From positions 1 to 52,275 of the forward strand of contig CALEVZ010000008.1 of the NCBI GenBank assembly GCA_937924755.1: a stretch of 52,275 nt of DNA, in the 5' to 3' direction. Below the pieces are notes generated by a model. The model was not told where the DNA came from. It did no database searches and saw only the letters and a program-made list of their open reading frames with translations. The translations under genes were made by a program, and so were the position numbers. Source of the DNA: an uncultured bacterium. Its GTDB lineage: Bacteria > Acidobacteriota > Thermoanaerobaculia > Thermoanaerobaculales > Thermoanaerobaculaceae. This document shows, piece after piece, positions 1 through 52,275 of this stretch (position 1 is the stretch's first letter; the number at the start of each line of letters is the position of its first letter).

Positions 1-4
1 AGGC

Positions 5-28
5 GCCCACCCCTTCTCCGGGGTGGGC
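5..28. terminator. strong hairpin at window edge
   Basis: A 9-bp perfect stem (GCCCACCCC against GGGGTGGGC) with a TTCTCC loop. It may terminate a gene lying left of the window. There is no T-run on either side, so the direction and function are unclear. The rest of bases 29-141 is C-rich and shows no gene. Confidence 0.4.
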
Positions 29-141
29 CGACCGCACCTGGTGACCGGAACAACCCGCGCACGCACCCCACAACCACGCCTCCACCCCCCCCAAAAATCA
101 CCCCGCCCAACCCCAAAGACGCCGGCGGTGAGAAAGGCGGG

Positions 142-1227
142 TTAGTCGATGGTGGCGTGGGCAGGGATCGGTGCTAAGGGGGCCTGTCTTTCGGCGGCCG
201 CCAGGCCACCGGTGTGGGTGTACAGAGGTGAGTGGATATCAGCCAGCCGCGCCGCGAACTCCGCCTCCGGCACGCTGCCGCGCCAAAAGCCGGCGAGTCG
301 AAAAGCTGCGGTGATACTTAAAAAGAGGGCCACTGCCACCACCACGGCACGCGCCGGCGAGATGGACCGGCTCGGCCGAGGCAGGCCCGGCACACGGACC
401 GCCAGACACCCCGGGGCTGGACAGGCGGCCACGCAGTCCTGACACGAGGTGCACTCCACCGAGGCCACCCGCTGCAGGCGATGGACCGGCAGGCGCGCCG
501 GGCACACCCGGCTGCACGCCCGACAGTCGGTGCACAGCCCAGGGTCCCGCGTCACTTTCAGCGGCGCCAGGCGGCCGAGAAGGCCCAGCAGCGCCCCGTA
601 GGGGCAAAGGTAGCGACACCATAGATCGCGCACCAGCACCGATCCCACCACGAGAACCCCCAGCACGGCGATGGTCAATCGGGAGGGTGAGGCGAAGAAC
701 AGCAGCATCTTGACGTCGGCCACCTTGTTGTAGGGGCTATCGAGGAAGGCTCGCACCGCTGGAAGATCCATGGAAATCCAGACCGCCCAGAGGAAGAAGG
801 CCAACAGCAGGTATTTCAGCGATCGCAACGGAACGTCCAGCCAGCGCGGCAGTTTCCAGGTGCTGCCCAGGACGCGCTCTCCCAGCCTGCCCAGTCCCTC
901 CGACACCGCTCCCACCGGGCACAGGTTCGAGCAGAAGGACTTGGCGACCACGGCGCTCATCACCAGAATGGCCAGCAGAATCGCCAGGCCGGCAGGGTGC
1001 ACGGGGTGGATCCCCTCGCCGGCCACCCATAGGCGCAACGACATGAGCGCCGAGATGGGCAGGAATCCCTCGACGCCGGGGGGACGGGGCAGAGCCGGCG
1101 GGTGGCCGGCGAGGTGAGCGAACGCCCACGCGGTAAACTGAGCGCCGATCGACAGCACGAGCACCAGGAAGGCCAGCTGAACCCATCGCCGCTGCTTCAC
1201 GACCTTGCCCCTGAGTCCTCTCGCCAT
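142..1227 (-). CDS. membrane polyferredoxin (NapH/CcoG-like 4Fe-4S protein)
   Basis: Integral membrane iron-sulfur protein that probably moves electrons between a quinol or ferredoxin pool and a periplasmic or membrane partner. The 361-residue product has about five or six hydrophobic segments. Two membrane-proximal motifs of the CxxxCP type are visible (CSNLCPVG and CRYLCPYG), as in NapH, NosR and CcoG. They are followed by a dicluster ferredoxin domain with CTDCRACSRVCP and CTSCQDCVAACP, and then one last membrane segment with a short tail. The start is an ATG with GGGGGAG just upstream, and a TGC-TAGAGT promoter-like element lies further up. No dedicated partner (nitrate or nitrous oxide reductase, cytochrome oxidase assembly) is adjacent, so the exact electron route cannot be named. 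Confidence 0.85.
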   Translation of the reverse strand: MARGLRGKVVKQRRWVQLAFLVLVLSIGAQFTAWAFAHLAGHPPALPRPPGVEGFLPISALMSLRLWVAGEGIHPVHPAGLAILLAILVMSAVVAKSFCSNLCPVGAVSEGLGRLGERVLGSTWKLPRWLDVPLRSLKYLLLAFFLWAVWISMDLPAVRAFLDSPYNKVADVKMLLFFASPSRLTIAVLGVLVVGSVLVRDLWCRYLCPYGALLGLLGRLAPLKVTRDPGLCTDCRACSRVCPARLPVHRLQRVASVECTSCQDCVAACPAPGCLAVRVPGLPRPSRSISPARAVVVAVALFLSITAAFRLAGFWRGSVPEAEFAARLADIHSPLYTHTGGLAAAERQAPLAPIPAHATID

Positions 1228-1245
1228 TGCTCCCCCTGGCGAGGA

Positions 1246-1254
1246 ACTCTAGCA
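1246..1254 (-). promoter_or_regulatory. extended -10 element of the polyferredoxin gene
   Basis: On the minus strand this reads TGC-TAGAGT, an extended -10 shape in otherwise GC-rich DNA, 19 bases before the ATG. No convincing -35 was seen. Confidence 0.35.
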
Positions 1255-1332
1255 GCCGACGCCTCCAGCCGCCTTGACGTCGGTCAAACCGGGTGAATGG
1301 CCGAGCCTGGCCGCACCCTCGGCCAAAGACGG

Positions 1333-1338
1333 TATGAT
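1333..1338 (+). promoter_or_regulatory. -10-like TATGAT before flavin reductase gene
   Basis: TATGAT lies 20 bases before the chosen ATG, followed by GGAGG at 1350-1354. This gives a short leader with a proper ribosome binding site. Confidence 0.35.
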
Positions 1339-1358
1339 GGATCCCACGCGGAGGCGTG

Positions 1359-1928
1359 ATGGAGAGAATCACATCCGTACCCGGCTCCACCTACTTTTAC
1401 TACCCGCGCCTGGTGTGCGTGGTGGGGGTCCTCGACCAGGCCAAGGAGACCTGCAATTTCGCTCCCGTCGCGTGGGCGACCCCGCTCTCCTCGGCACCCC
1501 CGTTGTACGGGGTATGCCTGTCCCCCCGCACCTATACCCACAAACTGGTCCTTCAGGCCGGCGAGTTCACCATCAACTTCATGGCCCACGACGACGCCGG
1601 CATCGTCGCCGCCATGGGCAAGCTGTCGGGGCGCCTCACCGACAAGGTCAAGGAGCTGGGGCTCGCGCTGGATCCGCCGGATGCCCTGCGCACCCCGACC
1701 CTCGCTCGCGCCTACGCTTCCGCCGAGTGCTTGCTGGTGGCCCGTCACCAGCTCGGCGACCAGACGTTGTTTGCCGGCGAGGTCCATTCCATCCGCCATC
1801 GCCCGGAGGCTTTCGACGAGGCCGGGGTGCTGCGCCCCGAGCGCGTTGCTCCCCTCCTGTACTTGGGGGCAGGGCGGTACCTCTCGGCGGACCCCGCCTC
1901 GGTCGTCTCCCCCGCCGGTACGGGTTGA
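1359..1928 (+). CDS. flavin reductase-like FMN-binding protein
   Basis: Small FMN-binding split-barrel protein of the flavin reductase-like family, probably an NAD(P)H:flavin reductase or a flavoredoxin-type electron carrier in the cytoplasm. The 189-residue length is normal. Family features are the N-terminal VCVVGV strand, the NFAPVAW segment that lines the flavin, the SSAPPLYGVCLSP strand and the EFTINFMA segment. An in-frame GTG at 1356 directly precedes the ATG at 1359. I prefer the ATG because GGAGG at 1350-1354 then has a usable 4-base gap. It is transcribed alone, divergent from the polyferredoxin gene, and the two could share a redox role. The substrate cannot be told from sequence. 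Confidence 0.8.
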   Translation: MERITSVPGSTYFYYPRLVCVVGVLDQAKETCNFAPVAWATPLSSAPPLYGVCLSPRTYTHKLVLQAGEFTINFMAHDDAGIVAAMGKLSGRLTDKVKELGLALDPPDALRTPTLARAYASAECLLVARHQLGDQTLFAGEVHSIRHRPEAFDEAGVLRPERVAPLLYLGAGRYLSADPASVVSPAGTG

Positions 1929-1965
1929 TCCGCCGCCAAGGGGTGGGGTTCCTGCTGGCCTGTGC

Positions 1966-1974
1966 TGCTATCAT
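1966..1974 (+). promoter_or_regulatory. extended -10 element upstream of udk
   Basis: TGC-TATCAT, identical to the element before the deoxynucleoside kinase gene at 49056-49064. Here it would give a leader of about 100 bases before udk. No clear -35. Confidence 0.35.
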
Positions 1975-2080
1975 CCCGGCGACGGCGGCCGTCGCCGGTG
2001 TCGGCGCTGCACTTGCGGCTGCCGCGGTGGCGGCGCCTGAGCCTCGCCCTTGCTGACGCAAGGGGGCGGAAGGACGTGGC

Positions 2081-2710
2081 ATGCGGCCGATTGTTTGTGT
2101 CGGCGTGGCTGGAGGGACCGGGTCGGGAAAGACGACCGTGGCGGAGTTCATCGTCCAACGCATCGGTGCCCACCGCATTGCCCACCTCCAGCACGATGCC
2201 TACTACCGCGACCTCTCAACGGCGGATCAGCGGGCGCTCGCAACCCACAACTTCGACCATCCGGACGCCCTGGAGAGCGACCTTTTAGCCCGGCACCTCA
2301 CCCTGCTCAAGGCGGGGCAGGCGGTGGATGTTCCCCTTTATGACTTCACTCGCCACGTGCGCACGCCGTTCACTCGGCGGGTCGAGCCCCGTCGCGTCAT
2401 CCTGCTGGAAGGCATCCTCATCCTGGCCGAGCCGGCTGTGCGGGACCTGCTCGACATCAAGATCTTCGTCGACACAGACTCGGATCTGCGGTTCATCCGT
2501 CGGCTGCGGCGGGATGTCGCCGAGCGGGGACGCACGGTCGACAGCGTCATCGATCAGTACCTGGGGACAGTGCGGCCCATGCACCTGGAGTTCGTCGAAC
2601 CCTCCAAGCGGTGGGCTGACCTGATCATCCCCGAGGGCGGTTTCAACCTGGTCGCGTTGGATCTGGTCTGCGCCCGCGTCGAAGCGCTCCTTGCCGAGGG
2701 GGAAGAGTGA
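2081..2710 (+). CDS. udk: uridine kinase
   Basis: Phosphorylates uridine and cytidine to UMP and CMP in pyrimidine salvage. The 209 residues match the family length. A Walker A loop, GVAGGTGSGKTT, sits at residues 8-19, and the DAYYRDL segment that binds the nucleoside follows near residue 42. YDFTRHVRTPFTRRV and VILLEGILIL are the usual substrate and Walker B regions, and RFIRRLRRDVAERGR is the lid. ATG start with a GGAAGG-type ribosome binding site. The last four bases overlap the GTG of the following ATPase gene (GTGA), so the two are translationally coupled. That coupling to a ParA-like ATPase is the unusual part. Confidence 0.93.
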   Translation: MRPIVCVGVAGGTGSGKTTVAEFIVQRIGAHRIAHLQHDAYYRDLSTADQRALATHNFDHPDALESDLLARHLTLLKAGQAVDVPLYDFTRHVRTPFTRRVEPRRVILLEGILILAEPAVRDLLDIKIFVDTDSDLRFIRRLRRDVAERGRTVDSVIDQYLGTVRPMHLEFVEPSKRWADLIIPEGGFNLVALDLVCARVEALLAEGEE

Positions 2711-4014
2711 CGGTGCGGCGTGTTCTTCCGGTCGCCTCGGGCAAGGGCGGGGTGGGAAAAAGCACCTTCGCCACCAATTTTGCCCTCGCCCTCTCGCGCG
2801 TGGCGCCCACTGTCCTGGTGGATCTCGACCCCGGCACCTCTTCGATCCGTAACACCATCGATGCTCCGGTGGAACGCGACCTGTACCACTTTTTCCGCCG
2901 TGGTGAACCGCTTTCGCGGTGTCTTACCACCCTGCCCGAGCGGCTGGACCGGCGCGGTCTGTTCAAAGGGTTCGCCTTCGTCGCCGCTCCTCGCCACGCC
3001 ATGGAGGAGTTCACCAACCTCGATGAAGCCCACCGCCTCCGCTTAATCAGGGCTATCAACGAGCTCCCGGCGGCGTACGTGGTGCTGGACCTGCGCGCCG
3101 GTTTGGACACCAACGTCCTCGACTTCATGCCCCACTCCAACTCCGGCATTCTGGTCTTCACCCCCCACCCCCCCTCCGCCACCCTGGCCGCCGCCGATAT
3201 CGTCAAGGCACTGTTATTTCGAAAGCTGCGCATCATCTTCGCGCCCAACGGGCCCCTTGCCACCTCCCGCGCCGCCGCTCCGCAGCTCAACACCATCAAT
3301 GCCCTGCTGGATCGCGTCGAAGATAGCTACGACGATTCGCTACCTAACCTGGACGCCTTCCTCGTCGACCTCGCCCACGCCTTCGGCGAAACTCCCCTCC
3401 TGCATGCCCTCGCCGACGTCGTCGCCTCCTTCAGCGTGTACTTCGTGCTCAACTTCTTCGACGGCGTCAAGGAGTCTTTCGAGGGCGCCATCGCCCCCTT
3501 CCTCACCGCGGTGCAGCGCAACGTCTCGGTCCACGTCAAGGCGCACAACTTGGGGTGGGTGGTGGCCTCGCCCGAGCTGCACCGGGCCAATTCGGAGCGC
3601 GTTCCCCTACTTCTCCAGACGGCCCGCGCCGCCGCTGCCGAGCCGGAGCGGGATCGGGTCACCGCCGAACTCGATGAGTTGGCCATCTCCCTCGGCCTTG
3701 CCCCCAAGGCTAGGCCCAAGGCTTCGCCGTCGCCCCTGCAGGATTACCTGCTCTCCATCGATCCGCATCGCGCCTTGGCGGAGCAACTGGAGATCCTCAC
3801 GGCCATGCACCGTTCCACCGCCGCCGCGCACGTGCGCGACAACTTCGCCTACATCGTCCGGCGGGTGCTCCACATCCTGGCCACGGCGGGGCCCGACCAC
3901 TTCGGTCAGCGGCGTTTACTCACGCCTTCTGAGCTTTTCGAGGTGTTGCTGGCAAGTCGCGGGGCACTCACTCCCGCGGGCGGCGGCGACGCTGGCGCAA
4001 CTCCTCTTCCTTGA
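2707..4014 (+). CDS. MinD/ParA-like P-loop ATPase with long C-terminal region
   Basis: A 435-residue SIMIBI-class ATPase. The deviant Walker A motif SGKGGVGKST lies near residues 11-20, VDLDPGTSS follows near residue 38 and VVLDLRAGLD near residue 125, where MinD/ParA proteins carry their switch regions. The family positions cargo, controls cell division or flagella, or segregates DNA. The first ~290 residues fit the ATPase core. The remaining ~145 are not recognised, but contain a segment (residues ~340-430) that looks helical. It starts at GTG inside the udk stop (GTGA). Its 3' end overlaps the convergent Hfq-like gene by 47 bases. No ParB, FlhF or MinE neighbour is present, so the cargo is unknown. 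Confidence 0.75.
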   Translation: MTVRRVLPVASGKGGVGKSTFATNFALALSRVAPTVLVDLDPGTSSIRNTIDAPVERDLYHFFRRGEPLSRCLTTLPERLDRRGLFKGFAFVAAPRHAMEEFTNLDEAHRLRLIRAINELPAAYVVLDLRAGLDTNVLDFMPHSNSGILVFTPHPPSATLAAADIVKALLFRKLRIIFAPNGPLATSRAAAPQLNTINALLDRVEDSYDDSLPNLDAFLVDLAHAFGETPLLHALADVVASFSVYFVLNFFDGVKESFEGAIAPFLTAVQRNVSVHVKAHNLGWVVASPELHRANSERVPLLLQTARAAAAEPERDRVTAELDELAISLGLAPKARPKASPSPLQDYLLSIDPHRALAEQLEILTAMHRSTAAAHVRDNFAYIVRRVLHILATAGPDHFGQRRLLTPSELFEVLLASRGALTPAGGGDAGATPLP

Positions 4015-4351
4015 ACATGAATCGGATGCAGTGCTTGTAGATCAGCAGGTTGGGTCCGTCGGTGCGGTTGAGTTTGATGCAGTCCTTGTCGTACCACTCG
4101 ATCCAGCCGCGCAGTTCGGCGCCGTCGTCGAGCACCACAACCATCGCCGTTTTGTTCTGCATCTGCTTGATGAAGTAGTAGTTCTCGGCGTTGGTCTGTT
4201 CCGGTGGAGCCTGCTTGCGGTGGACGCCGACGCGAAGCGGCGTGCGGTCCGCCACCTCCGAGATTGAGGGTCGAATCAGCCGACGGCTGCTGAGGCTTTC
4301 GCCCTTGCGGGTTTCCGAGTCCTTCATCAGTGCACCATCGGTCGGCACCAT
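3968..4351 (-). CDS. hfq: Hfq-like RNA chaperone with N-terminal extension
   Basis: Sm-like RNA-binding protein expected to form a hexamer and help small RNAs pair with mRNAs. Residues ~58-118 form the Sm domain. The segments IKQMQNKTAMVVVLDDG and LRGWIEWYDKDCIKLN are the Sm1 motif, and NLLIYKHCIRFM is the Sm2 motif with the YKH signature of Hfq. The first ~57 residues are a polar, basic extension that enteric Hfq lacks, and the C-terminal tail ends in an arginine-rich RQRRRRPRE. ATG start with AAGGTGG seven bases upstream. The 3' end overlaps the convergent MinD-like gene by 47 bases. Family assignment is firm; whether it serves small-RNA regulation here is inferred. Confidence 0.85.
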   Translation of the reverse strand: MVPTDGALMKDSETRKGESLSSRRLIRPSISEVADRTPLRVGVHRKQAPPEQTNAENYYFIKQMQNKTAMVVVLDDGAELRGWIEWYDKDCIKLNRTDGPNLLIYKHCIRFMFKEEELRQRRRRPRE

Positions 4352-4405
4352 GAGTCTACCACCTTTTCACAGCATTTGTTACGCAGCGGGTGTCAAGGGT
4401 GTTTA

Positions 4406-5104
4406 TCACGACCGCCCCTTCACCCTCGCGGCCGAGCTGGGGGCCTCGTGGGCGAGGCAGCACATCAGACGACCGCACATCCCCGAAATGCGGGTCGGAT
4501 TGAGCGAAAGGTTCTGCGCCTTGGCCATGCGGATGGTGACCGAATTGAAGCGCTCCATGAAGGTGGAGCAGCACAGCGTGCGGCCACAGGGGCCCCAGCC
4601 GCCCTGGGCCTTGGCCTGGTCGCGCACCCCGATCTGGCGCAACTCCACCCGTCGCCGGGTGCGCCGGCCGAGATCCCGGAGCAGGGAGCGAAAATCGACG
4701 CGCTGTTCAGCCGCAAAGGAAATCAGCAAGTGGTTGCGATCGAGGGGGACAAACGCCCACACCGGGCGGAGATCGACCCTTTCCTGCCGGGCCCAGTCGC
4801 GGCAGTAGCGAAGGGCGTCGGCGGCTACCGCCTCCAGGTCGCGGCTGCGTTCCTCTTCCGTCGGCGTGGCGAGCCGGACCACCGTGCCGACCACCGCAGC
4901 CGGCGCGTCGCGCAGGACGGGCAGCCGGAAACGGCGCAGCAGACCCAGACGCTCGCCGTCGGGGGTCGCCACCACGTAGCGCCGCTCCGGCACCAGCTCT
5001 ACCCCCTCAGCGACGCGGCACAGCGCATCGGGCAAGTAGTCGCAGAAACCTAGCCGCACCAGGCCCGGCAGTTGCACCACCGCCGCGCACGACGAGCAGC
5101 TCAC
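4406..5104 (-). CDS. ricT: PSP1/RicT family iron-sulfur protein
   Basis: Homologue of RicT (YaaT), the PSP1-domain subunit of the Fe-S complex that acts on RNA processing and, in Bacillus, on phosphorelay and biofilm control. The 232-residue protein has the family's cysteine-rich pattern: CSSC at the extreme N-terminus, GPCGRTLCCSTF near residue 185 and GMCGRLMCCLAHE near residue 215. The start is GTG, with GGGAG six bases upstream. It follows purD by 31 bases on the same strand, so it is probably the third gene of a pta-purD-ricT operon. RicA and RicF partners are not in the window, so the complex may differ from that of Bacillus. Confidence 0.88.
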   Translation of the reverse strand: MSCSSCAAVVQLPGLVRLGFCDYLPDALCRVAEGVELVPERRYVVATPDGERLGLLRRFRLPVLRDAPAAVVGTVVRLATPTEEERSRDLEAVAADALRYCRDWARQERVDLRPVWAFVPLDRNHLLISFAAEQRVDFRSLLRDLGRRTRRRVELRQIGVRDQAKAQGGWGPCGRTLCCSTFMERFNSVTIRMAKAQNLSLNPTRISGMCGRLMCCLAHEAPSSAARVKGRS

Positions 5105-5135
5105 GCCGCTCTCCCGACGACAAGAAAGCGAGTGG

Positions 5136-6398
5136 TCACTCTATCCCCCGACCGATATCGGTGCGCACCTGCATGCCGGCAAACTCGATGCGCTCCACGG
5201 CGGTGTACGCCTGGGCACGGGCCGCCGACACCGTGGCTCCCCGGCCAACCACCGACAGCACCCGCCCCCCCGCGGTGACCAGTTTGCCATCCTCCAGCGC
5301 CGTCCCGGCCTGGAACACGACCACGCCCGGAACCGCCAGGGCATCGGCAATGCCGCTGATCGGGTCGCCTCGTCGCACCGAGTCCGGATAGCCGGCCGCC
5401 GCACACACGACGCACACCGCCGCCTCGTGCCGCCACTGGGCCCGCATGCCAGCGAGCTCCCCGGCGGCGGCGCCACGCAGAAGCAGCAAGAGGTCATCCT
5501 CCAGCCTAGGCAGGATCACCTGCGTCTCGGGGTCCCCCAACCGACAATTGAACTCCAGCAGTTTGGGGCCGTCGCTGGTCACCATGACGCCGGCATAGAG
5601 CACGCCGCGATACTCCCGCCCTTCTCTAGCCAGGCCGCCGAGGGCCGGTCGCACGATGTCCTGGAGGATTTCACCGGCCAGCGCAGGTCGTATCGGCGAG
5701 GGGGAGACCGCGCCCATGCCGCCGGTGTTGGGCCCCTGGTCGTCGTCCGCCAGGCGCTTGTAGTCCCGCGCCGAGGCAAGGGGCAGGATGGTGGTGCCGT
5801 CGGTAAGTACCATGAAGGAGACTTCCTCGCCCTCCAGACAGCGCTCCACCAGCACCCGCTCCGCCGCAGCCCCGAAGGCTCTTTCCTCGAAGAAGCGGAC
5901 CAGCGCTGACTCCACGTCATCGCCGGTGCGGCAGATGAGGACTCCCTTGCCGGCCGCCAGGCCGTCCGCCTTCAGCACCACCGGCAGGCCGAGAGACTTG
6001 ATGGCCGCCGCGGCCTGCTCCCGATCGTGAACCACCCGCGCCTCGGCGGTGGGTACCCCGTAACGCTGGCACAGCTCCTTGGTGAAGACCTTGCTTCCCT
6101 CCAACTCGGCGGCGGCGCGGGAGGGGCCGCACAGGGCCAGGCCACGCCGGGCGAACTCGTCGGCAATGCCGAGCACCAGCGGCAGCTCTGGCCCCACCAC
6201 GGTGAGGTCGATCTTCAGCGATTGCGCGAACTCGGCCAGCTCGACCACCGCATCGGGTCGGATGGGCACACAGGAGGCCAGGGCGGCAATGCCCGGGTTT
6301 CCCGGAGCGGCGTACAACTCCTCGACGACGGGGGAGCGGGACAGCTTCCACGCCAGGGCGTGCTCTCGGGCTCCCCCACCGACGATCAGGACTCTCAC
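5136..6398 (-). CDS. purD: phosphoribosylamine-glycine ligase
   Basis: GAR synthetase: joins phosphoribosylamine and glycine using ATP, the second step of purine synthesis. The 420-residue product has normal length. It begins with the N-domain [18 protein letters not shown], then the ATP-grasp core ([36 protein letters not shown]) and the ending [13 protein letters not shown] that binds metal. The frame stays open far upstream, but the family start is the GTG at 6398. That GTG overlaps the pta stop as GTGA. The tight coupling to an acetate-pathway gene upstream and ricT downstream suggests a shared transcript. Confidence 0.95.
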
Positions 6399-7402
6399 GC
6401 TCGACGTTCCGTCACTAGTGTAGCCTGGAGCAGCGACAAACACGAGGTCTCCACCACGTCTCGCGCCGAGCAGCCGCGGGAAAGGTCGTTGGCCGGCCTG
6501 GCCAGGCCCTGCAGCAGTGGCCCCAGGGCGCGCGCCCCCCCCAGGCGCTCGGTGAGCTTGTAGCCGATGTTGCCGGCGTCGAGATCGGGAAACACCAGCA
6601 CGTTGGCGTGGCCAGCGACGGTGGAGGCGGGCGCCTTGCGGGCGCCGATGGCGGCCACCAACGCGGCGTCCACCTGCAGCTCGAAATCGAACTCGAAGCC
6701 GACGTTGCGCTGGGCCAGGACGGCGCCGGCCTGGCGCACCTTGTCCACGTCCGGGTGTTCCGCCGAGCCCTTGGTGGAGAAGGACAGCAGGGCCACCCGC
6801 GGGGCGGCGCCCACCACCGCTTGGAAGGTGGCGGCGGCACCCATGGCGATGTCGGCCAGCTGCTCGGCGTCCGGGTTGGGCATCACGGCGCAGTCGGCAA
6901 ACCCCAGCAGGCCATTGTGCCCCCATCGGGAGTCGGGGTGGGCCATGATGAAGGAGGAGGACACCGTCTTGATGCCCGGCGCGGCCCCGATGGCGTGCAG
7001 GGCGGCCCGCACCGTGTCGGCGGTGGTGCGCACCGCTCCCCCCACCGAGCAGTCGCACTCGCCGAGCGCCACCAGCAGCGAGCCGAAGTACAGGGGGTCG
7101 TTCACCGCCTGCTCCGCCTGCTCCCGTGTCCAGCCCTTCGGCCCGCGCCGGGCGAAGAGCAGCTTGACGGCCGCGCGGCGGCGGGGATCCGTGGCGGGGT
7201 CGGTGACCTGCACCCCGAGATCGGCGAGACGCCTGTGGGCCTCGGTGCGCTTCGCCTCGGGGCACAACACCGTTACCCTGCAGATGTCGTCGCGCCGCAG
7301 GCTTTCGGCCGCCTCTACGATCCTGCCGTCCTCGCCCTCCACCAGCACCACATGCCCAGCGACCGCCCGGGCCCGCATCGGAAGCTCGTCAAGAAAGCTC
7401 AT
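6395..7402 (-). CDS. pta: phosphate acetyltransferase
   Basis: Interconverts acetyl-CoA and acetyl phosphate. The 335-residue product is the short, single-domain form (PTA/PTB fold) without the P-loop head of long enteric Pta. Visible family segments are [39 protein letters not shown] and [17 protein letters not shown] near the C-terminus. An ATG at 7420 is also in frame, but I chose 7402 because GGAGG lies a few bases before it. No acetate kinase gene is adjacent, so the direction of flux is unclear. It could also act on other short acyl-CoAs. It is the first gene of the pta-purD-ricT group, divergent from sthA. Confidence 0.9.
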
Positions 7403-7421
7403 CTTGCCTCCTCCATCCAAT

Positions 7422-7427
7422 ATTGTA
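7422..7427 (-). promoter_or_regulatory. -10-like TACAAT for pta
   Basis: Minus-strand TACAAT 19 bases before the pta ATG. A second TACAAT points the other way at 7468-7473, so the short divergent gap seems to hold two back-to-back promoters. Confidence 0.4.
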
Positions 7428-7467
7428 CCTTCCCTTCACGAGCGGCCAGGGTGCAGGCGAGGCGCCG

Positions 7468-7473
7468 TACAAT
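7468..7473 (+). promoter_or_regulatory. -10-like TACAAT for sthA
   Basis: TACAAT 16 bases before the sthA ATG, with CCGGAG as a weak ribosome binding site between them. Confidence 0.4.
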
Positions 7474-7489
7474 ACGCTCCGGAGCCGAC

Positions 7490-8917
7490 ATGCCGAACTA
7501 CGACGTGGTGATCCTGGGGGGCGGGCCCGCCGGCGAACGAGCAGCCATCCAGGCCGCCCGCGCCCACAAGCGGGTGGCGCTGGTGGAGTGCCAGCACGTG
7601 GTGGGGGGTACGCGCATCAACTGGGGGACGATTCCCTCGAAAACGCTGCGGGAAAGCGCGCTCTTCGTGGCCTCCCTGACCCGCCACAAGCTGCACGGCA
7701 TCCGCTGCGAGATGGCCGCCGAGGTGACGGTGGCGGAGCTGATGTACCGGGAGCGCCTGGTGGTGCAGCGGGAGCTAGAACTGGTCAACGCCTCCCTGGC
7801 GCGCTACGCGGTGGACGTCATCCATGGCCATGGCCGCTTCGAGGACCCCAACACCGTCGCTGTCTTCGGCAAGGACGGCATGGCTCGCCTGCGACTGCGC
7901 AGCGAGGTCATCGTCATCGCCACCGGCACGCGGCCCAACCGCCCCCCCCAGGTGCCCTTCGACGGCGAGCGGGTGTTCGATTCCGACACCATTCTCGCCC
8001 TGCCGCGCGTGCCCCGCTCCATGATCGTGCTCGGCGCCGGCGTGATTGGCGTCGAATACGCCTCCATCTTCGCCGCTCTGGGTTTGGAGGTGACCCTCAT
8101 CGACACCCGTGCCCAGCTGCTGCCCTACCTGGACCGGGAAATGGCTGCACTCCTGGAACGGGAACTGCGTCGGTTGGGCATCATCCTCATCCACGAGGAT
8201 CACTTCGCCACCATTGAAAGCTGTGCCGGCCCTCCCGCGCGGGTGTGCTGCTCCACCCGGAGGGGAGAGCGGCTGGAGGCCGACGTGCTCCTCTACTGCG
8301 TGGGGCGCGACGGCAACACCGACGATCTGGGGCTGGACACCATCGGGTTGCAGCCCAACCAATACGGCCTGCTGACGGTCAACGAGAACTTCCAGACCGC
8401 CATCCCCCACATCTACGCGGTGGGCGACGTGATCGGCTACCCGGCGCTGGCCTCCACCTCCATGGAGCAGGGACGGCAGGCCATCCGCCACGCCTTCGGC
8501 ATCCCCGGCCCGCGCGGCCGTACCGAGGAACTGCCCTTCGCCATCTACTCCATCCCCGAAGTGGCGTTCATCGGCAAGAGCGAGGAGGCGCTCGGGCAGG
8601 AGAGGTGTGAGGTGATCAGGGGATACGGCCGCTACGACTACAACCCCCGCGGCCAGATCATCGGCGACGAGGGGGGGCGGCTGAAGCTGCTCTTCGCCGC
8701 CAGCGATCTCACCCTGCGTGGCGTTCACATCGTCGGCACGGGAGCTTCCGAGCTCATCCACATCGGTCAGGCGTTCCTCAAGAGTCGTGCCACCGCCAAG
8801 GACATCGCCGAAACCCTCTACAACTACCCCACCCTTTCCGACCTCTACCGGCACGCGGCGCTGGAGGCGCTGGGCGCCCACCTGCGCCGCTGCGGTCAAG
8901 GCGAACCTGTGCCGTAG
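7490..8917 (+). CDS. sthA: soluble NAD(P)+ transhydrogenase (Si-specific)
   Basis: FAD enzyme that moves hydride between NADPH and NAD+, balancing the two cofactor pools. The 475-residue protein has an FAD-binding GGGPAG at residues 10-15, an NAD(P)-binding GAGVIGVEYAS in the middle and the dimerisation domain at the C-terminus (residues ~350-475). The active-site region reads GTRINWGTIPSKTLRE. The redox cysteine pair of dihydrolipoamide dehydrogenase is absent, and that difference together with GTIPSKTLRE is characteristic of SthA. ATG start with CCGGAG upstream. It is divergent from pta, and its 3' end overlaps the convergent SRPBCC gene by 22 bases. Confidence 0.93.
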   Translation: MPNYDVVILGGGPAGERAAIQAARAHKRVALVECQHVVGGTRINWGTIPSKTLRESALFVASLTRHKLHGIRCEMAAEVTVAELMYRERLVVQRELELVNASLARYAVDVIHGHGRFEDPNTVAVFGKDGMARLRLRSEVIVIATGTRPNRPPQVPFDGERVFDSDTILALPRVPRSMIVLGAGVIGVEYASIFAALGLEVTLIDTRAQLLPYLDREMAALLERELRRLGIILIHEDHFATIESCAGPPARVCCSTRRGERLEADVLLYCVGRDGNTDDLGLDTIGLQPNQYGLLTVNENFQTAIPHIYAVGDVIGYPALASTSMEQGRQAIRHAFGIPGPRGRTEELPFAIYSIPEVAFIGKSEEALGQERCEVIRGYGRYDYNPRGQIIGDEGGRLKLLFAASDLTLRGVHIVGTGASELIHIGQAFLKSRATAKDIAETLYNYPTLSDLYRHAALEALGAHLRRCGQGEPVP

Positions 8918-9435
8918 CTGGCGTGACCCGCGCCCGCCGCGCCGGCTATCACCTGCTCCCGCCACCGCTCGAGCCGCAGCTCTCCCGCCCTGCCCCCGAA
9001 GCGGGCCACCAGCGCCGCCTGCCGGAAGGCGAAGATGCGGCGGACATCCCTCCCCACGAAGAGAGCCTGGGCGAGTCGGCCCCCCCGGGGGCGGTAGCGA
9101 ACCCGGTCGACGACTAGCGTGCCGGTGGGCGTTGGCTCGAAGAGATGCTCATGCACCCAAGAATGGTAGGGGCCGGCCAGCTGGCGGTCGACGAAGCGCT
9201 CGGGCGGCTGCCAGATGGCAATCTCGGTGCGCCAACCGAAGGGGATGCCGTGCAGCTGCAGGCGGTAGTCGATGAGAGTGCCCTCCGCCATCGCGACGGG
9301 CAGGGGGGTGAGGATGCGAAAACGAAGCCAGGGCGGGGTGATGGCCTCCAGGTTCCCGGCGTCCGCGAAGAACGGGAACACACGAGGGCGGGGAGCGGAG
9401 AGAAGCACCGAAGCGGTCAGAATGAAGTTTGCCAT
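8896..9435 (-). CDS. SRPBCC family protein (CDP/cyclase-dehydrase-like)
   Basis: A 179-residue START/Bet v1-like hydrophobic ligand-binding protein. The pattern is typical of the SRPBCC proteins often annotated as cyclase/dehydrase: an N-terminal strand, then RVFPFFADAGNLEAITPPWLRF, GTLIDYRLQLHGIPFGWRTEI, and the helix that follows VDRVRYRPRGG. The helix near residues 125-150 should close the cavity. No catalytic residues are known for this group and the ligand cannot be predicted. In many genomes such genes sit beside SDR epimerases or photolyases; here the partner is sthA, overlapping by 22 bases at the 3' ends. ATG start without a clear Shine-Dalgarno. Confidence 0.75.
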   Translation of the reverse strand: MANFILTASVLLSAPRPRVFPFFADAGNLEAITPPWLRFRILTPLPVAMAEGTLIDYRLQLHGIPFGWRTEIAIWQPPERFVDRQLAGPYHSWVHEHLFEPTPTGTLVVDRVRYRPRGGRLAQALFVGRDVRRIFAFRQAALVARFGGRAGELRLERWREQVIAGAAGAGHASYGTGSP

Positions 9436-9550
9436 ACACGGTGTCAGCGATCAGCGGCACGAGCCGACGGGTCGACCACACCCGTGGAAATGAAACCGGC
9501 TCTCAGTAGAGTTTTCTGCCCATGAGCGATGTTTCTCGACGGGGGACGAC

Positions 9551-11314
9551 ATGTCCAGGAGCGCAGCAGAAAGCTTACCCAAATCCAACCAGGCGGTGGT
9601 CAACTTGCCCCGGCACCTGCAGCAGTTCGTCGTTGAGCAGGGGTGGGAACGGTACACCCCCATCGATCATGCGGTCTGGCGCTACATTATGTGCCAGAAC
9701 GTACGCTTCCTGCGCCACCACGCCCATCCCTCCTACCTGGAGGGCCTGGCGAAGACGGGCATCGCTTTGGACCGCATTCCCCGCCTGGAGGAAATGAACG
9801 AGGCGCTGGGGCGCATCGGCTGGGGGGCGGTCACCGTGGACGGCTTCATCCCGCCGGCGGCCTTCATGGAGTTCCAGGCCCACCGAGTGCTGGTCATCGC
9901 CGCCGACATCCGCCAGCTGGAGCACATCGAGTACACCCCCGCCCCCGACATCGTCCACGAGGCCGCCGGCCACGCCCCCATCATCGCCGACGCCACCTAC
10001 GCCGAGTACCTGCGGCGGATCGGCGAGGTGGGGGCCAAGGCCATCTCTTCCCGGGCCGACTGGGAGCTCTACGAGGCCATCCGCCACCTCTCCATCCTTA
10101 AGGAGGCGCCCGGCGTGCCTCCGACGGAGATCGACGCGGCGCAGCGCCTGGTGGAGGAGCGCCAGGCCAGCCTGGGCGAGCCCTCGGAGATGGCCCGCCT
10201 GTCGCGCTTGCACTGGTGGACGGTGGAGTACGGGCTCATCGGTTCTCTGGAGGGACCGAAGATTTACGGTGCCGGGTTGCTCTCGTCCATCGGCGAGGCC
10301 CAGCACTGCCTGACCGACGCGGTGGCCAAGCTCCCCTACACTCTGGCCGCCGCCGATGTGGCTTTCGACATCACCACCATGCAGCCGCAGCTCTTCGTGA
10401 GTCCGAGCTTCGAGCACCTCCTGGCGGTGCTGGAGGAGTTTGCCGACACCATGGCGTTTCGCCGGGGCGGGCTGGAAGGTCTCGCCCGGGCCAGGGAGTC
10501 GGGGGCGGTGGCCACCGTGCAGCTGAGTTCGGGGCTGCAGATTTCGGGCGTGCTGGCCGACGTTCTCGCCGACGACGGACGACCGGCGTATTTGCTCTTT
10601 CACGGGCCCTCGGCCCTGGCAGTGGCTGGCAAAGAGCTGCCCGGGCACGGCAAGGATTACCACCGCGACGGCTTCGGCACTCCCCTCGGGCGGCTCGAGG
10701 GCGAGTCGCTCCCCGTGGAACTCATGGGCGAGCACGATCTGCACCGCGTCGGCATCCAAGTCGGCCGGCTCGCCCGCCTGCGCTTCTCCTCCGGCGTCAC
10801 CGTGGAGGGTCGGGTGGCAACGACCCGTCGCCACCAGGGCCAGCTGCTCCTGGTGAGCTTTGAGGAGTGCACGGTGCGGCAAGGGGAGAGGATGCTGTTT
10901 CGGCCCGAGTGGGGGAACTTCGATATGGCGGTGGGGGAGCGGGTAACCTCGGTGTTTGCCGGCGCCGCCGACAAGGATGCCTACGAACAGCCGGTACTGG
11001 TGCCCAGGGAACGCACCATCAAGGTGGGGCTCGAAGGCCGCCAGCAGTTGGCCGAGCTGTACGGCCGGGTGCGGGCGGTGCGCGCCGGCGAGTTGCCTTC
11101 CCAGGAGCTGCCCCACCTGTGGCAGGAGGTGCGTCGCCGCTGGCCGGAGGACTGGCTGCTGCCTAGCGATTTGTACGAGTTGGCCTTGGATCGAGCGGAA
11201 TACGCTCCCCTGGCGGCGGAGCTGCGAGGACACCTCGAGAGCCTGGCGCAGCGACGCCCGGAACTGGCTCGGCTCATCGGCAACGCCCTGGCGGCGGCCG
11301 AGGAAGCCAGGTAG
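9551..11314 (+). CDS. phhA: aromatic amino acid hydroxylase (phenylalanine 4-monooxygenase type)
   Basis: Non-heme iron, pterin-dependent hydroxylase, most likely phenylalanine to tyrosine. Residues ~30-330 hold the catalytic domain: DGFIPPAAFMEFQAHRV is the pterin/substrate region, the iron ligands are H136 and H141 in HEAAGHAP, and the third ligand is E226 in TVEYGL. At 587 residues it belongs to the long bacterial form with ~250 extra C-terminal residues, whose role I do not recognise; this part is hydrophilic and contains two beta-rich stretches. ATG start. The convergent neighbours, ending 13 bases away, are an SDR and a triple PTPS protein, both plausible suppliers or recyclers of its pterin cofactor. 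The exact amino acid substrate is inferred from the family. Confidence 0.88.
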   Translation: MSRSAAESLPKSNQAVVNLPRHLQQFVVEQGWERYTPIDHAVWRYIMCQNVRFLRHHAHPSYLEGLAKTGIALDRIPRLEEMNEALGRIGWGAVTVDGFIPPAAFMEFQAHRVLVIAADIRQLEHIEYTPAPDIVHEAAGHAPIIADATYAEYLRRIGEVGAKAISSRADWELYEAIRHLSILKEAPGVPPTEIDAAQRLVEERQASLGEPSEMARLSRLHWWTVEYGLIGSLEGPKIYGAGLLSSIGEAQHCLTDAVAKLPYTLAAADVAFDITTMQPQLFVSPSFEHLLAVLEEFADTMAFRRGGLEGLARARESGAVATVQLSSGLQISGVLADVLADDGRPAYLLFHGPSALAVAGKELPGHGKDYHRDGFGTPLGRLEGESLPVELMGEHDLHRVGIQVGRLARLRFSSGVTVEGRVATTRRHQGQLLLVSFEECTVRQGERMLFRPEWGNFDMAVGERVTSVFAGAADKDAYEQPVLVPRERTIKVGLEGRQQLAELYGRVRAVRAGELPSQELPHLWQEVRRRWPEDWLLPSDLYELALDRAEYAPLAAELRGHLESLAQRRPELARLIGNALAAAEEAR

Positions 11315-11327
11315 GAGCGGCAGCTCT

Positions 11328-12026
11328 CTACAACGTCCCCGCCCGGTGGCCCACGGAGAGTTCCGACACCAGCACCTCCTGGGGGCGCTCCAAGGCAAAC
11401 GCGATGGTCTCGGCCACTTCCTGGGGAGCGAGCATGCGCTCCCGCGGCCAGACCCCCGCCACCCCGTCCCAGAGCTCGGTGGAGGTCGCCGCGGGGTACA
11501 CATTGACCACCCGGATCCCGGCCGGGCGCAGCTCCTCCCGCAGGCATTGGGAAAGCCCCTCCAGGGCGAACTTGGTGGCGCAATATGCGCCCCAGCCGGG
11601 GAACCCCTGTCGGGCGGCCACCGAAAGCACGTTGACGATGGTGGCGCCGGGGCCCATGCGCGGCACCAGGGCGCGGCACAGCAGGAAGGGGGCGGTAAGG
11701 TTGATTGCCAGGCTCTTCTCCCACTCCCGCAGGGTCAGCTCCGCCAGGGGCTTGACGACGGCCACCCCGGCGTTGTTGACGAGGGCGGCCAGTGGGTGTT
11801 CCCCGGCCGCCTCGGCGAGGGCGTCCACCTCCCGGGGACGGGCGAGGTCACCGGTGAGGCTGCGGGCTGCCCCTCCCCGCTCCCTTACCAGGTTCTCCAC
11901 CTCGCCCAGGGCAGCGGCGGCCCGGCCGTGCAGGAGCAATTCCCGGCCGGGCCGGGCCAGACGCAGCGCCAGTGCGCGACCGATGCCGCGGCTGGCGCCA
12001 GTGATGAGGATGCGCTCCACCCTCAC
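11328..12026 (-). CDS. short-chain dehydrogenase/reductase (candidate pterin reductase)
   Basis: A 232-residue classical SDR. The NAD(P)-binding TGASRGIG lies at residues 9-16, NNAG at 84-87, the active-site serine in LSVAA near 135, and the YCATK pair gives Y148 and K152. The length and the unusual PAATSTELW tail region are compatible with sepiapterin-reductase-like or dihydropteridine-reductase-like SDRs, but the sequence alone does not decide the substrate. The GTG start at 12026 overlaps the stop of the upstream triple PTPS gene (GTGA), so they are translated together. Next to an aromatic amino acid hydroxylase, a role in making or recycling tetrahydropterin is the natural hypothesis. Confidence 0.85.
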   Translation of the reverse strand: MRVERILITGASRGIGRALALRLARPGRELLLHGRAAAALGEVENLVRERGGAARSLTGDLARPREVDALAEAAGEHPLAALVNNAGVAVVKPLAELTLREWEKSLAINLTAPFLLCRALVPRMGPGATIVNVLSVAARQGFPGWGAYCATKFALEGLSQCLREELRPAGIRVVNVYPAATSTELWDGVAGVWPRERMLAPQEVAETIAFALERPQEVLVSELSVGHRAGTL

Positions 12027-13249
12027 TTTCCCCCTACTACCCGGCGCAGGGTGAAGCGGTTGTTCTCCGTCTCCCACAGGCGCAACCGCTGCAGGCGCCC
12101 GCGCAGGGCGTCGTCGAGACGGGGCCAGAGGATGCTCACGATGTTTTCGCTGGTGGAGGGGCGGTCGCAGAAGTCGGACGTTTCCTCGTCCAGGTGGACC
12201 ATCTGCCAGCGAGCCAGCGAGCCCTCCAGTGCCCTCTGCACCTCCCCCAGGTCGGCCACCGTGCCGCTGGCGGGGTCCAGCACCCCACCGCAGGCGGCCT
12301 CCACCACGTAGCGGTGGCCGTGGCCGGTGGGGTTGTTGCATTTCCCATAGATGGTCCGGTTAGTGACCTCGTCCAGCCGGGGGGCGTGCAGCCGGTGGGC
12401 CGCCCGGAAGGAGGACTCCACCACCAGGCGAGCACGTTCACCCCCCAGATACTCCGCCGACAGCCAGGACAACTCCCACAGGCGGGTACGCGCCACTGGC
12501 AGCGCCGCCTGCAGCCTGAGGAAGGCGTGACGAGCCAGCCACTCGCTGGTGACAGGCCCGCTCCGCAGGGCGGGAACATCCTCGTTGAGGTAGCGGTGGT
12601 CCAGTTCCTCCCGCAGGGCCCTCAGGGCCCCCTGGAGCTCACCCTCCGGGACGATCACGCCGCTGCGGGCGTCCACCTTCCCCGCAAGGGTGACGCGCAG
12701 GCGGTAGGAGTGGCCGTGCAGCCGGGTGGCCGCGCCAAAGAGGGCGCGGTTGGCCGACTCGTCGAGATGGGGGGAAAGGGTGCGGCGGGCGGCGCAAAAC
12801 TCCGCTGCGGCCCAGCGCTCCACCCTCCCGTCGGCGTACGCCGCCGCTCCCGCGCTGGGAGACTCGGCCAGGTGGCACACCACGGGCTGCGCCGTCTCTC
12901 CGGCGAAGGCTTCCCGCGCCTCCGCCAGGAGCGCCTGCGCCAGGTTTTCCAGGGTCGGGGGCAGCGTCGAGAAGGCGGGGTGGTCGCGGTTGAGGAAGTG
13001 GTGATCCCAGCGGGCGGCCAGTAACACCTGGATCCTTTCCTTCACCACCGCCAAATTCACCAACATCCCGGTGAGAGGCTCCACCGGTCCGGCAAAACCC
13101 ACCGTGGCCACGTAGTTGGCTCCCACCGAGTGGCGCGCCCGCGCCGTCTTTCCCCACAGGTGAAGCGCCTCTCCCGGCGCGCCTTCGCCTCCCAGCCGCA
13201 GCGAAGCGGCAAAGGGGAAGCGGCGGCTGACCGTCAAGAGCTCTCCCAT
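12023..13249 (-). CDS. three-domain 6-pyruvoyl/carboxy-tetrahydropterin synthase-like fusion
   Basis: A 408-residue protein made of three PTPS/QueD-type T-fold domains (about residues 3-130, 145-265 and 272-408); ordinary family members have one domain of 120-150. Only domain 3 looks catalytic: zinc histidines H285, H310 and H312, cysteine C304 in YGKCNNPTGHGH, the HLDEE and PTSEN-like (STSEN) segments and E393. Domain 2 keeps HGH at 178-180 and LDHRYLNED but has alanine where the cysteine should be. Domain 1 keeps WDHHFLNRD but has lost most metal ligands. ATG at 13249 is chosen; an in-frame GTG at 13267 lies 12 bases after a TACACT element and is an alternative. It is coupled to the SDR by GTGA. 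Confidence 0.85.
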   Translation of the reverse strand: MGELLTVSRRFPFAASLRLGGEGAPGEALHLWGKTARARHSVGANYVATVGFAGPVEPLTGMLVNLAVVKERIQVLLAARWDHHFLNRDHPAFSTLPPTLENLAQALLAEAREAFAGETAQPVVCHLAESPSAGAAAYADGRVERWAAAEFCAARRTLSPHLDESANRALFGAATRLHGHSYRLRVTLAGKVDARSGVIVPEGELQGALRALREELDHRYLNEDVPALRSGPVTSEWLARHAFLRLQAALPVARTRLWELSWLSAEYLGGERARLVVESSFRAAHRLHAPRLDEVTNRTIYGKCNNPTGHGHRYVVEAACGGVLDPASGTVADLGEVQRALEGSLARWQMVHLDEETSDFCDRPSTSENIVSILWPRLDDALRGRLQRLRLWETENNRFTLRRVVGGK

Positions 13250-13279
13250 AGCAGGAACCGTGCCCACAATCCAGGGGCC

Positions 13280-13285
13280 AGTGTA
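13280..13285 (-). promoter_or_regulatory. -10-like TACACT before triple PTPS gene
   Basis: Minus-strand TACACT, 12 bases before an in-frame GTG and 30 before the ATG. If real, the transcript starts only a few bases before the GTG. Confidence 0.3.
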
Positions 13286-13386
13286 GCGAAATCCTACCCC
13301 CGAGGTGCAACCGGCGCCGCAGATGGGCGATTTCGGCGCCGTGGACGGTGGCAGGGAGTTCATCGGCCCAACGCGGGGGAAAGAAT

Positions 13387-13411
13387 TCGGGGGACCGCAC
13401 TGGTCCCCCGA
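13387..13411 (-). terminator. rho-independent-type terminator after the TonB receptor gene
   Basis: A 10-bp perfect stem (TCGGGGGACC against GGTCCCCCGA) with a 5-base loop, followed on the minus strand by ATTCTTTC. It separates the receptor gene from the PTPS-SDR unit. Confidence 0.6.
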
Positions 13412-13439
13412 CATCTCTCTTGCCCGATCCAGGAAAGGA

Positions 13440-15626
13440 TCAGAATTTGCCGCGCAGCACCAGCTGGAGACTGCGGCCGGGGGCCAAAGCCGCCGCCTCG
13501 TCGGCGGACCCCGGGTACGCCCGGTCGGTGAGGTTGCGCCCCAGCAGCGAGAGATCCACCCCGGAGGGGAAACGATAGCCGATACTGGCGTCCACCACCG
13601 TGTAGCCAGGCATCACCTTTTCGGTGGGGCCCGGGCGGTCGTCGCGGGCGTAGGCCGCCGTGCGCGCCATCCAGGTCAGCCCCTCCGCCGGCTCGTGGCG
13701 ATAAACCACGAAAACGCCCCGCGGGGGGATGTCGTCCACCGGCTTCTTGTCCCCGCGGACCTCGCCGCGCAGGACTTGGGCACCGAACCCCAGGGAGTGT
13801 TCGCCCGCGACTGCCCACGCCGCTTCCAACTCGGCGCCGCGGATCTCCGCCTCGCCGCGGTTGCGGAAGAAGAAGTTGTCCCCCGTCCGGTAGCGCTCGA
13901 TGAGATCCTCGATGCGGTAGAGGTAGCCGTACGCGCCCAACGAGAAGGGGCTGGCATGCCAGCGCAACGCCACGTCGTACTGGGTGCTGCTCTCTGGCTT
14001 CAGGTCGGGGTTGCCGGTGATGAAACCGCGTCCGGAAATACCTCGGTAAAACCGATCGGAAAGCAGTGGCGAACGGAACCCCTTCGCCGCCTGCAGCGTC
14101 AGCTCGGCACCGGCGCCGAGGAGAAACGTACCGGCAAGAAAGCCAGAACCCTGGGAGTCGGTGACGCTGCGATCACCAAAGTAACCGCCGCTGTTCTTCG
14201 CCCGCACCTGGTCCGCCCGCACCCCAGCGGCCAGACGGACCCTGCCCACCTCCGCGTCGACGGCCGCAAAGGCCGCGTAATCGTCCCGACGGGCATCGGC
14301 GACCGACACTTCTCTGCTGGTTGCAGTCGGCGCACATGTCGGGCACTGCCCGTAGGTTAAGGTGGAGTTGATGGCAGAAAGGTTGTAGCGGCCGGAGACG
14401 TCAATCCCCACCACCAGTTTCGCCAGACCGGCCAGTGCACGCTCTCCCTCCACCCGCAACGAGTAGTCGTTGGCTTCCACGTCAGCACGGGAGACGGTGC
14501 GCGGCCTGGTGGAGGTGGCGAAGACGTCGCGATCAAGAATCACTTGATAGCTGTCCCAGGCGAGGGTGACGCCCAGCCGCGACCACTTCCCGGGACCGGG
14601 CTGCTGATAACTGACGTTGAACCGGTGGGAATTCTCCTCGGGATAAAAGGTCCGCCGCACGGCAAACTGGGGTTCAGGTTTGCCGATGTGGCGCCCGAAG
14701 TCGCTGCGCCACCCCAGCCCCAGTGTCCCCCCCAGAACCGGTACCTGGTAGGCTAGACGGAAGCCGCGGTGTTCGGCGTCGGAGTTGGGCACCCGACCAT
14801 GGGGGCCCAGGTATTCGTCGAAAACCCGAAAGTGGCCGCCCACCAGGAGAGCGCCGGCGCCCACCGGCGCGCTGACGTCGACCGCTCCGCCACCCCCGCG
14901 CAAGCCGTACGCGCCGAAAACACTGTACCGAGCCTCGAAGGGCTGCCCCGGCACGGGCAGCCGGGAGCGAGCTCGTATGACGCCGCCGAAGGCGTCGGAG
15001 CCGTAGGCCACCGATCCGGGTCCGCGAACCACCTCGATCTCGTCCACCGTCTCCGGGACCAGGAAAGTGGCCGACGGGCCGGCGCGCCGCTCGGCGGTGA
15101 CACGGCCATCATCCAGGAGAAGAAGGGTGCGGTGCTTGGGCAGTCCGCGCAAACCCGGGACAGGGTCGTAGCCGTCCGCCGCCCCCGTCGCTCCGGGGAT
15201 GTTCTCCAGGACCTGCGGGAAGTTCACCGGCAAGCGCCGCGCGAGATCCTGCTTTCCCATCACCGTCCCGGCGGCGGCGGGGGGCAGGTGCAAGTCAGGC
15301 ACCCCCCCTGAGACGACGGTGACGCTTTCGGCGAGGGTCTCCAGCCGCACCACCAGCACCTCGCCCCTGGGCGGCAACGCCTCCACGTAGACGGGGCGGA
15401 ACGCCACCCCGTCCGGGCGGGTCACCATGAGATAAAACGGCGGGCGCGGGTCCGGCTCGAGCCGGAAGCGGCCCTCGGCGTTCGCCACGACCGAGCCGGC
15501 CTTCCCCAGTTCGGACACGCGAGCGCCAGCCAGCGCCTTGCCGCCGGGTCCAATGACCTGGCCCTCGAAGGCGCCCGCCGCACCCCCAACCGCCAAACAA
15601 AGGCAAAATAGGATCACTTGTCGCAC
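13440..15626 (-). CDS. TonB-dependent outer membrane receptor
   Basis: Outer membrane transporter that imports a scarce ligand using energy from TonB-ExbBD. The 728 residues show a signal peptide (cleavage near residue 18, after AAGA), a carboxypeptidase-regulatory-like beta domain (~20-95), and then a plug domain with the typical NFPQVLENIPG, PGLRGLPKHRTLLLLDDGR and VDEIEVVRGPGSVAYGSDAFGGVI. The rest is a beta-barrel that ends in phenylalanine (LRGKF), the usual insertion signal. The start is GTG with AAAGGAGG six bases upstream. The ligand is not evident. A 240-base GC-rich leader precedes the gene, and a hairpin terminator follows. A siderophore, cobalamin or a plant-derived compound are all possible. 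Confidence 0.9.
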   Translation of the reverse strand: MRQVILFCLCLAVGGAAGAFEGQVIGPGGKALAGARVSELGKAGSVVANAEGRFRLEPDPRPPFYLMVTRPDGVAFRPVYVEALPPRGEVLVVRLETLAESVTVVSGGVPDLHLPPAAAGTVMGKQDLARRLPVNFPQVLENIPGATGAADGYDPVPGLRGLPKHRTLLLLDDGRVTAERRAGPSATFLVPETVDEIEVVRGPGSVAYGSDAFGGVIRARSRLPVPGQPFEARYSVFGAYGLRGGGGAVDVSAPVGAGALLVGGHFRVFDEYLGPHGRVPNSDAEHRGFRLAYQVPVLGGTLGLGWRSDFGRHIGKPEPQFAVRRTFYPEENSHRFNVSYQQPGPGKWSRLGVTLAWDSYQVILDRDVFATSTRPRTVSRADVEANDYSLRVEGERALAGLAKLVVGIDVSGRYNLSAINSTLTYGQCPTCAPTATSREVSVADARRDDYAAFAAVDAEVGRVRLAAGVRADQVRAKNSGGYFGDRSVTDSQGSGFLAGTFLLGAGAELTLQAAKGFRSPLLSDRFYRGISGRGFITGNPDLKPESSTQYDVALRWHASPFSLGAYGYLYRIEDLIERYRTGDNFFFRNRGEAEIRGAELEAAWAVAGEHSLGFGAQVLRGEVRGDKKPVDDIPPRGVFVVYRHEPAEGLTWMARTAAYARDDRPGPTEKVMPGYTVVDASIGYRFPSGVDLSLLGRNLTDRAYPGSADEAAALAPGRSLQLVLRGKF

Positions 15627-15866
15627 TTCGTTCCTCCTTTCACCTTCGCGCCCGATTTCGAGCGCAGAAACACCTCGTCAGCACCACCAAGCCTCTCCGC
15701 TGGTGGCGACAGCGGGGAAAAGGGGCCTTCCCTGGCGAACCCCGGTCCGGTGGGCCTTGGCCTTCCAGCAGGTGCTGCAGGGTTGGAGGGAATCGGCCCC
15801 AGTGGGCGCCTGCCTCACCGGGCAGCCGGTCGGGTGTGATCCGCTGCGGGCGAGGCGGGGTGCTCT
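15627..15866 (-). other. structured non-coding leader of the TonB receptor gene
   Basis: This 240-base GC-rich stretch between two minus-strand genes holds no credible gene. It contains several inverted repeats, including CCGCTG/CAGCGG at 15697-15715, and a repeated CCAGGGAAGGCC-like unit. TonB receptor leaders often carry riboswitches, but I do not see the conserved box of the cobalamin class, so no family is assigned. Confidence 0.3.
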
Positions 15867-16580
15867 CTATCTCCGCAGAGGACGAGGCGTTGTCTCCCGT
15901 GGAATGGGAGGAGGAGGGTAGGAAGCAGTGCTGCCAACGTCAGCGACGACGATCTTCTCGGCAAAGGTCCGGGTGGGCGCCGCGCTCTCCCGGCGGGGGA
16001 GTTCCGCCACCAGCGCCAAGGCCGCGGCGGCCAACGCCTGCTGCTCGCCGCGGTCCAGCGAGAACGGCACGGGTGGGGCCGGGTCGCCCCCGAGGCCCAG
16101 CCACAGCTCCCCGGCGTGCCAACGGACCGGCTCGGCAACGACTTGAGCTTCGTTGGCAATGCGAAAGACCCCGGAGGGAGGCGCGTCGATCTCGCCTCGC
16201 CCCGGGATTCCCACCCGCAGGCGCAGGCAGGCTCGCTCGGTAGGCAGGTTGGGCACGCTCCACCGCCACGAGGTCAACCCCGGAGCCATTTGCGGCGTGA
16301 GACGGAGGGGGAAGGTGGCGCCCCCGTCCAGGGAGAGGAACAGCTCCATTTCCTTGGCTTCCCTGGGTATGGGGTACCAGCTTACATCCACCGCCGAGCC
16401 AACCCACACGGTGTCGCCGCCGCGAGGGAAGAAAACTCGCGCCGGCTCCGCTGCGGCCGCAGTGGAGAACCCGGTCACCACGACGAGGGCGAGCACCAAC
16501 CCCTGAGCGGCGCGGCCTCGGCCTGCCTGCCCGAGCGAACTCACGAGCAGTGATTGTACACTCAAAGGAAGGCCTCTCAT
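15867..16580 (-). CDS. secreted beta-sandwich protein of unknown function
   Basis: A 237-residue exported protein. A hydrophobic segment ending in FSTAAAAEP forms a signal peptide, although the ATG start leaves a long n-region of ~25 residues; an internal GTG would give a more usual one. I kept the ATG because it overlaps the mtaB stop as ATGA. The mature start resembles Ser-Thr-rich, Ig-like surface domains: FFPRGGDTVWVGSAVDVSWY, then LSLDGGATFPLRL and WRWSVPNLPTERACLRLRVG. The C-terminal ~80 residues are alanine- and arginine-rich and not recognised. It probably sits in the periplasm or on the cell surface. The frame stays open far upstream but that part is the mtaB gene read out of frame. 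Confidence 0.65.
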   Translation of the reverse strand: MRGLPLSVQSLLVSSLGQAGRGRAAQGLVLALVVVTGFSTAAAAEPARVFFPRGGDTVWVGSAVDVSWYPIPREAKEMELFLSLDGGATFPLRLTPQMAPGLTSWRWSVPNLPTERACLRLRVGIPGRGEIDAPPSGVFRIANEAQVVAEPVRWHAGELWLGLGGDPAPPVPFSLDRGEQQALAAAALALVAELPRRESAAPTRTFAEKIVVADVGSTASYPPPPIPRETTPRPLRR

Positions 16581-17833
16581 GGGGGCGCGACGGCCCGCCC
16601 CCATGCCGCCCCGCCGTCCACCCCTTCCACCTCCACCCACCCCCAGTGGTTGGGCTCGACGTTTCCCGCCGGTACGCGGACCGGCACGTAGGTGTCGGTG
16701 TGCCCCTCCCACCACCCGCCCCGCTCCCCTTCCCATAGCACCTCCACCCGCTGGCCCATGTACCCCGCGAGAAAGGCCCCCTGCGCCGCAGCGGCCGCGG
16801 CGCGCATGGTGGCTACCCTTCTGCGGATGACCTCCGGCGGCAGCTGCCCCGGCAGCGTGGCCGCCACCGTGCCTGGACGGGGGGAGAAGCCGAACACGTG
16901 GGCGCGGGCGAACCCCATGGCGGCGACAAAGGCCAGGCTGTCCTGAAATTCCTCCTCGGTTTCCCCGGGGAAGCCGACGATCACGTCGGTGGTGATGGCC
17001 ACCCCGGGTACGGCGGCGCGCAGCCGGGCGACCGCGGCGGCGAACTGTTCGGGGGTGCACGGGCGGCGCATGCGCCGCAGGGTGGCGGCGCAGCCGCTCT
17101 GCAGGGACAGGTGAACGTGGCGGCAGAGGCGGGGGTGGGACCACATGGCCAGTTCACGCGGTCCGATCGCCCACGGGGAGAGGGAGGAGAGTCTCAGGCG
17201 CCGCAGGGGCAGCTGGGTGAGGATGGCCTCCACCAGACCCGGCAAGTCCACCCCCCCGCTGCGGTAGGAGGAAATCAGCACCCCGGTGAGGATGAGCTCC
17301 TGGGCCCCCCCTTGCAGCAGGCGGGCAACCTCGGCCAGCACCTCCTTCAGGGGGCGGGAACGCGCCGGTCCCCGGGCCCGTGGGACGGTGCAAAAGGAGC
17401 AGCCCACGCTGCAGCCCTCCTGGATCTTGACCGCGGCGCGGGTGCGCCCCGGCCCGGGTGTCGACGCCGGCTGGGCGGTGGAGGGGGCCGACGCGAGCAG
17501 GTGACGTTCCACCGCCTCCACCAGGCGGGCCTTGTTATGGTTGTTCACCACCAGGGCCACGCCGGGGATCCGCTCCATCTCTTTCGGGCTGGTGGTGGCG
17601 TGGCAGCCGGTCACCACCGTGGGCAGCTCTCGGCCGTAGCGCGCCCCCCGTCGGGCCAGCCGGCGCGAGTCGCGCGCCGCCTCCGCGGTCACCGTGCAGG
17701 TGTTTACCACGTGCACGTCGGCGCATGCCAGGTCCGTCACCACCTCGTGCCCAGCGGCGGCGAAGGCCCGCGCCAGCGCCTCGATCTCCGCCTGGTTGAG
17801 CTTGCACCCCACGTGGGACAAAGCCACCCGCAC
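16577..17833 (-). CDS. mtaB: tRNA t6A37 C2-methylthiotransferase
   Basis: Radical-SAM enzyme that adds a methylthio group to t6A at position 37 of ANN-decoding tRNAs. The 418-residue protein has the three family domains: an N-terminal UPF0004 domain with cysteines in SHVGCKLNQAE, NTCTVT and VVTGCHA that hold the auxiliary cluster; a radical SAM core with CSVGCSFCTVP (CxxxCxxC) near residue 143; and a C-terminal TRAM-like domain ending near WGWVEVEG. The GTG start at 17833 is chosen because GGGGAGG lies 8 bases upstream and it gives the standard N-terminus. Its stop overlaps the start of the secreted protein. With elp3 nearby, two anticodon-loop modification enzymes map within 5 kb. Confidence 0.9.
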   Translation of the reverse strand: MRVALSHVGCKLNQAEIEALARAFAAAGHEVVTDLACADVHVVNTCTVTAEAARDSRRLARRGARYGRELPTVVTGCHATTSPKEMERIPGVALVVNNHNKARLVEAVERHLLASAPSTAQPASTPGPGRTRAAVKIQEGCSVGCSFCTVPRARGPARSRPLKEVLAEVARLLQGGAQELILTGVLISSYRSGGVDLPGLVEAILTQLPLRRLRLSSLSPWAIGPRELAMWSHPRLCRHVHLSLQSGCAATLRRMRRPCTPEQFAAAVARLRAAVPGVAITTDVIVGFPGETEEEFQDSLAFVAAMGFARAHVFGFSPRPGTVAATLPGQLPPEVIRRRVATMRAAAAAAQGAFLAGYMGQRVEVLWEGERGGWWEGHTDTYVPVRVPAGNVEPNHWGWVEVEGVDGGAAWGRAVAPP

Positions 17834-17900
17834 CGCTGCTGCCTCCCCGAAGGCAATGCTAGCCCAGGTGGGCAAGCGCTGCCAGGGGCGGGGTGGGGAG

Positions 17901-17906
17901 TACACT
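17901..17906 (+). promoter_or_regulatory. -10-like TACACT before the exported PLP enzyme gene
   Basis: TACACT 25 bases upstream of the ATG at 17932, with GGGAGG at 17920-17925 as ribosome binding site. Confidence 0.4.
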
Positions 17907-17931
17907 GACCCGGCGATTTGGGAGGTGCCCC

Positions 17932-19230
17932 ATGTACACCCGACGCCAGATGTTTACCCTGGCCGCCCCCCCGGCGGCGCTGGCGGCGGCCGCCGCCACC
18001 TTGCGCCCCCGCCGGGCCGCCGCCGCCCTGCATCAGCTGGCCTCGGCCTCCGGCAGCCCAGCGGAGCTGGCCTGCGAGGAAGAGCTGTGGGCCGGGGTGC
18101 AGCGCGCCTTTGCGGTGGACCGCTCCCTGATCAACCTCAACAACGGCGGAGTGAGCCCTTCCCCGGTGGCGGTACAGGAGGCCATGCGCCGCTACCTGGA
18201 GTTCTCCAACCTGGCGCCGGTGCACACTATGTGGCGGGTGCTGGAGCCCCAGCGGGAAACCGTGCGGCAGGAGCTGGCGCGCACCGCCGGCTGCCAGGCC
18301 GAGGAGGTGGCCATCACCCGCAACACCTCCGAAGGGCTGGAGGCGTGCCAGCTGGGAATCCCCCTGCAGCCCGGCGACGAGGTGCTGGCCTGCGACCAGG
18401 AGTACCCCCGCATGATCACCACCTTCCGGCAGCGGGCACGGCGGGAGGGCATCGTGCTGCGGCAGTTTCCCCTGCCCCCCCCCGAGGCCGGCCCGGAGGC
18501 GGCGGTGGCCGCCTTCGGCGCCCAGCTGGGCGAGCGCACCCGGGCGATTTTGGTCTCCCACATGGTGTACCTCACCGGGCGGGTGTTGCCGGTGCGGGAG
18601 ATTGCCGCCCTCGGCCACCGCCGGGGGGTGTGGGTGCTGGTGGATGGGGCCCACGCCTTCGCCCACCTGACCTTTTCCGTGGCCGAGCTGCCCTGCGACG
18701 TCTACGCCGCCAGCCTGCACAAGTGGCTGGCCGCTCCCCACGGCACCGGCCTGCTCTATGTGCGGCGGGAGCGCATCGGCGCCATCTGGCCCCTGATGGC
18801 CGCCCCCGAAGAGATGGACGAGAACATCCGCAAGTTCGAGGAGGTCGGCACCCACCCGGCGGCCAACGCCCTGGCCATCGGCGAGGCGTTGGCCTTCCAC
18901 CACGGCCTGGGGCCCGAGCGCAAGCTGGCGCGCCTGTGCCACCTGCGGGACCGCTGGGCGGGCCGCCTGGCGGGTCATCCCCGCCTGCGCCTGCACACCC
19001 CCCTGGGCCCCGGCGAGGCGGGGGCCATGGCCACCGCGGAGGTGACCGGGGTAGACCCCGGCGCCCTGGCCGAACACCTGTGGGCCCGCCACCGCATCAT
19101 CGTGGCCGCCATCACCCACCCTGCGGTGCAGGGGATCCGGGTGGCCCCCTCGGTGTACACCACGGTGGGGGAGATCGACCGCTTTGCGGCCGCCCTCGCG
19201 GAGGTGGCCGAGAAAGGACTTCCCGCATGA
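17932..19230 (+). CDS. Tat-exported class V aminotransferase fold PLP enzyme (isopenicillin-N epimerase-like)
   Basis: A 432-residue fold-type I PLP enzyme related to isopenicillin-N epimerase and cysteine desulfurases. The internal-aldimine lysine is K264 in LHKWLAAPHGTGLLYV. HMVYLTGRVLPV and VLVDGAHAFAH give the other cofactor contacts (the aspartate pairs with the pyridine nitrogen). The N-terminus is a twin-arginine signal: TRRQMFTL followed by an alanine-rich hydrophobic stretch, so the enzyme folds with PLP in the cytoplasm and is exported. The ATG at 17932 has GGGAGG six bases upstream. It overlaps the next gene, an exported RidA, by ATGA. The reaction (epimerisation, lyase or desulfurase) cannot be decided from sequence. 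Confidence 0.85.
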   Translation: MYTRRQMFTLAAPPAALAAAAATLRPRRAAAALHQLASASGSPAELACEEELWAGVQRAFAVDRSLINLNNGGVSPSPVAVQEAMRRYLEFSNLAPVHTMWRVLEPQRETVRQELARTAGCQAEEVAITRNTSEGLEACQLGIPLQPGDEVLACDQEYPRMITTFRQRARREGIVLRQFPLPPPEAGPEAAVAAFGAQLGERTRAILVSHMVYLTGRVLPVREIAALGHRRGVWVLVDGAHAFAHLTFSVAELPCDVYAASLHKWLAAPHGTGLLYVRRERIGAIWPLMAAPEEMDENIRKFEEVGTHPAANALAIGEALAFHHGLGPERKLARLCHLRDRWAGRLAGHPRLRLHTPLGPGEAGAMATAEVTGVDPGALAEHLWARHRIIVAAITHPAVQGIRVAPSVYTTVGEIDRFAAALAEVAEKGLPA

Positions 19231-19670
19231 AACGAGCACTGGTGTGCCTGTGTTTGGTCGCCCTGGCCGCCTGCCGGGGCGGCGGGGAGGAGCGCCGGGT
19301 GATCACCTCCACCGCCGCTCCCGCTCCCATCGGCCCCTACTCCCAGGCGGTGCTGGCGGGGGGCACCCTGTACCTCTCGGGCCAGCTGGGGATCGACCCG
19401 GCCACGGGGGAGCTGGTGCCGGGGGGCATCGAGCGGGAGACCCGCAGGGCCCTGGAGAACTGCCGGGCCATCTTGCGCGAGGCGGGGTTCGACCTCGCCG
19501 ACGTGGTGCAGGTGCAGGCTTTGCTCGAGGACATGGACGACTTTGCGGCCTTCAACCGGGTCTACGCCGAGTTCTTCCCCCGCCACCCCCCCGCCCGGGC
19601 CACCTTCGAGGTGGGGGACCTGCCCCGCAACGCTCGGGTGGAGATCGTCATGACCGCCGTCAGGCGGTAG
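19227..19670 (+). CDS. RidA family protein with lipoprotein signal
   Basis: RidA-type enamine/imine deaminase fold, 147 residues. The family normally works in the cytoplasm, hydrolysing reactive enamines released by PLP enzymes. Here residues 1-16 are a lipoprotein signal with the lipobox LVALAAC, so the mature protein should be anchored by its cysteine. The RidA core is complete: PAPIGPYSQAVLAGGTLYLSGQLGIDP, TRRALENCRAILREAGF, RATFEVGDLPRNARVEIVM, including the arginine before the last strand. Its start overlaps the stop of the Tat-exported PLP enzyme (ATGA), so the two are made together and both leave the cytoplasm. The 3' end overlaps the convergent methyltransferase gene by 11 bases. Confidence 0.88.
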   Translation: MKRALVCLCLVALAACRGGGEERRVITSTAAPAPIGPYSQAVLAGGTLYLSGQLGIDPATGELVPGGIERETRRALENCRAILREAGFDLADVVQVQALLEDMDDFAAFNRVYAEFFPRHPPARATFEVGDLPRNARVEIVMTAVRR

Positions 19671-20415
19671 CTCGAAAAATCAGATAGCGGTTGAGTTGGC
19701 CACCGGCGCCGTCGGCCAGGTAGTCGTCTGCCAGCGGCGGCAGGACAGCGCGCCATTCGGCCAACTCACCTTCGCTCATCGCATGGCAGTAGCGCAGGGC
19801 GGCGGGGTCGTGGCCGAAGGTTAGGAGGAGGTCCCCCTGTTCCAGTTGGGCCAGATCCAGGGGGCGGCGCAGGCGACGGTTGAACTCTTTCCAGGGGACC
19901 ACCTTGCCCGCAAAGCGCGGCTCGGCGGCAAAGCGCCAGAGGGTGAGGGCCAGTACGCCCCCAGGCGCCAGGCGGGCCGCCGCCGCGGCCAGCACCCGAC
20001 GGCGGACGTGGGCCCCGGGGAGGTGGTGCAAGACCCCCAGCAGCGCCACCAGCTGAAAGGGCCCGGCGGGCAGGGCTGGCCCCCGCAGTGCCGTGAGCTC
20101 CCGCCGCTGGAGCTGCACCGCCGGCAGGGAAGCCAGGCGGCGGCGCGCCAGGCGCACCATGTTGGGGCTCCCATCCACCCCCACGTAGGCCACCGGCCAG
20201 GGAAGGGCGGCGGCCAGGAAGGTGGCAAGGCGACCGTGGCCGCACCCCACGTCCAGCACCCGCAGGGGCTGCCCCGCCGCCGGGGGAGGGAGGTGATCCA
20301 CAAACCTCTGCCACCCCGGCCAGGGGGAGGACCGGGTGGCGGCGAACGCCTCGCCGTGACGTCGGTAGAAGCAGCGGTTGAGGGCGGCCAGGCGGCGGCA
20401 GGTGGCGTCATCCAT
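19660..20415 (-). CDS. Trm9/ALKBH8-like SAM-dependent methyltransferase
   Basis: A 251-residue class I methyltransferase. The SAM-binding motif LDVGCGHGR lies at residues 54-62, VGVDGSPNMV is motif II and LLGVLHHLP motif IV. Several features recall eukaryotic Trm9, which methylates the 5-carboxymethyl group on tRNA wobble uridine: the N-terminal FAATRSSPWPGWQRF corresponds to the F..TR..PWP signature, and the C-terminal RYCHAMSEGELAEW corresponds to the RYYH..REGEL signature of that family. The gene is head to head with elp3, which makes the carboxymethyl group. Only 16 bases separate the starts. Assignment to Trm9 function is inference; a generic methyltransferase is the alternative. Confidence 0.75.
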   Translation of the reverse strand: MDDATCRRLAALNRCFYRRHGEAFAATRSSPWPGWQRFVDHLPPPAAGQPLRVLDVGCGHGRLATFLAAALPWPVAYVGVDGSPNMVRLARRRLASLPAVQLQRRELTALRGPALPAGPFQLVALLGVLHHLPGAHVRRRVLAAAAARLAPGGVLALTLWRFAAEPRFAGKVVPWKEFNRRLRRPLDLAQLEQGDLLLTFGHDPAALRYCHAMSEGELAEWRAVLPPLADDYLADGAGGQLNRYLIFRATA

Positions 20416-20419
20416 GGGA

Positions 20420-20426
20420 TACCCTA
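20420..20426. promoter_or_regulatory. overlapping divergent -10-like elements between Trm9-like gene and elp3
   Basis: TACCCTA. Plus strand: TACCCT, then 6 bases, then the GTG of elp3 at 20432. Minus strand: TAGGGT, then 5 bases, then the ATG of the methyltransferase at 20415. Both would give leaderless mRNAs and compete for the same DNA. Confidence 0.3.
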
Positions 20427-20431
20427 GCCCC

Positions 20432-22123
20432 GTGGAAAAGAAAGCCTACCACTTCGACCCGGTCGTCCACGAGGCCCAGCTGGTGCCGCTGCTGGGAGCC
20501 TTGGCGACGGTGGAGCTGGACAATCCCCAGTTGGTGGCCCGTCTGCGCCGGCGGTACCCCCGCGCGGAGGGAGGCTTTTTCACCTCCAGCCAGCTCCTCG
20601 CTGCCTACCGACAGCTGGCTCCCCGTCACGGTTGGCGCCGGCCCCCCGAAGAAATGGCTCGCCTGCTGCGCGCCCGCCCGGTGCGCAGCGGCAGCGGGGT
20701 GGCGGTGGTGGCGGTGCTCACCCGCCCCCACCCCTGCCCCGGTCAATGCTGCTTCTGCCCACGTCCCGACGCAATGCCCACCAGTTATCTCCCTGAGGAG
20801 CCCGGGGCGCAGCGGGCGGTGCAGCAGGGGTTTGACCCCGCCCGGCAGGTGGCGGTGCGCCTGGCGGCCCTGGCGGCCAACGGCCATTCGCTGGACAAGG
20901 TGGAGCTGTCCATCCTGGGCGGTAGCTGGGACACCTACCCGCCGGGCTATCGGCGCTGGTTCGTGAGCCGATGCCTGGAGGCCCTCAACGGGTGGAACGG
21001 CAGCGTACCATTTTGCCCCGCCCCGCCCCAGGCCGACGGGGAAGCGAGCTGGGATGAGGTGGAGGCGGCGCGCCGGGCCAACGCCCAAGCCCCCTGCCGC
21101 TGCGTCGGGTTGACCGTGGAGACCCGCCCCGACCTGGTCACTGCCGAAGGCCTGGAGCCCCTGCGCCGGCTGGGGGTGACCCGGGTACAGCTGGGGTATC
21201 AGAGTCTGGACGACACTATCCTGGCCCGCAGCGGGCGGGGTCATACGACAGCGGCCAGCCGTCGCGCCACGGAACTGCTGCGCCGCGCCGGCTTCAAGAT
21301 CCTGGCCCATTGGATGCCCAACCTGCCCGGCGCCACCCTCAGGAGCGACCGGGCCGACTTTACCCGGCTGTTTTCCGACCCCGCCTTGCGCCCCGACGAA
21401 CTCAAGATCTACCCCTGTGTGCTACTGCCCGGCACCCCTCTGGAGGAGGAATGGCGGCAGGGTCGATGGCAACCGTACTCGGAAAAGGAGCTGCTTCACC
21501 TGCTGGCCGACTGCCTGGCGGCGGTGCCGCCCTACTGCCGGGTGGCCCGGGTGGTGCGGGACGTGCCCGCCCCGGCGGTGCTGGCCGGTAACCGGCGCTC
21601 CAACCTGCGCCAGGAAGTGGAACAACTCCTCGCCCGGCAGGGCCGGCCGCTTGCGGACATCCGCGCCCGCGAGCTGCGCCAGCGCCCCGTGGAGCCGGGG
21701 GAGGTGACCTTGCAGATCTACCCCTACGCCTCGTCGGCAGGGGAGGAAGAGTTCGTGCAGGCGCTCACCCCCCAGGGTCACCTGGTGGGGTTTGCCCGCC
21801 TCACCCTGCCCCGGGGGCCGGCCCCCCTGGCCGAGCTTGCGGGTGCGGCGCTACTGCGGGAGGTGCACGTGTACGGGGCGGTTGCCACCTTGAGGCGGCG
21901 GGACGGCACCGCCCAGCACCGTGGGGTGGGCCGCCGCCTGGTGGGGCGGGCGGCGGAGCTGGCCCGCCAGGGAGGCTTTGAGCGCCTGGCGGTGATTTCC
22001 GCCCCCGGAACGACCGAGTATTATCACAAGCTGGGCTTTGTGGACGGCGCGCTGTACCAGCACCTGGAGCTTGCCCCCGCGTGCGGCCGTTGCCCGGGAG
22101 GTCACCGTGATTCGCAAGGTTAA
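20432..22123 (+). CDS. elp3: Elp3-like tRNA wobble-uridine radical SAM acetyltransferase
   Basis: Bacterial/archaeal-type Elp3, 563 residues, which makes 5-carboxymethyl-uridine at tRNA position 34 from acetyl-CoA and SAM. The radical SAM cluster cysteines are C102, C106 and C109 in CPGQCCFCPRP. The core continues with VELSILGGSWDTYP, GLTVETRPDLV, RVQLGYQSLDD and HWMPNLPGAT. The C-terminal GNAT domain has REVHVYGAV, QHRGVGRRLVGRAAELAR and ISAPGTTEYYHKLGF. The GTG at 20432 is chosen: it gives the usual short N-terminus (EKKAYHFDPVVHE) and sits 6 bases after TACCCT. An ATG at 20414 overlapping the methyltransferase start is the alternative. The gene is followed by an overlapping cupin gene. Confidence 0.9.
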   Translation: MEKKAYHFDPVVHEAQLVPLLGALATVELDNPQLVARLRRRYPRAEGGFFTSSQLLAAYRQLAPRHGWRRPPEEMARLLRARPVRSGSGVAVVAVLTRPHPCPGQCCFCPRPDAMPTSYLPEEPGAQRAVQQGFDPARQVAVRLAALAANGHSLDKVELSILGGSWDTYPPGYRRWFVSRCLEALNGWNGSVPFCPAPPQADGEASWDEVEAARRANAQAPCRCVGLTVETRPDLVTAEGLEPLRRLGVTRVQLGYQSLDDTILARSGRGHTTAASRRATELLRRAGFKILAHWMPNLPGATLRSDRADFTRLFSDPALRPDELKIYPCVLLPGTPLEEEWRQGRWQPYSEKELLHLLADCLAAVPPYCRVARVVRDVPAPAVLAGNRRSNLRQEVEQLLARQGRPLADIRARELRQRPVEPGEVTLQIYPYASSAGEEEFVQALTPQGHLVGFARLTLPRGPAPLAELAGAALLREVHVYGAVATLRRRDGTAQHRGVGRRLVGRAAELARQGGFERLAVISAPGTTEYYHKLGFVDGALYQHLELAPACGRCPGGHRDSQG

Positions 22124-22469
22124 CCTTGCCGAAAAGTTCTCTCACATCCAAGAGCCCTGGCGTCCCCGTATCATCGCCGCCTTGAACGGCCAGGAGGTGA
22201 AGTTGGTCAGGCTGTCGGGCCAGTTCGTTTGGCACAAGCACCCGGAGGAGGACGAGCTGTTCCTGTGCCTTTCCGGCCGCTTCCGGGTGGAGCTGCGGGA
22301 CGACGTGATCGAGCTGGAGCCGGGGGAGTTGGTGGTGGTGCCCCGCAATACCGAGCACCGCACCGCCGCCGACGAGGAGGCGGAGGTGCTGGTCTTCGAG
22401 CCCGCCGGCACCCGCAACACCGGCAACGTCATGCACCCCGCCTTCACCGCCCCACCCGAGTGGCTCTGA
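22107..22469 (+). CDS. cupin domain protein
   Basis: A 120-residue single-domain cupin. Metal-binding motif 1 reads WHKHPEEDELFLCLSGRF, and motif 2 is EPGELVVVPRNTEHRT; together they supply the His/Glu ligands for a divalent metal. Such small cupins act as mannose-6-phosphate isomerase-like enzymes, dioxygenases or sensors, and the substrate cannot be predicted. The GTG start at 22107 has CGGGAGG five bases upstream and lies inside the end of elp3 (17-base overlap). The start of the next gene follows 11 bases after its stop, so elp3, cupin and the D-amino acid PLP enzyme probably share a transcript. Whether the cupin relates to tRNA modification is unknown. Confidence 0.8.
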   Translation: MIRKVNLAEKFSHIQEPWRPRIIAALNGQEVKLVRLSGQFVWHKHPEEDELFLCLSGRFRVELRDDVIELEPGELVVVPRNTEHRTAADEEAEVLVFEPAGTRNTGNVMHPAFTAPPEWL

Positions 22470-22480
22470 CCGACCCGGGC

Positions 22481-23623
22481 ATGGCCGCCCCGCCCCTTTC
22501 CCTCGAGCACCTGCCAACCCCGACGGGCCTGGTGGACCTCCCGCGCCTGCAGGCCAACTGCCTCCGCATGGCCGAGCGCGCCGATCGCCTGGGGGTGCGC
22601 CTGCGCCCCCACGTGAAGACCCACAAAACCGCCGAGGTGGCCCGGCTCCAGCTGGCCGGCCGGGCGACGTCCATTACCGTGTCCACGTTGGCCGAGGCGC
22701 GATTTTTCGCCGAGCGGGGCTTTGCCGACGTCCTCTACGCGGTGCCCATCACGCCCCAGCGCCTCCCCGCCGCCCTGGAGCTGGCCCGTCGGCTTGAGCG
22801 CTTCACCCTCACCCTGGACCACCCCCGGGTGGCGGCCGCCGCGGCAGAGGCCGCCGCCTCGGCTGACCTGCGCCTGGGGGTGATGTTGGAGGTGGACTGC
22901 GGCGCCCACCGCTGCGGGGTGGACCCGGCGTCGCCGGAGGCGGTGGCCCTGGCGGCGCAGGTGGCCGCCAGCCCGCGCCTCGAGCTGCGGGGGCTGCTCA
23001 CCCACGCCGGCCACGCCTACGCCTGCCCTAGCCTCGCGGAGGTGGCGGCGGTGGCGGGGCAGGAGCGGGAGGTGACGGTGACCCTTGCCCGGGCGCTGCG
23101 CCAGGCCGGGGTGGGGGTTGGCGAGGTGAGCGTCGGCTCCACCCCCACCATCTGCGCGGTGGACCATCTCACCGGGGTAGACGAGGTGCGGCCGGGGAAC
23201 TACGTCTTTTTCGATGCCTTCCAGGCTGCCATGGGCTCCTGCGGGTTGGAAGAATGCGCCTTCACCGTGCTGACCACCGTGGTGGGGTGCTACCCCGAAC
23301 GCCGCACCCTCGTCGTCGACGCTGGCGCCCTGGCCCTCTCCAAGGATGCGGGACCGACTCACCTCGATCCCCACTGCGGCTTCGGGGTGGTGTGCGGAGC
23401 GGCGGACTGCTCCCCGCTGCCCGGGCTGCATTTGGCCTCCCTTACCCAGGAGCACGGCACGGTGCGGGCTCGCACCCCGCAGGTGGCCGCGGCCTTTCCT
23501 CCCGGCGCGCGTCTGCGCATCATTCCCAACCACTCCTGCCTGGCTGCCGCCTGCTTCGACGTCTACCACGTCGTGGATGGAGACCGAGTGCTGGACCTCT
23601 GGCGTCCCTGCCGGGGGTGGTGA
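22481..23623 (+). CDS. D-threonine aldolase / D-serine dehydratase-like PLP enzyme
   Basis: Fold-type III PLP enzyme, 380 residues. It has an alanine-racemase-like barrel at the N-terminus, where LRPHVKTHKTAEVARLQL carries the PLP lysine, followed by TVSTLAEARFFAERGFADVLYAVP. The GLLTHAGHAY and VGSTPT segments bind phosphate. The C-terminal beta domain ends with NHSCLAAACFDVYHVVDG, containing the His and Cys zinc ligands of eukaryotic-type D-serine dehydratase and D-threonine aldolase. It should therefore degrade a D-hydroxy amino acid. ATG at 22481 is chosen; an in-frame GTG at 22460 overlaps the cupin stop and is possible. It lies last in the elp3-cupin group, before two hairpins. Confidence 0.85.
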   Translation: MAAPPLSLEHLPTPTGLVDLPRLQANCLRMAERADRLGVRLRPHVKTHKTAEVARLQLAGRATSITVSTLAEARFFAERGFADVLYAVPITPQRLPAALELARRLERFTLTLDHPRVAAAAAEAAASADLRLGVMLEVDCGAHRCGVDPASPEAVALAAQVAASPRLELRGLLTHAGHAYACPSLAEVAAVAGQEREVTVTLARALRQAGVGVGEVSVGSTPTICAVDHLTGVDEVRPGNYVFFDAFQAAMGSCGLEECAFTVLTTVVGCYPERRTLVVDAGALALSKDAGPTHLDPHCGFGVVCGAADCSPLPGLHLASLTQEHGTVRARTPQVAAAFPPGARLRIIPNHSCLAAACFDVYHVVDGDRVLDLWRPCRGW

Positions 23624-23634
23624 GAACCTTGTGC

Positions 23635-23686
23635 CCCCACCGACGTAAGAGGTGGGGAAGCAACCGTTGCGCCCCTCAGCGGGGCG
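23635..23686 (+). promoter_or_regulatory. two tandem hairpins in the leader of the LolA-like gene
   Basis: First hairpin 23635-23657: CCCCACC / GGTGGGG with a 9-base loop. Second 23670-23686: CGCCCC / GGGGCG with a 5-base loop. They lie between the stop of the PLP enzyme and the AGGGAGGAG ribosome binding site of the next gene. No T-run follows, so they could be an attenuator, an mRNA processing site or a weak terminator. Confidence 0.4.
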
Positions 23687-23703
23687 AGCATAGGGAGGAG
23701 CGA

Positions 23704-24462
23704 ATGAGATTTCGAGCCGTGACGATAGTCGTCGCTGTGGGTGCGGCGTTGTGGGCTGGCGCTGCGCCGGCGCAAAGCCTCGACGAGATCCTGGCCAAGA
23801 ACTACCAGGCGCGGGGCGGTCTGGAGCGCATCACCTCGGTTTCCTCGGCGCGCATCACCGGCACCATGAGCATGGGTGGCGGGATGGAGGCGCCCTTCGT
23901 CTGGCAGTGGAAGCGCCCCAATAAGTTGCGCCTGGAGTTCACCTTGCAGGGGATGACCGGGGTGCAGGCCTACGACGGCCAGACGGGGTGGATGGTCATG
24001 CCCTTCATGGGCAGCAGCGATCCGGAGAAGATGCCCGAGGATCAGCTCGCCGACATCCGCGAGCAGGCCGACTTCGACGGCGACCTGGTGAACTGGAAGG
24101 AAAAGGGTCACCAGGTGGAGCTGGTGGGCAAGGAAAAAGTCGAAGGCACCGATGCGTACAAACTCAAAGTAACCAAGAAGAACGGCGACGTGTCCTACGT
24201 CTTTTTGGACGCCGAGTACTTCCTGGAAATCCGGGGAGAGGGTAAGCGCACCCTGCGTGGCCAAGAGGTGGAGTACGAATCCTCGGTGGGCGACTACAAG
24301 GAGGTCGGCGGACTTCTGATCCCCCACGCCATGTCTACCAAGGCCAAGGGGATGCCGGGGGGACAGACGCTGACCTTCTCCAGGGTGGAGCTCGACGTGC
24401 CGCTGGAGGACTCTCTCTTCGCCATGCCGGCGGCCAGCAAGGGCGCCGCCCCCTCCCGCTGA
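23704..24462 (+). CDS. LolA-like outer-membrane lipoprotein-sorting family protein
   Basis: Periplasmic protein of 252 residues with a signal peptide (cleaved after AAPAQ, near residue 22). The mature part has the LolA/LppX-type beta half-barrel pattern: LAKNYQARGGLERITSVSSARITG, then alternating strands (WQWKRPNKLRLEF, VQAYDGQTGWMVMPF), KLKVTKKNGDVSYVFLDAEYF and SSVGDYKEVGGLLIPHAM. Acidobacterial members of this family are often unrelated to true LolA function and may bind lipids or polymers. ATG start with AGGGAGGAG upstream. It is followed 25 bases later by a large secreted Asp-box protein, which suggests a shared export-related task. Confidence 0.8.
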   Translation: MRFRAVTIVVAVGAALWAGAAPAQSLDEILAKNYQARGGLERITSVSSARITGTMSMGGGMEAPFVWQWKRPNKLRLEFTLQGMTGVQAYDGQTGWMVMPFMGSSDPEKMPEDQLADIREQADFDGDLVNWKEKGHQVELVGKEKVEGTDAYKLKVTKKNGDVSYVFLDAEYFLEIRGEGKRTLRGQEVEYESSVGDYKEVGGLLIPHAMSTKAKGMPGGQTLTFSRVELDVPLEDSLFAMPAASKGAAPSR

Positions 24463-24487
24463 GCGGCGGCGGGCCGGGAGGAATTCC

Positions 24488-27400
24488 ATGCGCACGGTCC
24501 TCGGGTTCGTGGTGTGGTGTGCCTGCTGGTTGGCGGCAGGACATGTGAGTGCCAGCGAAGGGATCAAGATCACCAGTGACACCTTCGGGGGGCTTTCGGC
24601 CCGCGCCCTAGGCCCGGCGGTGATGAGCGGCCGCATCACCGCCATCGACGCCGTACCCGGGGCCCCCCTCACCCTGTACGTGGGCACGGCCAGCGGCGGG
24701 GTGTGGAAATCCAGCGACGCGGGCACCACCTTCAAGCCCGTCTTCGACGAACACATCCAGTCCATCGGCGCCCTGCGCGTGGACCCCCAGGAGCCCAGGA
24801 CCGTCTGGGTGGGCACCGGGGAGTGCAACGTGCGCAACTCGGTGTCCGTAGGTGATGGGGTGTACCGCTCCCAAGACGCCGGCAAGACCTGGCAGCGGGT
24901 GGGGCTTTCCGCCTCCGAGCGTATCGCCGCCATCGGGGTCCACCCGAAGGACTCCAGGACCGTCTACGTTTGCGCCCTGGGCCCCCTGTGGAGCGCTGGT
25001 GAGGAGCGCGGCGTCTTCAAGACCACCGACGGCGGCACCACCTGGCGCAAGGTGCTGTACGTCAATGACTCCACCGGCTGCTCCGACCTTGCCATGGACC
25101 CCCAGGAGCCGCGCATCCTCTACGCCGGCATGTGGCAGGTGCGGCGCTGGCCTGACTTTTTCCAGTCGGGGGGACCCGGTTCGGGGCTTTACAGGTCGGT
25201 GGACGGAGGAGAGACCTGGAAGGAGCTCACCACCGGGCTGCCAGCCGGCGAGAAGGGGCGCATCGCCGTGGCGGTGGCCCCCTCCCGCCCCAGCGTGGTG
25301 TATGCCCTGGTGGAGGCGGCAAAGACCGCCCTCTACCGCTCGGAGAACCTGGGAGAGAGTTTTACCTTGGTCAACTCTTCCACTAACGTGAGCATTCGCC
25401 CCTTCTATTTCGCTCATCTGGTGGTCGACCCCAGTGATCACAACACCGTCTACAAGCCCGGCCTGGCCCTGGCGGTCTCCACCGATGGCGGGGCGTCCTT
25501 CACCTTGCCGATCCTGGGCGGGGGCAACGTTCACCCGGATCACCACGCCCTGTGGATCAACCCTAGAGACCGCAACGAGTTGTTCCTGGGTACCGATGGC
25601 GGAGTCTACCACTCCTTTGACCGCGGCCGCCGCTGGCGCTTCCTGCGCTCCCTGCCGGTAGCCCAGTTCTACCACGTGGGGGTGGACCTGGAGCGCCCCT
25701 ACAACGTCTACGGTGGGCTGCAGGACAACGGTACCTGGAAGGGCCCCTCGCGGGCGCCGGCCGGGGTGCAGAACAGGCACTGGGAAAACATCGGCTATGG
25801 TGACGGGTTCTGGGCCTTTCCCGACCCCGAGGACCCACGCCGGGTGTACGTGGAGTACCAGGGAGGCAACATCCTGCGGGTGGACACCCGGCTGGGGGAG
25901 CTGAGGGACATCACGCCCTACGCTGGCGCTGGCGAGGCGGAGCTGCGTTTCAACTGGAACACCCCCATTCACCTTTCGCCCAATGAGCGGGGCACGGTGT
26001 ACGTGGGTGCCCAGTACCTGTTCCGCTCCCGGGACAGGGGGGATTCTTGGGAGCGCATCTCCCCCGACCTGACCACCAACGACCCCCGCCGCCAGCGGCA
26101 GAAACAGTCGGGCGGGCTCACCATCGACAACTCAACCGCCGAAAACAACACCACCATCTACGCCATTGGCGAAGCCCCTGGGGAGCCGGGGGTGATCTGG
26201 GTCGGCACCGACGACGGTCTCCTGCAGCTCACCCGCGACGGGGGCCGCACCTGGGCGAACCTCATCGACCGTATCCCGGGGGTGCCCAGGGGCACCTGGG
26301 TGTCCAGCGTCACCCCCAGCGCCCACGTCCGCGGGCGCGCCTACGTCACGCTCGATGGTCACCGCAGCGGCGACTTCGCCACCTACCTTTTCCGCACCGA
26401 CGACTACGGCGCCACCTGGACCCCCCTCGCCACCCCGGAGATCGAGGGGTATGCCTGGGTGATCAAAGAGGATCCGCTGGCCGCCAATCTGTTATTTCTG
26501 GGTACCGAGTTCGGCCTCTACGTGAGTCTGGACGGGGGCGCCCGGTGGGCCCGCTTTGCCGGGGGAATCCCCAAGGTGGCGGTGCACGACATGGTCATCC
26601 ATCCCCGGGAGGGGGATCTGGTGGTGGCCACCCACGGACGAGGGATCTACATCCTGGACGACCTCACCCCCTTGCGCGCCCTGTCGGCGGCCACCCTCGA
26701 CGAGGAGGTGGCGCTGCTGCCAAGCCGGGAGGTGGAGATACCGATCCTGGCCAGCCGGCAGGAATTTAACGGCGACGACGAGTTCGTCGGCACCAATCCT
26801 CCCGAGGCGGCGGTGATCACCTACTGGCTGAAGAAGCGCCACATCTTCGGCGACTTGAAGCTAGAGATCTATGACGCCGAAGGGCGGCGGGTGTCCACCG
26901 TGCCCGCCTCCCAGCGGGCCGGCCTCAACCGGGTGGCATGGCCCATGCGCCTGCCGCCCCCCAAGCTGCCCCCCGCCTCGGTTCTGGCCCCGGCGTTCCT
27001 GGGACCCCGGGTCGCCGAGGGCACCTACACGGTGAAGCTGGTGAAGGGCGCCACCACCGTGGCCGGGGAGATCACCCTGGTCGCCGATTCCCGCACCCCC
27101 CACTCGCCGGAGGACCGCGCCGCCCAGCAGCGGCTGGCCATGCAACTTTATGAGGAGCTCGCCTCCCTCACCTACCTGGTGGACTCCCTGGTGGAGCTGC
27201 GCGAGCAGGCGCGCCAGCGCGCCGGGCGGCTGCCCGCCCGGGACGGGCTGCGCCGCCAGCTGGAGGCCTACGCCGACGAGCTGGAAAAGATTCGCCCCAC
27301 CCTGGTCTCCACCAGCGAGGCGGGGTGGCTGTCGGGGGATGAGCAGCTGCGTGAGAAGCTGGCCGCCCTCTACAGCGCCGTCACCAACTACGGCGGCCGC

Positions 27401-27670
27401 CCCACCGCTTCCCAGCTGGACCGCTTTAGCCTCCTGCAGGGGGAGCTGGCCACCGTCCGGGGGAAGGTGGAGGCTCTCCAGGGCGGACAGCTGCCGGCGC
27501 TGAACAGCAGGCTCAAAACGCGGCGGCTGGAGCCCCTGGTCCCCCTGAGCCGGGAGAGCTGGCAGGCGCGCCAGGACACCATGCGCCCCGACGGGGGAGC
27601 TCGACATGCGCCCTCGGCAGCCGTCTTTTCTCGGCTGTTCGCGGCGTTCACCGCGGCGCTACTGCGGTAG
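24488..27670 (+). CDS. VPS10/sortilin-like Asp-box beta-propeller secreted protein
   Basis: A 1060-residue exported protein with an N-terminal signal peptide (ends near ASEG, residue 23). Residues ~30-740 contain at least nine Asp-box turns of the S/T-x-D-x-G-x-x-W/F type, e.g. SSDAGTTF, SQDAGKTW, TTDGGTTW, SVDGGETW, SRDRGDSW, TRDGGRTW and SLDGGARW, as in sialidase/BNR and VPS10 ten-bladed propellers. The C-terminal ~300 residues include an Ig-like/FlgD-type segment (KLEIYDAEGRRVSTVP, GTYTVKLVKG) and then a helical region with LEAYADELEKIRPTL. Such proteins are abundant in Acidobacteriota; glycan binding or surface attachment are guesses. ATG start with GGGAGG. The end overlaps the convergent gene by 12 bases. 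Confidence 0.88.
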   Translation: MRTVLGFVVWCACWLAAGHVSASEGIKITSDTFGGLSARALGPAVMSGRITAIDAVPGAPLTLYVGTASGGVWKSSDAGTTFKPVFDEHIQSIGALRVDPQEPRTVWVGTGECNVRNSVSVGDGVYRSQDAGKTWQRVGLSASERIAAIGVHPKDSRTVYVCALGPLWSAGEERGVFKTTDGGTTWRKVLYVNDSTGCSDLAMDPQEPRILYAGMWQVRRWPDFFQSGGPGSGLYRSVDGGETWKELTTGLPAGEKGRIAVAVAPSRPSVVYALVEAAKTALYRSENLGESFTLVNSSTNVSIRPFYFAHLVVDPSDHNTVYKPGLALAVSTDGGASFTLPILGGGNVHPDHHALWINPRDRNELFLGTDGGVYHSFDRGRRWRFLRSLPVAQFYHVGVDLERPYNVYGGLQDNGTWKGPSRAPAGVQNRHWENIGYGDGFWAFPDPEDPRRVYVEYQGGNILRVDTRLGELRDITPYAGAGEAELRFNWNTPIHLSPNERGTVYVGAQYLFRSRDRGDSWERISPDLTTNDPRRQRQKQSGGLTIDNSTAENNTTIYAIGEAPGEPGVIWVGTDDGLLQLTRDGGRTWANLIDRIPGVPRGTWVSSVTPSAHVRGRAYVTLDGHRSGDFATYLFRTDDYGATWTPLATPEIEGYAWVIKEDPLAANLLFLGTEFGLYVSLDGGARWARFAGGIPKVAVHDMVIHPREGDLVVATHGRGIYILDDLTPLRALSAATLDEEVALLPSREVEIPILASRQEFNGDDEFVGTNPPEAAVITYWLKKRHIFGDLKLEIYDAEGRRVSTVPASQRAGLNRVAWPMRLPPPKLPPASVLAPAFLGPRVAEGTYTVKLVKGATTVAGEITLVADSRTPHSPEDRAAQQRLAMQLYEELASLTYLVDSLVELREQARQRAGRLPARDGLRRQLEAYADELEKIRPTLVSTSEAGWLSGDEQLREKLAALYSAVTNYGGRPTASQLDRFSLLQGELATVRGKVEALQGGQLPALNSRLKTRRLEPLVPLSRESWQARQDTMRPDGGARHAPSAAVFSRLFAAFTAALLR

Positions 27671-28552
27671 GGGGGGCACTGGCACGAAGCACCCTTCCAC
27701 GGCGCGGGCGAGGCGGGTGGCCCACAGCACCAGCTGACCATCCCGGAAGCCCCGCTTGAAGGCGCGGTCGGCGGGGGCGTCAGCCTGTCGCTCCCGCGGT
27801 GGGCGCTGCTCGTCGCTGTCAAAGCGGGCGCCCACCAGCGCGCCGCAGGAGGGCGGCGACCGCCGCCGCTGCGCCTCCACCCCGGCGGCGAAACCGGCCA
27901 GGTAGTCGGTGTCATCCGCTACCCGCTCCAACGCCCAGTTGGCCTGTTCCAAGGCCTCCTGCCGGGCTCGCGCCAGGGCGCGGTTGGTCTCCTCCGCCTT
28001 CCACGCCGCGTGGCGGGCCAGGGTCAGCTCGTAGTCGGCGGGGAGAGGGTCGCGCTCGCGTCGGTTCCACCCCCCGGACTGGCGGGCCAGGGCAGCGGAG
28101 GAGTGCCGCTCCACCGCCTCTAGCAGGACCGCATCCACCTCTCGCCGCACCCCCGCCTTGAGCAGCGGCCTGGGAACCTCCACCATCAGCTGCACCCGGC
28201 AGGAGCGCTCGTCGTAGAGGGTGAAGGGGCCGTCCTGGCGTGGTACCAGGATGGCGGCGGCCAGCGACAGGTAGAGATCCACCCGCTCCGAGCGCAGGTT
28301 GAGCTTGTCCACCCGGGCCAGCTCCCCATCGCCGAAGCGGTGCCTGCCCCTGCTGCTCACCAGGCGCCCGCGCACCTCGTTGTTCGTGTAGGTGCCCGAG
28401 CAATCCGACGACACCTCCACCCGCACCACCACCCAGGCGCCCACCCAGGCCCGTTCCAGTTCGTCCTCCAACCCCGCGGCGCCGGCTCGCGGGATCACGG
28501 CCAGCGCCAGCATTAGCGCTGTCTGCCACAGCGATCGACTCCACCTGCGCAT
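27659..28552 (-). CDS. exported protein of unknown function
   Basis: A 297-residue protein with a signal peptide (MRRWSRSLWQTALMLALAV, cleavage after RAGA near residue 25). The mature N-terminus is beta-rich (WVVVRVEVSSDCSGTYTNNEVRG), and the middle repeats short strands around LRSERVDLYLSLAAAILVP and CRVQLMVEVP. Residues ~150-230 form a long charged, alanine-rich helical stretch, possibly a coiled coil. The C-terminus is basic with a conserved-looking FKRGFRDGQLVLWATRL. I do not recognise a family. Start ATG at 28552 follows GGGGGGCAG; an upstream in-frame ATG at 28579 lacks a ribosome binding site. It overlaps the 3' end of the sortilin-like gene by 12 bases. Confidence 0.6.
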   Translation of the reverse strand: MRRWSRSLWQTALMLALAVIPRAGAAGLEDELERAWVGAWVVVRVEVSSDCSGTYTNNEVRGRLVSSRGRHRFGDGELARVDKLNLRSERVDLYLSLAAAILVPRQDGPFTLYDERSCRVQLMVEVPRPLLKAGVRREVDAVLLEAVERHSSAALARQSGGWNRRERDPLPADYELTLARHAAWKAEETNRALARARQEALEQANWALERVADDTDYLAGFAAGVEAQRRRSPPSCGALVGARFDSDEQRPPRERQADAPADRAFKRGFRDGQLVLWATRLARAVEGCFVPVPPLPQ

Positions 28553-28597
28553 GGGCTGCCCCCCTTTACGTGACGCCATGGTAGCAAGCGTGGTGAA

Positions 28598-28915
28598 ATG
28601 CCCATGAAGGGAGGGTATGTGAACCCCGACGATCTGCGCAGCATTATCGCCTGGCTGCAGGAGCGCGTCACCCTCGCCCAACCGGGTTCGACCGTCGTGG
28701 CCTTCGTCCCCCCCGGCGCCGCCGACATGGAGGCGGCGGGTCTCCACCCCGACGGTGTCGCCCGGGTACGGGGGGCGCCATGGTGGGAGGAGATGGTGGA
28801 GGACATCCTAAAGACCCCCGGCCTGTGCGACCCGGGGGATGCCCCGGAACAGGTGCTGGCCTACGCACGCGACGTCATCGCCGAGTACATCCGCAAGCGG
28901 GTGGCGCTGGACTGA
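28598..28915 (+). CDS. small hypothetical protein
   Basis: Up to 105 residues, no membrane segment or signal peptide. The sequence contains DDLRSIIAWLQERVTLAQPGSTVVAFVPPGAADMEAAG and a helical end (APEQVLAYARDVIAEYIRKRVALD), and it is acidic. I recognise no family. Three starts are possible: ATG 28598, ATG 28604 and GTG 28619, the last just after AGGGAGGG at 28608-28615 and therefore perhaps the true one (98 residues). The residue pattern and high third-position GC support a real gene. It is bordered by an exported protein on one side and, facing it, an AIM24 protein 9 bases away. Confidence 0.55.
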   Translation: MPMKGGYVNPDDLRSIIAWLQERVTLAQPGSTVVAFVPPGAADMEAAGLHPDGVARVRGAPWWEEMVEDILKTPGLCDPGDAPEQVLAYARDVIAEYIRKRVALD

Positions 28916-28924
28916 CCCGACCCT

Positions 28925-29911
28925 TCAGAAGCGGTTGTCGCCGTCCAAAAGGCCCCCCAGTGGCCCCAGCACCGAGCCTTCCTCGCGTCCCTTGCGCAGC
29001 GCCCCGGCCAGCATGCGACCGGCCAGGCGGGAGAAGGGCAGCGACTGCAGCCACACCTTGCCGGGCCCGCGCAGCACCGCAAAGAAGACCCCCTCGCCGC
29101 CGAACAGCATGGACTTGATGCCGCCCACCTGCTGGATGTCGAAGTCTACCCCGTCCTGGAAGGCCACCACGCAGCCGGTGTCCACGTGCACGACCTCCCC
29201 CGCCGCCAGCTGCCGCTCCACCACCGTGCCGCCGGCGTGGACGAACACCAGGCCGTCCCCCTCCAGCTTCTGCATGATGAACCCCTCACCGCCGAACAGG
29301 CCGGTCAGGATCTTGCGCTGGAAGTGAATGCCAATGGACACCCCCCTGGCGGCGCAGAGGAAGGAGTCCTTCTGGCAGATCAGGCGACCGCCCAGCTGCG
29401 CCAGGTGCATGGGCAGAATGTTGCCGGGGAAGGGGGCGGCAAAGGCCACCCTGGCCTTGCCCGAGCCCTGGTGGGTGAACACTGTCATGAACAGGCTCTC
29501 ACCGGTGAGCAGCCGCTTGCCGGCACCTATCAGTTTGTCCATGAACGAACCCTGCTGGTTGCCGTCGCCGAACACCGTGTTCATGACCACCGAGGGGTCC
29601 TTGTACATCATGGCCCCCGCCTCGGCCACCGCACTCTCGCCGGGGTCGAGCTCGATCTCCACGAACTGCATCTCGGCGCCCAGGATCTTGTAGTCGATCT
29701 CGTCGGCCTGACCCCGGCGGGGCGGTGACATCGCAGCGGTTACCGGCGTCACGCCCCCCTGCAGCTCCGGCACCTGGCGGATGGGCTTCCACTCCGCAAA
29801 ACCCTCCCGCCACGCCCAGCCGTTGGGGCTGCCGGCGGCGCGGGCGCGGGCCTCCTCCTCCTCCAAGGGGCCGAACCTTTGGTTGTCGTACGACAAGTAC
29901 CACTGGACCAT
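28925..29911 (-). CDS. AIM24/TIGR00266 family protein with GYF-like N-terminal domain
   Basis: A 328-residue cytoplasmic protein. The first ~60 residues (WYLSYDNQRFGPLEEEEARA ... WREGFAEWKPI) match the GYF_2-type peptide-binding domain, with WY and GP in place. Residues ~75-320 form the AIM24/TIGR00266 double-stranded beta-helix: EIDYKILGAEMQFVEIELDPG, AGAMMYKDPSV, LFGGEGFIMQKLEGDG and a glycine-rich end (KSMLFGGEGVFFAVLRGPG). In yeast AIM24 shapes inner-membrane structure, and bacterial members have no established job. ATG at 29911 is chosen since GGGAGG is 8 bases away, rather than the ATG at 29917. It is followed by the DUF533 gene upstream on the same strand. Confidence 0.85.
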   Translation of the reverse strand: MVQWYLSYDNQRFGPLEEEEARARAAGSPNGWAWREGFAEWKPIRQVPELQGGVTPVTAAMSPPRRGQADEIDYKILGAEMQFVEIELDPGESAVAEAGAMMYKDPSVVMNTVFGDGNQQGSFMDKLIGAGKRLLTGESLFMTVFTHQGSGKARVAFAAPFPGNILPMHLAQLGGRLICQKDSFLCAARGVSIGIHFQRKILTGLFGGEGFIMQKLEGDGLVFVHAGGTVVERQLAAGEVVHVDTGCVVAFQDGVDFDIQQVGGIKSMLFGGEGVFFAVLRGPGKVWLQSLPFSRLAGRMLAGALRKGREEGSVLGPLGGLLDGDNRF

Positions 29912-29974
29912 GATCATTACCTCCCTGTGGGTCGGGGCAGTATACGAAGGACACCTGCCGGGGTTGCGACGGTT

Positions 29975-30556
29975 TCAAACCGACCGTGGCACGCCCAGCA
30001 GGCGATGCAGCCGCACCTGCGCCTCCTGCCCCAGACCCAGCAACGCCCCCAGTCGCGCCAGGTATTCTCGCTCCGCCGGTGAGTCCACGCGAATCGCCAG
30101 CAGAGAAGCGGCGTAGACCTCCTCGGCCAGCTGCGGGGAGGTGACCTGGCCGGCTAGCTGCTCCGGGGGGAGGGGGCTGGCGAGCTCCCAGGTGAGCGCG
30201 GCGCGCTCCTCCTCGCCGAGGTCCTCGGCCGAAAGCCGGCCCAGGATGGCGCGCTGCTCCTCCTCGTCCACGGTGCCATCGGCGTGGGCTGCGGCAATCA
30301 TCGCCCGCACCAGCAGCATGGCCTCCGCGGACCGGGGGGGGTGCGGGATGGGGGGTGGGGGGGCCGACCCGGGAAGTGGCGGGGGCAAAGGGGGTGGCGG
30401 ACCGACGGCGGTCCCCTTCTTCTCCTGCACGTGTTCGATGGCGGCAATGGCCACTCCCAGCGCCCCCAGGCCCAGCGCCACCTTGGTGGAGGTGGGCATG
30501 CGGCGTCCGAGAAGCGCCGACCTCACCAGCGAGCCAAGTATGCGTTCCGGATCCAT
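29975..30556 (-). CDS. DUF533/TerB-like membrane-associated protein
   Basis: A 193-residue protein with an N-terminal hydrophobic stretch (KVALGLGALGVAIAAIEHV, residues ~25-43), then a proline-rich linker (residues ~50-72) and a helical C-terminal domain of the TerB/DUF533 type: EAMLLVRAMIAAAHADGTVDEEEQRAIL holds the typical metal-binding DGxxDExE, repeated in weaker form by ELASPLPPEQLA and VYAASLLAIRVDSPAEREYLARL. Proteins of this group sense or bind divalent cations near the membrane. The gene lies upstream of AIM24 on the same strand and faces htpX, forming a small membrane-stress-like neighbourhood. Function is inferred only from the fold. Confidence 0.8.
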   Translation of the reverse strand: MDPERILGSLVRSALLGRRMPTSTKVALGLGALGVAIAAIEHVQEKKGTAVGPPPPLPPPLPGSAPPPPIPHPPRSAEAMLLVRAMIAAAHADGTVDEEEQRAILGRLSAEDLGEEERAALTWELASPLPPEQLAGQVTSPQLAEEVYAASLLAIRVDSPAEREYLARLGALLGLGQEAQVRLHRLLGVPRSV

Positions 30557-30682
30557 CCTGCCCTTCCAGTTCGCTCACCTGCCACCCCCCCTTTTTTCGG
30601 CGTTGGCGCCCGGAGGGCTGGAATCGCGGCGAACAGGTGATGTTACCAACGGTGACGGCCCGGTCAACGTTCTGCCGGGCAC

Positions 30683-30690
30683 TATAGAAT
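30683..30690 (+). promoter_or_regulatory. -10-like TATAGAAT before htpX
   Basis: Reads TATAGAAT (TAGAAT at 30685-30690) in GC-rich DNA, about 37 bases before the htp[14 protein letters not shown]-type ribosome binding site follows at 30717-30725. Confidence 0.45.
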
Positions 30691-30727
30691 CGTGCCGCCG
30701 GCCGGGTGGTGGCCGGAGGAGGTGAGC

Positions 30728-31630
30728 ATGGCTGTAGCAAAACGAGTCCTGCTGTTCGTCACGGTGAACATCCTCATCTTGGTAACCATCTCCATCACCT
30801 TGTCCATCCTGGGCGTGCGCCCCTACCTATCAGCGCAGGGGATAGACTATCGCGCCCTGATGGTCTTCTGTCTGGTGTGGGGGATGGGGGGGGCGTTCAT
30901 TTCCCTGGCCCTCTCCCGGGTGGTGGCGCGCTGGTCCATGGGGGTGCAGATCATTCCCCCCGACGTCCGCGATCCCAAACTCGCGCAGCTGGTGCAAACG
31001 GTGCACGGGCTGGCCAAGGCCGCCGGACTGCCCAAGATGCCCCAGGTGGGCATCTACAACTCCCCGGAGGTCAACGCCTTCGCCACTGGCCCCACGAAGA
31101 GCCGGGCTCTGGTAGCGGTTTCCACCGGATTACTGCAGTCCATGGATAGAGAACAGGTGGAGGGAGTGCTGGGCCACGAAGTGGCGCACATCGCCAACGG
31201 CGACATGGTCACCATGACGTTGCTACAAGGGGTGATCAACGCCTTCGTCATGTTCTTCGCCCGGGTCATCGCCTTTGCCGTCGCCCAGCTGCTGCGCCGT
31301 GGTGATGACGAGGGCCCCTCCTACATGATCCAGTTCCTCATCACCATCGTCATGGAGATCATCCTTTCGATCCTCGGCGCGCTGGTGGTGGCGGCCTTCT
31401 CCCGCTGGCGGGAGTTCCGCGCCGACGCCGGCGGAGCTCGCCTGGCCGGCCGCAACGCCATGATTTCCGCCCTCGAGGCCCTGCAGCGCACCATGGGCCG
31501 GGTAGACCCGCGGGGCGAGGCGCTGGCCACCCTGAAGATCTCCAACCCCCGGCGCGGCGGCCTGCGGATGTTGTTCGCCACCCATCCGCCGCTGGAGGTC
31601 CGCATCGCCCGCCTGCGTCGGGCGGCGTGA
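30728..31630 (+). CDS. htpX: HtpX membrane metalloprotease (M48)
   Basis: Inner-membrane zinc protease that degrades damaged membrane proteins, typically under heat or envelope stress. The 300-residue protein has two N-terminal membrane helices, the zinc motif HEVAH at residues ~150-154 (LGHEVAHIANGD), two more hydrophobic segments (residues ~165-225), and then SRWREFRADAGGARLAG, where the glutamate in the EFRADA segment is the third zinc ligand. The C-terminal LFATHPPLEVRIARLRR is a family mark. ATG start after GGAGGTGAG. A strong 12-bp hairpin terminator follows the stop at once. Confidence 0.93.
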   Translation: MAVAKRVLLFVTVNILILVTISITLSILGVRPYLSAQGIDYRALMVFCLVWGMGGAFISLALSRVVARWSMGVQIIPPDVRDPKLAQLVQTVHGLAKAAGLPKMPQVGIYNSPEVNAFATGPTKSRALVAVSTGLLQSMDREQVEGVLGHEVAHIANGDMVTMTLLQGVINAFVMFFARVIAFAVAQLLRRGDDEGPSYMIQFLITIVMEIILSILGALVVAAFSRWREFRADAGGARLAGRNAMISALEALQRTMGRVDPRGEALATLKISNPRRGGLRMLFATHPPLEVRIARLRRAA

Positions 31631-31644
31631 GCGCGGGGCGGCCG

Positions 31645-31673
31645 GGGGGGCGCCGCTGAATGCGGCGCCCCCC
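31645..31673 (+). terminator. hairpin terminator after htpX
   Basis: A perfect 12-bp GC stem (GGGGGGCGCCGC against GCGGCGCCCCCC) with a TGAAT loop. No T-run follows, but the strength and position, 15 bases after the htpX stop, fit a terminator. Confidence 0.6.
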
Positions 31674-31692
31674 TCTGCACCGTGAAGACCCG

Positions 31693-32385
31693 ATGAGTGC
31701 CGACCCCTCTGCCCTCTCTCCCCAGCCGCCCCTCCCCGCCGCCGAGGGTTTCCACACCGCCATGGTGCACCTCTACCGGGGGGAGATGCATCGCCTCACC
31801 GTCTGGCGGCAGCGCCTCGACGTCACCTCCAACTGGGCGATCCTGCTGTCGGTGGGCCTGACCACCTTCACCCTCGGCTCGCCCCAGGTGCCCCACTACA
31901 CCCTCCTCCTGGGGTTGGGGCTGGTGGGCATCTCCATCATTTTGGAGGGGCGGCGCTAGCGCCACCTGCACCACTCCAAGTGGCGAGCCTACCTCATCGA
32001 GTGCGGGTACTTCGCCGAATGGCTCCAGGGTCAGCCGCTGGAGCACTTGCAGGGGTGGCGTGAGGCACTGGCGGAGGACTGCGCAACCCTCGTTACCTGC
32101 TTTCCGCATTCACCTGCATGCGCGCCCGCCTGCGGCGCAACTATTTGCTGCTTTTTTTATTTCATCACCTCTGTGTGGGTGACGAAGCTATTCATCCACC
32201 CGTCAGGGCCGGCCTCCACCGAGGAGTTTCTGGACAGGCTGGCGGTGGGCTCGCTGGTGTCCTGGTGGTTGGTGGCCCTGACTGCCACGGGTTTCGTGCT
32301 CGCGGCCACCCTCCTGGCCCTCACCTGCCCCACCAACGAGGAGCTGGAGGACTGGAGCCGCTGGAACTGCCAGGGGCGGGGGTAA
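31693..32385 (+). pseudogene. DUF2270 membrane protein gene, inactivated by a stop and two frameshifts
   Basis: Encodes recognisable DUF2270 pieces: MVHLYRGEMHRLTVWRQRLD and NWAILLSVGLTTFTLGSP, then LHHSKWRAYLIECGYFAEW, and finally FITSVWVTKLFIHP. Three lesions interrupt it. At 31957 a TAG replaces what should be a tyrosine codon (RR-stop-RHLHHSKW). Near 32076-32081 one base is missing, moving the reading into the frame that gives LRNPRYLLSAFTCMRARLRR. At the seven-T run 32152-32158 one extra T restores the first frame. No single open frame spans more than half the gene. DUF2270 proteins have about four membrane helices and no known role. Either the gene is dead or the assembly has three errors here. 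Confidence 0.8.
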
Positions 32386-34158
32386 TCACTCCAGCTCCAA
32401 CCAGCGGAACCAGATGGGGTGATTGGTCTTGTACCAGGCCAGGACCTCGGCGATGAACGCTTTCTTGTCGGGCGACAGCACGGCGTCATCGACCTTTTCG
32501 AAGTGCACCCGGATGCGGTCGTCGGGGAGGTACTCGAGGGCCTCGGAGCACCAGGTCTGCAGCTCGTTGCGGATGCGGCCCGAGTCGGAGATCTTCACCG
32601 GCCGGGTGCGGTAGTCCTGGCCGGCGTAGAAACGGTCCAGCAAAGGCGAAAAGACCAGGCGACTCTCCTCCAGGGTTTCCATCAGCCTCAGGGTGAACGT
32701 CACCTGCAGCAGGCCCTTGCGGGAACCCGCCAGGGTCGTCACGCGAAAGACGCCCTCCCCGACTTGCTCCACCCCAGGGGAGCCGGTGTAGGGATCGGGC
32801 AGCATGCACCCCACCAGTGCCAGGGTGTCCCACTCCTTCTTCGGGAAAAAATCGTCGACGGTGACCGTGCGCTTGGAAAACCACATGTTGGCGGCGCGGG
32901 CATGGCGGAGGATGTCGGCGTACTGCCGGACCACCTCGTCGCTCACCTCACCGCCCAGGGCCACCGCCAACCGTGCCGCAAAGCCCGCCTCCTCGGGATC
33001 CAGGCGCATGATCTCCCGCTCCCTCTCCCAGGAGACGTCGAACTTGGGTGTAAACAGCGCCATTGAGGTTACCGTGTCCAGCACCGGGTCCAGGGAGGCG
33101 GCCTGAATGGCCTCGGCGGAGGCGGCGTAGCCGTCCACCAGGAACAAATGTCGTTGACCATCCGCGCCGGGGAAGGGCCCGACCATGAAGGACGGGGCGT
33201 AGGTCCCCGACTCGGTGAAGGCCGCCAGGCCGGTGGGCAGGAGCCAGCCGTCCTCGATAACGTGGACACCCAGTTGTCGCCACTCCTCCCACAGGGAACC
33301 GATGCGCGGCTGGCGGGGCTTGCCGCCCAGCGTCCACACGTGCACCCGTTCGGGGGCAAGGTCAGGATAGGTGGCACAGATCGCTTCCAACACCTTTTCG
33401 CGGGGGGTGAAGAAGTCCACCAGCAGCGACCGCTCCGCCGCCGCCGTCACTACCTGGCGAGGCAGCACCAAAGTTCCCATGTACCCCTCGTAGGGCAGCG
33501 AAATCTTCAGCGGCTGGTCGAAGACGTGCAGCACCGCCATCGGCCCCGTGGGATCGCCCTTGGCGAAGCGGGAGGTGTTTTCCAGGGTGTCGATGGCGGC
33601 CCCCCACACCGTGATCCCTTGGGACTGCAGCTCGGCCCAGAAGCGATCCCAGGTGTAGGTGGGCTCGTTGATGAGGCGGTGCACCCGCCGATCGAGAAAG
33701 CGCGCCACCTGCGGCCGGGCGTACACGCGGCCGAACCCCAGCAGGGGGTTGGACCCCATCTCGGGGGTTTCCCCCACCTTGGGCATCAGCCCCTCGCCCA
33801 GGCTCACCATGAGGGCGTGGTTTTCCGGCAGGGCGCGGGTGAGATACCAGAGGGCCTCCGACATGGCGTAGGCGGACACCGCGTCGGCGTCTTTCTTGAC
33901 GCGGTTGAACCCCGCTTTGTCGAGTCCCTTCCCCTCGCCGAAGCGGCCGAACAAACGGGTGCCCAGGGCCGTCACCGCGGCGGTCATGACGAAGGACGCT
34001 TCCAGCGAGGTGCCGGCGAAGGACATCGGCTCGGCGCGATGGATACCGCCTGCCAGCCAGCGTTCCTCCACGTCGTCCAACCATAGGTGGAAGCGCCCGA
34101 GAATGGCACGCGTGTCGAAGGCCCACTGGGCTATGCGGTTACGACGATCCATGTCCAT
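32386..34158 (-). CDS. large conserved cytoplasmic protein of unknown function (possibly DUF6909-like)
   Basis: A 590-residue protein without signal peptide or membrane segment. Notable stretches are MSFAGTSLEASFVMTAA, LENHALMVSLGEGLMPKVG in slightly different form (LPENHALMVSLGEG), the glycine-containing GVHVIEDGWLLPTGLAAF, HLFLVDGYAASAEAIQAASLDP and an acidic region near residue 400. The density of charged and aromatic residues suggests a compact globular enzyme or binding protein. I do not recognise a characterised family. The length and composition recall large bacterial DUF proteins, and DUF6909 is a weak guess. ATG at 34158 is chosen because AGGAAGGGGAG lies upstream. It ends directly against the broken DUF2270 gene. 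Confidence 0.6.
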   Translation of the reverse strand: MDMDRRNRIAQWAFDTRAILGRFHLWLDDVEERWLAGGIHRAEPMSFAGTSLEASFVMTAAVTALGTRLFGRFGEGKGLDKAGFNRVKKDADAVSAYAMSEALWYLTRALPENHALMVSLGEGLMPKVGETPEMGSNPLLGFGRVYARPQVARFLDRRVHRLINEPTYTWDRFWAELQSQGITVWGAAIDTLENTSRFAKGDPTGPMAVLHVFDQPLKISLPYEGYMGTLVLPRQVVTAAAERSLLVDFFTPREKVLEAICATYPDLAPERVHVWTLGGKPRQPRIGSLWEEWRQLGVHVIEDGWLLPTGLAAFTESGTYAPSFMVGPFPGADGQRHLFLVDGYAASAEAIQAASLDPVLDTVTSMALFTPKFDVSWEREREIMRLDPEEAGFAARLAVALGGEVSDEVVRQYADILRHARAANMWFSKRTVTVDDFFPKKEWDTLALVGCMLPDPYTGSPGVEQVGEGVFRVTTLAGSRKGLLQVTFTLRLMETLEESRLVFSPLLDRFYAGQDYRTRPVKISDSGRIRNELQTWCSEALEYLPDDRIRVHFEKVDDAVLSPDKKAFIAEVLAWYKTNHPIWFRWLELE

Positions 34159-34268
34159 CGACTGGCTCCCCTTCCTCGCGCCCGGCGTTCCCGACCGGGA
34201 AACCGGCTCGCGGTGATTTCCCACTCAACTTGGCCATTGTATGCCGCACCTAACTCCCCGGGCTGTAG

Positions 34269-34274
34269 TACACT
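34269..34274 (+). promoter_or_regulatory. -10-like TACACT before the small lipoprotein gene
   Basis: TACACT 25 bases before the GTG at 34300; GGAGG at 34287-34291 is the ribosome binding site. Confidence 0.4.
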
Positions 34275-34299
34275 TTTCTAGGCTCTGGAGGATTCCACC

Positions 34300-34638
34300 G
34301 TGAGGACCTTGCCCTGGCGTATTGGCGCGGTCTTCGTCCTCGCGTGCACGGCGGCGTGCGGCGGGTTGTTTGCCACCAGGATCGGCCGCATCACCTCTCA
34401 GCCGGGGGCCTACGACGGCCGCGTGGTGACCGTCGCCGGGGAGGTGACCGGGCGCGCCAATCTGGTCGTCGTCAAATTCTTTCGCCTGCGCGACGAGAGC
34501 GGCGAGATCGCCGTGGTCACCGAGCGGCCCCTCCCTCCCGAGGGGGAGAAGGTGCGGGTGAAGGGGACTGTGAAACAGGCCTTTGCCCTCGGTAATCTGC
34601 GCGCCGTCGTCATCCTGGAGGAAGCGCCGGGACGTTGA
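34300..34638 (+). CDS. small exported OB-fold-like protein, probable lipoprotein
   Basis: A 112-residue product. The N-terminus (RIGAVFVLACTAACGG) is a signal with a lipobox-like cysteine at residue 20, so lipid anchoring is likely though the preceding LACTAAC gives two candidate cysteines. The mature part is a short beta-barrel of OB-fold type: VVTVAGEVTGRANLVVVKFFRLRDESGEIAVVT, then GEKVRVKGTVKQAF and AVVILEEA. Similar domains occur in the tRNA-anticodon-binding-like and BOF families of periplasmic proteins. GTG start eight bases after GGAGG. The gene stands alone at the edge of an AT-rich, eroded stretch. Ligand and function are unknown. Confidence 0.65.
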   Translation: MRTLPWRIGAVFVLACTAACGGLFATRIGRITSQPGAYDGRVVTVAGEVTGRANLVVVKFFRLRDESGEIAVVTERPLPPEGEKVRVKGTVKQAFALGNLRAVVILEEAPGR

Positions 34639-35030
34639 GGTATATAGGCCAATAGTAAACAAATCTTGATGTTCGTGACGGTGCCACGACATTTCACGTC
34701 TCGTTATTATAGTTTAATTGCTTAAAACTTCATTCGGGGACCTTAAGCGAAGAATACCGCAGGGTTCCGGGGCGAGTATGCAGACAGCTGTGGGGTAGCC
34801 GGAGTGGATCATGGTGCTCATTCCCATCTTCACCGCCTGTGCGAGCAGCCATCGCCGGGTACTGTGACGCCCCGATCCCCGCGGTGGCCGCGCCTGGCTG
34901 AGCTGTTGCGCCGACCCGAAACCGCGAAACACAGCTGGTCTCACCCTGCACCCTGCCAGGCGGAGATCGCAGGCGTTGCTCGCCAGGGAGGGCTCCAGCG
35001 CCTGCGTCAGCTGCCACCCGAACTCTGCAC
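34639..35030. other. gene-free stretch with AT-rich island
   Basis: Bases 34639-34745 are clearly AT-richer than everything around them, with runs such as TTATTATAGTTTAATTGC. Bases 34746-35030 return to high GC but hold no ORF with coding character on either strand. The composition shift suggests a remnant of acquired DNA or a former regulatory region. No inverted or direct repeats marking an insertion were found. Confidence 0.4.
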
Positions 35031-35516
35031 CTGGCCGACAAGCTGCGGGCCGCCGCGAGGGCTGAAAAGGTCGAGTCCTCCAACCCCGACCCGGCCATTG
35101 CCTACGCCGCTGAGATCAAGCACTGGGCCGCCAGCGTCGCGGTCACCCCCATCCCGCCGCTGATCGTCCGCGCCGGTTACGACAGCTTCCGCTCCGACTC
35201 CACTTTGCCCATCCTCAGGCTGTAGGAGCTGCGCCCGGACCTTTCCCTCCACGCCGAGGACGGCGAGCGCCTGAAGGCGAGCGGCACGGCGACGCTCAGC
35301 GGGGTCGCCCTGGAGGTGAGAGTCAGCCGCTACCGCAACGGGGGCAGCTTCCCCTTCGCCCACAGGCGCTTCTTCACCCGCGTCGAGGTGGACCTCCCCC
35401 AGCAACTCGGGGTGTACGCCCAGCTAAAGCAGCGGGAATAGGACGACAGCCCGCTCCCCCAGGCGTATTTCGACGCCCACCGGTACGGCCTGTTGCTGCG
35501 CGGGACCGGGAAATAG
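35031..35516 (+). pseudogene. relic of an unidentified gene with two in-frame TAG codons
   Basis: One reading frame keeps strong coding character, with almost every third base G or C, yet is cut by TAG at 35223 and again at 35439 before ending with TAG at 35514. The translated pieces include AEKVESSNPDPAIAYAAEIK, GYDSFRSDSTLPILRL, GERLKASGTATLSG, FFTRVEVDLPQQLGVYAQL and AYFDAHRYGLLLRG. No start codon is apparent and the 5' end may be lost. I recognise no family. Neutral decay explains the stops; read-through of UAG cannot be excluded from this sequence alone. Confidence 0.5.
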
Positions 35517-35579
35517 GTCTGGCTTCGACCATGTACCCAGGGGGCCCCCTGCGGGGGCCGTTCGGTGTCTTGGGAGGTC

Positions 35580-35609
35580 TTGACAGCAGAAAACGATATA
35601 TGCCATGCT
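35580..35609 (+). promoter_or_regulatory. promoter of the Rrf2 regulator gene
   Basis: A perfect -35 TTGACA at 35580-35585, then an 18-base spacer and a TGC-CATGCT extended -10 at 35601-35609. Transcription would begin near 35616, directly at the GTG at 35617, making the mRNA leaderless. The ATG at 35605 would then lie inside the promoter. Confidence 0.5.
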
Positions 35610-35616
35610 TTTTATC

Positions 35617-36003
35617 GTGAATAGGCAAACCGCCTACCGTCTGGAGGCTCTCGTGGAGCTGGCCCACGCCTACCCCGAGAGCGTACCGGTGGCGGAGCTG
35701 GCCGCCCGCCGGCGCATCCCCCGGGCGTTTCTGGGCCGCCTGCTCACCGAGCTGGCTCGCGCCGGGGTGGTGGTCACCCAGCGGGGCCCGGCGGGCGGGG
35801 TGGTCTTGGCCAGACCTCCGGCCGAAATGTTACTGGCGGCCATCCTGCCGGGCGAGGTGATGCCCCCCGCGGGCGGCCCGGCGGTGCGGCGGGTGGCGTC
35901 CGCGCTACAGCAGGCGCGCCGGCAGATCCTCACCGGCCTTACGCTGGCGGTTCTCGCCGAAGAGGAGCGGCGGGCCCTGGGGGCCGCCGACTTCAGTATT
36001 TAG
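35617..36003 (+). CDS. Rrf2 family transcriptional regulator
   Basis: A 128-residue winged-helix regulator of the Rrf2 family (IscR, CymR, NsrR). The N-terminal [16 protein letters not shown] is the usual first helix, [27 protein letters not shown] the recognition helix region, and [15 protein letters not shown] the wing. The three-cysteine cluster site of IscR/NsrR is absent, which favours a CymR-type regulator responding to cysteine metabolism. Located 10 bases before cysK, it probably controls that gene. The GTG start at 35617 is chosen because of the promoter spacing; the ATG at 35605 would add four residues. The operator was not identified. Confidence 0.8.
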
Positions 36004-36013
36004 GAGGATGGCA

Positions 36014-36946
36014 ATGCGCATTGCCGACGACATCACCAAGCTGATTGGCAATACACCGCTGGTGCGGCTCAACCGGGTGGCCCAGGGGTGCGCCGCCACG
36101 GTGGTGGCCAAGTTGGAGTTCTACAACCCTGCCCACTCGGTGAAGGACCGCATCGGCGTGGCCATGGTGGAGGCTATGGAGGCGGACGGGCGGCTGGTGC
36201 CGGGCCGCTCGGTGATCCTGGAGCCCACCTCCGGCAACACCGGAGTGGCCCTGGCCATGGTGGCCGCCGCCAAGGGCTACCGCTGCGTGCTCGTGATGCC
36301 CGAGTCCATGTCTCTGGAGCGCCGAAAGGTGCTACGCCTGCTGGGGGCGGAGCTGGTGCTCACCCCGGCCAGCGAGGGGATGCGGGGGGCCATCCGGCGG
36401 GCCCAGGAGCTCGCCCACGAGATGCCCCACGCGGTCATCCCCCAGCAGTTCGAAAACCCCGCCAACCCGGCGATTCATGAGCGCACCACCGCTGAGGAGC
36501 TGTGGCGGGACACCGACGGGAAGATGGACATCTTCGTGGCCGGGGTGGGCACCGGCGGCACCATCACCGGGGTGGGGCGGGTGTGGAAGCCCCGCAAGCC
36601 GGAGCTGCGCATCGTGGCGGTGGAGCCGGCGGCCTCCCCGGTGATCTCCGGCGGCCAGCCCGGCCCCCACAAGATCCAGGGGATCGGCGCCGGGTTCATC
36701 CCCGCCAACCTGGAGCGCAGCTTTGTGGACGAGGTGGTGACGGTGGCCAACGAGGACGCCTTCGCCATGGCCCGCCGGCTGGCCGCCGAGGAAGGGATCC
36801 TGGGCGGGATCTCCTCCGGCGCCGCCGCCCACGCCGCCCTGGAAGTGGCCCGCCGGCCGGAGAACGCCGGCAAGCTGGTGGTGTTCGTCGTCCCTTCCAC
36901 GTCCGAGCGCTATATCTCCACCGACCTCTTCGCCGGCCTGGAGTGA
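36014..36946 (+). CDS. cysK: cysteine synthase A (O-acetylserine sulfhydrylase)
   Basis: PLP enzyme that makes cysteine from O-acetylserine and sulfide. The 310-residue protein is standard: [16 protein letters not shown] at the N-terminus, the PLP lysine in [11 protein letters not shown] (residue ~42), the substrate loop [11 protein letters not shown], the phosphate-binding [12 protein letters not shown] and the C-terminal [13 protein letters not shown]. Two ATGs are close: 36008 and 36014. AGGAGG at 36002-36007 sits 6 bases before 36014, which is therefore the start. It follows an Rrf2 regulator and no serine acetyltransferase is adjacent. The only nearby gene on the other side is a broken HEPN-like gene. 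Confidence 0.95.
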
Positions 36947-37077
36947 GGCGCGCGGCGTCAGGGCGCCGACGTCGCCATGGCCCGGGGGCGCCTGAGCCAG
37001 CTCCCGGGGCCGGGCCTCGGGGCCCCTAGCCTGGGGACAGGGACAGGCCAGAAAGGAGGCCCTTCTGCTAGGCTCGC

Positions 37078-37383
37078 GCCAAAGAGGCTGATTTTATCGA
37101 CCTGGAGCACCACATGGCCCAGCTGCAGGCCGGGGCCCACGAGGATTGGCAGGTGGCCGCCGAGCTGCTGGTCCGCCGCCACCTCCCCCACGCCCTGTTC
37201 TTTGCCCGCCTGTCTCGGGAGAAACTGCTCAAGGCAGCGGTGGCGCCACGCCCCAATGATTTTCCTTAGCGCCTGCACAATCTTGTGCGGCGCGCGGAGC
37301 TGAGGCAGTCGCAGTTTCCGGAGTCCGTGCACTCCTGTCTGGCAGAACTCAATGTTTTCAATTTCGCGGGACTTTACGCCTGC
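37078..37383 (+). pseudogene. HEPN-domain gene relic with internal TAG
   Basis: The reading frame gives LEHHMAQLQAGAHEDWQVAAELL, then HLPHALFFARLSREKLLKA, a TAG at 37267, and RLHNLVRRAELRQ ... CLAELNVFNFAGLY. This is the pattern of small HEPN proteins (HALFFAhlAvEKLLKAlv ... hNL), which pair with MNT nucleotidyltransferases. An upstream in-frame TAG (37069) leaves no start codon before the internal ATG at 37114, and the end drifts into non-homologous sequence after residue FAGLY. No MNT partner is beside it. The remainder of 37384-37524 shows nothing. Confidence 0.6.
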
Positions 37384-37524
37384 GAAGTGCAGCTCTCAGG
37401 TGGGGTGCCAGCGCCAACTGGCTACCCGGGAGAGCCGAATCACTTCACGGCAAACGCCTCAGCGTTCGTGCCGGGGAGGCCAAATGGCCGGCCGGGGCAG
37501 CGGCTCGGGACGGGGCGGCGTTGC

Positions 37525-38568
37525 TCAACCCGCCCCGCCGATGCCCCATTCGGCAAGGCGGTGGCGGGGGGCGAAGTTGACGATGCGGTCGGCGGGCAGG
37601 CCGGCCTGGGCGGCGATGGCCAGCGCCCACTCGTCGTAGGCGAGGTGGCGGGGGTGGTGGGCGTCGGAGGCGAGCAGAAAGTCGCAGCCGGCCGCCAGCG
37701 CCACCTTCACCAGGGGGGCATCGAGATCCTGCCTCCGCGGGAAACCGTTGATCTCCAGCAACACCCCCGCCGCCGCCGCGGCGGCGAACACCACCTCCCA
37801 GTTGGCGCGCACCCCGCCGCGCCGGGCGAACAACCGCCCGCGCGGGTGGGCGAGCGCCCACACGCCCGGTTCCTCGAGGGCGCGCAGTAGCCGGGAGGTC
37901 TGATCCCGGCTTTCCTCCAGCCCGGTGTGCACGGCGGCGATCACCGCCACCTCGTGGCGGGCGGAGCGGGGCAAGTCCAGCGAACCGTCCGCCAGGATCT
38001 CCACCTCCAACCCCTGTACGAGCCAGGTGTCATCGTGGCGGCGGTTCCACTGCGCCACCGCGCGACGCTGGATCGCTACGCCCTCGGCGTCCAGCCCGTT
38101 GACGCACGCCAGGCCTCGCGTGTGGTCTGCCACCATCGCCCACTCCGCCCCCCGGCGCTGGCATGCACGCGCCATGGCCTCCAGCGTCCCCACCCCGTCG
38201 GAAGCGCGAGTGTGGAAGTGGGCGGCGCCCCGCAGGTGGCGGGGGTCGAGGGTGGACGCCGCCAGGATCTCCCCGACCTGGGCGGCCGAGAGGAACCCGC
38301 TGCGGGTGGCCGCACCGCCGGCGCGGCGCGGTCCTGCCAGGCGCGCCACCACGGCGGCGAGGGCGTCCTCCCCGCGCGCCCGATGGAGCAACGTCACCGT
38401 GGCAAGAGCCTCCAAGGGAATGGTGTCGGGTAGCCGCCGCACCCCGGCCAGCTCGCGCGGGTGATCCCACACCGCGTAGGCGGCCCGCAGCAGGGCCAGC
38501 CGCTCCTCCCCCGGAGGCTGGGATTCGGCCAGCTTGAACAACCCCTCGGCCAGGTGGGCGTTGGTCAT
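37525..38568 (-). CDS. PHP-domain metal-dependent hydrolase
   Basis: A 347-residue protein. Residues ~130-345 form a PHP domain: HFHTRASDGVGTLEAM is the first motif, ADHT the second, QGLEVEIL the third, AAVHTGLEES and LAHPRGRLFARRG follow, and LLASDAHHPRHLAYDEWAL ends it. These histidines and aspartates bind the metal cluster used by phosphoesterases such as the PHP domain of DNA polymerase X. The first ~120 residues resemble the helical, HhH-type start of that polymerase only weakly (TNAHLAEGLFKLAE), and no polymerase palm is present. ATG start; TAATAA lies 9 bases upstream. It is divergent from polA, and a DNA repair role is likely but unproven. Confidence 0.8.
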   Translation of the reverse strand: MTNAHLAEGLFKLAESQPPGEERLALLRAAYAVWDHPRELAGVRRLPDTIPLEALATVTLLHRARGEDALAAVVARLAGPRRAGGAATRSGFLSAAQVGEILAASTLDPRHLRGAAHFHTRASDGVGTLEAMARACQRRGAEWAMVADHTRGLACVNGLDAEGVAIQRRAVAQWNRRHDDTWLVQGLEVEILADGSLDLPRSARHEVAVIAAVHTGLEESRDQTSRLLRALEEPGVWALAHPRGRLFARRGGVRANWEVVFAAAAAAGVLLEINGFPRRQDLDAPLVKVALAAGCDFLLASDAHHPRHLAYDEWALAIAAQAGLPADRIVNFAPRHRLAEWGIGGAG

Positions 38569-38577
38569 GGCATGAGG

Positions 38578-38583
38578 TTATTA
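38578..38583 (-). promoter_or_regulatory. -10-like TAATAA before the PHP gene
   Basis: Minus-strand TAATAA 9 bases before the ATG at 38568; no ribosome binding site lies between, so a very short leader is implied. Confidence 0.35.
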
Positions 38584-38644
38584 CCGCCGCGGGGCGGCCT
38601 TTCTTCCCCGCCTATCCGGCCAGGATACAACCTCCCCTCCCCCG

Positions 38645-38653
38645 TGCTACCTT
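38645..38653 (+). promoter_or_regulatory. extended -10 for polA, leaderless type
   Basis: TGC-TACCTT, exactly 6 bases before the polA ATG at 38660. No Shine-Dalgarno fits between. Confidence 0.45.
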
Positions 38654-38659
38654 CACCCC

Positions 38660-41188
38660 ATGGCACGGCTGCTGCTGGTCGACGGACACTCCAACCTTTA
38701 CCGGGCCTTTTTTGCCATCCGCGACCTGCGGGCCGGCGACGGCACCCCCACCAACGCCGCCTACGGCTTCCTGCGCATGCTGGCCAAGCTGCTCAAGGAG
38801 CTCAAGCCCACCCACGTGGGGGTGGTGTTCGACGCGGGGGGGGAGACCTTTCGCACTCGCATGGACGAGCGCTACAAGGCGCAGCGTCCCCCCGTCCCGG
38901 AGGACCTAGCGCGGCAGATCCCCCTGGTGCAGGAGGCGCTGGGCCACCTGGGGCTCGCGGTGCTGGCCATCCCCGACGTCGAGGCCGACGACGTCATGGG
39001 CACCCTGGCGCAGCGGGCCGCCGCCAGCGGCGTGGAGGTGTTGCTGGCCACCTCCGACAAGGACCTCATGCAGCTGGTGCAGGACCCCGGCATCGCCCTG
39101 TGGCACACCCGCCTGGAGCGGCGCCTGGACGAGCGGGGGGTGGAAGAGGTGTTCGGGGTGCCTCCGGCCCGGGTGGTGGAGGTACTGGCGCTGCAGGGAG
39201 ATGCCTCGGACAACGTGCCCGGCTGCCCCGGCATCGGCGAGAAGGGGGCGCGGGAGCTGATCCGCCGCTGGGGCAGCGTGGCGGCGCTGTACGAGCACCT
39301 CAATGAGGTGACCCCGCCGCGGGCGCAGCGGGCGTTGGCGGAGCACCGGGGGGAGGTGGAGCTCTCCCGCGAGCTGGTGCGCATCCGCACCGACGTGGAT
39401 ATTCCGGTGGATCTGAAGACTCTGGCGCGCCGGCCGGCTGATGGTCCGAGCTTGGCGGCGCTGTACCGGCGGTTGGGGTTTACCTCCCTGCTGGCGGAGC
39501 TGGAGGCGTCGCTCCCCGCCGCCTGCCCGGCGCAGGTCGCCGCCACCCGCCGGCAGGCCACGCTGGAAGAGCTGGGTTGCGCCCTAAAGAGCGAGGGCGA
39601 GCTGGCGGTGGCGTTGGGGGAGGAGGTGGTGGCGGTGGCCTCGACCACCGAGGTGCTCACCGCCCCGGCAGGCCCCGCCGCGGCGGCCCCCCTGCTGCTC
39701 CCGCACCTGGCCCGCCTGCGCTGCCACGATGCCAAGGCCCTGATTGCCGCCCTCGGGGGGGCCGCGCTGACCGGGGAGGCGGTGCCCTGGGACACCATGC
39801 TGGCGGGGTACCTGCTGGGCCCGGGCGAGGCGGTGGACCTGGCCGCGGTGTGCGGCCGGGCCGGCGTTCCCCCCCCGGCGCTGGCGGACCCCGCCGAGGT
39901 GGCCGCCGCTGTGATGCGGGCCACCCCGCCCCTGGAGGCGGCGCTGCGGCGGGAGGGGTTGGAGCGGGTTCTCGTTGAGCTGGAGCTACCCCTGGTGCCG
40001 GTGCTGGAAGCCATGGAGCGGCACGGCATCCTGCTGGACACGGCGGTATTGGGCGACCTTTCCCGGCGCCTGGAGGCCTCCCTGGCCGAGCTGGAGCGGG
40101 AGATCCACGCCGAGGCGGGTGGCCCTTTCAACGTCAACTCTCCACAGCAGCTGGCCGAGGTGATGTTCGCCCGCCGCGGCCTGCCAGTGCTGCGCCGTAC
40201 CACTAAGACCCGCGTCCCCTCCACCGATGCCGACGTGCTGGCCGAGCTGGCGGCGCGGGGCTTTCGCCTGCCCGCCCTCATCCTGGAGTACCGGGAGCAG
40301 GCTAAGCTCAAGTCCACCTACGTGGACGCCCTGCCTCGCCAGGTGGACGCGGGGGGACGGGTGCACACCCGCTTCAACCAGGCGGTGACCGCCACCGGGC
40401 GGCTATCGTCGTCGGACCCCAACCTGCAGAACATCCCCGTGCGCACCGAGCTGGGGCGGGAGGTGCGGCGGGCCTTCGTCGCCCCCCCGGGACACCTTCT
40501 CGTGGTGGCCGACTACTCCCAGATCGAGCTGCGAGTGCTGGCGCACCTCTCCGCCGATCCCGGCCTCACCCAGGCCTTTGCCGCCGGGGAGGACATCCAC
40601 CGGGCCACCGCCGCCCGGGTGTTCCGGGTGGCCCCGGAGCTGGTGAGCGCCGATCAGCGGCGCGCCGCCAAGACCATCAATTTCGGCCTCATCTACGGCA
40701 TGGGGGCGCAGGCCCTCGGGCGCGAGCTGGGGGTGGCACCCCGCGAGGCGCAGCGCTTCATCGACGCCTACTTCGAACAGTTCCCCCGGGTGAAGGCATT
40801 CATGGAGCGGATCCGCGAGCAGGCCCGGGCCACTGGGAAGGTCACCACCCTGTTGGGGCGGCACCGCTACATCGCCGGCCTGGATTCCGCCAACCACGCG
40901 GTGCGAGCCAACGCCGAGCGGCAGGCCTGCAACGCCCCCATTCAGGGGACGGCGGCGGATCTCATCAAGCTGGCCATGGTGCGTTTGGCCGCCGAGCTGC
41001 GCCGGCGCGGCGAGCCCGCCCGGCTGCTGCTGCAGGTGCACGACGAATTGGTCCTGGAGGTGGCCGAGGCGAAGGCGGCCACGGTCGGCGATCTGGCCCG
41101 CCGGATCATGGAAGAGGCCGCGACTCTCGCAGTGCCCCTGGGGGTGGATGTGGGAACCGGGGCCACCTGGGCCGACGCGAAGGGGTAA
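38660..41188 (+). CDS. polA: DNA polymerase I
   Basis: Repair and Okazaki-fragment polymerase, 842 residues. Residues 1-290: 5'-3' exonuclease/flap nuclease (LLLVDGHSNLYRAFFA, EADDVMGTLA, TSDKDLMQLV, LQGDASDNVPGCPGIGEKGA). Residues ~300-430: the 3'-5' exonuclease-like region, where the first DxE motif is missing (GEEVVAVASTTEV) although WDTMLAGYLL remains, so proofreading is probably lost. Residues ~440-842: polymerase, with motif A VVADYSQIELR, motif B RRAAKTINFGLIYGMG and motif C QVHDELVLEV. The aromatic position in motif B is phenylalanine (NFGLIYG), as in E. coli. ATG start, preceded 6 bases upstream by TGC-TACCTT. Confidence 0.95.
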   Translation: MARLLLVDGHSNLYRAFFAIRDLRAGDGTPTNAAYGFLRMLAKLLKELKPTHVGVVFDAGGETFRTRMDERYKAQRPPVPEDLARQIPLVQEALGHLGLAVLAIPDVEADDVMGTLAQRAAASGVEVLLATSDKDLMQLVQDPGIALWHTRLERRLDERGVEEVFGVPPARVVEVLALQGDASDNVPGCPGIGEKGARELIRRWGSVAALYEHLNEVTPPRAQRALAEHRGEVELSRELVRIRTDVDIPVDLKTLARRPADGPSLAALYRRLGFTSLLAELEASLPAACPAQVAATRRQATLEELGCALKSEGELAVALGEEVVAVASTTEVLTAPAGPAAAAPLLLPHLARLRCHDAKALIAALGGAALTGEAVPWDTMLAGYLLGPGEAVDLAAVCGRAGVPPPALADPAEVAAAVMRATPPLEAALRREGLERVLVELELPLVPVLEAMERHGILLDTAVLGDLSRRLEASLAELEREIHAEAGGPFNVNSPQQLAEVMFARRGLPVLRRTTKTRVPSTDADVLAELAARGFRLPALILEYREQAKLKSTYVDALPRQVDAGGRVHTRFNQAVTATGRLSSSDPNLQNIPVRTELGREVRRAFVAPPGHLLVVADYSQIELRVLAHLSADPGLTQAFAAGEDIHRATAARVFRVAPELVSADQRRAAKTINFGLIYGMGAQALGRELGVAPREAQRFIDAYFEQFPRVKAFMERIREQARATGKVTTLLGRHRYIAGLDSANHAVRANAERQACNAPIQGTAADLIKLAMVRLAAELRRRGEPARLLLQVHDELVLEVAEAKAATVGDLARRIMEEAATLAVPLGVDVGTGATWADAKG

Positions 41189-41191
41189 GAT
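41186..41191 (+). promoter_or_regulatory. -10-like TAAGAT, leaderless type
   Basis: TAAGAT ends exactly 6 bases before the ATG at 41198 and overlaps the polA stop codon. Confidence 0.4.
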
Positions 41192-41197
41192 ACCGCC

Positions 41198-42046
41198 ATG
41201 CGCCGCTCCTCCCTCGCGCTCGTGGCCGTGCTGTCGACCTTGCCAACCTGCCTCACCGGGTCCGAGAGGCCGTGGGAGGCCAGGGTTAACCTGCCTGTGC
41301 CGATATCGGTGGAACTCCCCGTCATTCCCCCCACCAACCCCTTCGCCACTCCGGTGGACACCCTCCCCGCCATCCTCACGTCGCCTCTGGTGGACAGACT
41401 CGATTCGGTTTTCCGCAGCACCGCCGCCCTGTACGTGGACTCCGGCGGGGTGGTTCGCCGGGCGGTACTGCTGGCCCTGCCCCTACCTGGCGTCGGGGAC
41501 GAGCTGCGTCAGGCGCTGCTGGAGACCGCCTTCACCCCGGGGCGATCGCTCTCGGGTCCGGCCAGCACATGGCTCGATGTTGGCATCGACCTGGAGGGGC
41601 GCATCGACCGTGCCAAGCTCATGGGGGTGCGTGCCCTGCCCCCCGAGCCAGGGGTCGTGCCGGTGCCCGAGTCCGACCCCTTTCCAGCGGTGGAGGCGCG
41701 GGACGTGCAGCTGCCCGCCACTCCGATAGAGTCGCTGGAGCAGCTGCCGGTGCCCAGGTCGTTCCGGGTGCGCGTCGCCTCGCGCAGCTGGCGGCAGGAG
41801 TTCCGCGTGCTGGCCGAGGTTTCCCCCGAAGGGCGCTGCACCCGGGTGGTGTTCCTCTCCTGTCCGGTGGGGCTACGGCGCTTCTTCCTGGCCAGTCTGT
41901 CGGGGTGGACGTTCCGGCCGGCGCAGTCGGCGGGGGGGCCGGTGACCTCCTGGGTGCGCCTGGAGGGGGCTTTGGAGGTGGAGGTGGGTTCGCTGCGCGC
42001 CAACGCCCTGCGGGTGATGCGAAGCTCCAGCTATCCCCGGCGCTGA
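41198..42046 (+). CDS. exported protein with TonB_C-like repeats, unknown function
   Basis: A 282-residue protein with a signal peptide; LSTLPTC near residue 18 could be a weak lipobox. The mature region is rich in valine and proline, and appears to hold two beta-alpha-beta units resembling the C-terminal domain of TonB: first DSGGVVRRAVLLALPLPGVGDELRQALLETAFTPGR in outline (residues ~83-125), then VSPEGRCTRVVFLSCPVGLRRFFLASLSGWTFRPAQSAGGPVTSW (residues ~208-255, the WxFRPA-GxPV pattern). There is no N-terminal helix that would span the membrane as in energy-transducing TonB. ATG start 9 bases after the polA stop. The 3' end overlaps selB by 16 bases. Function unknown. Confidence 0.65.
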   Translation: MRRSSLALVAVLSTLPTCLTGSERPWEARVNLPVPISVELPVIPPTNPFATPVDTLPAILTSPLVDRLDSVFRSTAALYVDSGGVVRRAVLLALPLPGVGDELRQALLETAFTPGRSLSGPASTWLDVGIDLEGRIDRAKLMGVRALPPEPGVVPVPESDPFPAVEARDVQLPATPIESLEQLPVPRSFRVRVASRSWRQEFRVLAEVSPEGRCTRVVFLSCPVGLRRFFLASLSGWTFRPAQSAGGPVTSWVRLEGALEVEVGSLRANALRVMRSSSYPRR

Positions 42047-43923
42047 CGGGCGGGCAGCACCCGCCGCAGGTCCCCCTCCCGGCGGGTGACGCGCTGGGAA
42101 TCCAGCCACTCCAGTAGAGGGATGGCCAGCTTGCGGGTGAGGCCGAAGCGCTCCTTAAAGCGGCTCACGTCGAAAACCTCCCCCTCCCACGAGGCCAGCG
42201 CCGCCACCACCTCGTCCAGGAGAGAACGGTGCAGTACCCACTTGCCGCCGATGCGGGCGAGTCGCCTGGCGTCAATGAGGTAGCGCACGAGACCTTCCAC
42301 GGTACGGGGGGCGGCGCCCAGTCGAGCGGCCGCCTCGGCCGGCGACGGCGCTGCAAACCCCGCCTCCCGGTAGAACTTTTCCACCGCCACCGCCAGGGGG
42401 TCCTCCACGGCTGGCAGATCCGCCGCCATGGCCCGCCCCGCCACTTCGCGCACCACCCCGGACGCCCGCAGGTCCTCCAAGTAGACGTCGCGTAGGGCGG
42501 CGGCCTCGGCGGGGATGGCGCGAGCCGCCAGCTCCGCCCAGGGGATCCCCACTGCCCCAGCTTCGCGCAGCAGCGCCCTGGCCCTCTCCCGCACCGCCGC
42601 CAGCTGCTCCGGCGCCAGCAGGGTTGGGGGGGTGCGCCGCACGATTACCGCCCGGTGCGTCTCCACCACCCGCCCCAGGGCCGCCTCCAGCCCCGGCGGC
42701 GAGACCCCCAGTCGGGCCGCCAGGGTTTCCACGGTGGTACCCCCCGGGCCAGCCCGACCGATGAAGGTCGCCAGGGCTCCAGGGAGGTCCGCCGCCGGGT
42801 CGGGCAAGCTGGCCAGGCGGTCCAGCTCCCGCCGCTTGAAGGGAGTGGAGAAGGGGTCCAGGACCACCGCCCCCCCCACCGTGCGAGCCGGGGAGATGAG
42901 GCGCAGGATCAGGCGGTCCCCCGGAGCGGCAAAGAGTGGCCGGCGCAGGCGCAGGACCGCCCTTCCCCGCTCCCCCGGGGCGAGGGGCGAGGGCAGCAGG
43001 CGCTCCACCCGCGCCGCGGTGCGCCCCGCCAGCAGGTGCAGCCACAGCACCTCCCCCTCCCCCAGAGGGCTGGCGGTGGGGAGCAGCTTGAGGGCAACCG
43101 CCAGTCGCCCGGTGGCGGTCCAGGGTCCGGGGGAGAGGAGCTGTTCCCCCCGCGGCACCTCTTCCACGGCCACGCCGGGCAACTGCAGGGCCACCCGCTC
43201 CCCGGCCCGCCCTTCCCGGCGGGGTTGCCCGTGCACCTGCACACCCCGCACCCGCAGGCGTCGCCCGGAGGGGAGGGCGAGCAGCTCATCCCCCACCTGC
43301 ACCTGGCCCCAGCGCGCCGTCCCGGTGACCACGGTGCCCGCCCCAGGCATGCTGAACACCCGGTCCACGGCCAGGCGAAAGGGGCGGTATGGTTCCTCCC
43401 GACGCATCACCCCCGCCGCGCAGGCAAGCACGGCAGCTCGTAGCTCATCGAGACCGTCTCCGCGCACGGCCGAGCAGGGGATCACCGGCGCTCCCGCCAG
43501 AGGCCCTCCTGTTAGGGCGTCCCGCACCTCTTCGGCAACCACTTTGGCCAGCTCGGAGTCCACCAGGTCCACCTTGGTGAGCGCCACCACCCCCCCCTCG
43601 ACTCCCAGGAGATCCAGTACATCCAGGTGCTCCCGGGTTTGCGGCATGACCCCTTCGTCGGCGGCCACCACCAGCAGGGCGCGGTCGACGCCGCCGGCGC
43701 CGGCGATCATGGTGTGCATCAAGCGCTCGTGCCCCGGCACGTCAATGAAGGAAATCTCCAACTCCGGCGGCAGGTCCGGCATGGGCGCGAACCCCAGCAC
43801 CAGGGTGATGCCCCGACGTTTCTCCTCGGGCAGGCGGTCGCAGTTCACCCCGGTGAGAGCGGCGACGAGGGCCGTCTTGCCGTGGTCGATGTGGCCGGCG
43901 GTGCCGAAGATGACACTCTGCAC
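42031..43923 (-). CDS. selB: selenocysteine-specific elongation factor SelB
   Basis: GTPase that brings selenocysteinyl-tRNA to UGA codons marked by a SECIS hairpin. The 630-residue protein has the G domain at residues 1-170 ([26 protein letters not shown]), domains II and III of EF-Tu type (residues ~180-350), then the C-terminal winged-helix domains (residues ~390-630, e.g. [20 protein letters not shown]) that bind the SECIS. The start is GTG, 6 bases after TACACT on the minus strand. No selA, selD or tRNA-Sec gene and no clear selenoprotein lies in this window, so the rest of the system must be elsewhere. Confidence 0.92.
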
Positions 43924-43929
43924 CGGGGC

Positions 43930-43935
43930 AGTGTA
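43930..43935 (-). promoter_or_regulatory. -10-like TACACT for selB, leaderless type
   Basis: Minus-strand TACACT, exactly 6 bases before the selB GTG; no ribosome binding site. Confidence 0.45.
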
Positions 43936-43978
43936 CCCCGGGGCGGAGGCCGCTGGTGAGCGCCCCCGCCGGCCTTTC

Positions 43979-43987
43979 TGCTAGTAT
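43979..43987 (+). promoter_or_regulatory. extended -10 for the small protein-symporter pair
   Basis: TGC-TAGTAT, 11 bases before the ATG at 43999; the predicted leader is about five bases. Confidence 0.4.
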
Positions 43988-43998
43988 CGTCAGCGGCC

Positions 43999-44106
43999 AT
44001 GAAAGCAGCGCAGTTGACGCCGGGGGCGCACCTGCTGTTGTGGGTGTTTCCCCTCCTCCTCTCCCTTTTTGCCATCGCCGCCCACCTCTGGCGGAGGAAG
44101 CCGTGA
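43999..44106 (+). CDS. 35-residue membrane protein, probable symporter accessory peptide
   Basis: A tiny ORF of 35 residues: a short polar start (MKAAQLTPGAH), one hydrophobic helix (LLLWVFPLLLSLFAIAAHLW, residues ~12-31) and a basic end (RRKP) that should face the cytoplasm. Its TGA overlaps the GTG start of the sodium:solute symporter gene (GTGA), so both are translated from one message. Short single-helix proteins encoded just upstream of SSS-family symporters are known as symporter small accessory proteins; this one fits by size, topology and position. Such genes are easily missed by gene callers with a length cut-off. Confidence 0.7.
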   Translation: MKAAQLTPGAHLLLWVFPLLLSLFAIAAHLWRRKP

Positions 44107-45719
44107 GCGGCGCCGTGGCCGCGGTGCTGGCGCTATACGTGGCGGCGCTGCTGCTGATCGCCTGGCGGGCCCAGCGGCGCACCCACGGCGGGGAGGACTT
44201 CCATCTGGCCGGTCGCTCTTTGGGGCCATGGGCGGCGGGGATCTCCTCCACCGCCTCCTCCGAGTCCGGGTGGGTGACCCTGGGGGCGGTGGGCATGACC
44301 TACGTGCACGGCATCTCCGGCCTGTGGTACGCCCCGGGGTGCCTGCTGGGCTACCTCGCCAATCTGTACGTCGTGGCGCCCCGCCTGCGCCAGCTCTCGC
44401 TCAAGCAGCGCTCCCTCACCCTGGCGGATGTCCTGAGCCGCCGCTGGGGGGACCCCAGGCACGTGGTGCGCCTCACCGCCGTGGCCATCGTGGTAGCCAG
44501 CATGATGACCTACGTGGCCGCGCAAATGACGGCGGCGGGCAAGGCCATCCAGTCCACCCTGGGGATCGGGGCCCTTTCCCTGGCGGGCCTGGAGCTCTCG
44601 CCCTACGCCCTCGGGGTGCTGGTGGGCGCCCTGGTGATCACCGCGGTGACGGCGCTGGGGGGGTTCCGTTCGGTGGCGTGGACGGACCTTTTCCAGGGAT
44701 TGCTGATGGCCGCCGCGCTGATCGCCTTGCCACTGTACGCGGTGGCGAGCCTGGGGGGGTTCGGCACCCTGTGGAGCGGCCTGGCCGCCGCCAACCCGCA
44801 CTTTCTCTCGGCCACCGGGGGGATGGTGGGATCGGCACTTTTAGGATTCATCGTCGGGGAGCTGGGAATCGGCCTCGGCTACCCGGGCATGCCCCACGTG
44901 GTGACCCGCTACATGGCGGCCCGCTCCGAGGAGGACCTGCGCCGCATGCGCCTGATCGGGATGCTTTGGGGGGTGGCGGTGTTCTACGGTGCCGGCCTGG
45001 TGGGTCTGGCGGCGCGGGTGATGGCCCCGGCCCTGCCGGACCCGGAACAGGGCCTGATGGTGGTGGCCATGCGCCTGCTCCCCCCCGCCTTGGCGGGACT
45101 CATGCTGGCGGCGGTGATTTCGGCGATCCTCTCTACCGTCTCTTCCCAGCTGCTGGTGGCCGCTTCGTCGGTCTCCTACGACGTGGTGGAGGGGGTGCTG
45201 GCTCGCCACCCCGACGAGCAACGTTCCCTGCGCCTGGGCCGCCTCACGGTGGCGGGGGTCGGCGTGCTGGGGCTGGCCCTGGCCCTGGCCGAGACCCGCA
45301 TGGTGTTCTGGTTCGTCCTCTTCGCCTGGTCGGTGCTGGGAGCGAGCTTCGCCCCCCTGGTGCTGCTGGCCATCAGCGGGGGTGCCATGAATCGCTTCGG
45401 GGCGCTGGCCGGCATGCTCACCGGCGCCGGGGTGTCGGTGGTCTGGAAGCTGGGCCGCGGGGCGGAGGCGGCGGGCGGCCTCGGAGTGGCGATGGGGGTG
45501 CTCGCCGCGGTGGTGGCGCTGGCCCTCCTGGGGGCGGCCACTGGCCGGCTGGAGGCGGGGAACCTGGCGGCGCTGGCGACTGCCGCCGGGCTCACCCTCC
45601 TCTCCTGGTGGCTGGTTTCCCTCCCCTCCCTCGCCCACCTTTATGAGCTGGTCCCGGCCTTTGCCCTGGCTCTCCTCGCCGCCCTGGGGGTGGCCCGTTT
45701 CACCCGCCGGTGGACGTGA
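44103..45719 (+). CDS. sodium:solute symporter (SSS family, PutP-like)
   Basis: Sodium-coupled importer with 13 predicted membrane helices, 538 residues. Family marks: the N-terminal DFHLAGRSLGPWAAGISSTASSESGW (SSS Na+ and substrate region), WYAPGCLLGYLANLYVVAPRLR, GGFRSVAWTDLFQGLLM, and GYPGMPHVVTRYMAARS, then AVISAILSTVSSQLLVAASSVSYDVV, the second sodium site. PutP-type proline symporters share these features, but the substrate cannot be fixed. The GTG start at 44103 overlaps the stop of the 35-residue gene. The next gene begins 22 bases after its stop with its own promoter-like TATACT. Confidence 0.88.
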   Translation: MSGAVAAVLALYVAALLLIAWRAQRRTHGGEDFHLAGRSLGPWAAGISSTASSESGWVTLGAVGMTYVHGISGLWYAPGCLLGYLANLYVVAPRLRQLSLKQRSLTLADVLSRRWGDPRHVVRLTAVAIVVASMMTYVAAQMTAAGKAIQSTLGIGALSLAGLELSPYALGVLVGALVITAVTALGGFRSVAWTDLFQGLLMAAALIALPLYAVASLGGFGTLWSGLAAANPHFLSATGGMVGSALLGFIVGELGIGLGYPGMPHVVTRYMAARSEEDLRRMRLIGMLWGVAVFYGAGLVGLAARVMAPALPDPEQGLMVVAMRLLPPALAGLMLAAVISAILSTVSSQLLVAASSVSYDVVEGVLARHPDEQRSLRLGRLTVAGVGVLGLALALAETRMVFWFVLFAWSVLGASFAPLVLLAISGGAMNRFGALAGMLTGAGVSVVWKLGRGAEAAGGLGVAMGVLAAVVALALLGAATGRLEAGNLAALATAAGLTLLSWWLVSLPSLAHLYELVPAFALALLAALGVARFTRRWT

Positions 45720-45729
45720 GACGGACCGT

Positions 45730-45735
45730 TATACT
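45730..45735 (+). promoter_or_regulatory. -10-like TATACT, leaderless type
   Basis: TATACT, exactly 6 bases before the GTG at 45742, with no ribosome binding site. Confidence 0.45.
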
Positions 45736-45741
45736 GAGCCC

Positions 45742-46287
45742 GTGGAAGAGGAAATCAAGGTGCGCGTGGCAGCCCTGGAGCCGGTGCGCCAGCGGCTGCA
45801 GGAGCGGGGCGCCGCCCTGGTCCACCCCCGGGCCTTCGAGGAGAACTTCATCGTCGATGACGCCGACGAGAGCATCTTTCGCGGCGGGCGGTTGCTACGC
45901 GTCCGTCGCTGGGGACAGGACGGCTTTCTCACCTTCAAGGGCCGCGCCACCTTCCAGGGGGGCGTGAAGCGGCGCGCGGAAACCCAGTGCCGTGTTGACG
46001 ATCCCGAAGCGCTGCTGGGAATCTTCACCCAGCTGGGGTTGCGGGTCACCCGCCGCTACCAGAAGTGGCGCGAGGCGTGGCGACTGGAGAGCGTGGAAGT
46101 CGTCCTCGATGAAACCCCCATGGGCCCCTTCGTGGAGCTGGAGGGGCCGGCGGAGTTACTCCGTCCCCTTGCCCGGACGCTGGGCCTGGACCCGGATGGG
46201 GCCCTGGCCGGTTCCTACTCGGAGCTGTGGGTGGCCTGGCGCCGCAGCCACCCGGAGGCGCCGGTCGACATGGTCTTCCCCCCGTGA
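45742..46287 (+). CDS. CYTH-domain protein (class IV adenylate cyclase / triphosphatase type)
   Basis: A 181-residue CYTH tunnel-fold protein that binds triphosphates with metal. The N-terminal EEEIKVRV contains the ExExK signature (residues 2-6). Further pieces are the RGGRLLRVRRW strand, LTFKGRATFQGGVKRRAETQ with the basic residues that hold phosphates, and FVELEGP near the C-terminus. Class IV adenylate cyclase (CyaB) and thiamine- or inorganic-triphosphatase are the known activities, and sequence does not separate them. GTG start 6 bases after TATACT, so probably leaderless. Its stop overlaps the GTG of a nucleotidyltransferase gene. Confidence 0.85.
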   Translation: MEEEIKVRVAALEPVRQRLQERGAALVHPRAFEENFIVDDADESIFRGGRLLRVRRWGQDGFLTFKGRATFQGGVKRRAETQCRVDDPEALLGIFTQLGLRVTRRYQKWREAWRLESVEVVLDETPMGPFVELEGPAELLRPLARTLGLDPDGALAGSYSELWVAWRRSHPEAPVDMVFPP

Positions 46288-47216
46288 ACGGCATGCTCCT
46301 GGCCGCCGGCCGGGGGGAGCGCATGGAACCCCTCTCCTCGCTCATCCCCAAGCCGGCGCTGGAGGTGCTGGGCCGGCCGCTGCTGGCCTCCGCCCTGGAC
46401 CACCTGCTGCGGGCGGGGTGCACCCCCCTCGTGGTCAACCTGCACCGCCATCCCGAGGCGGTGGCAGCGGCGGTGCGGGCGGCGCTCCCACCAGATGTGG
46501 AGCTGTCCTTTTCCCACGAGCCGGAGCTGTTGGGCAGCGCCGGCGGCATTGGGGCAGCCCGCCGCTTTTTTGGCGCCGGAGCAGTCCTGGTGGCCAACGC
46601 CGATATCTGGGCCCATCTGGATCTCGCCCCTTTGCTGGCAGCGGCTCGCCCCGATGGGGCCGTGCTGGGCCTGCTATCCCACCCTGACCCGGAGCGCTGG
46701 AGCGCGGTGGAGCTGGGGGAGGGCGGGGTGGTGCGCCGCATCGTGCCAGCCGGGGTCACTACCGTGGGCAAGCCCTACCTGTTCACCGGTTTTCAGGTCC
46801 TGGGTGAAGGTGTGGTCGCCCGTTTACCCTCCCATGCTGCCGACATGGGACCGGAGTGGGCCGAGTTGATGCGCCGGGGGTCGCTGTACGGCGTCCCCCT
46901 GGAGGGCTGCTGGCGCGAGGCGGGTACCCCGGGCTCCTACCGAGAACTGGTGACGGCCTTGCTGGCCGGTGCCAGCTGGCGGCACCCCGAGGCGCAGGTC
47001 GCCGGCGGCGCCGAGGTGCGCGGCAGTGCCGTGGGCGCCGGCTGCGCGGTGGCCGCCGGGGCGGTGGTGACGGACTCGATCCTCACCGCCGGGGCGCGGG
47101 TGGCCGCCGGGGTGCGGCTGGAGCGGTGCGTGGCGGCCGGAGAGATGGAAATCGCGGCCTGCTACTGCGGCCGCGATCGCCTCATCCTCCCTCGAGGAGA
47201 GTTTGCCCTCGCCTGA
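46284..47216 (+). CDS. sugar-1-phosphate nucleotidyltransferase
   Basis: A 310-residue enzyme of the nucleotidyl transferase (RmlA/MurU/GlmU-N) type. The N-terminus MLLAAGRGERMEPLSSLIPKP is the GxGxRxxPLTxxxPKP signature in slightly varied form. HEPELLGSAGGIGAA and VLVANADIWA follow (the latter carries the metal aspartate). The C-terminal ~70 residues repeat short VxGxAxVGxGxxV units (left-handed beta-helix, hexapeptide type). MurNAc-1-phosphate uridylyltransferase or mannose-1-phosphate guanylyltransferase are plausible. The GTG at 46284 overlaps the CYTH stop (GTGA), so the two proteins are linked in expression and perhaps in nucleotide-sugar or triphosphate metabolism. Confidence 0.82.
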   Translation: MNGMLLAAGRGERMEPLSSLIPKPALEVLGRPLLASALDHLLRAGCTPLVVNLHRHPEAVAAAVRAALPPDVELSFSHEPELLGSAGGIGAARRFFGAGAVLVANADIWAHLDLAPLLAAARPDGAVLGLLSHPDPERWSAVELGEGGVVRRIVPAGVTTVGKPYLFTGFQVLGEGVVARLPSHAADMGPEWAELMRRGSLYGVPLEGCWREAGTPGSYRELVTALLAGASWRHPEAQVAGGAEVRGSAVGAGCAVAAGAVVTDSILTAGARVAAGVRLERCVAAGEMEIAACYCGRDRLILPRGEFALA

Positions 47217-47223
47217 TTCGCCC

Positions 47224-47820
47224 TTACAGCGGCATTTCCCGCCACTGCGTCCACCCCCGCCGCCACTCCAGCACTCGAACACGCCCCATCCCCCCGTGGA
47301 TCCGCACCGCCACCATGCGACTGGTGGCGTCGTGGAAGTACAGAGTCGACGGCGTTGCCCCCAAGGTGGGAGAAAAGCTCACGATCTTCGCGCTGCCGAT
47401 GCGCAGGCCGTCGCCCGGGGGCAGCCACCCCGACCCCGACGGGTCCGGCACCCGCCACCCCGCCGGCACTCCCACGCCGGCGTCGGAGCACAGGAACTTA
47501 AGCCATACCTTTGGGCTCAACGTTTGGTCCACCCCCCTTTCTAGGCCGCGGCGCGAAACCCCATCGCCATCCCAATCCTCGGCCATGACGTAGTACCAGC
47601 CGCCCCGCCCCAGGGTGAAGACCAGCCCGACGTTGCGCCCACCGGTGATGGCCCGGACGCGGCAATCCAGCACCGCCTGGCGCACCTGTCGGGCCAGCCG
47701 CTCCATGTCCCCCTGCCGGCGCACTGTCCGAAAGTTGGGCGCCACCATGGCCGCCACGATGCCGAGCAACGCCACCGTCACCAGCAGATCCAGCGCCGAT
47801 ACCCCCCGCTCCTTGCCCAT
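47224..47820 (-). CDS. GspH/FimT-type pseudopilin with atypical processing site
   Basis: Minor pseudopilin, 198 residues. It has the short basic leader MGKERG and then the hydrophobic helix VSALDLLVTVALLGIVAAMVAP. Prepilin peptidase should cut after the glycine at position 6. In almost all pilins position +5 is glutamate (FTLIE); here it is aspartate (VSALD). The globular part follows the GspH/FimT pattern with VLDCRVRAITGGRNVGLVFTLGRGG and C-terminal strands. The start is ATG with a near-perfect AAGGAGGTGA. A strong hairpin lies between it and the upstream ComEA-like gene. No other type II or type IV pilus gene is in the window. Confidence 0.78.
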   Translation of the reverse strand: MGKERGVSALDLLVTVALLGIVAAMVAPNFRTVRRQGDMERLARQVRQAVLDCRVRAITGGRNVGLVFTLGRGGWYYVMAEDWDGDGVSRRGLERGVDQTLSPKVWLKFLCSDAGVGVPAGWRVPDPSGSGWLPPGDGLRIGSAKIVSFSPTLGATPSTLYFHDATSRMVAVRIHGGMGRVRVLEWRRGWTQWREMPL

Positions 47821-47840
47821 GGGTCACCTCCTTCATGACG

Positions 47841-47870
47841 CCGGGGGGCGGCCCCACGACCGCCCCCCGG
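47841..47870 (-). terminator. hairpin terminator between ComEA-like and pseudopilin genes
   Basis: A perfect 11-bp stem (CCGGGGGGCGG against CCGCCCCCCGG) with an 8-base loop, on the transcript of the ComEA-like gene. No T-run follows. Confidence 0.55.
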
Positions 47871-47903
47871 TGTGTCCCGTCCACGCCATCTCCTGATGGT
47901 TTC

Positions 47904-48245
47904 TTACTTCTGGGCCTTCTCCTGCGTCTGCCGGGGCAGGCGCACCTTCTCCTTCAACGTGGTGTCGCCCTGCACCGCCACGTAGGGCTTCAGGCTGGCG
48001 AACGATTTCTCGCCAATGCCACGCACGGCGATCAGCTCCTCGGGCGCCTTGAAGGCGCCGTTGGCGGTGCGAAAATCCACGATGCGCTGCGCCAGCGCCG
48101 GGCCGACCCGCGGCAGGAGCTGCAGCTGCTCCACCGAGGCGGTGTTGATGTTGACCTTGCCGACAGCGCCGCTTGAAGCCGGGGCGGCGAAGGCCGATCC
48201 CGTCAGCAGTGCCGCCAGCGCCAGGGTCATGATGGTTCGCGTCAT
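47904..48245 (-). CDS. ComEA-like exported helix-hairpin-helix protein
   Basis: A 113-residue protein with a signal peptide (MTRTIMTLALAALLTGSAFAAP) and one helix-hairpin-helix DNA-binding domain of the ComEA type: VNINTASVEQLQLLPRVGPALAQRIVDFRTANGAFKAPEELIAVRGIGEKSF in outline, containing the two hairpin glycines and the NINTA start. ComEA binds incoming DNA in natural transformation; short proteins like this may simply be periplasmic DNA-binding homologues. The ATG at 48245 is preferred over 48254, because AGGAG would touch the latter directly. A TTGACA in the upstream region (minus strand, 48405-48410) may be part of its promoter. Confidence 0.8.
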   Translation of the reverse strand: MTRTIMTLALAALLTGSAFAAPASSGAVGKVNINTASVEQLQLLPRVGPALAQRIVDFRTANGAFKAPEELIAVRGIGEKSFASLKPYVAVQGDTTLKEKVRLPRQTQEKAQK

Positions 48246-48416
48246 CGTCTTCATCTCCTTTCTTTCCTCATCGGTCTCTGCGGTGCGTCGTTCGTCGTCG
48301 AGGGCCCTCTCGCTGTCGCCGACCACCTTCGCCGAGCCCTGGAGCGAGAACGGTGCCAATCCCAACGAATACCCATAAGTATCGCGTGTGATTTGGTTTA
48401 CGCTGTCAATTCGGAG

Positions 48417-48430
48417 GCTTGCCGGCAAGC
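48417..48430. promoter_or_regulatory. 14-bp perfect palindrome between ComEA-like and rimI genes
   Basis: GCTTGCCGGCAAGC, symmetrical over all 14 bases, in the otherwise gene-free interval 48246-48508. It could be an operator of a dimeric regulator. The rest of the interval contains the AT-richer likely promoter of the ComEA-like gene. Confidence 0.35.
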
Positions 48431-48508
48431 TGGAGTGGTAAACTCGGTGGCCGTGAAATCGAAAGATGAGGTGGTGGCAGTGGCGTTTTGGGGAGGTGAC
48501 AAAAAGTC

Positions 48509-48991
48509 TTGACAGGTGCTCGCGCACCCTCCACCGATGTGACCACTCGCCCGGGGACGGCGGCGGATGTGGCCGCTCTGGCAGCTTTGGATGCAGCGTG
48601 CTTCGGCGCCCGTCGGTGGCCACGGGAGGCGTGGGAGGAGGTGATCCTGCACCCCGCCTGGCTCACCCTGGTGGCCGAGACGGCCGGGGGAGAGCTGGCG
48701 GGCGCGGCGGTGCTCCTGTGCCAGCGGCCCGTTTCCTCGCTGGCCTCCCTGGCGGTGGCCCCCGCCTGGCGGGGTTGCGGCATCGGCTCAGCGCTGCTGA
48801 ACGACTGCATTCTCCGCTGTCGCGGCGCGTGCGCCAACGAGGTGGTGCTGGAGGTGGACGAAGACAACGAGCCGGCAATGCGCCTGTACCGCCGCTTCGG
48901 GTTTCGCCCGCGGCGCGGCTTCGAAGACGAGGGCATTCGTCGCGTGGAGATGACCCTGACGCTGTCCGAAAGCGGCCGGCGCCTCCCGTGA
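48509..48991 (+). CDS. rimI: RimI-like GNAT N-acetyltransferase
   Basis: A 160-residue GNAT acetyltransferase of the type that acetylates the N-terminal alanine of ribosomal protein S18 in E. coli. The acetyl-CoA loop is LASLAVAPAWRGCGIGSALLND (RxxGxG) near residues 78-99. LEVDEDNEPAMRLYRRFGFRPR near residues 110-131 is the typical C-terminal pair of beta strand and helix. The start is uncertain: TTG at 48509 has GGGAGG 12 bases upstream, and GTG at 48539 gives a more standard N-terminus (TTRPGTAADVAAL). Substrate is inferred from similarity only, since many GNAT proteins look alike. TsaB/TsaE genes, common partners of rimI, are absent. Confidence 0.72.
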   Translation: MTGARAPSTDVTTRPGTAADVAALAALDAACFGARRWPREAWEEVILHPAWLTLVAETAGGELAGAAVLLCQRPVSSLASLAVAPAWRGCGIGSALLNDCILRCRGACANEVVLEVDEDNEPAMRLYRRFGFRPRRGFEDEGIRRVEMTLTLSESGRRLP

Positions 48992-49055
48992 CGGGGGGGG
49001 CGGGCCGACCGCACCAGCGCTGACTGTTGCGGTGGCGACCCGATCATCGGCATCT

Positions 49056-49064
49056 TGCTATCAT
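49056..49064 (+). promoter_or_regulatory. extended -10 for the deoxynucleoside kinase gene
   Basis: TGC-TATCAT, 8 bases before the ATG at 49073, again a leaderless layout; same sequence as at 1966-1974. Confidence 0.45.
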
Positions 49065-49072
49065 GGTGCTTC

Positions 49073-49759
49073 ATGCGGTCGGCCGCGCTCCCCTTTCGGC
49101 ACATCGCGGTGGAAGGTCCCATCGGCGTGGGGAAGACGTCGCTCGTCGAGCGTCTGGCCCGTCACTACGAGGGGGTTAAGATCCTGGAGGACGTCAGCAA
49201 CCCTTTCCTCTCCGACTTCTACCGCGGCCGGGGAGGCGCTGCCTTTCAGGTGCAGATCTTCTTTCTTCTCTCGCGCCATCGCCAGCACCTGGAAATCGCC
49301 CAGATGGACCTCTTCTCCCGCCTGGTCGTGGCCGACTACACGATGCCCAAGGACCGCATCTTTGCTAGGCTGAACCTCACCGACGAGGAGTTCAGGCTGT
49401 ACGACCGGCTTTACACCCTACTGGTACCGACCCTGCCGCAACCCGACCTGATCATTTATCTGGAAGGCTCGGTGGACACCTGCATGAAACGCATCCGCCT
49501 GCGGGATCGCGAGTTCGAGCGCGGAATGGACCCCGATTACCTGCGGCGGCTAAAAGAGGCGTACAGCGCCCACTTCTTTCGCTGGAATTCGACACCGCTA
49601 CTTGCCGTCAACACCGACGAGATCGATTTCGTCAACAACCAGGAGGACTTTGCCAACCTGCTGGAACAGATCGCGCAAACCCGGAAAGGGACGCGAGTTT
49701 TCGTACCGCTCGGATCCGGACGAGGGACCGAGACGGGCAGGAACAAGCCCGCACGCTGA
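49073..49759 (+). CDS. deoxynucleoside kinase (deoxyadenosine/deoxyguanosine kinase family)
   Basis: Phosphorylates deoxynucleosides for dNTP salvage. The 228-residue protein has Walker A GPIGVGKTSL near residues 15-24. The segment IFFLLSRHRQH and DLFSRLVVADY (the DRS-like site) bind the nucleoside. PDLIIYLEGSVDTCMKRIRLRDREFERG is the LID with the arginines that close over ATP. Position just before the panB-panC-panD cluster is common in Acidobacteriota and related phyla, where the gene is sometimes fused to folK. No fusion here. The ATG at 49073 lies 8 bases after TGC-TATCAT. Strict substrate preference is unknown. Confidence 0.88.
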   Translation: MRSAALPFRHIAVEGPIGVGKTSLVERLARHYEGVKILEDVSNPFLSDFYRGRGGAAFQVQIFFLLSRHRQHLEIAQMDLFSRLVVADYTMPKDRIFARLNLTDEEFRLYDRLYTLLVPTLPQPDLIIYLEGSVDTCMKRIRLRDREFERGMDPDYLRRLKEAYSAHFFRWNSTPLLAVNTDEIDFVNNQEDFANLLEQIAQTRKGTRVFVPLGSGRGTETGRNKPAR

Positions 49760-49779
49760 CCCTTGCCAGGGGAGCGGCG

Positions 49780-50754
49780 ATGGCCCGCCACGCCGACTTC
49801 TCTCCGCACGGATCCGTCGGTCCGGAGGGACCGATGGATGAGAGACACGTCAACCCGATGCCGCCCGCTCCGCCGGGCATGTCGTCATCATCCAACCACG
49901 GCTCAGCGGCGTCACCTGGTCGCCGGACGGTGCCGGAGGTGGTGGCCAGCAAGGGTGTCCGCCGCCTGGTCATGGTCACCGCCGTGGACGAGCCCTCGGC
50001 GCGCTGGTGCGACCGCGCTGGAGTCGACCTCATCCTGGTGGGGGACTCGCTGGCCATGGCGGCCCTCGGCCGCCCCGACACCCTGTCGGTAAGCCTGCCG
50101 GAAATGATCCACCACACCCGCGCGGTGGTTGCCGGCGCCGGGCGCGCCCTCGTCGTCGCCGATATGCCGTTCGGGTCGTACCAGGTCTCGGTGGGCGAGG
50201 CGGTGCGCAGCGCCTGCCGCCTTCTGGCCCAGGGGGGCGCCCAGGCGGTGAAGCTGGAGGGACACCGTCCCCAGGAGGTGGCGGCCATCGCCGCGGCTGG
50301 CATTCCGGTGGTGGCCCACCTGGGGCTCACGCCCCAGTCGCTGCACCGCCTGGGCGGGTATCGGGTCCAGGCGCGGGAGGCGAAAGCGGCCCTGGCCCTG
50401 GTGCGCCACGCCCGGGAGCTCGAGGAGGCCGGTGCCTTTCTGCTGGTGCTGGAGGCGGTACCGGCGGAGGTGGCCCGCGCGGCCACCGTGGCGGTGGGGA
50501 TTCCCACCATCGGCATCGGCGCCGGGCCCCATTGCGACGGGCAGGTGCTGGTGTTCGCCGACCTCCTCGGACTGTCCGACGATCCCGTACCGCGCTTCGT
50601 GCGCCGCTACGAATCCCTGGGCCAGCGCATCACCGAGGCGGTGGCCGCCTTCGCCAGCGATGTGCGCAGCGGCGCCTACCCCGCCCCGGCGGAGTCCTAC
50701 CCCACCCCCGACGGGCTGGCCGAGGTCTTGGCCCGTTGGACCGAGGAACCCTGA
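49780..50754 (+). CDS. panB: 3-methyl-2-oxobutanoate hydroxymethyltransferase
   Basis: First committed enzyme of pantothenate synthesis: adds a hydroxymethyl group from methylene-tetrahydrofolate to ketoisovalerate. Residues ~46-324 are the PanB barrel: VMVTAVDEPSARWCDRAGVDLILVGDSLA (metal-binding DS), MPFGSYQVS, AVKLEGHRPQ, GIPVVAHLGLTPQS, and LEAVPAEVA with the catalytic glutamate, then GIGAGPHCDGQVLVFADLLGL. The first ~45 residues (rich in Pro, Ser, Gly and His) are an extension not found in ordinary PanB. ATG at 49780 follows GGGGAG; a later start could remove the extension. First gene of panB-panC-panD. Confidence 0.93.
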   Translation: MARHADFSPHGSVGPEGPMDERHVNPMPPAPPGMSSSSNHGSAASPGRRTVPEVVASKGVRRLVMVTAVDEPSARWCDRAGVDLILVGDSLAMAALGRPDTLSVSLPEMIHHTRAVVAGAGRALVVADMPFGSYQVSVGEAVRSACRLLAQGGAQAVKLEGHRPQEVAAIAAAGIPVVAHLGLTPQSLHRLGGYRVQAREAKAALALVRHARELEEAGAFLLVLEAVPAEVARAATVAVGIPTIGIGAGPHCDGQVLVFADLLGLSDDPVPRFVRRYESLGQRITEAVAAFASDVRSGAYPAPAESYPTPDGLAEVLARWTEEP

Positions 50755-50756
50755 CC

Positions 50757-51605
50757 ATGCTCACCGTCCGCACCATTGCCGCCCTGCGGGCGCGCCGCCA
50801 GGAGCTTTGGCGGAGCGGCCACACCGTGGCCTTTGTCCCCACCATGGGCGCCCTGCACGAGGGGCACCTGGCTCTGGTCGAACGGGGCCGGGAGCTCGCC
50901 GACGAGGTGTGGGTGTCCATCTTCGTCAACCCCACCCAGTTCGCTGCCGGGGAAGACTTCACCCGTTACCCCCGCGACGAGGAGCGGGACGGGCGACTCC
51001 TGGCCGAGCGGGGCGTGGCGCTGCTGTTCGCCCCCGATGTCAAGGAGATCTACCCCCGCCCCGGCGTCATCACCCTCGACGCCCCGCCCCTCACCGGGGG
51101 CCTTTGCGGCGCGCACCGCGGGGGGCACTTCCAGGGTGTCTTGCTGGTGGTGGCCAAGCTCTTCAACATCGTACAACCCGAGGTGGCGGTGTTCGGCGCC
51201 AAGGACTACCAGCAGGCGCTGCTGATCCGCCGCCTGGTGGACGACCTCTGCTTCCCCGTGCGCCTCGAGATCGTCCCCACCGTTCGAGAGGCGGATGGGC
51301 TGGCCATGTCCTCCCGCAACGCCTACCTCGACCCCCAGCAGCGCCTGGCTGCCACCGTGCTCCATCGCGCCCTGGCCGCAGCCGCCGCCCAGGCGCAGAC
51401 CGGCGAGCGCTCCGGCGCCGCCCTGGAGGCCGCCATCGCCGCCGTAGTGGCCGGCGAACCCGCCGTCACCCTGCAGTACGCCGCGGCGGTCGACCCCGAA
51501 ACCCTGCAACCCCAGCCGAACATCGCGCGGCGCGTGCTGCTCGCCGCCGCCGTGGTGGTTGGCTCGGCGCGGCTGATCGACAATATCCTCGTAGAGGTGC
51601 AGTGA
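50757..51605 (+). CDS. panC: pantoate-beta-alanine ligase
   Basis: Joins pantoate and beta-alanine with ATP to make pantothenate. 282 residues, the normal length. PTMGALHEGHLALVERGREL carries the HxGH nucleotide-binding motif, VSIFVNPTQFAAGEDFTRYPR binds pantoate, and VFGAKDYQQALLIRRLV and SSRNAYLDPQQR (KMSKS-like loop) complete the active site. ATG start three bases after the panB stop without its own strong ribosome binding site, so translation is coupled. The last base of its stop codon is the first base of the panD start. Confidence 0.95.
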   Translation: MLTVRTIAALRARRQELWRSGHTVAFVPTMGALHEGHLALVERGRELADEVWVSIFVNPTQFAAGEDFTRYPRDEERDGRLLAERGVALLFAPDVKEIYPRPGVITLDAPPLTGGLCGAHRGGHFQGVLLVVAKLFNIVQPEVAVFGAKDYQQALLIRRLVDDLCFPVRLEIVPTVREADGLAMSSRNAYLDPQQRLAATVLHRALAAAAAQAQTGERSGAALEAAIAAVVAGEPAVTLQYAAAVDPETLQPQPNIARRVLLAAAVVVGSARLIDNILVEVQ

Positions 51606-51985
51606 TGCTTCGTCCTTTCTTGCGCGCCAAGATCCACCGCGCCCGGGTCACCCGCTGCGATGTGGACTACGTCGGCTCGATCACCCTCGACCGCGATCTC
51701 CTGGACGCCGCCGATCTCCTCCCCCTGGAGCAGGTGGACGTCTATAACATCACCACCGGCACCCGCTTCACCACCTACTGCATCTCCGGTGAGCGGGGCG
51801 GCGGCGAGGTCGGGATCAACGGTGCCGCCGCTCACCTCGCCCGCCCCGGTGACCTGGTGATCATCGCCGCCTACTGCCAGCTCGACCGCGAGGACCTGCC
51901 CCACCATCGCGCCCGGGTGGTGCTCATCGGGGAGGACAACCGGGTGGCTGAGGTGCGCGAGCAAACCCCCTTCGACGAGGAGTGA
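51605..51985 (+). CDS. panD: aspartate 1-decarboxylase
   Basis: Makes beta-alanine from aspartate, supplying PanC. The 126-residue proenzyme cuts itself between glycine and serine to create the pyruvoyl cofactor; the site is YVGSITLD at residues 22-29, with the serine at 25. Other family features are KIHRARVT, the NITTGTRFTTYCI segment (with the substrate-binding arginine) and GDLVIIAAYCQL. Its ATG shares the A of the panC stop (TGATG), giving a fully coupled panB-panC-panD operon. All three enzymes specific to pantothenate formation from ketoisovalerate and aspartate, except ketopantoate reductase, are present. Confidence 0.95.
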   Translation: MLRPFLRAKIHRARVTRCDVDYVGSITLDRDLLDAADLLPLEQVDVYNITTGTRFTTYCISGERGGGEVGINGAAAHLARPGDLVIIAAYCQLDREDLPHHRARVVLIGEDNRVAEVREQTPFDEE

Positions 51986-52275
51986 ACAGCGTTTCGCGCT
52001 TTCGCAAACCCGGGCCACCTCGCCATCGAAACGGCGGGCGAGGGCGCCCCTCCCACGGATGGGGGGCGGCGCCGCATTCTCCCGGGCGGTCACGGGCACG
52101 GCCACTGACACGGTTACGGGCACCGACAGGGACACCACTCTCGGGCACGGTCAGAAGCGCGGACATCGGCGCCGGGTGCGATCGGAAGCCCCCCATAAAA
52201 AGAGGTGAGCGCGGGGTCGCCGGATGGTGTCCGGCGCGCCTGCAGGCAGCTCGTCTTGGCGGGGACCGGGCGGGA
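51986..52275. other. gene-free right end of the window
   Basis: No credible coding frame on either strand. It holds an imperfect GC-rich hairpin region around 52046-52076 and a short degenerate repeat (separate entry). Confidence 0.4.
52092..52154. repeat. degenerate tandem repeat with CGGGCAC cores
   Basis: CGGGCAC occurs at 52093, 52117 and 52142, spaced 24 and 25 bases, with related GACAC blocks between them. The unit is too degenerate to be a CRISPR and too short to classify. Confidence 0.4.

Follow-up and report, generated by a model that had tools for sequence, protein, structure and literature searches.

Genes of the pterin module

In this work, we analysed a stretch of 52,275 nucleotides (hereafter, the window) from contig CALEVZ010000008.1 of an uncultured bacterium of the family Thermoanaerobaculaceae (Acidobacteriota). 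It contains three neighbouring genes, encoding a pterin-dependent aromatic amino acid hydroxylase (AAH), an SDR oxidoreductase and a PTPS protein made up of three fused domains (table 1). Their reading frames are open and lie where a preliminary description of this DNA had placed them. The same description had correctly reported that the AAH and SDR genes converge, with 13 bases between their stops, and that the PTPS stop overlaps the GTG start of the SDR as GTGA. Since relatives of the SDR align only from its residue 3 onward, the GTG at 12020 is a possible alternative start. The interval 9300-13500 gave no sigma-70-like promoter and no excess of terminator-like sites over shuffles.

Table 1. 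Genes, PTPS domains and active-site residues of the module (residue equivalents follow rat PTPS)
Feature	Position	Strand	Basis or remark
AAH, pterin-dependent aromatic amino acid hydroxylase, long form (PRK14056), 587 aa	9551..11314	+	NF010657 and 7vgm match
SDR oxidoreductase with a probable role as sepiapterin reductase, 232 aa, starting with GTG	11328..12026	-	adh_short, 158 bits
Three-domain PTPS fusion, 408 aa	12023..13249	-	Pfam PTPS x3; full-length relatives in 11 other genomes
PTPS domain 1, residues 1-138	12836..13249	-	without Zn ligands and Cys42; Asp-His retained
D82-H83 (Asp88-His89), domain 1	13001..13006	-	invariant, 12/12
PTPS domain 2, residues 141-267	12449..12829	-	His23->Arg, Cys42 lost; HGH and Asp-His kept
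D217-H218 (Asp88-His89), domain 2	12596..12601	-	invariant, 12/12
PTPS domain 3, residues 270-405	12035..12442	-	complete Zn/Cys site, PTPS-II motif CxxxxxHGH
C304 (catalytic Cys42), domain 3	12338..12340	-	alignment to rat PTPS
H310-G-H312 (Zn ligands His48/His50), domain 3	12314..12322	-	alignment to rat PTPS
H285 (third Zn ligand), domain 3	12395-12397	-	alignment to rat PTPS
Q349-M350 at the Asp88-His89 position, domain 3; Asp-His lost	12200..12205	-	

A C-terminal extension of about 250 residues in the hydroxylase had been described as unexplained. In a profile search, the full-length protein matched PRK14056 (NF010657) over residues 16-584 with 773.8 bits, against a cut-off of 346, and it aligned end to end, over 565 residues, with the 592-residue protein of PDB entry 7vgm (E 5.4e-162). 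The extension is part of family PRK14056, with a structure solved for a full-length relative; on these two matches we rejected its status as an unexplained segment. The likeness covers the whole AAH, C-terminal part included, and the copy of the window shows nothing distinctive.

Complementary active-site residues in fused, paired and unlinked PTPS

Searched separately with the Pfam PTPS profile (PF01242, cut-off 22.4), the three thirds of the fusion scored 59.7, 72.4 and 78.4 bits, and the whole protein 208 bits in three stretches, which bears out the presence of three PTPS domains in one chain. We numbered the residues after rat PTPS, by alignment to the protein of the window. Domain 3 has His23, Cys42, His48, His50, Glu107 and Glu133, and it alone carries the full zinc and cysteine site, as previously described. 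In domains 1 and 2, Cys42 and at least one zinc ligand are missing, and Asp88-His89, Glu107 and Glu133 are retained. Cys42 and Asp88-His89 do not occur together in domain 3, where Gln-Met replaces the latter; Asp-His is found in domains 1 and 2.

The Cys-Asp-His triad of PTPS is shared between subunits, one contributing Cys42 with the zinc and a neighbour contributing Asp88-His89. An intersubunit triad in PTPS is announced by the title of Burgisser 1995 (cited in PMC7546909), and the active sites are formed between adjacent monomers in a dimer of trimers (PMC7546909). The distribution of these residues was followed in 12 three-domain proteins, five from the family of the window and seven from Verrucomicrobia-labelled or same-class genomes. 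The zinc/cysteine site is present in 0/12, 0/12 and 12/12 of the first, second and third domains, respectively, and Asp88-His89 in 12/12, 12/12 and 2/12. The three zinc-binding His occur in one domain only in domain 3 (12/12), where the zinc ligands, Glu107, Glu133 and the PTPS-II motif are invariant. This motif, CxxxxxHGH, is the one of the BH4-type PTPS-II (PMC5041015); all 12 third domains have it, and it is missing from domains 1 and 2. The residues at 349-350 of domain 3 vary (QM, QD, QN, RD, DR, DG), and the loss of Asp-His there is not universal, since two genomes (G002 and G008) retain the pair. Cys42 has been substituted differently according to lineage (R, H, A, L, K, T/G/E), suggesting that it was lost repeatedly. 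Domains 1 and 2 had been regarded as dead. This does not hold for their part of the intersubunit triad: Asp88-His89 is invariant in both, which makes them look like donors to the site of domain 3. In a tree of 138 columns, the first, second and third domains of the triples each formed one clade, with domains 1 and 2 on long branches and their origin poorly resolved.

The fusion had also been expected to have a new geometry. In an AF2 model (pLDDT 84.5, pTM 0.85), however, neighbouring T-folds are packed like those of other tandem T-fold enzymes: domains 1-2 matched the tandem T-folds of urate oxidase (Z about 11, about 220 residues) and domains 2-3 matched GTP cyclohydrolase IB (Z about 9), while domain 3 superposed on human PTPS (Z 12.0, 1.2 A). 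Urate oxidase likewise has two fused T-fold domains per chain, but two rather than three, with another chemistry and with 6-11% identity to domains 1-2 and no clear sequence relation. Domain 3 shares with mammalian PTPS (rat 1b66/1gtq, human 3i2b) the fold, the zinc ligands, Cys42, the GKCNNPxGHGH stretch, Glu107 and Glu133, but the mammalian protein assembles six identical single-domain subunits with both triad halves in each, whereas the halves lie on different domains in the window chain. The PTPS-II with which bacteria such as Synechococcus make BH4 (COG0720) shares with the fusion CxxxxxHGH and a context of FolE and SDR; in a limited literature search we found no fused or split form of it, nor any description of a tandem or split PTPS.

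Two-domain fusions and adjacent gene pairs were also recovered by the phylum survey. In all seven two-domain fusions examined, one of them from a Bdellovibrionia MAG (L029), domain 1 lacks Cys42 and retains Asp-His, and domain 2 retains the Cys and has no Asp-His (0/7). The same complementary split is divided between two adjacent genes in a Bryobacterales pair (L031). In the other pairs, the upstream partner keeps Asp-His and the downstream one sometimes has it changed (EH, GH, GL, DQ, AH). The upstream partners and the first domains of five fusions from one family make up one well-supported clade of the tree (98/94). A Rokubacteria pair (L034) argues against a split site, because its first gene is Cys-less and its second retains both halves.

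We had predicted beforehand that a PTPS without His89 but with an intact zinc/cysteine site would be accompanied by a Cys-less, Asp-His-bearing partner elsewhere in the genome. Such an unlinked partner was located in six of the seven genomes with a His89-less PTPS (G039, G042, G045, G048, G051 and G057); none was located in G054, whose PTPS gene lies at a contig end, and none in 19 relatives with an intact PTPS. The association of partner and His89 loss (6/7 vs 0/19 genomes) has a hypergeometric value of 3e-5, which overstates independence because the 26 genomes share ancestry. The partners (L179, L182-L185 and L193, from G051, G057, G042, G039, G045 and G048) have lost Cys42, have Tyr in place of His48 and keep Asp-His intact. 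They occur only together with a His89-less PTPS and are probably its catalytic partners, easily taken for pseudoenzymes. When all cases are pooled, Asp-His is present in 39/39 Cys-less domains, in 3/27 Cys-bearing domains that have a Cys-less partner and in 19/20 unpartnered ones.

Gene neighbourhood and cofactor supply

The earlier proposal of a dedicated route to the hydroxylase cofactor is well supported by the gene neighbourhood. The set of three-domain PTPS, SDR and AAH recurs in a second phylum, where FolE, HPPD and HGD are added, and the genome survey confirmed the association of fusion and hydroxylase: PRK14056 is present in nine of the 12 genomes with a three-domain fusion, always on the same contig and within about 8 kb, and HPPD in exactly the same nine. 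No PRK14056 was found in the other three (G005, G008 and G425). Within the family of the window, it occurs in 3/5 genomes with the fusion vs 0/12 without (p 0.015), and in those three it is convergent with the SDR gene, tens of bases apart. Across the phylum, PRK14056 occurs in 35 of 396 genomes, mostly without the fusion; this PTPS is therefore not a prerequisite of the hydroxylase.

In Verrucomicrobia, the order is HPPD-HGD-FolE-(three-domain PTPS)-SDR, with or without a PAS protein gene next, and the hydroxylase gene runs on the other strand; from its gene content, this cluster reads as a route from GTP to tetrahydrobiopterin plus Phe/Tyr breakdown. FolE lies directly upstream of the fusion in five loci (L025, L028 and L159-L161) and about 1.5 kb upstream in two (L026 and L027). 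The PAS_6 (YheO-like) protein (L028:8153-9028, with equivalents in L025-L027, L159 and L161), encoded after the SDR and before the hydroxylase, is a possible regulator. In the genome of the window, HPPD and FolE are on other contigs and FolE is present in two copies; a single copy was found in each of the further fusion genomes that we searched. The second, divergent FolE gene (L139:495-1286, contig C72 of G000) stands beside a gene for a BLUF blue-light sensor (L139:50-565).

The SDR adjoining the fusion is 50-65% identical across the two phyla, and L027 is the sole fusion locus without a match to it. Against the PDB, sepiapterin reductase 2bd0 ranked 12th (E 1.4e-24), with 11 other SDRs above it; by this ranking, the protein does not stand out as specifically sepiapterin-reductase-like. 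BH4 recycling normally uses PCD (pterin-4a-carbinolamine dehydratase), which we did not find in the whole genomes G000, G002 and G005; G008, G015 and all four Verrucomicrobia genomes included in this search have it. In two loci (L039 of G008 and L040 of G005), the long hydroxylase and HPPD are both lacking, and the fusion and the SDR are followed by a GDPD gene. G005 also has molybdopterin-type genes near the fusion, and its only hydroxylase is a short form on another contig.

A probable split active site in one chain

Considering the residue complementarity we observed, its recurrence and the gene neighbourhood, we find it quite probable that the module of the window makes BH4 for the adjoining phenylalanine hydroxylase by means of a fused PTPS with a split site. 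FolE, encoded elsewhere in the genome, would convert GTP into dihydroneopterin triphosphate, from which the fused PTPS would form 6-pyruvoyl-tetrahydropterin. The SDR, as the putative reductase, would turn the latter into BH4, the presumed product, which the PRK14056 hydroxylase would use to convert Phe into Tyr. Zinc and Cys would come from domain 3, and the Asp-His pair from domain 1 or domain 2, or possibly from a domain of a second chain, so the chain would probably be a pseudo-trimer with one working site, and two chains would pair head to head as a pseudo-hexamer. A plausible guess for the donor is domain 2, since the Asp-His of domain 3 and the zinc site of domain 1 are the two halves that have decayed most and might lie opposite one another. 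The two-domain relatives misfit a simple ring of three, and a split site needs one Asp-His per zinc site, yet domains 1 and 2 both retain theirs.

A scaffold in which domains 1 and 2 aid assembly only, and domain 3 works alone with its own residues, would agree with the zinc ligands and Cys42 missing from the first two domains and with the Asp-His retained in domain 3 of G002 and G008. We consider it unlikely, because Asp88-His89 is invariant in the supposedly idle domains (12/12) and lost from the working one in 10/12 proteins, and because other fusions and trans pairs show the same split. It is more doubtful still that the Asp-His of domains 1 and 2 serves folding or binding and that domain 3 uses another base or makes another product, such as a folate or novel pterin. 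One pair would seem enough where two are retained, and residues 349-350 of domain 3 are variable, both in keeping with that possibility, but the PTPS-II motif, zinc ligands, Glu107 and Glu133 of domain 3 are invariant and the gene context consists of FolE, the SDR and a hydroxylase that depends on pterin. An automatic pipeline would label the fusion as the queuosine enzyme QueD, an identity that we find highly improbable: although the summed chain scores 114 bits with TIGR03367 (cut-off 89), the CxxxHGH motif is absent (domain 3 has C-x5-HGH, and the other two domains lack the Cys), contig C53 of the same genome carries a distinct QueD-like gene with C-x3-HGH, and no queuosine genes were identified next to the fusion. 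The motif and the separate gene led us to reject this identity; since the summed chain exceeds the equivalog cut-off, automatic annotation would probably mislabel 12023-13249 as QueD.

The best reading of our data is that a dead domain with a new geometry should give way to an active site split between the domains of a fused chain, among a wider set of heteromeric-looking PTPS. We consider it probable that several bacterial phyla have a heteromeric class of PTPS, composed of a zinc/cysteine subunit and an Asp-His-only subunit, encoded by unlinked, adjacent or fused two- or three-domain genes, of which the window would represent the most fused state, a covalently linked pseudo-trimer in which each chain has one working site. 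If so, a homo-oligomeric enzyme would have repeatedly become a hetero-oligomer with division of labour, its shared site being split between paralogues that were then fused, and PTPS would offer a clean, testable case for the evolution of heteromers from homomers. In practical terms, this view makes Cys-less PTPS proteins likely partners in catalysis instead of pseudoenzymes and puts right what is probably an erroneous QueD annotation; it also points out a compact set of genes by which bacteria make BH4.
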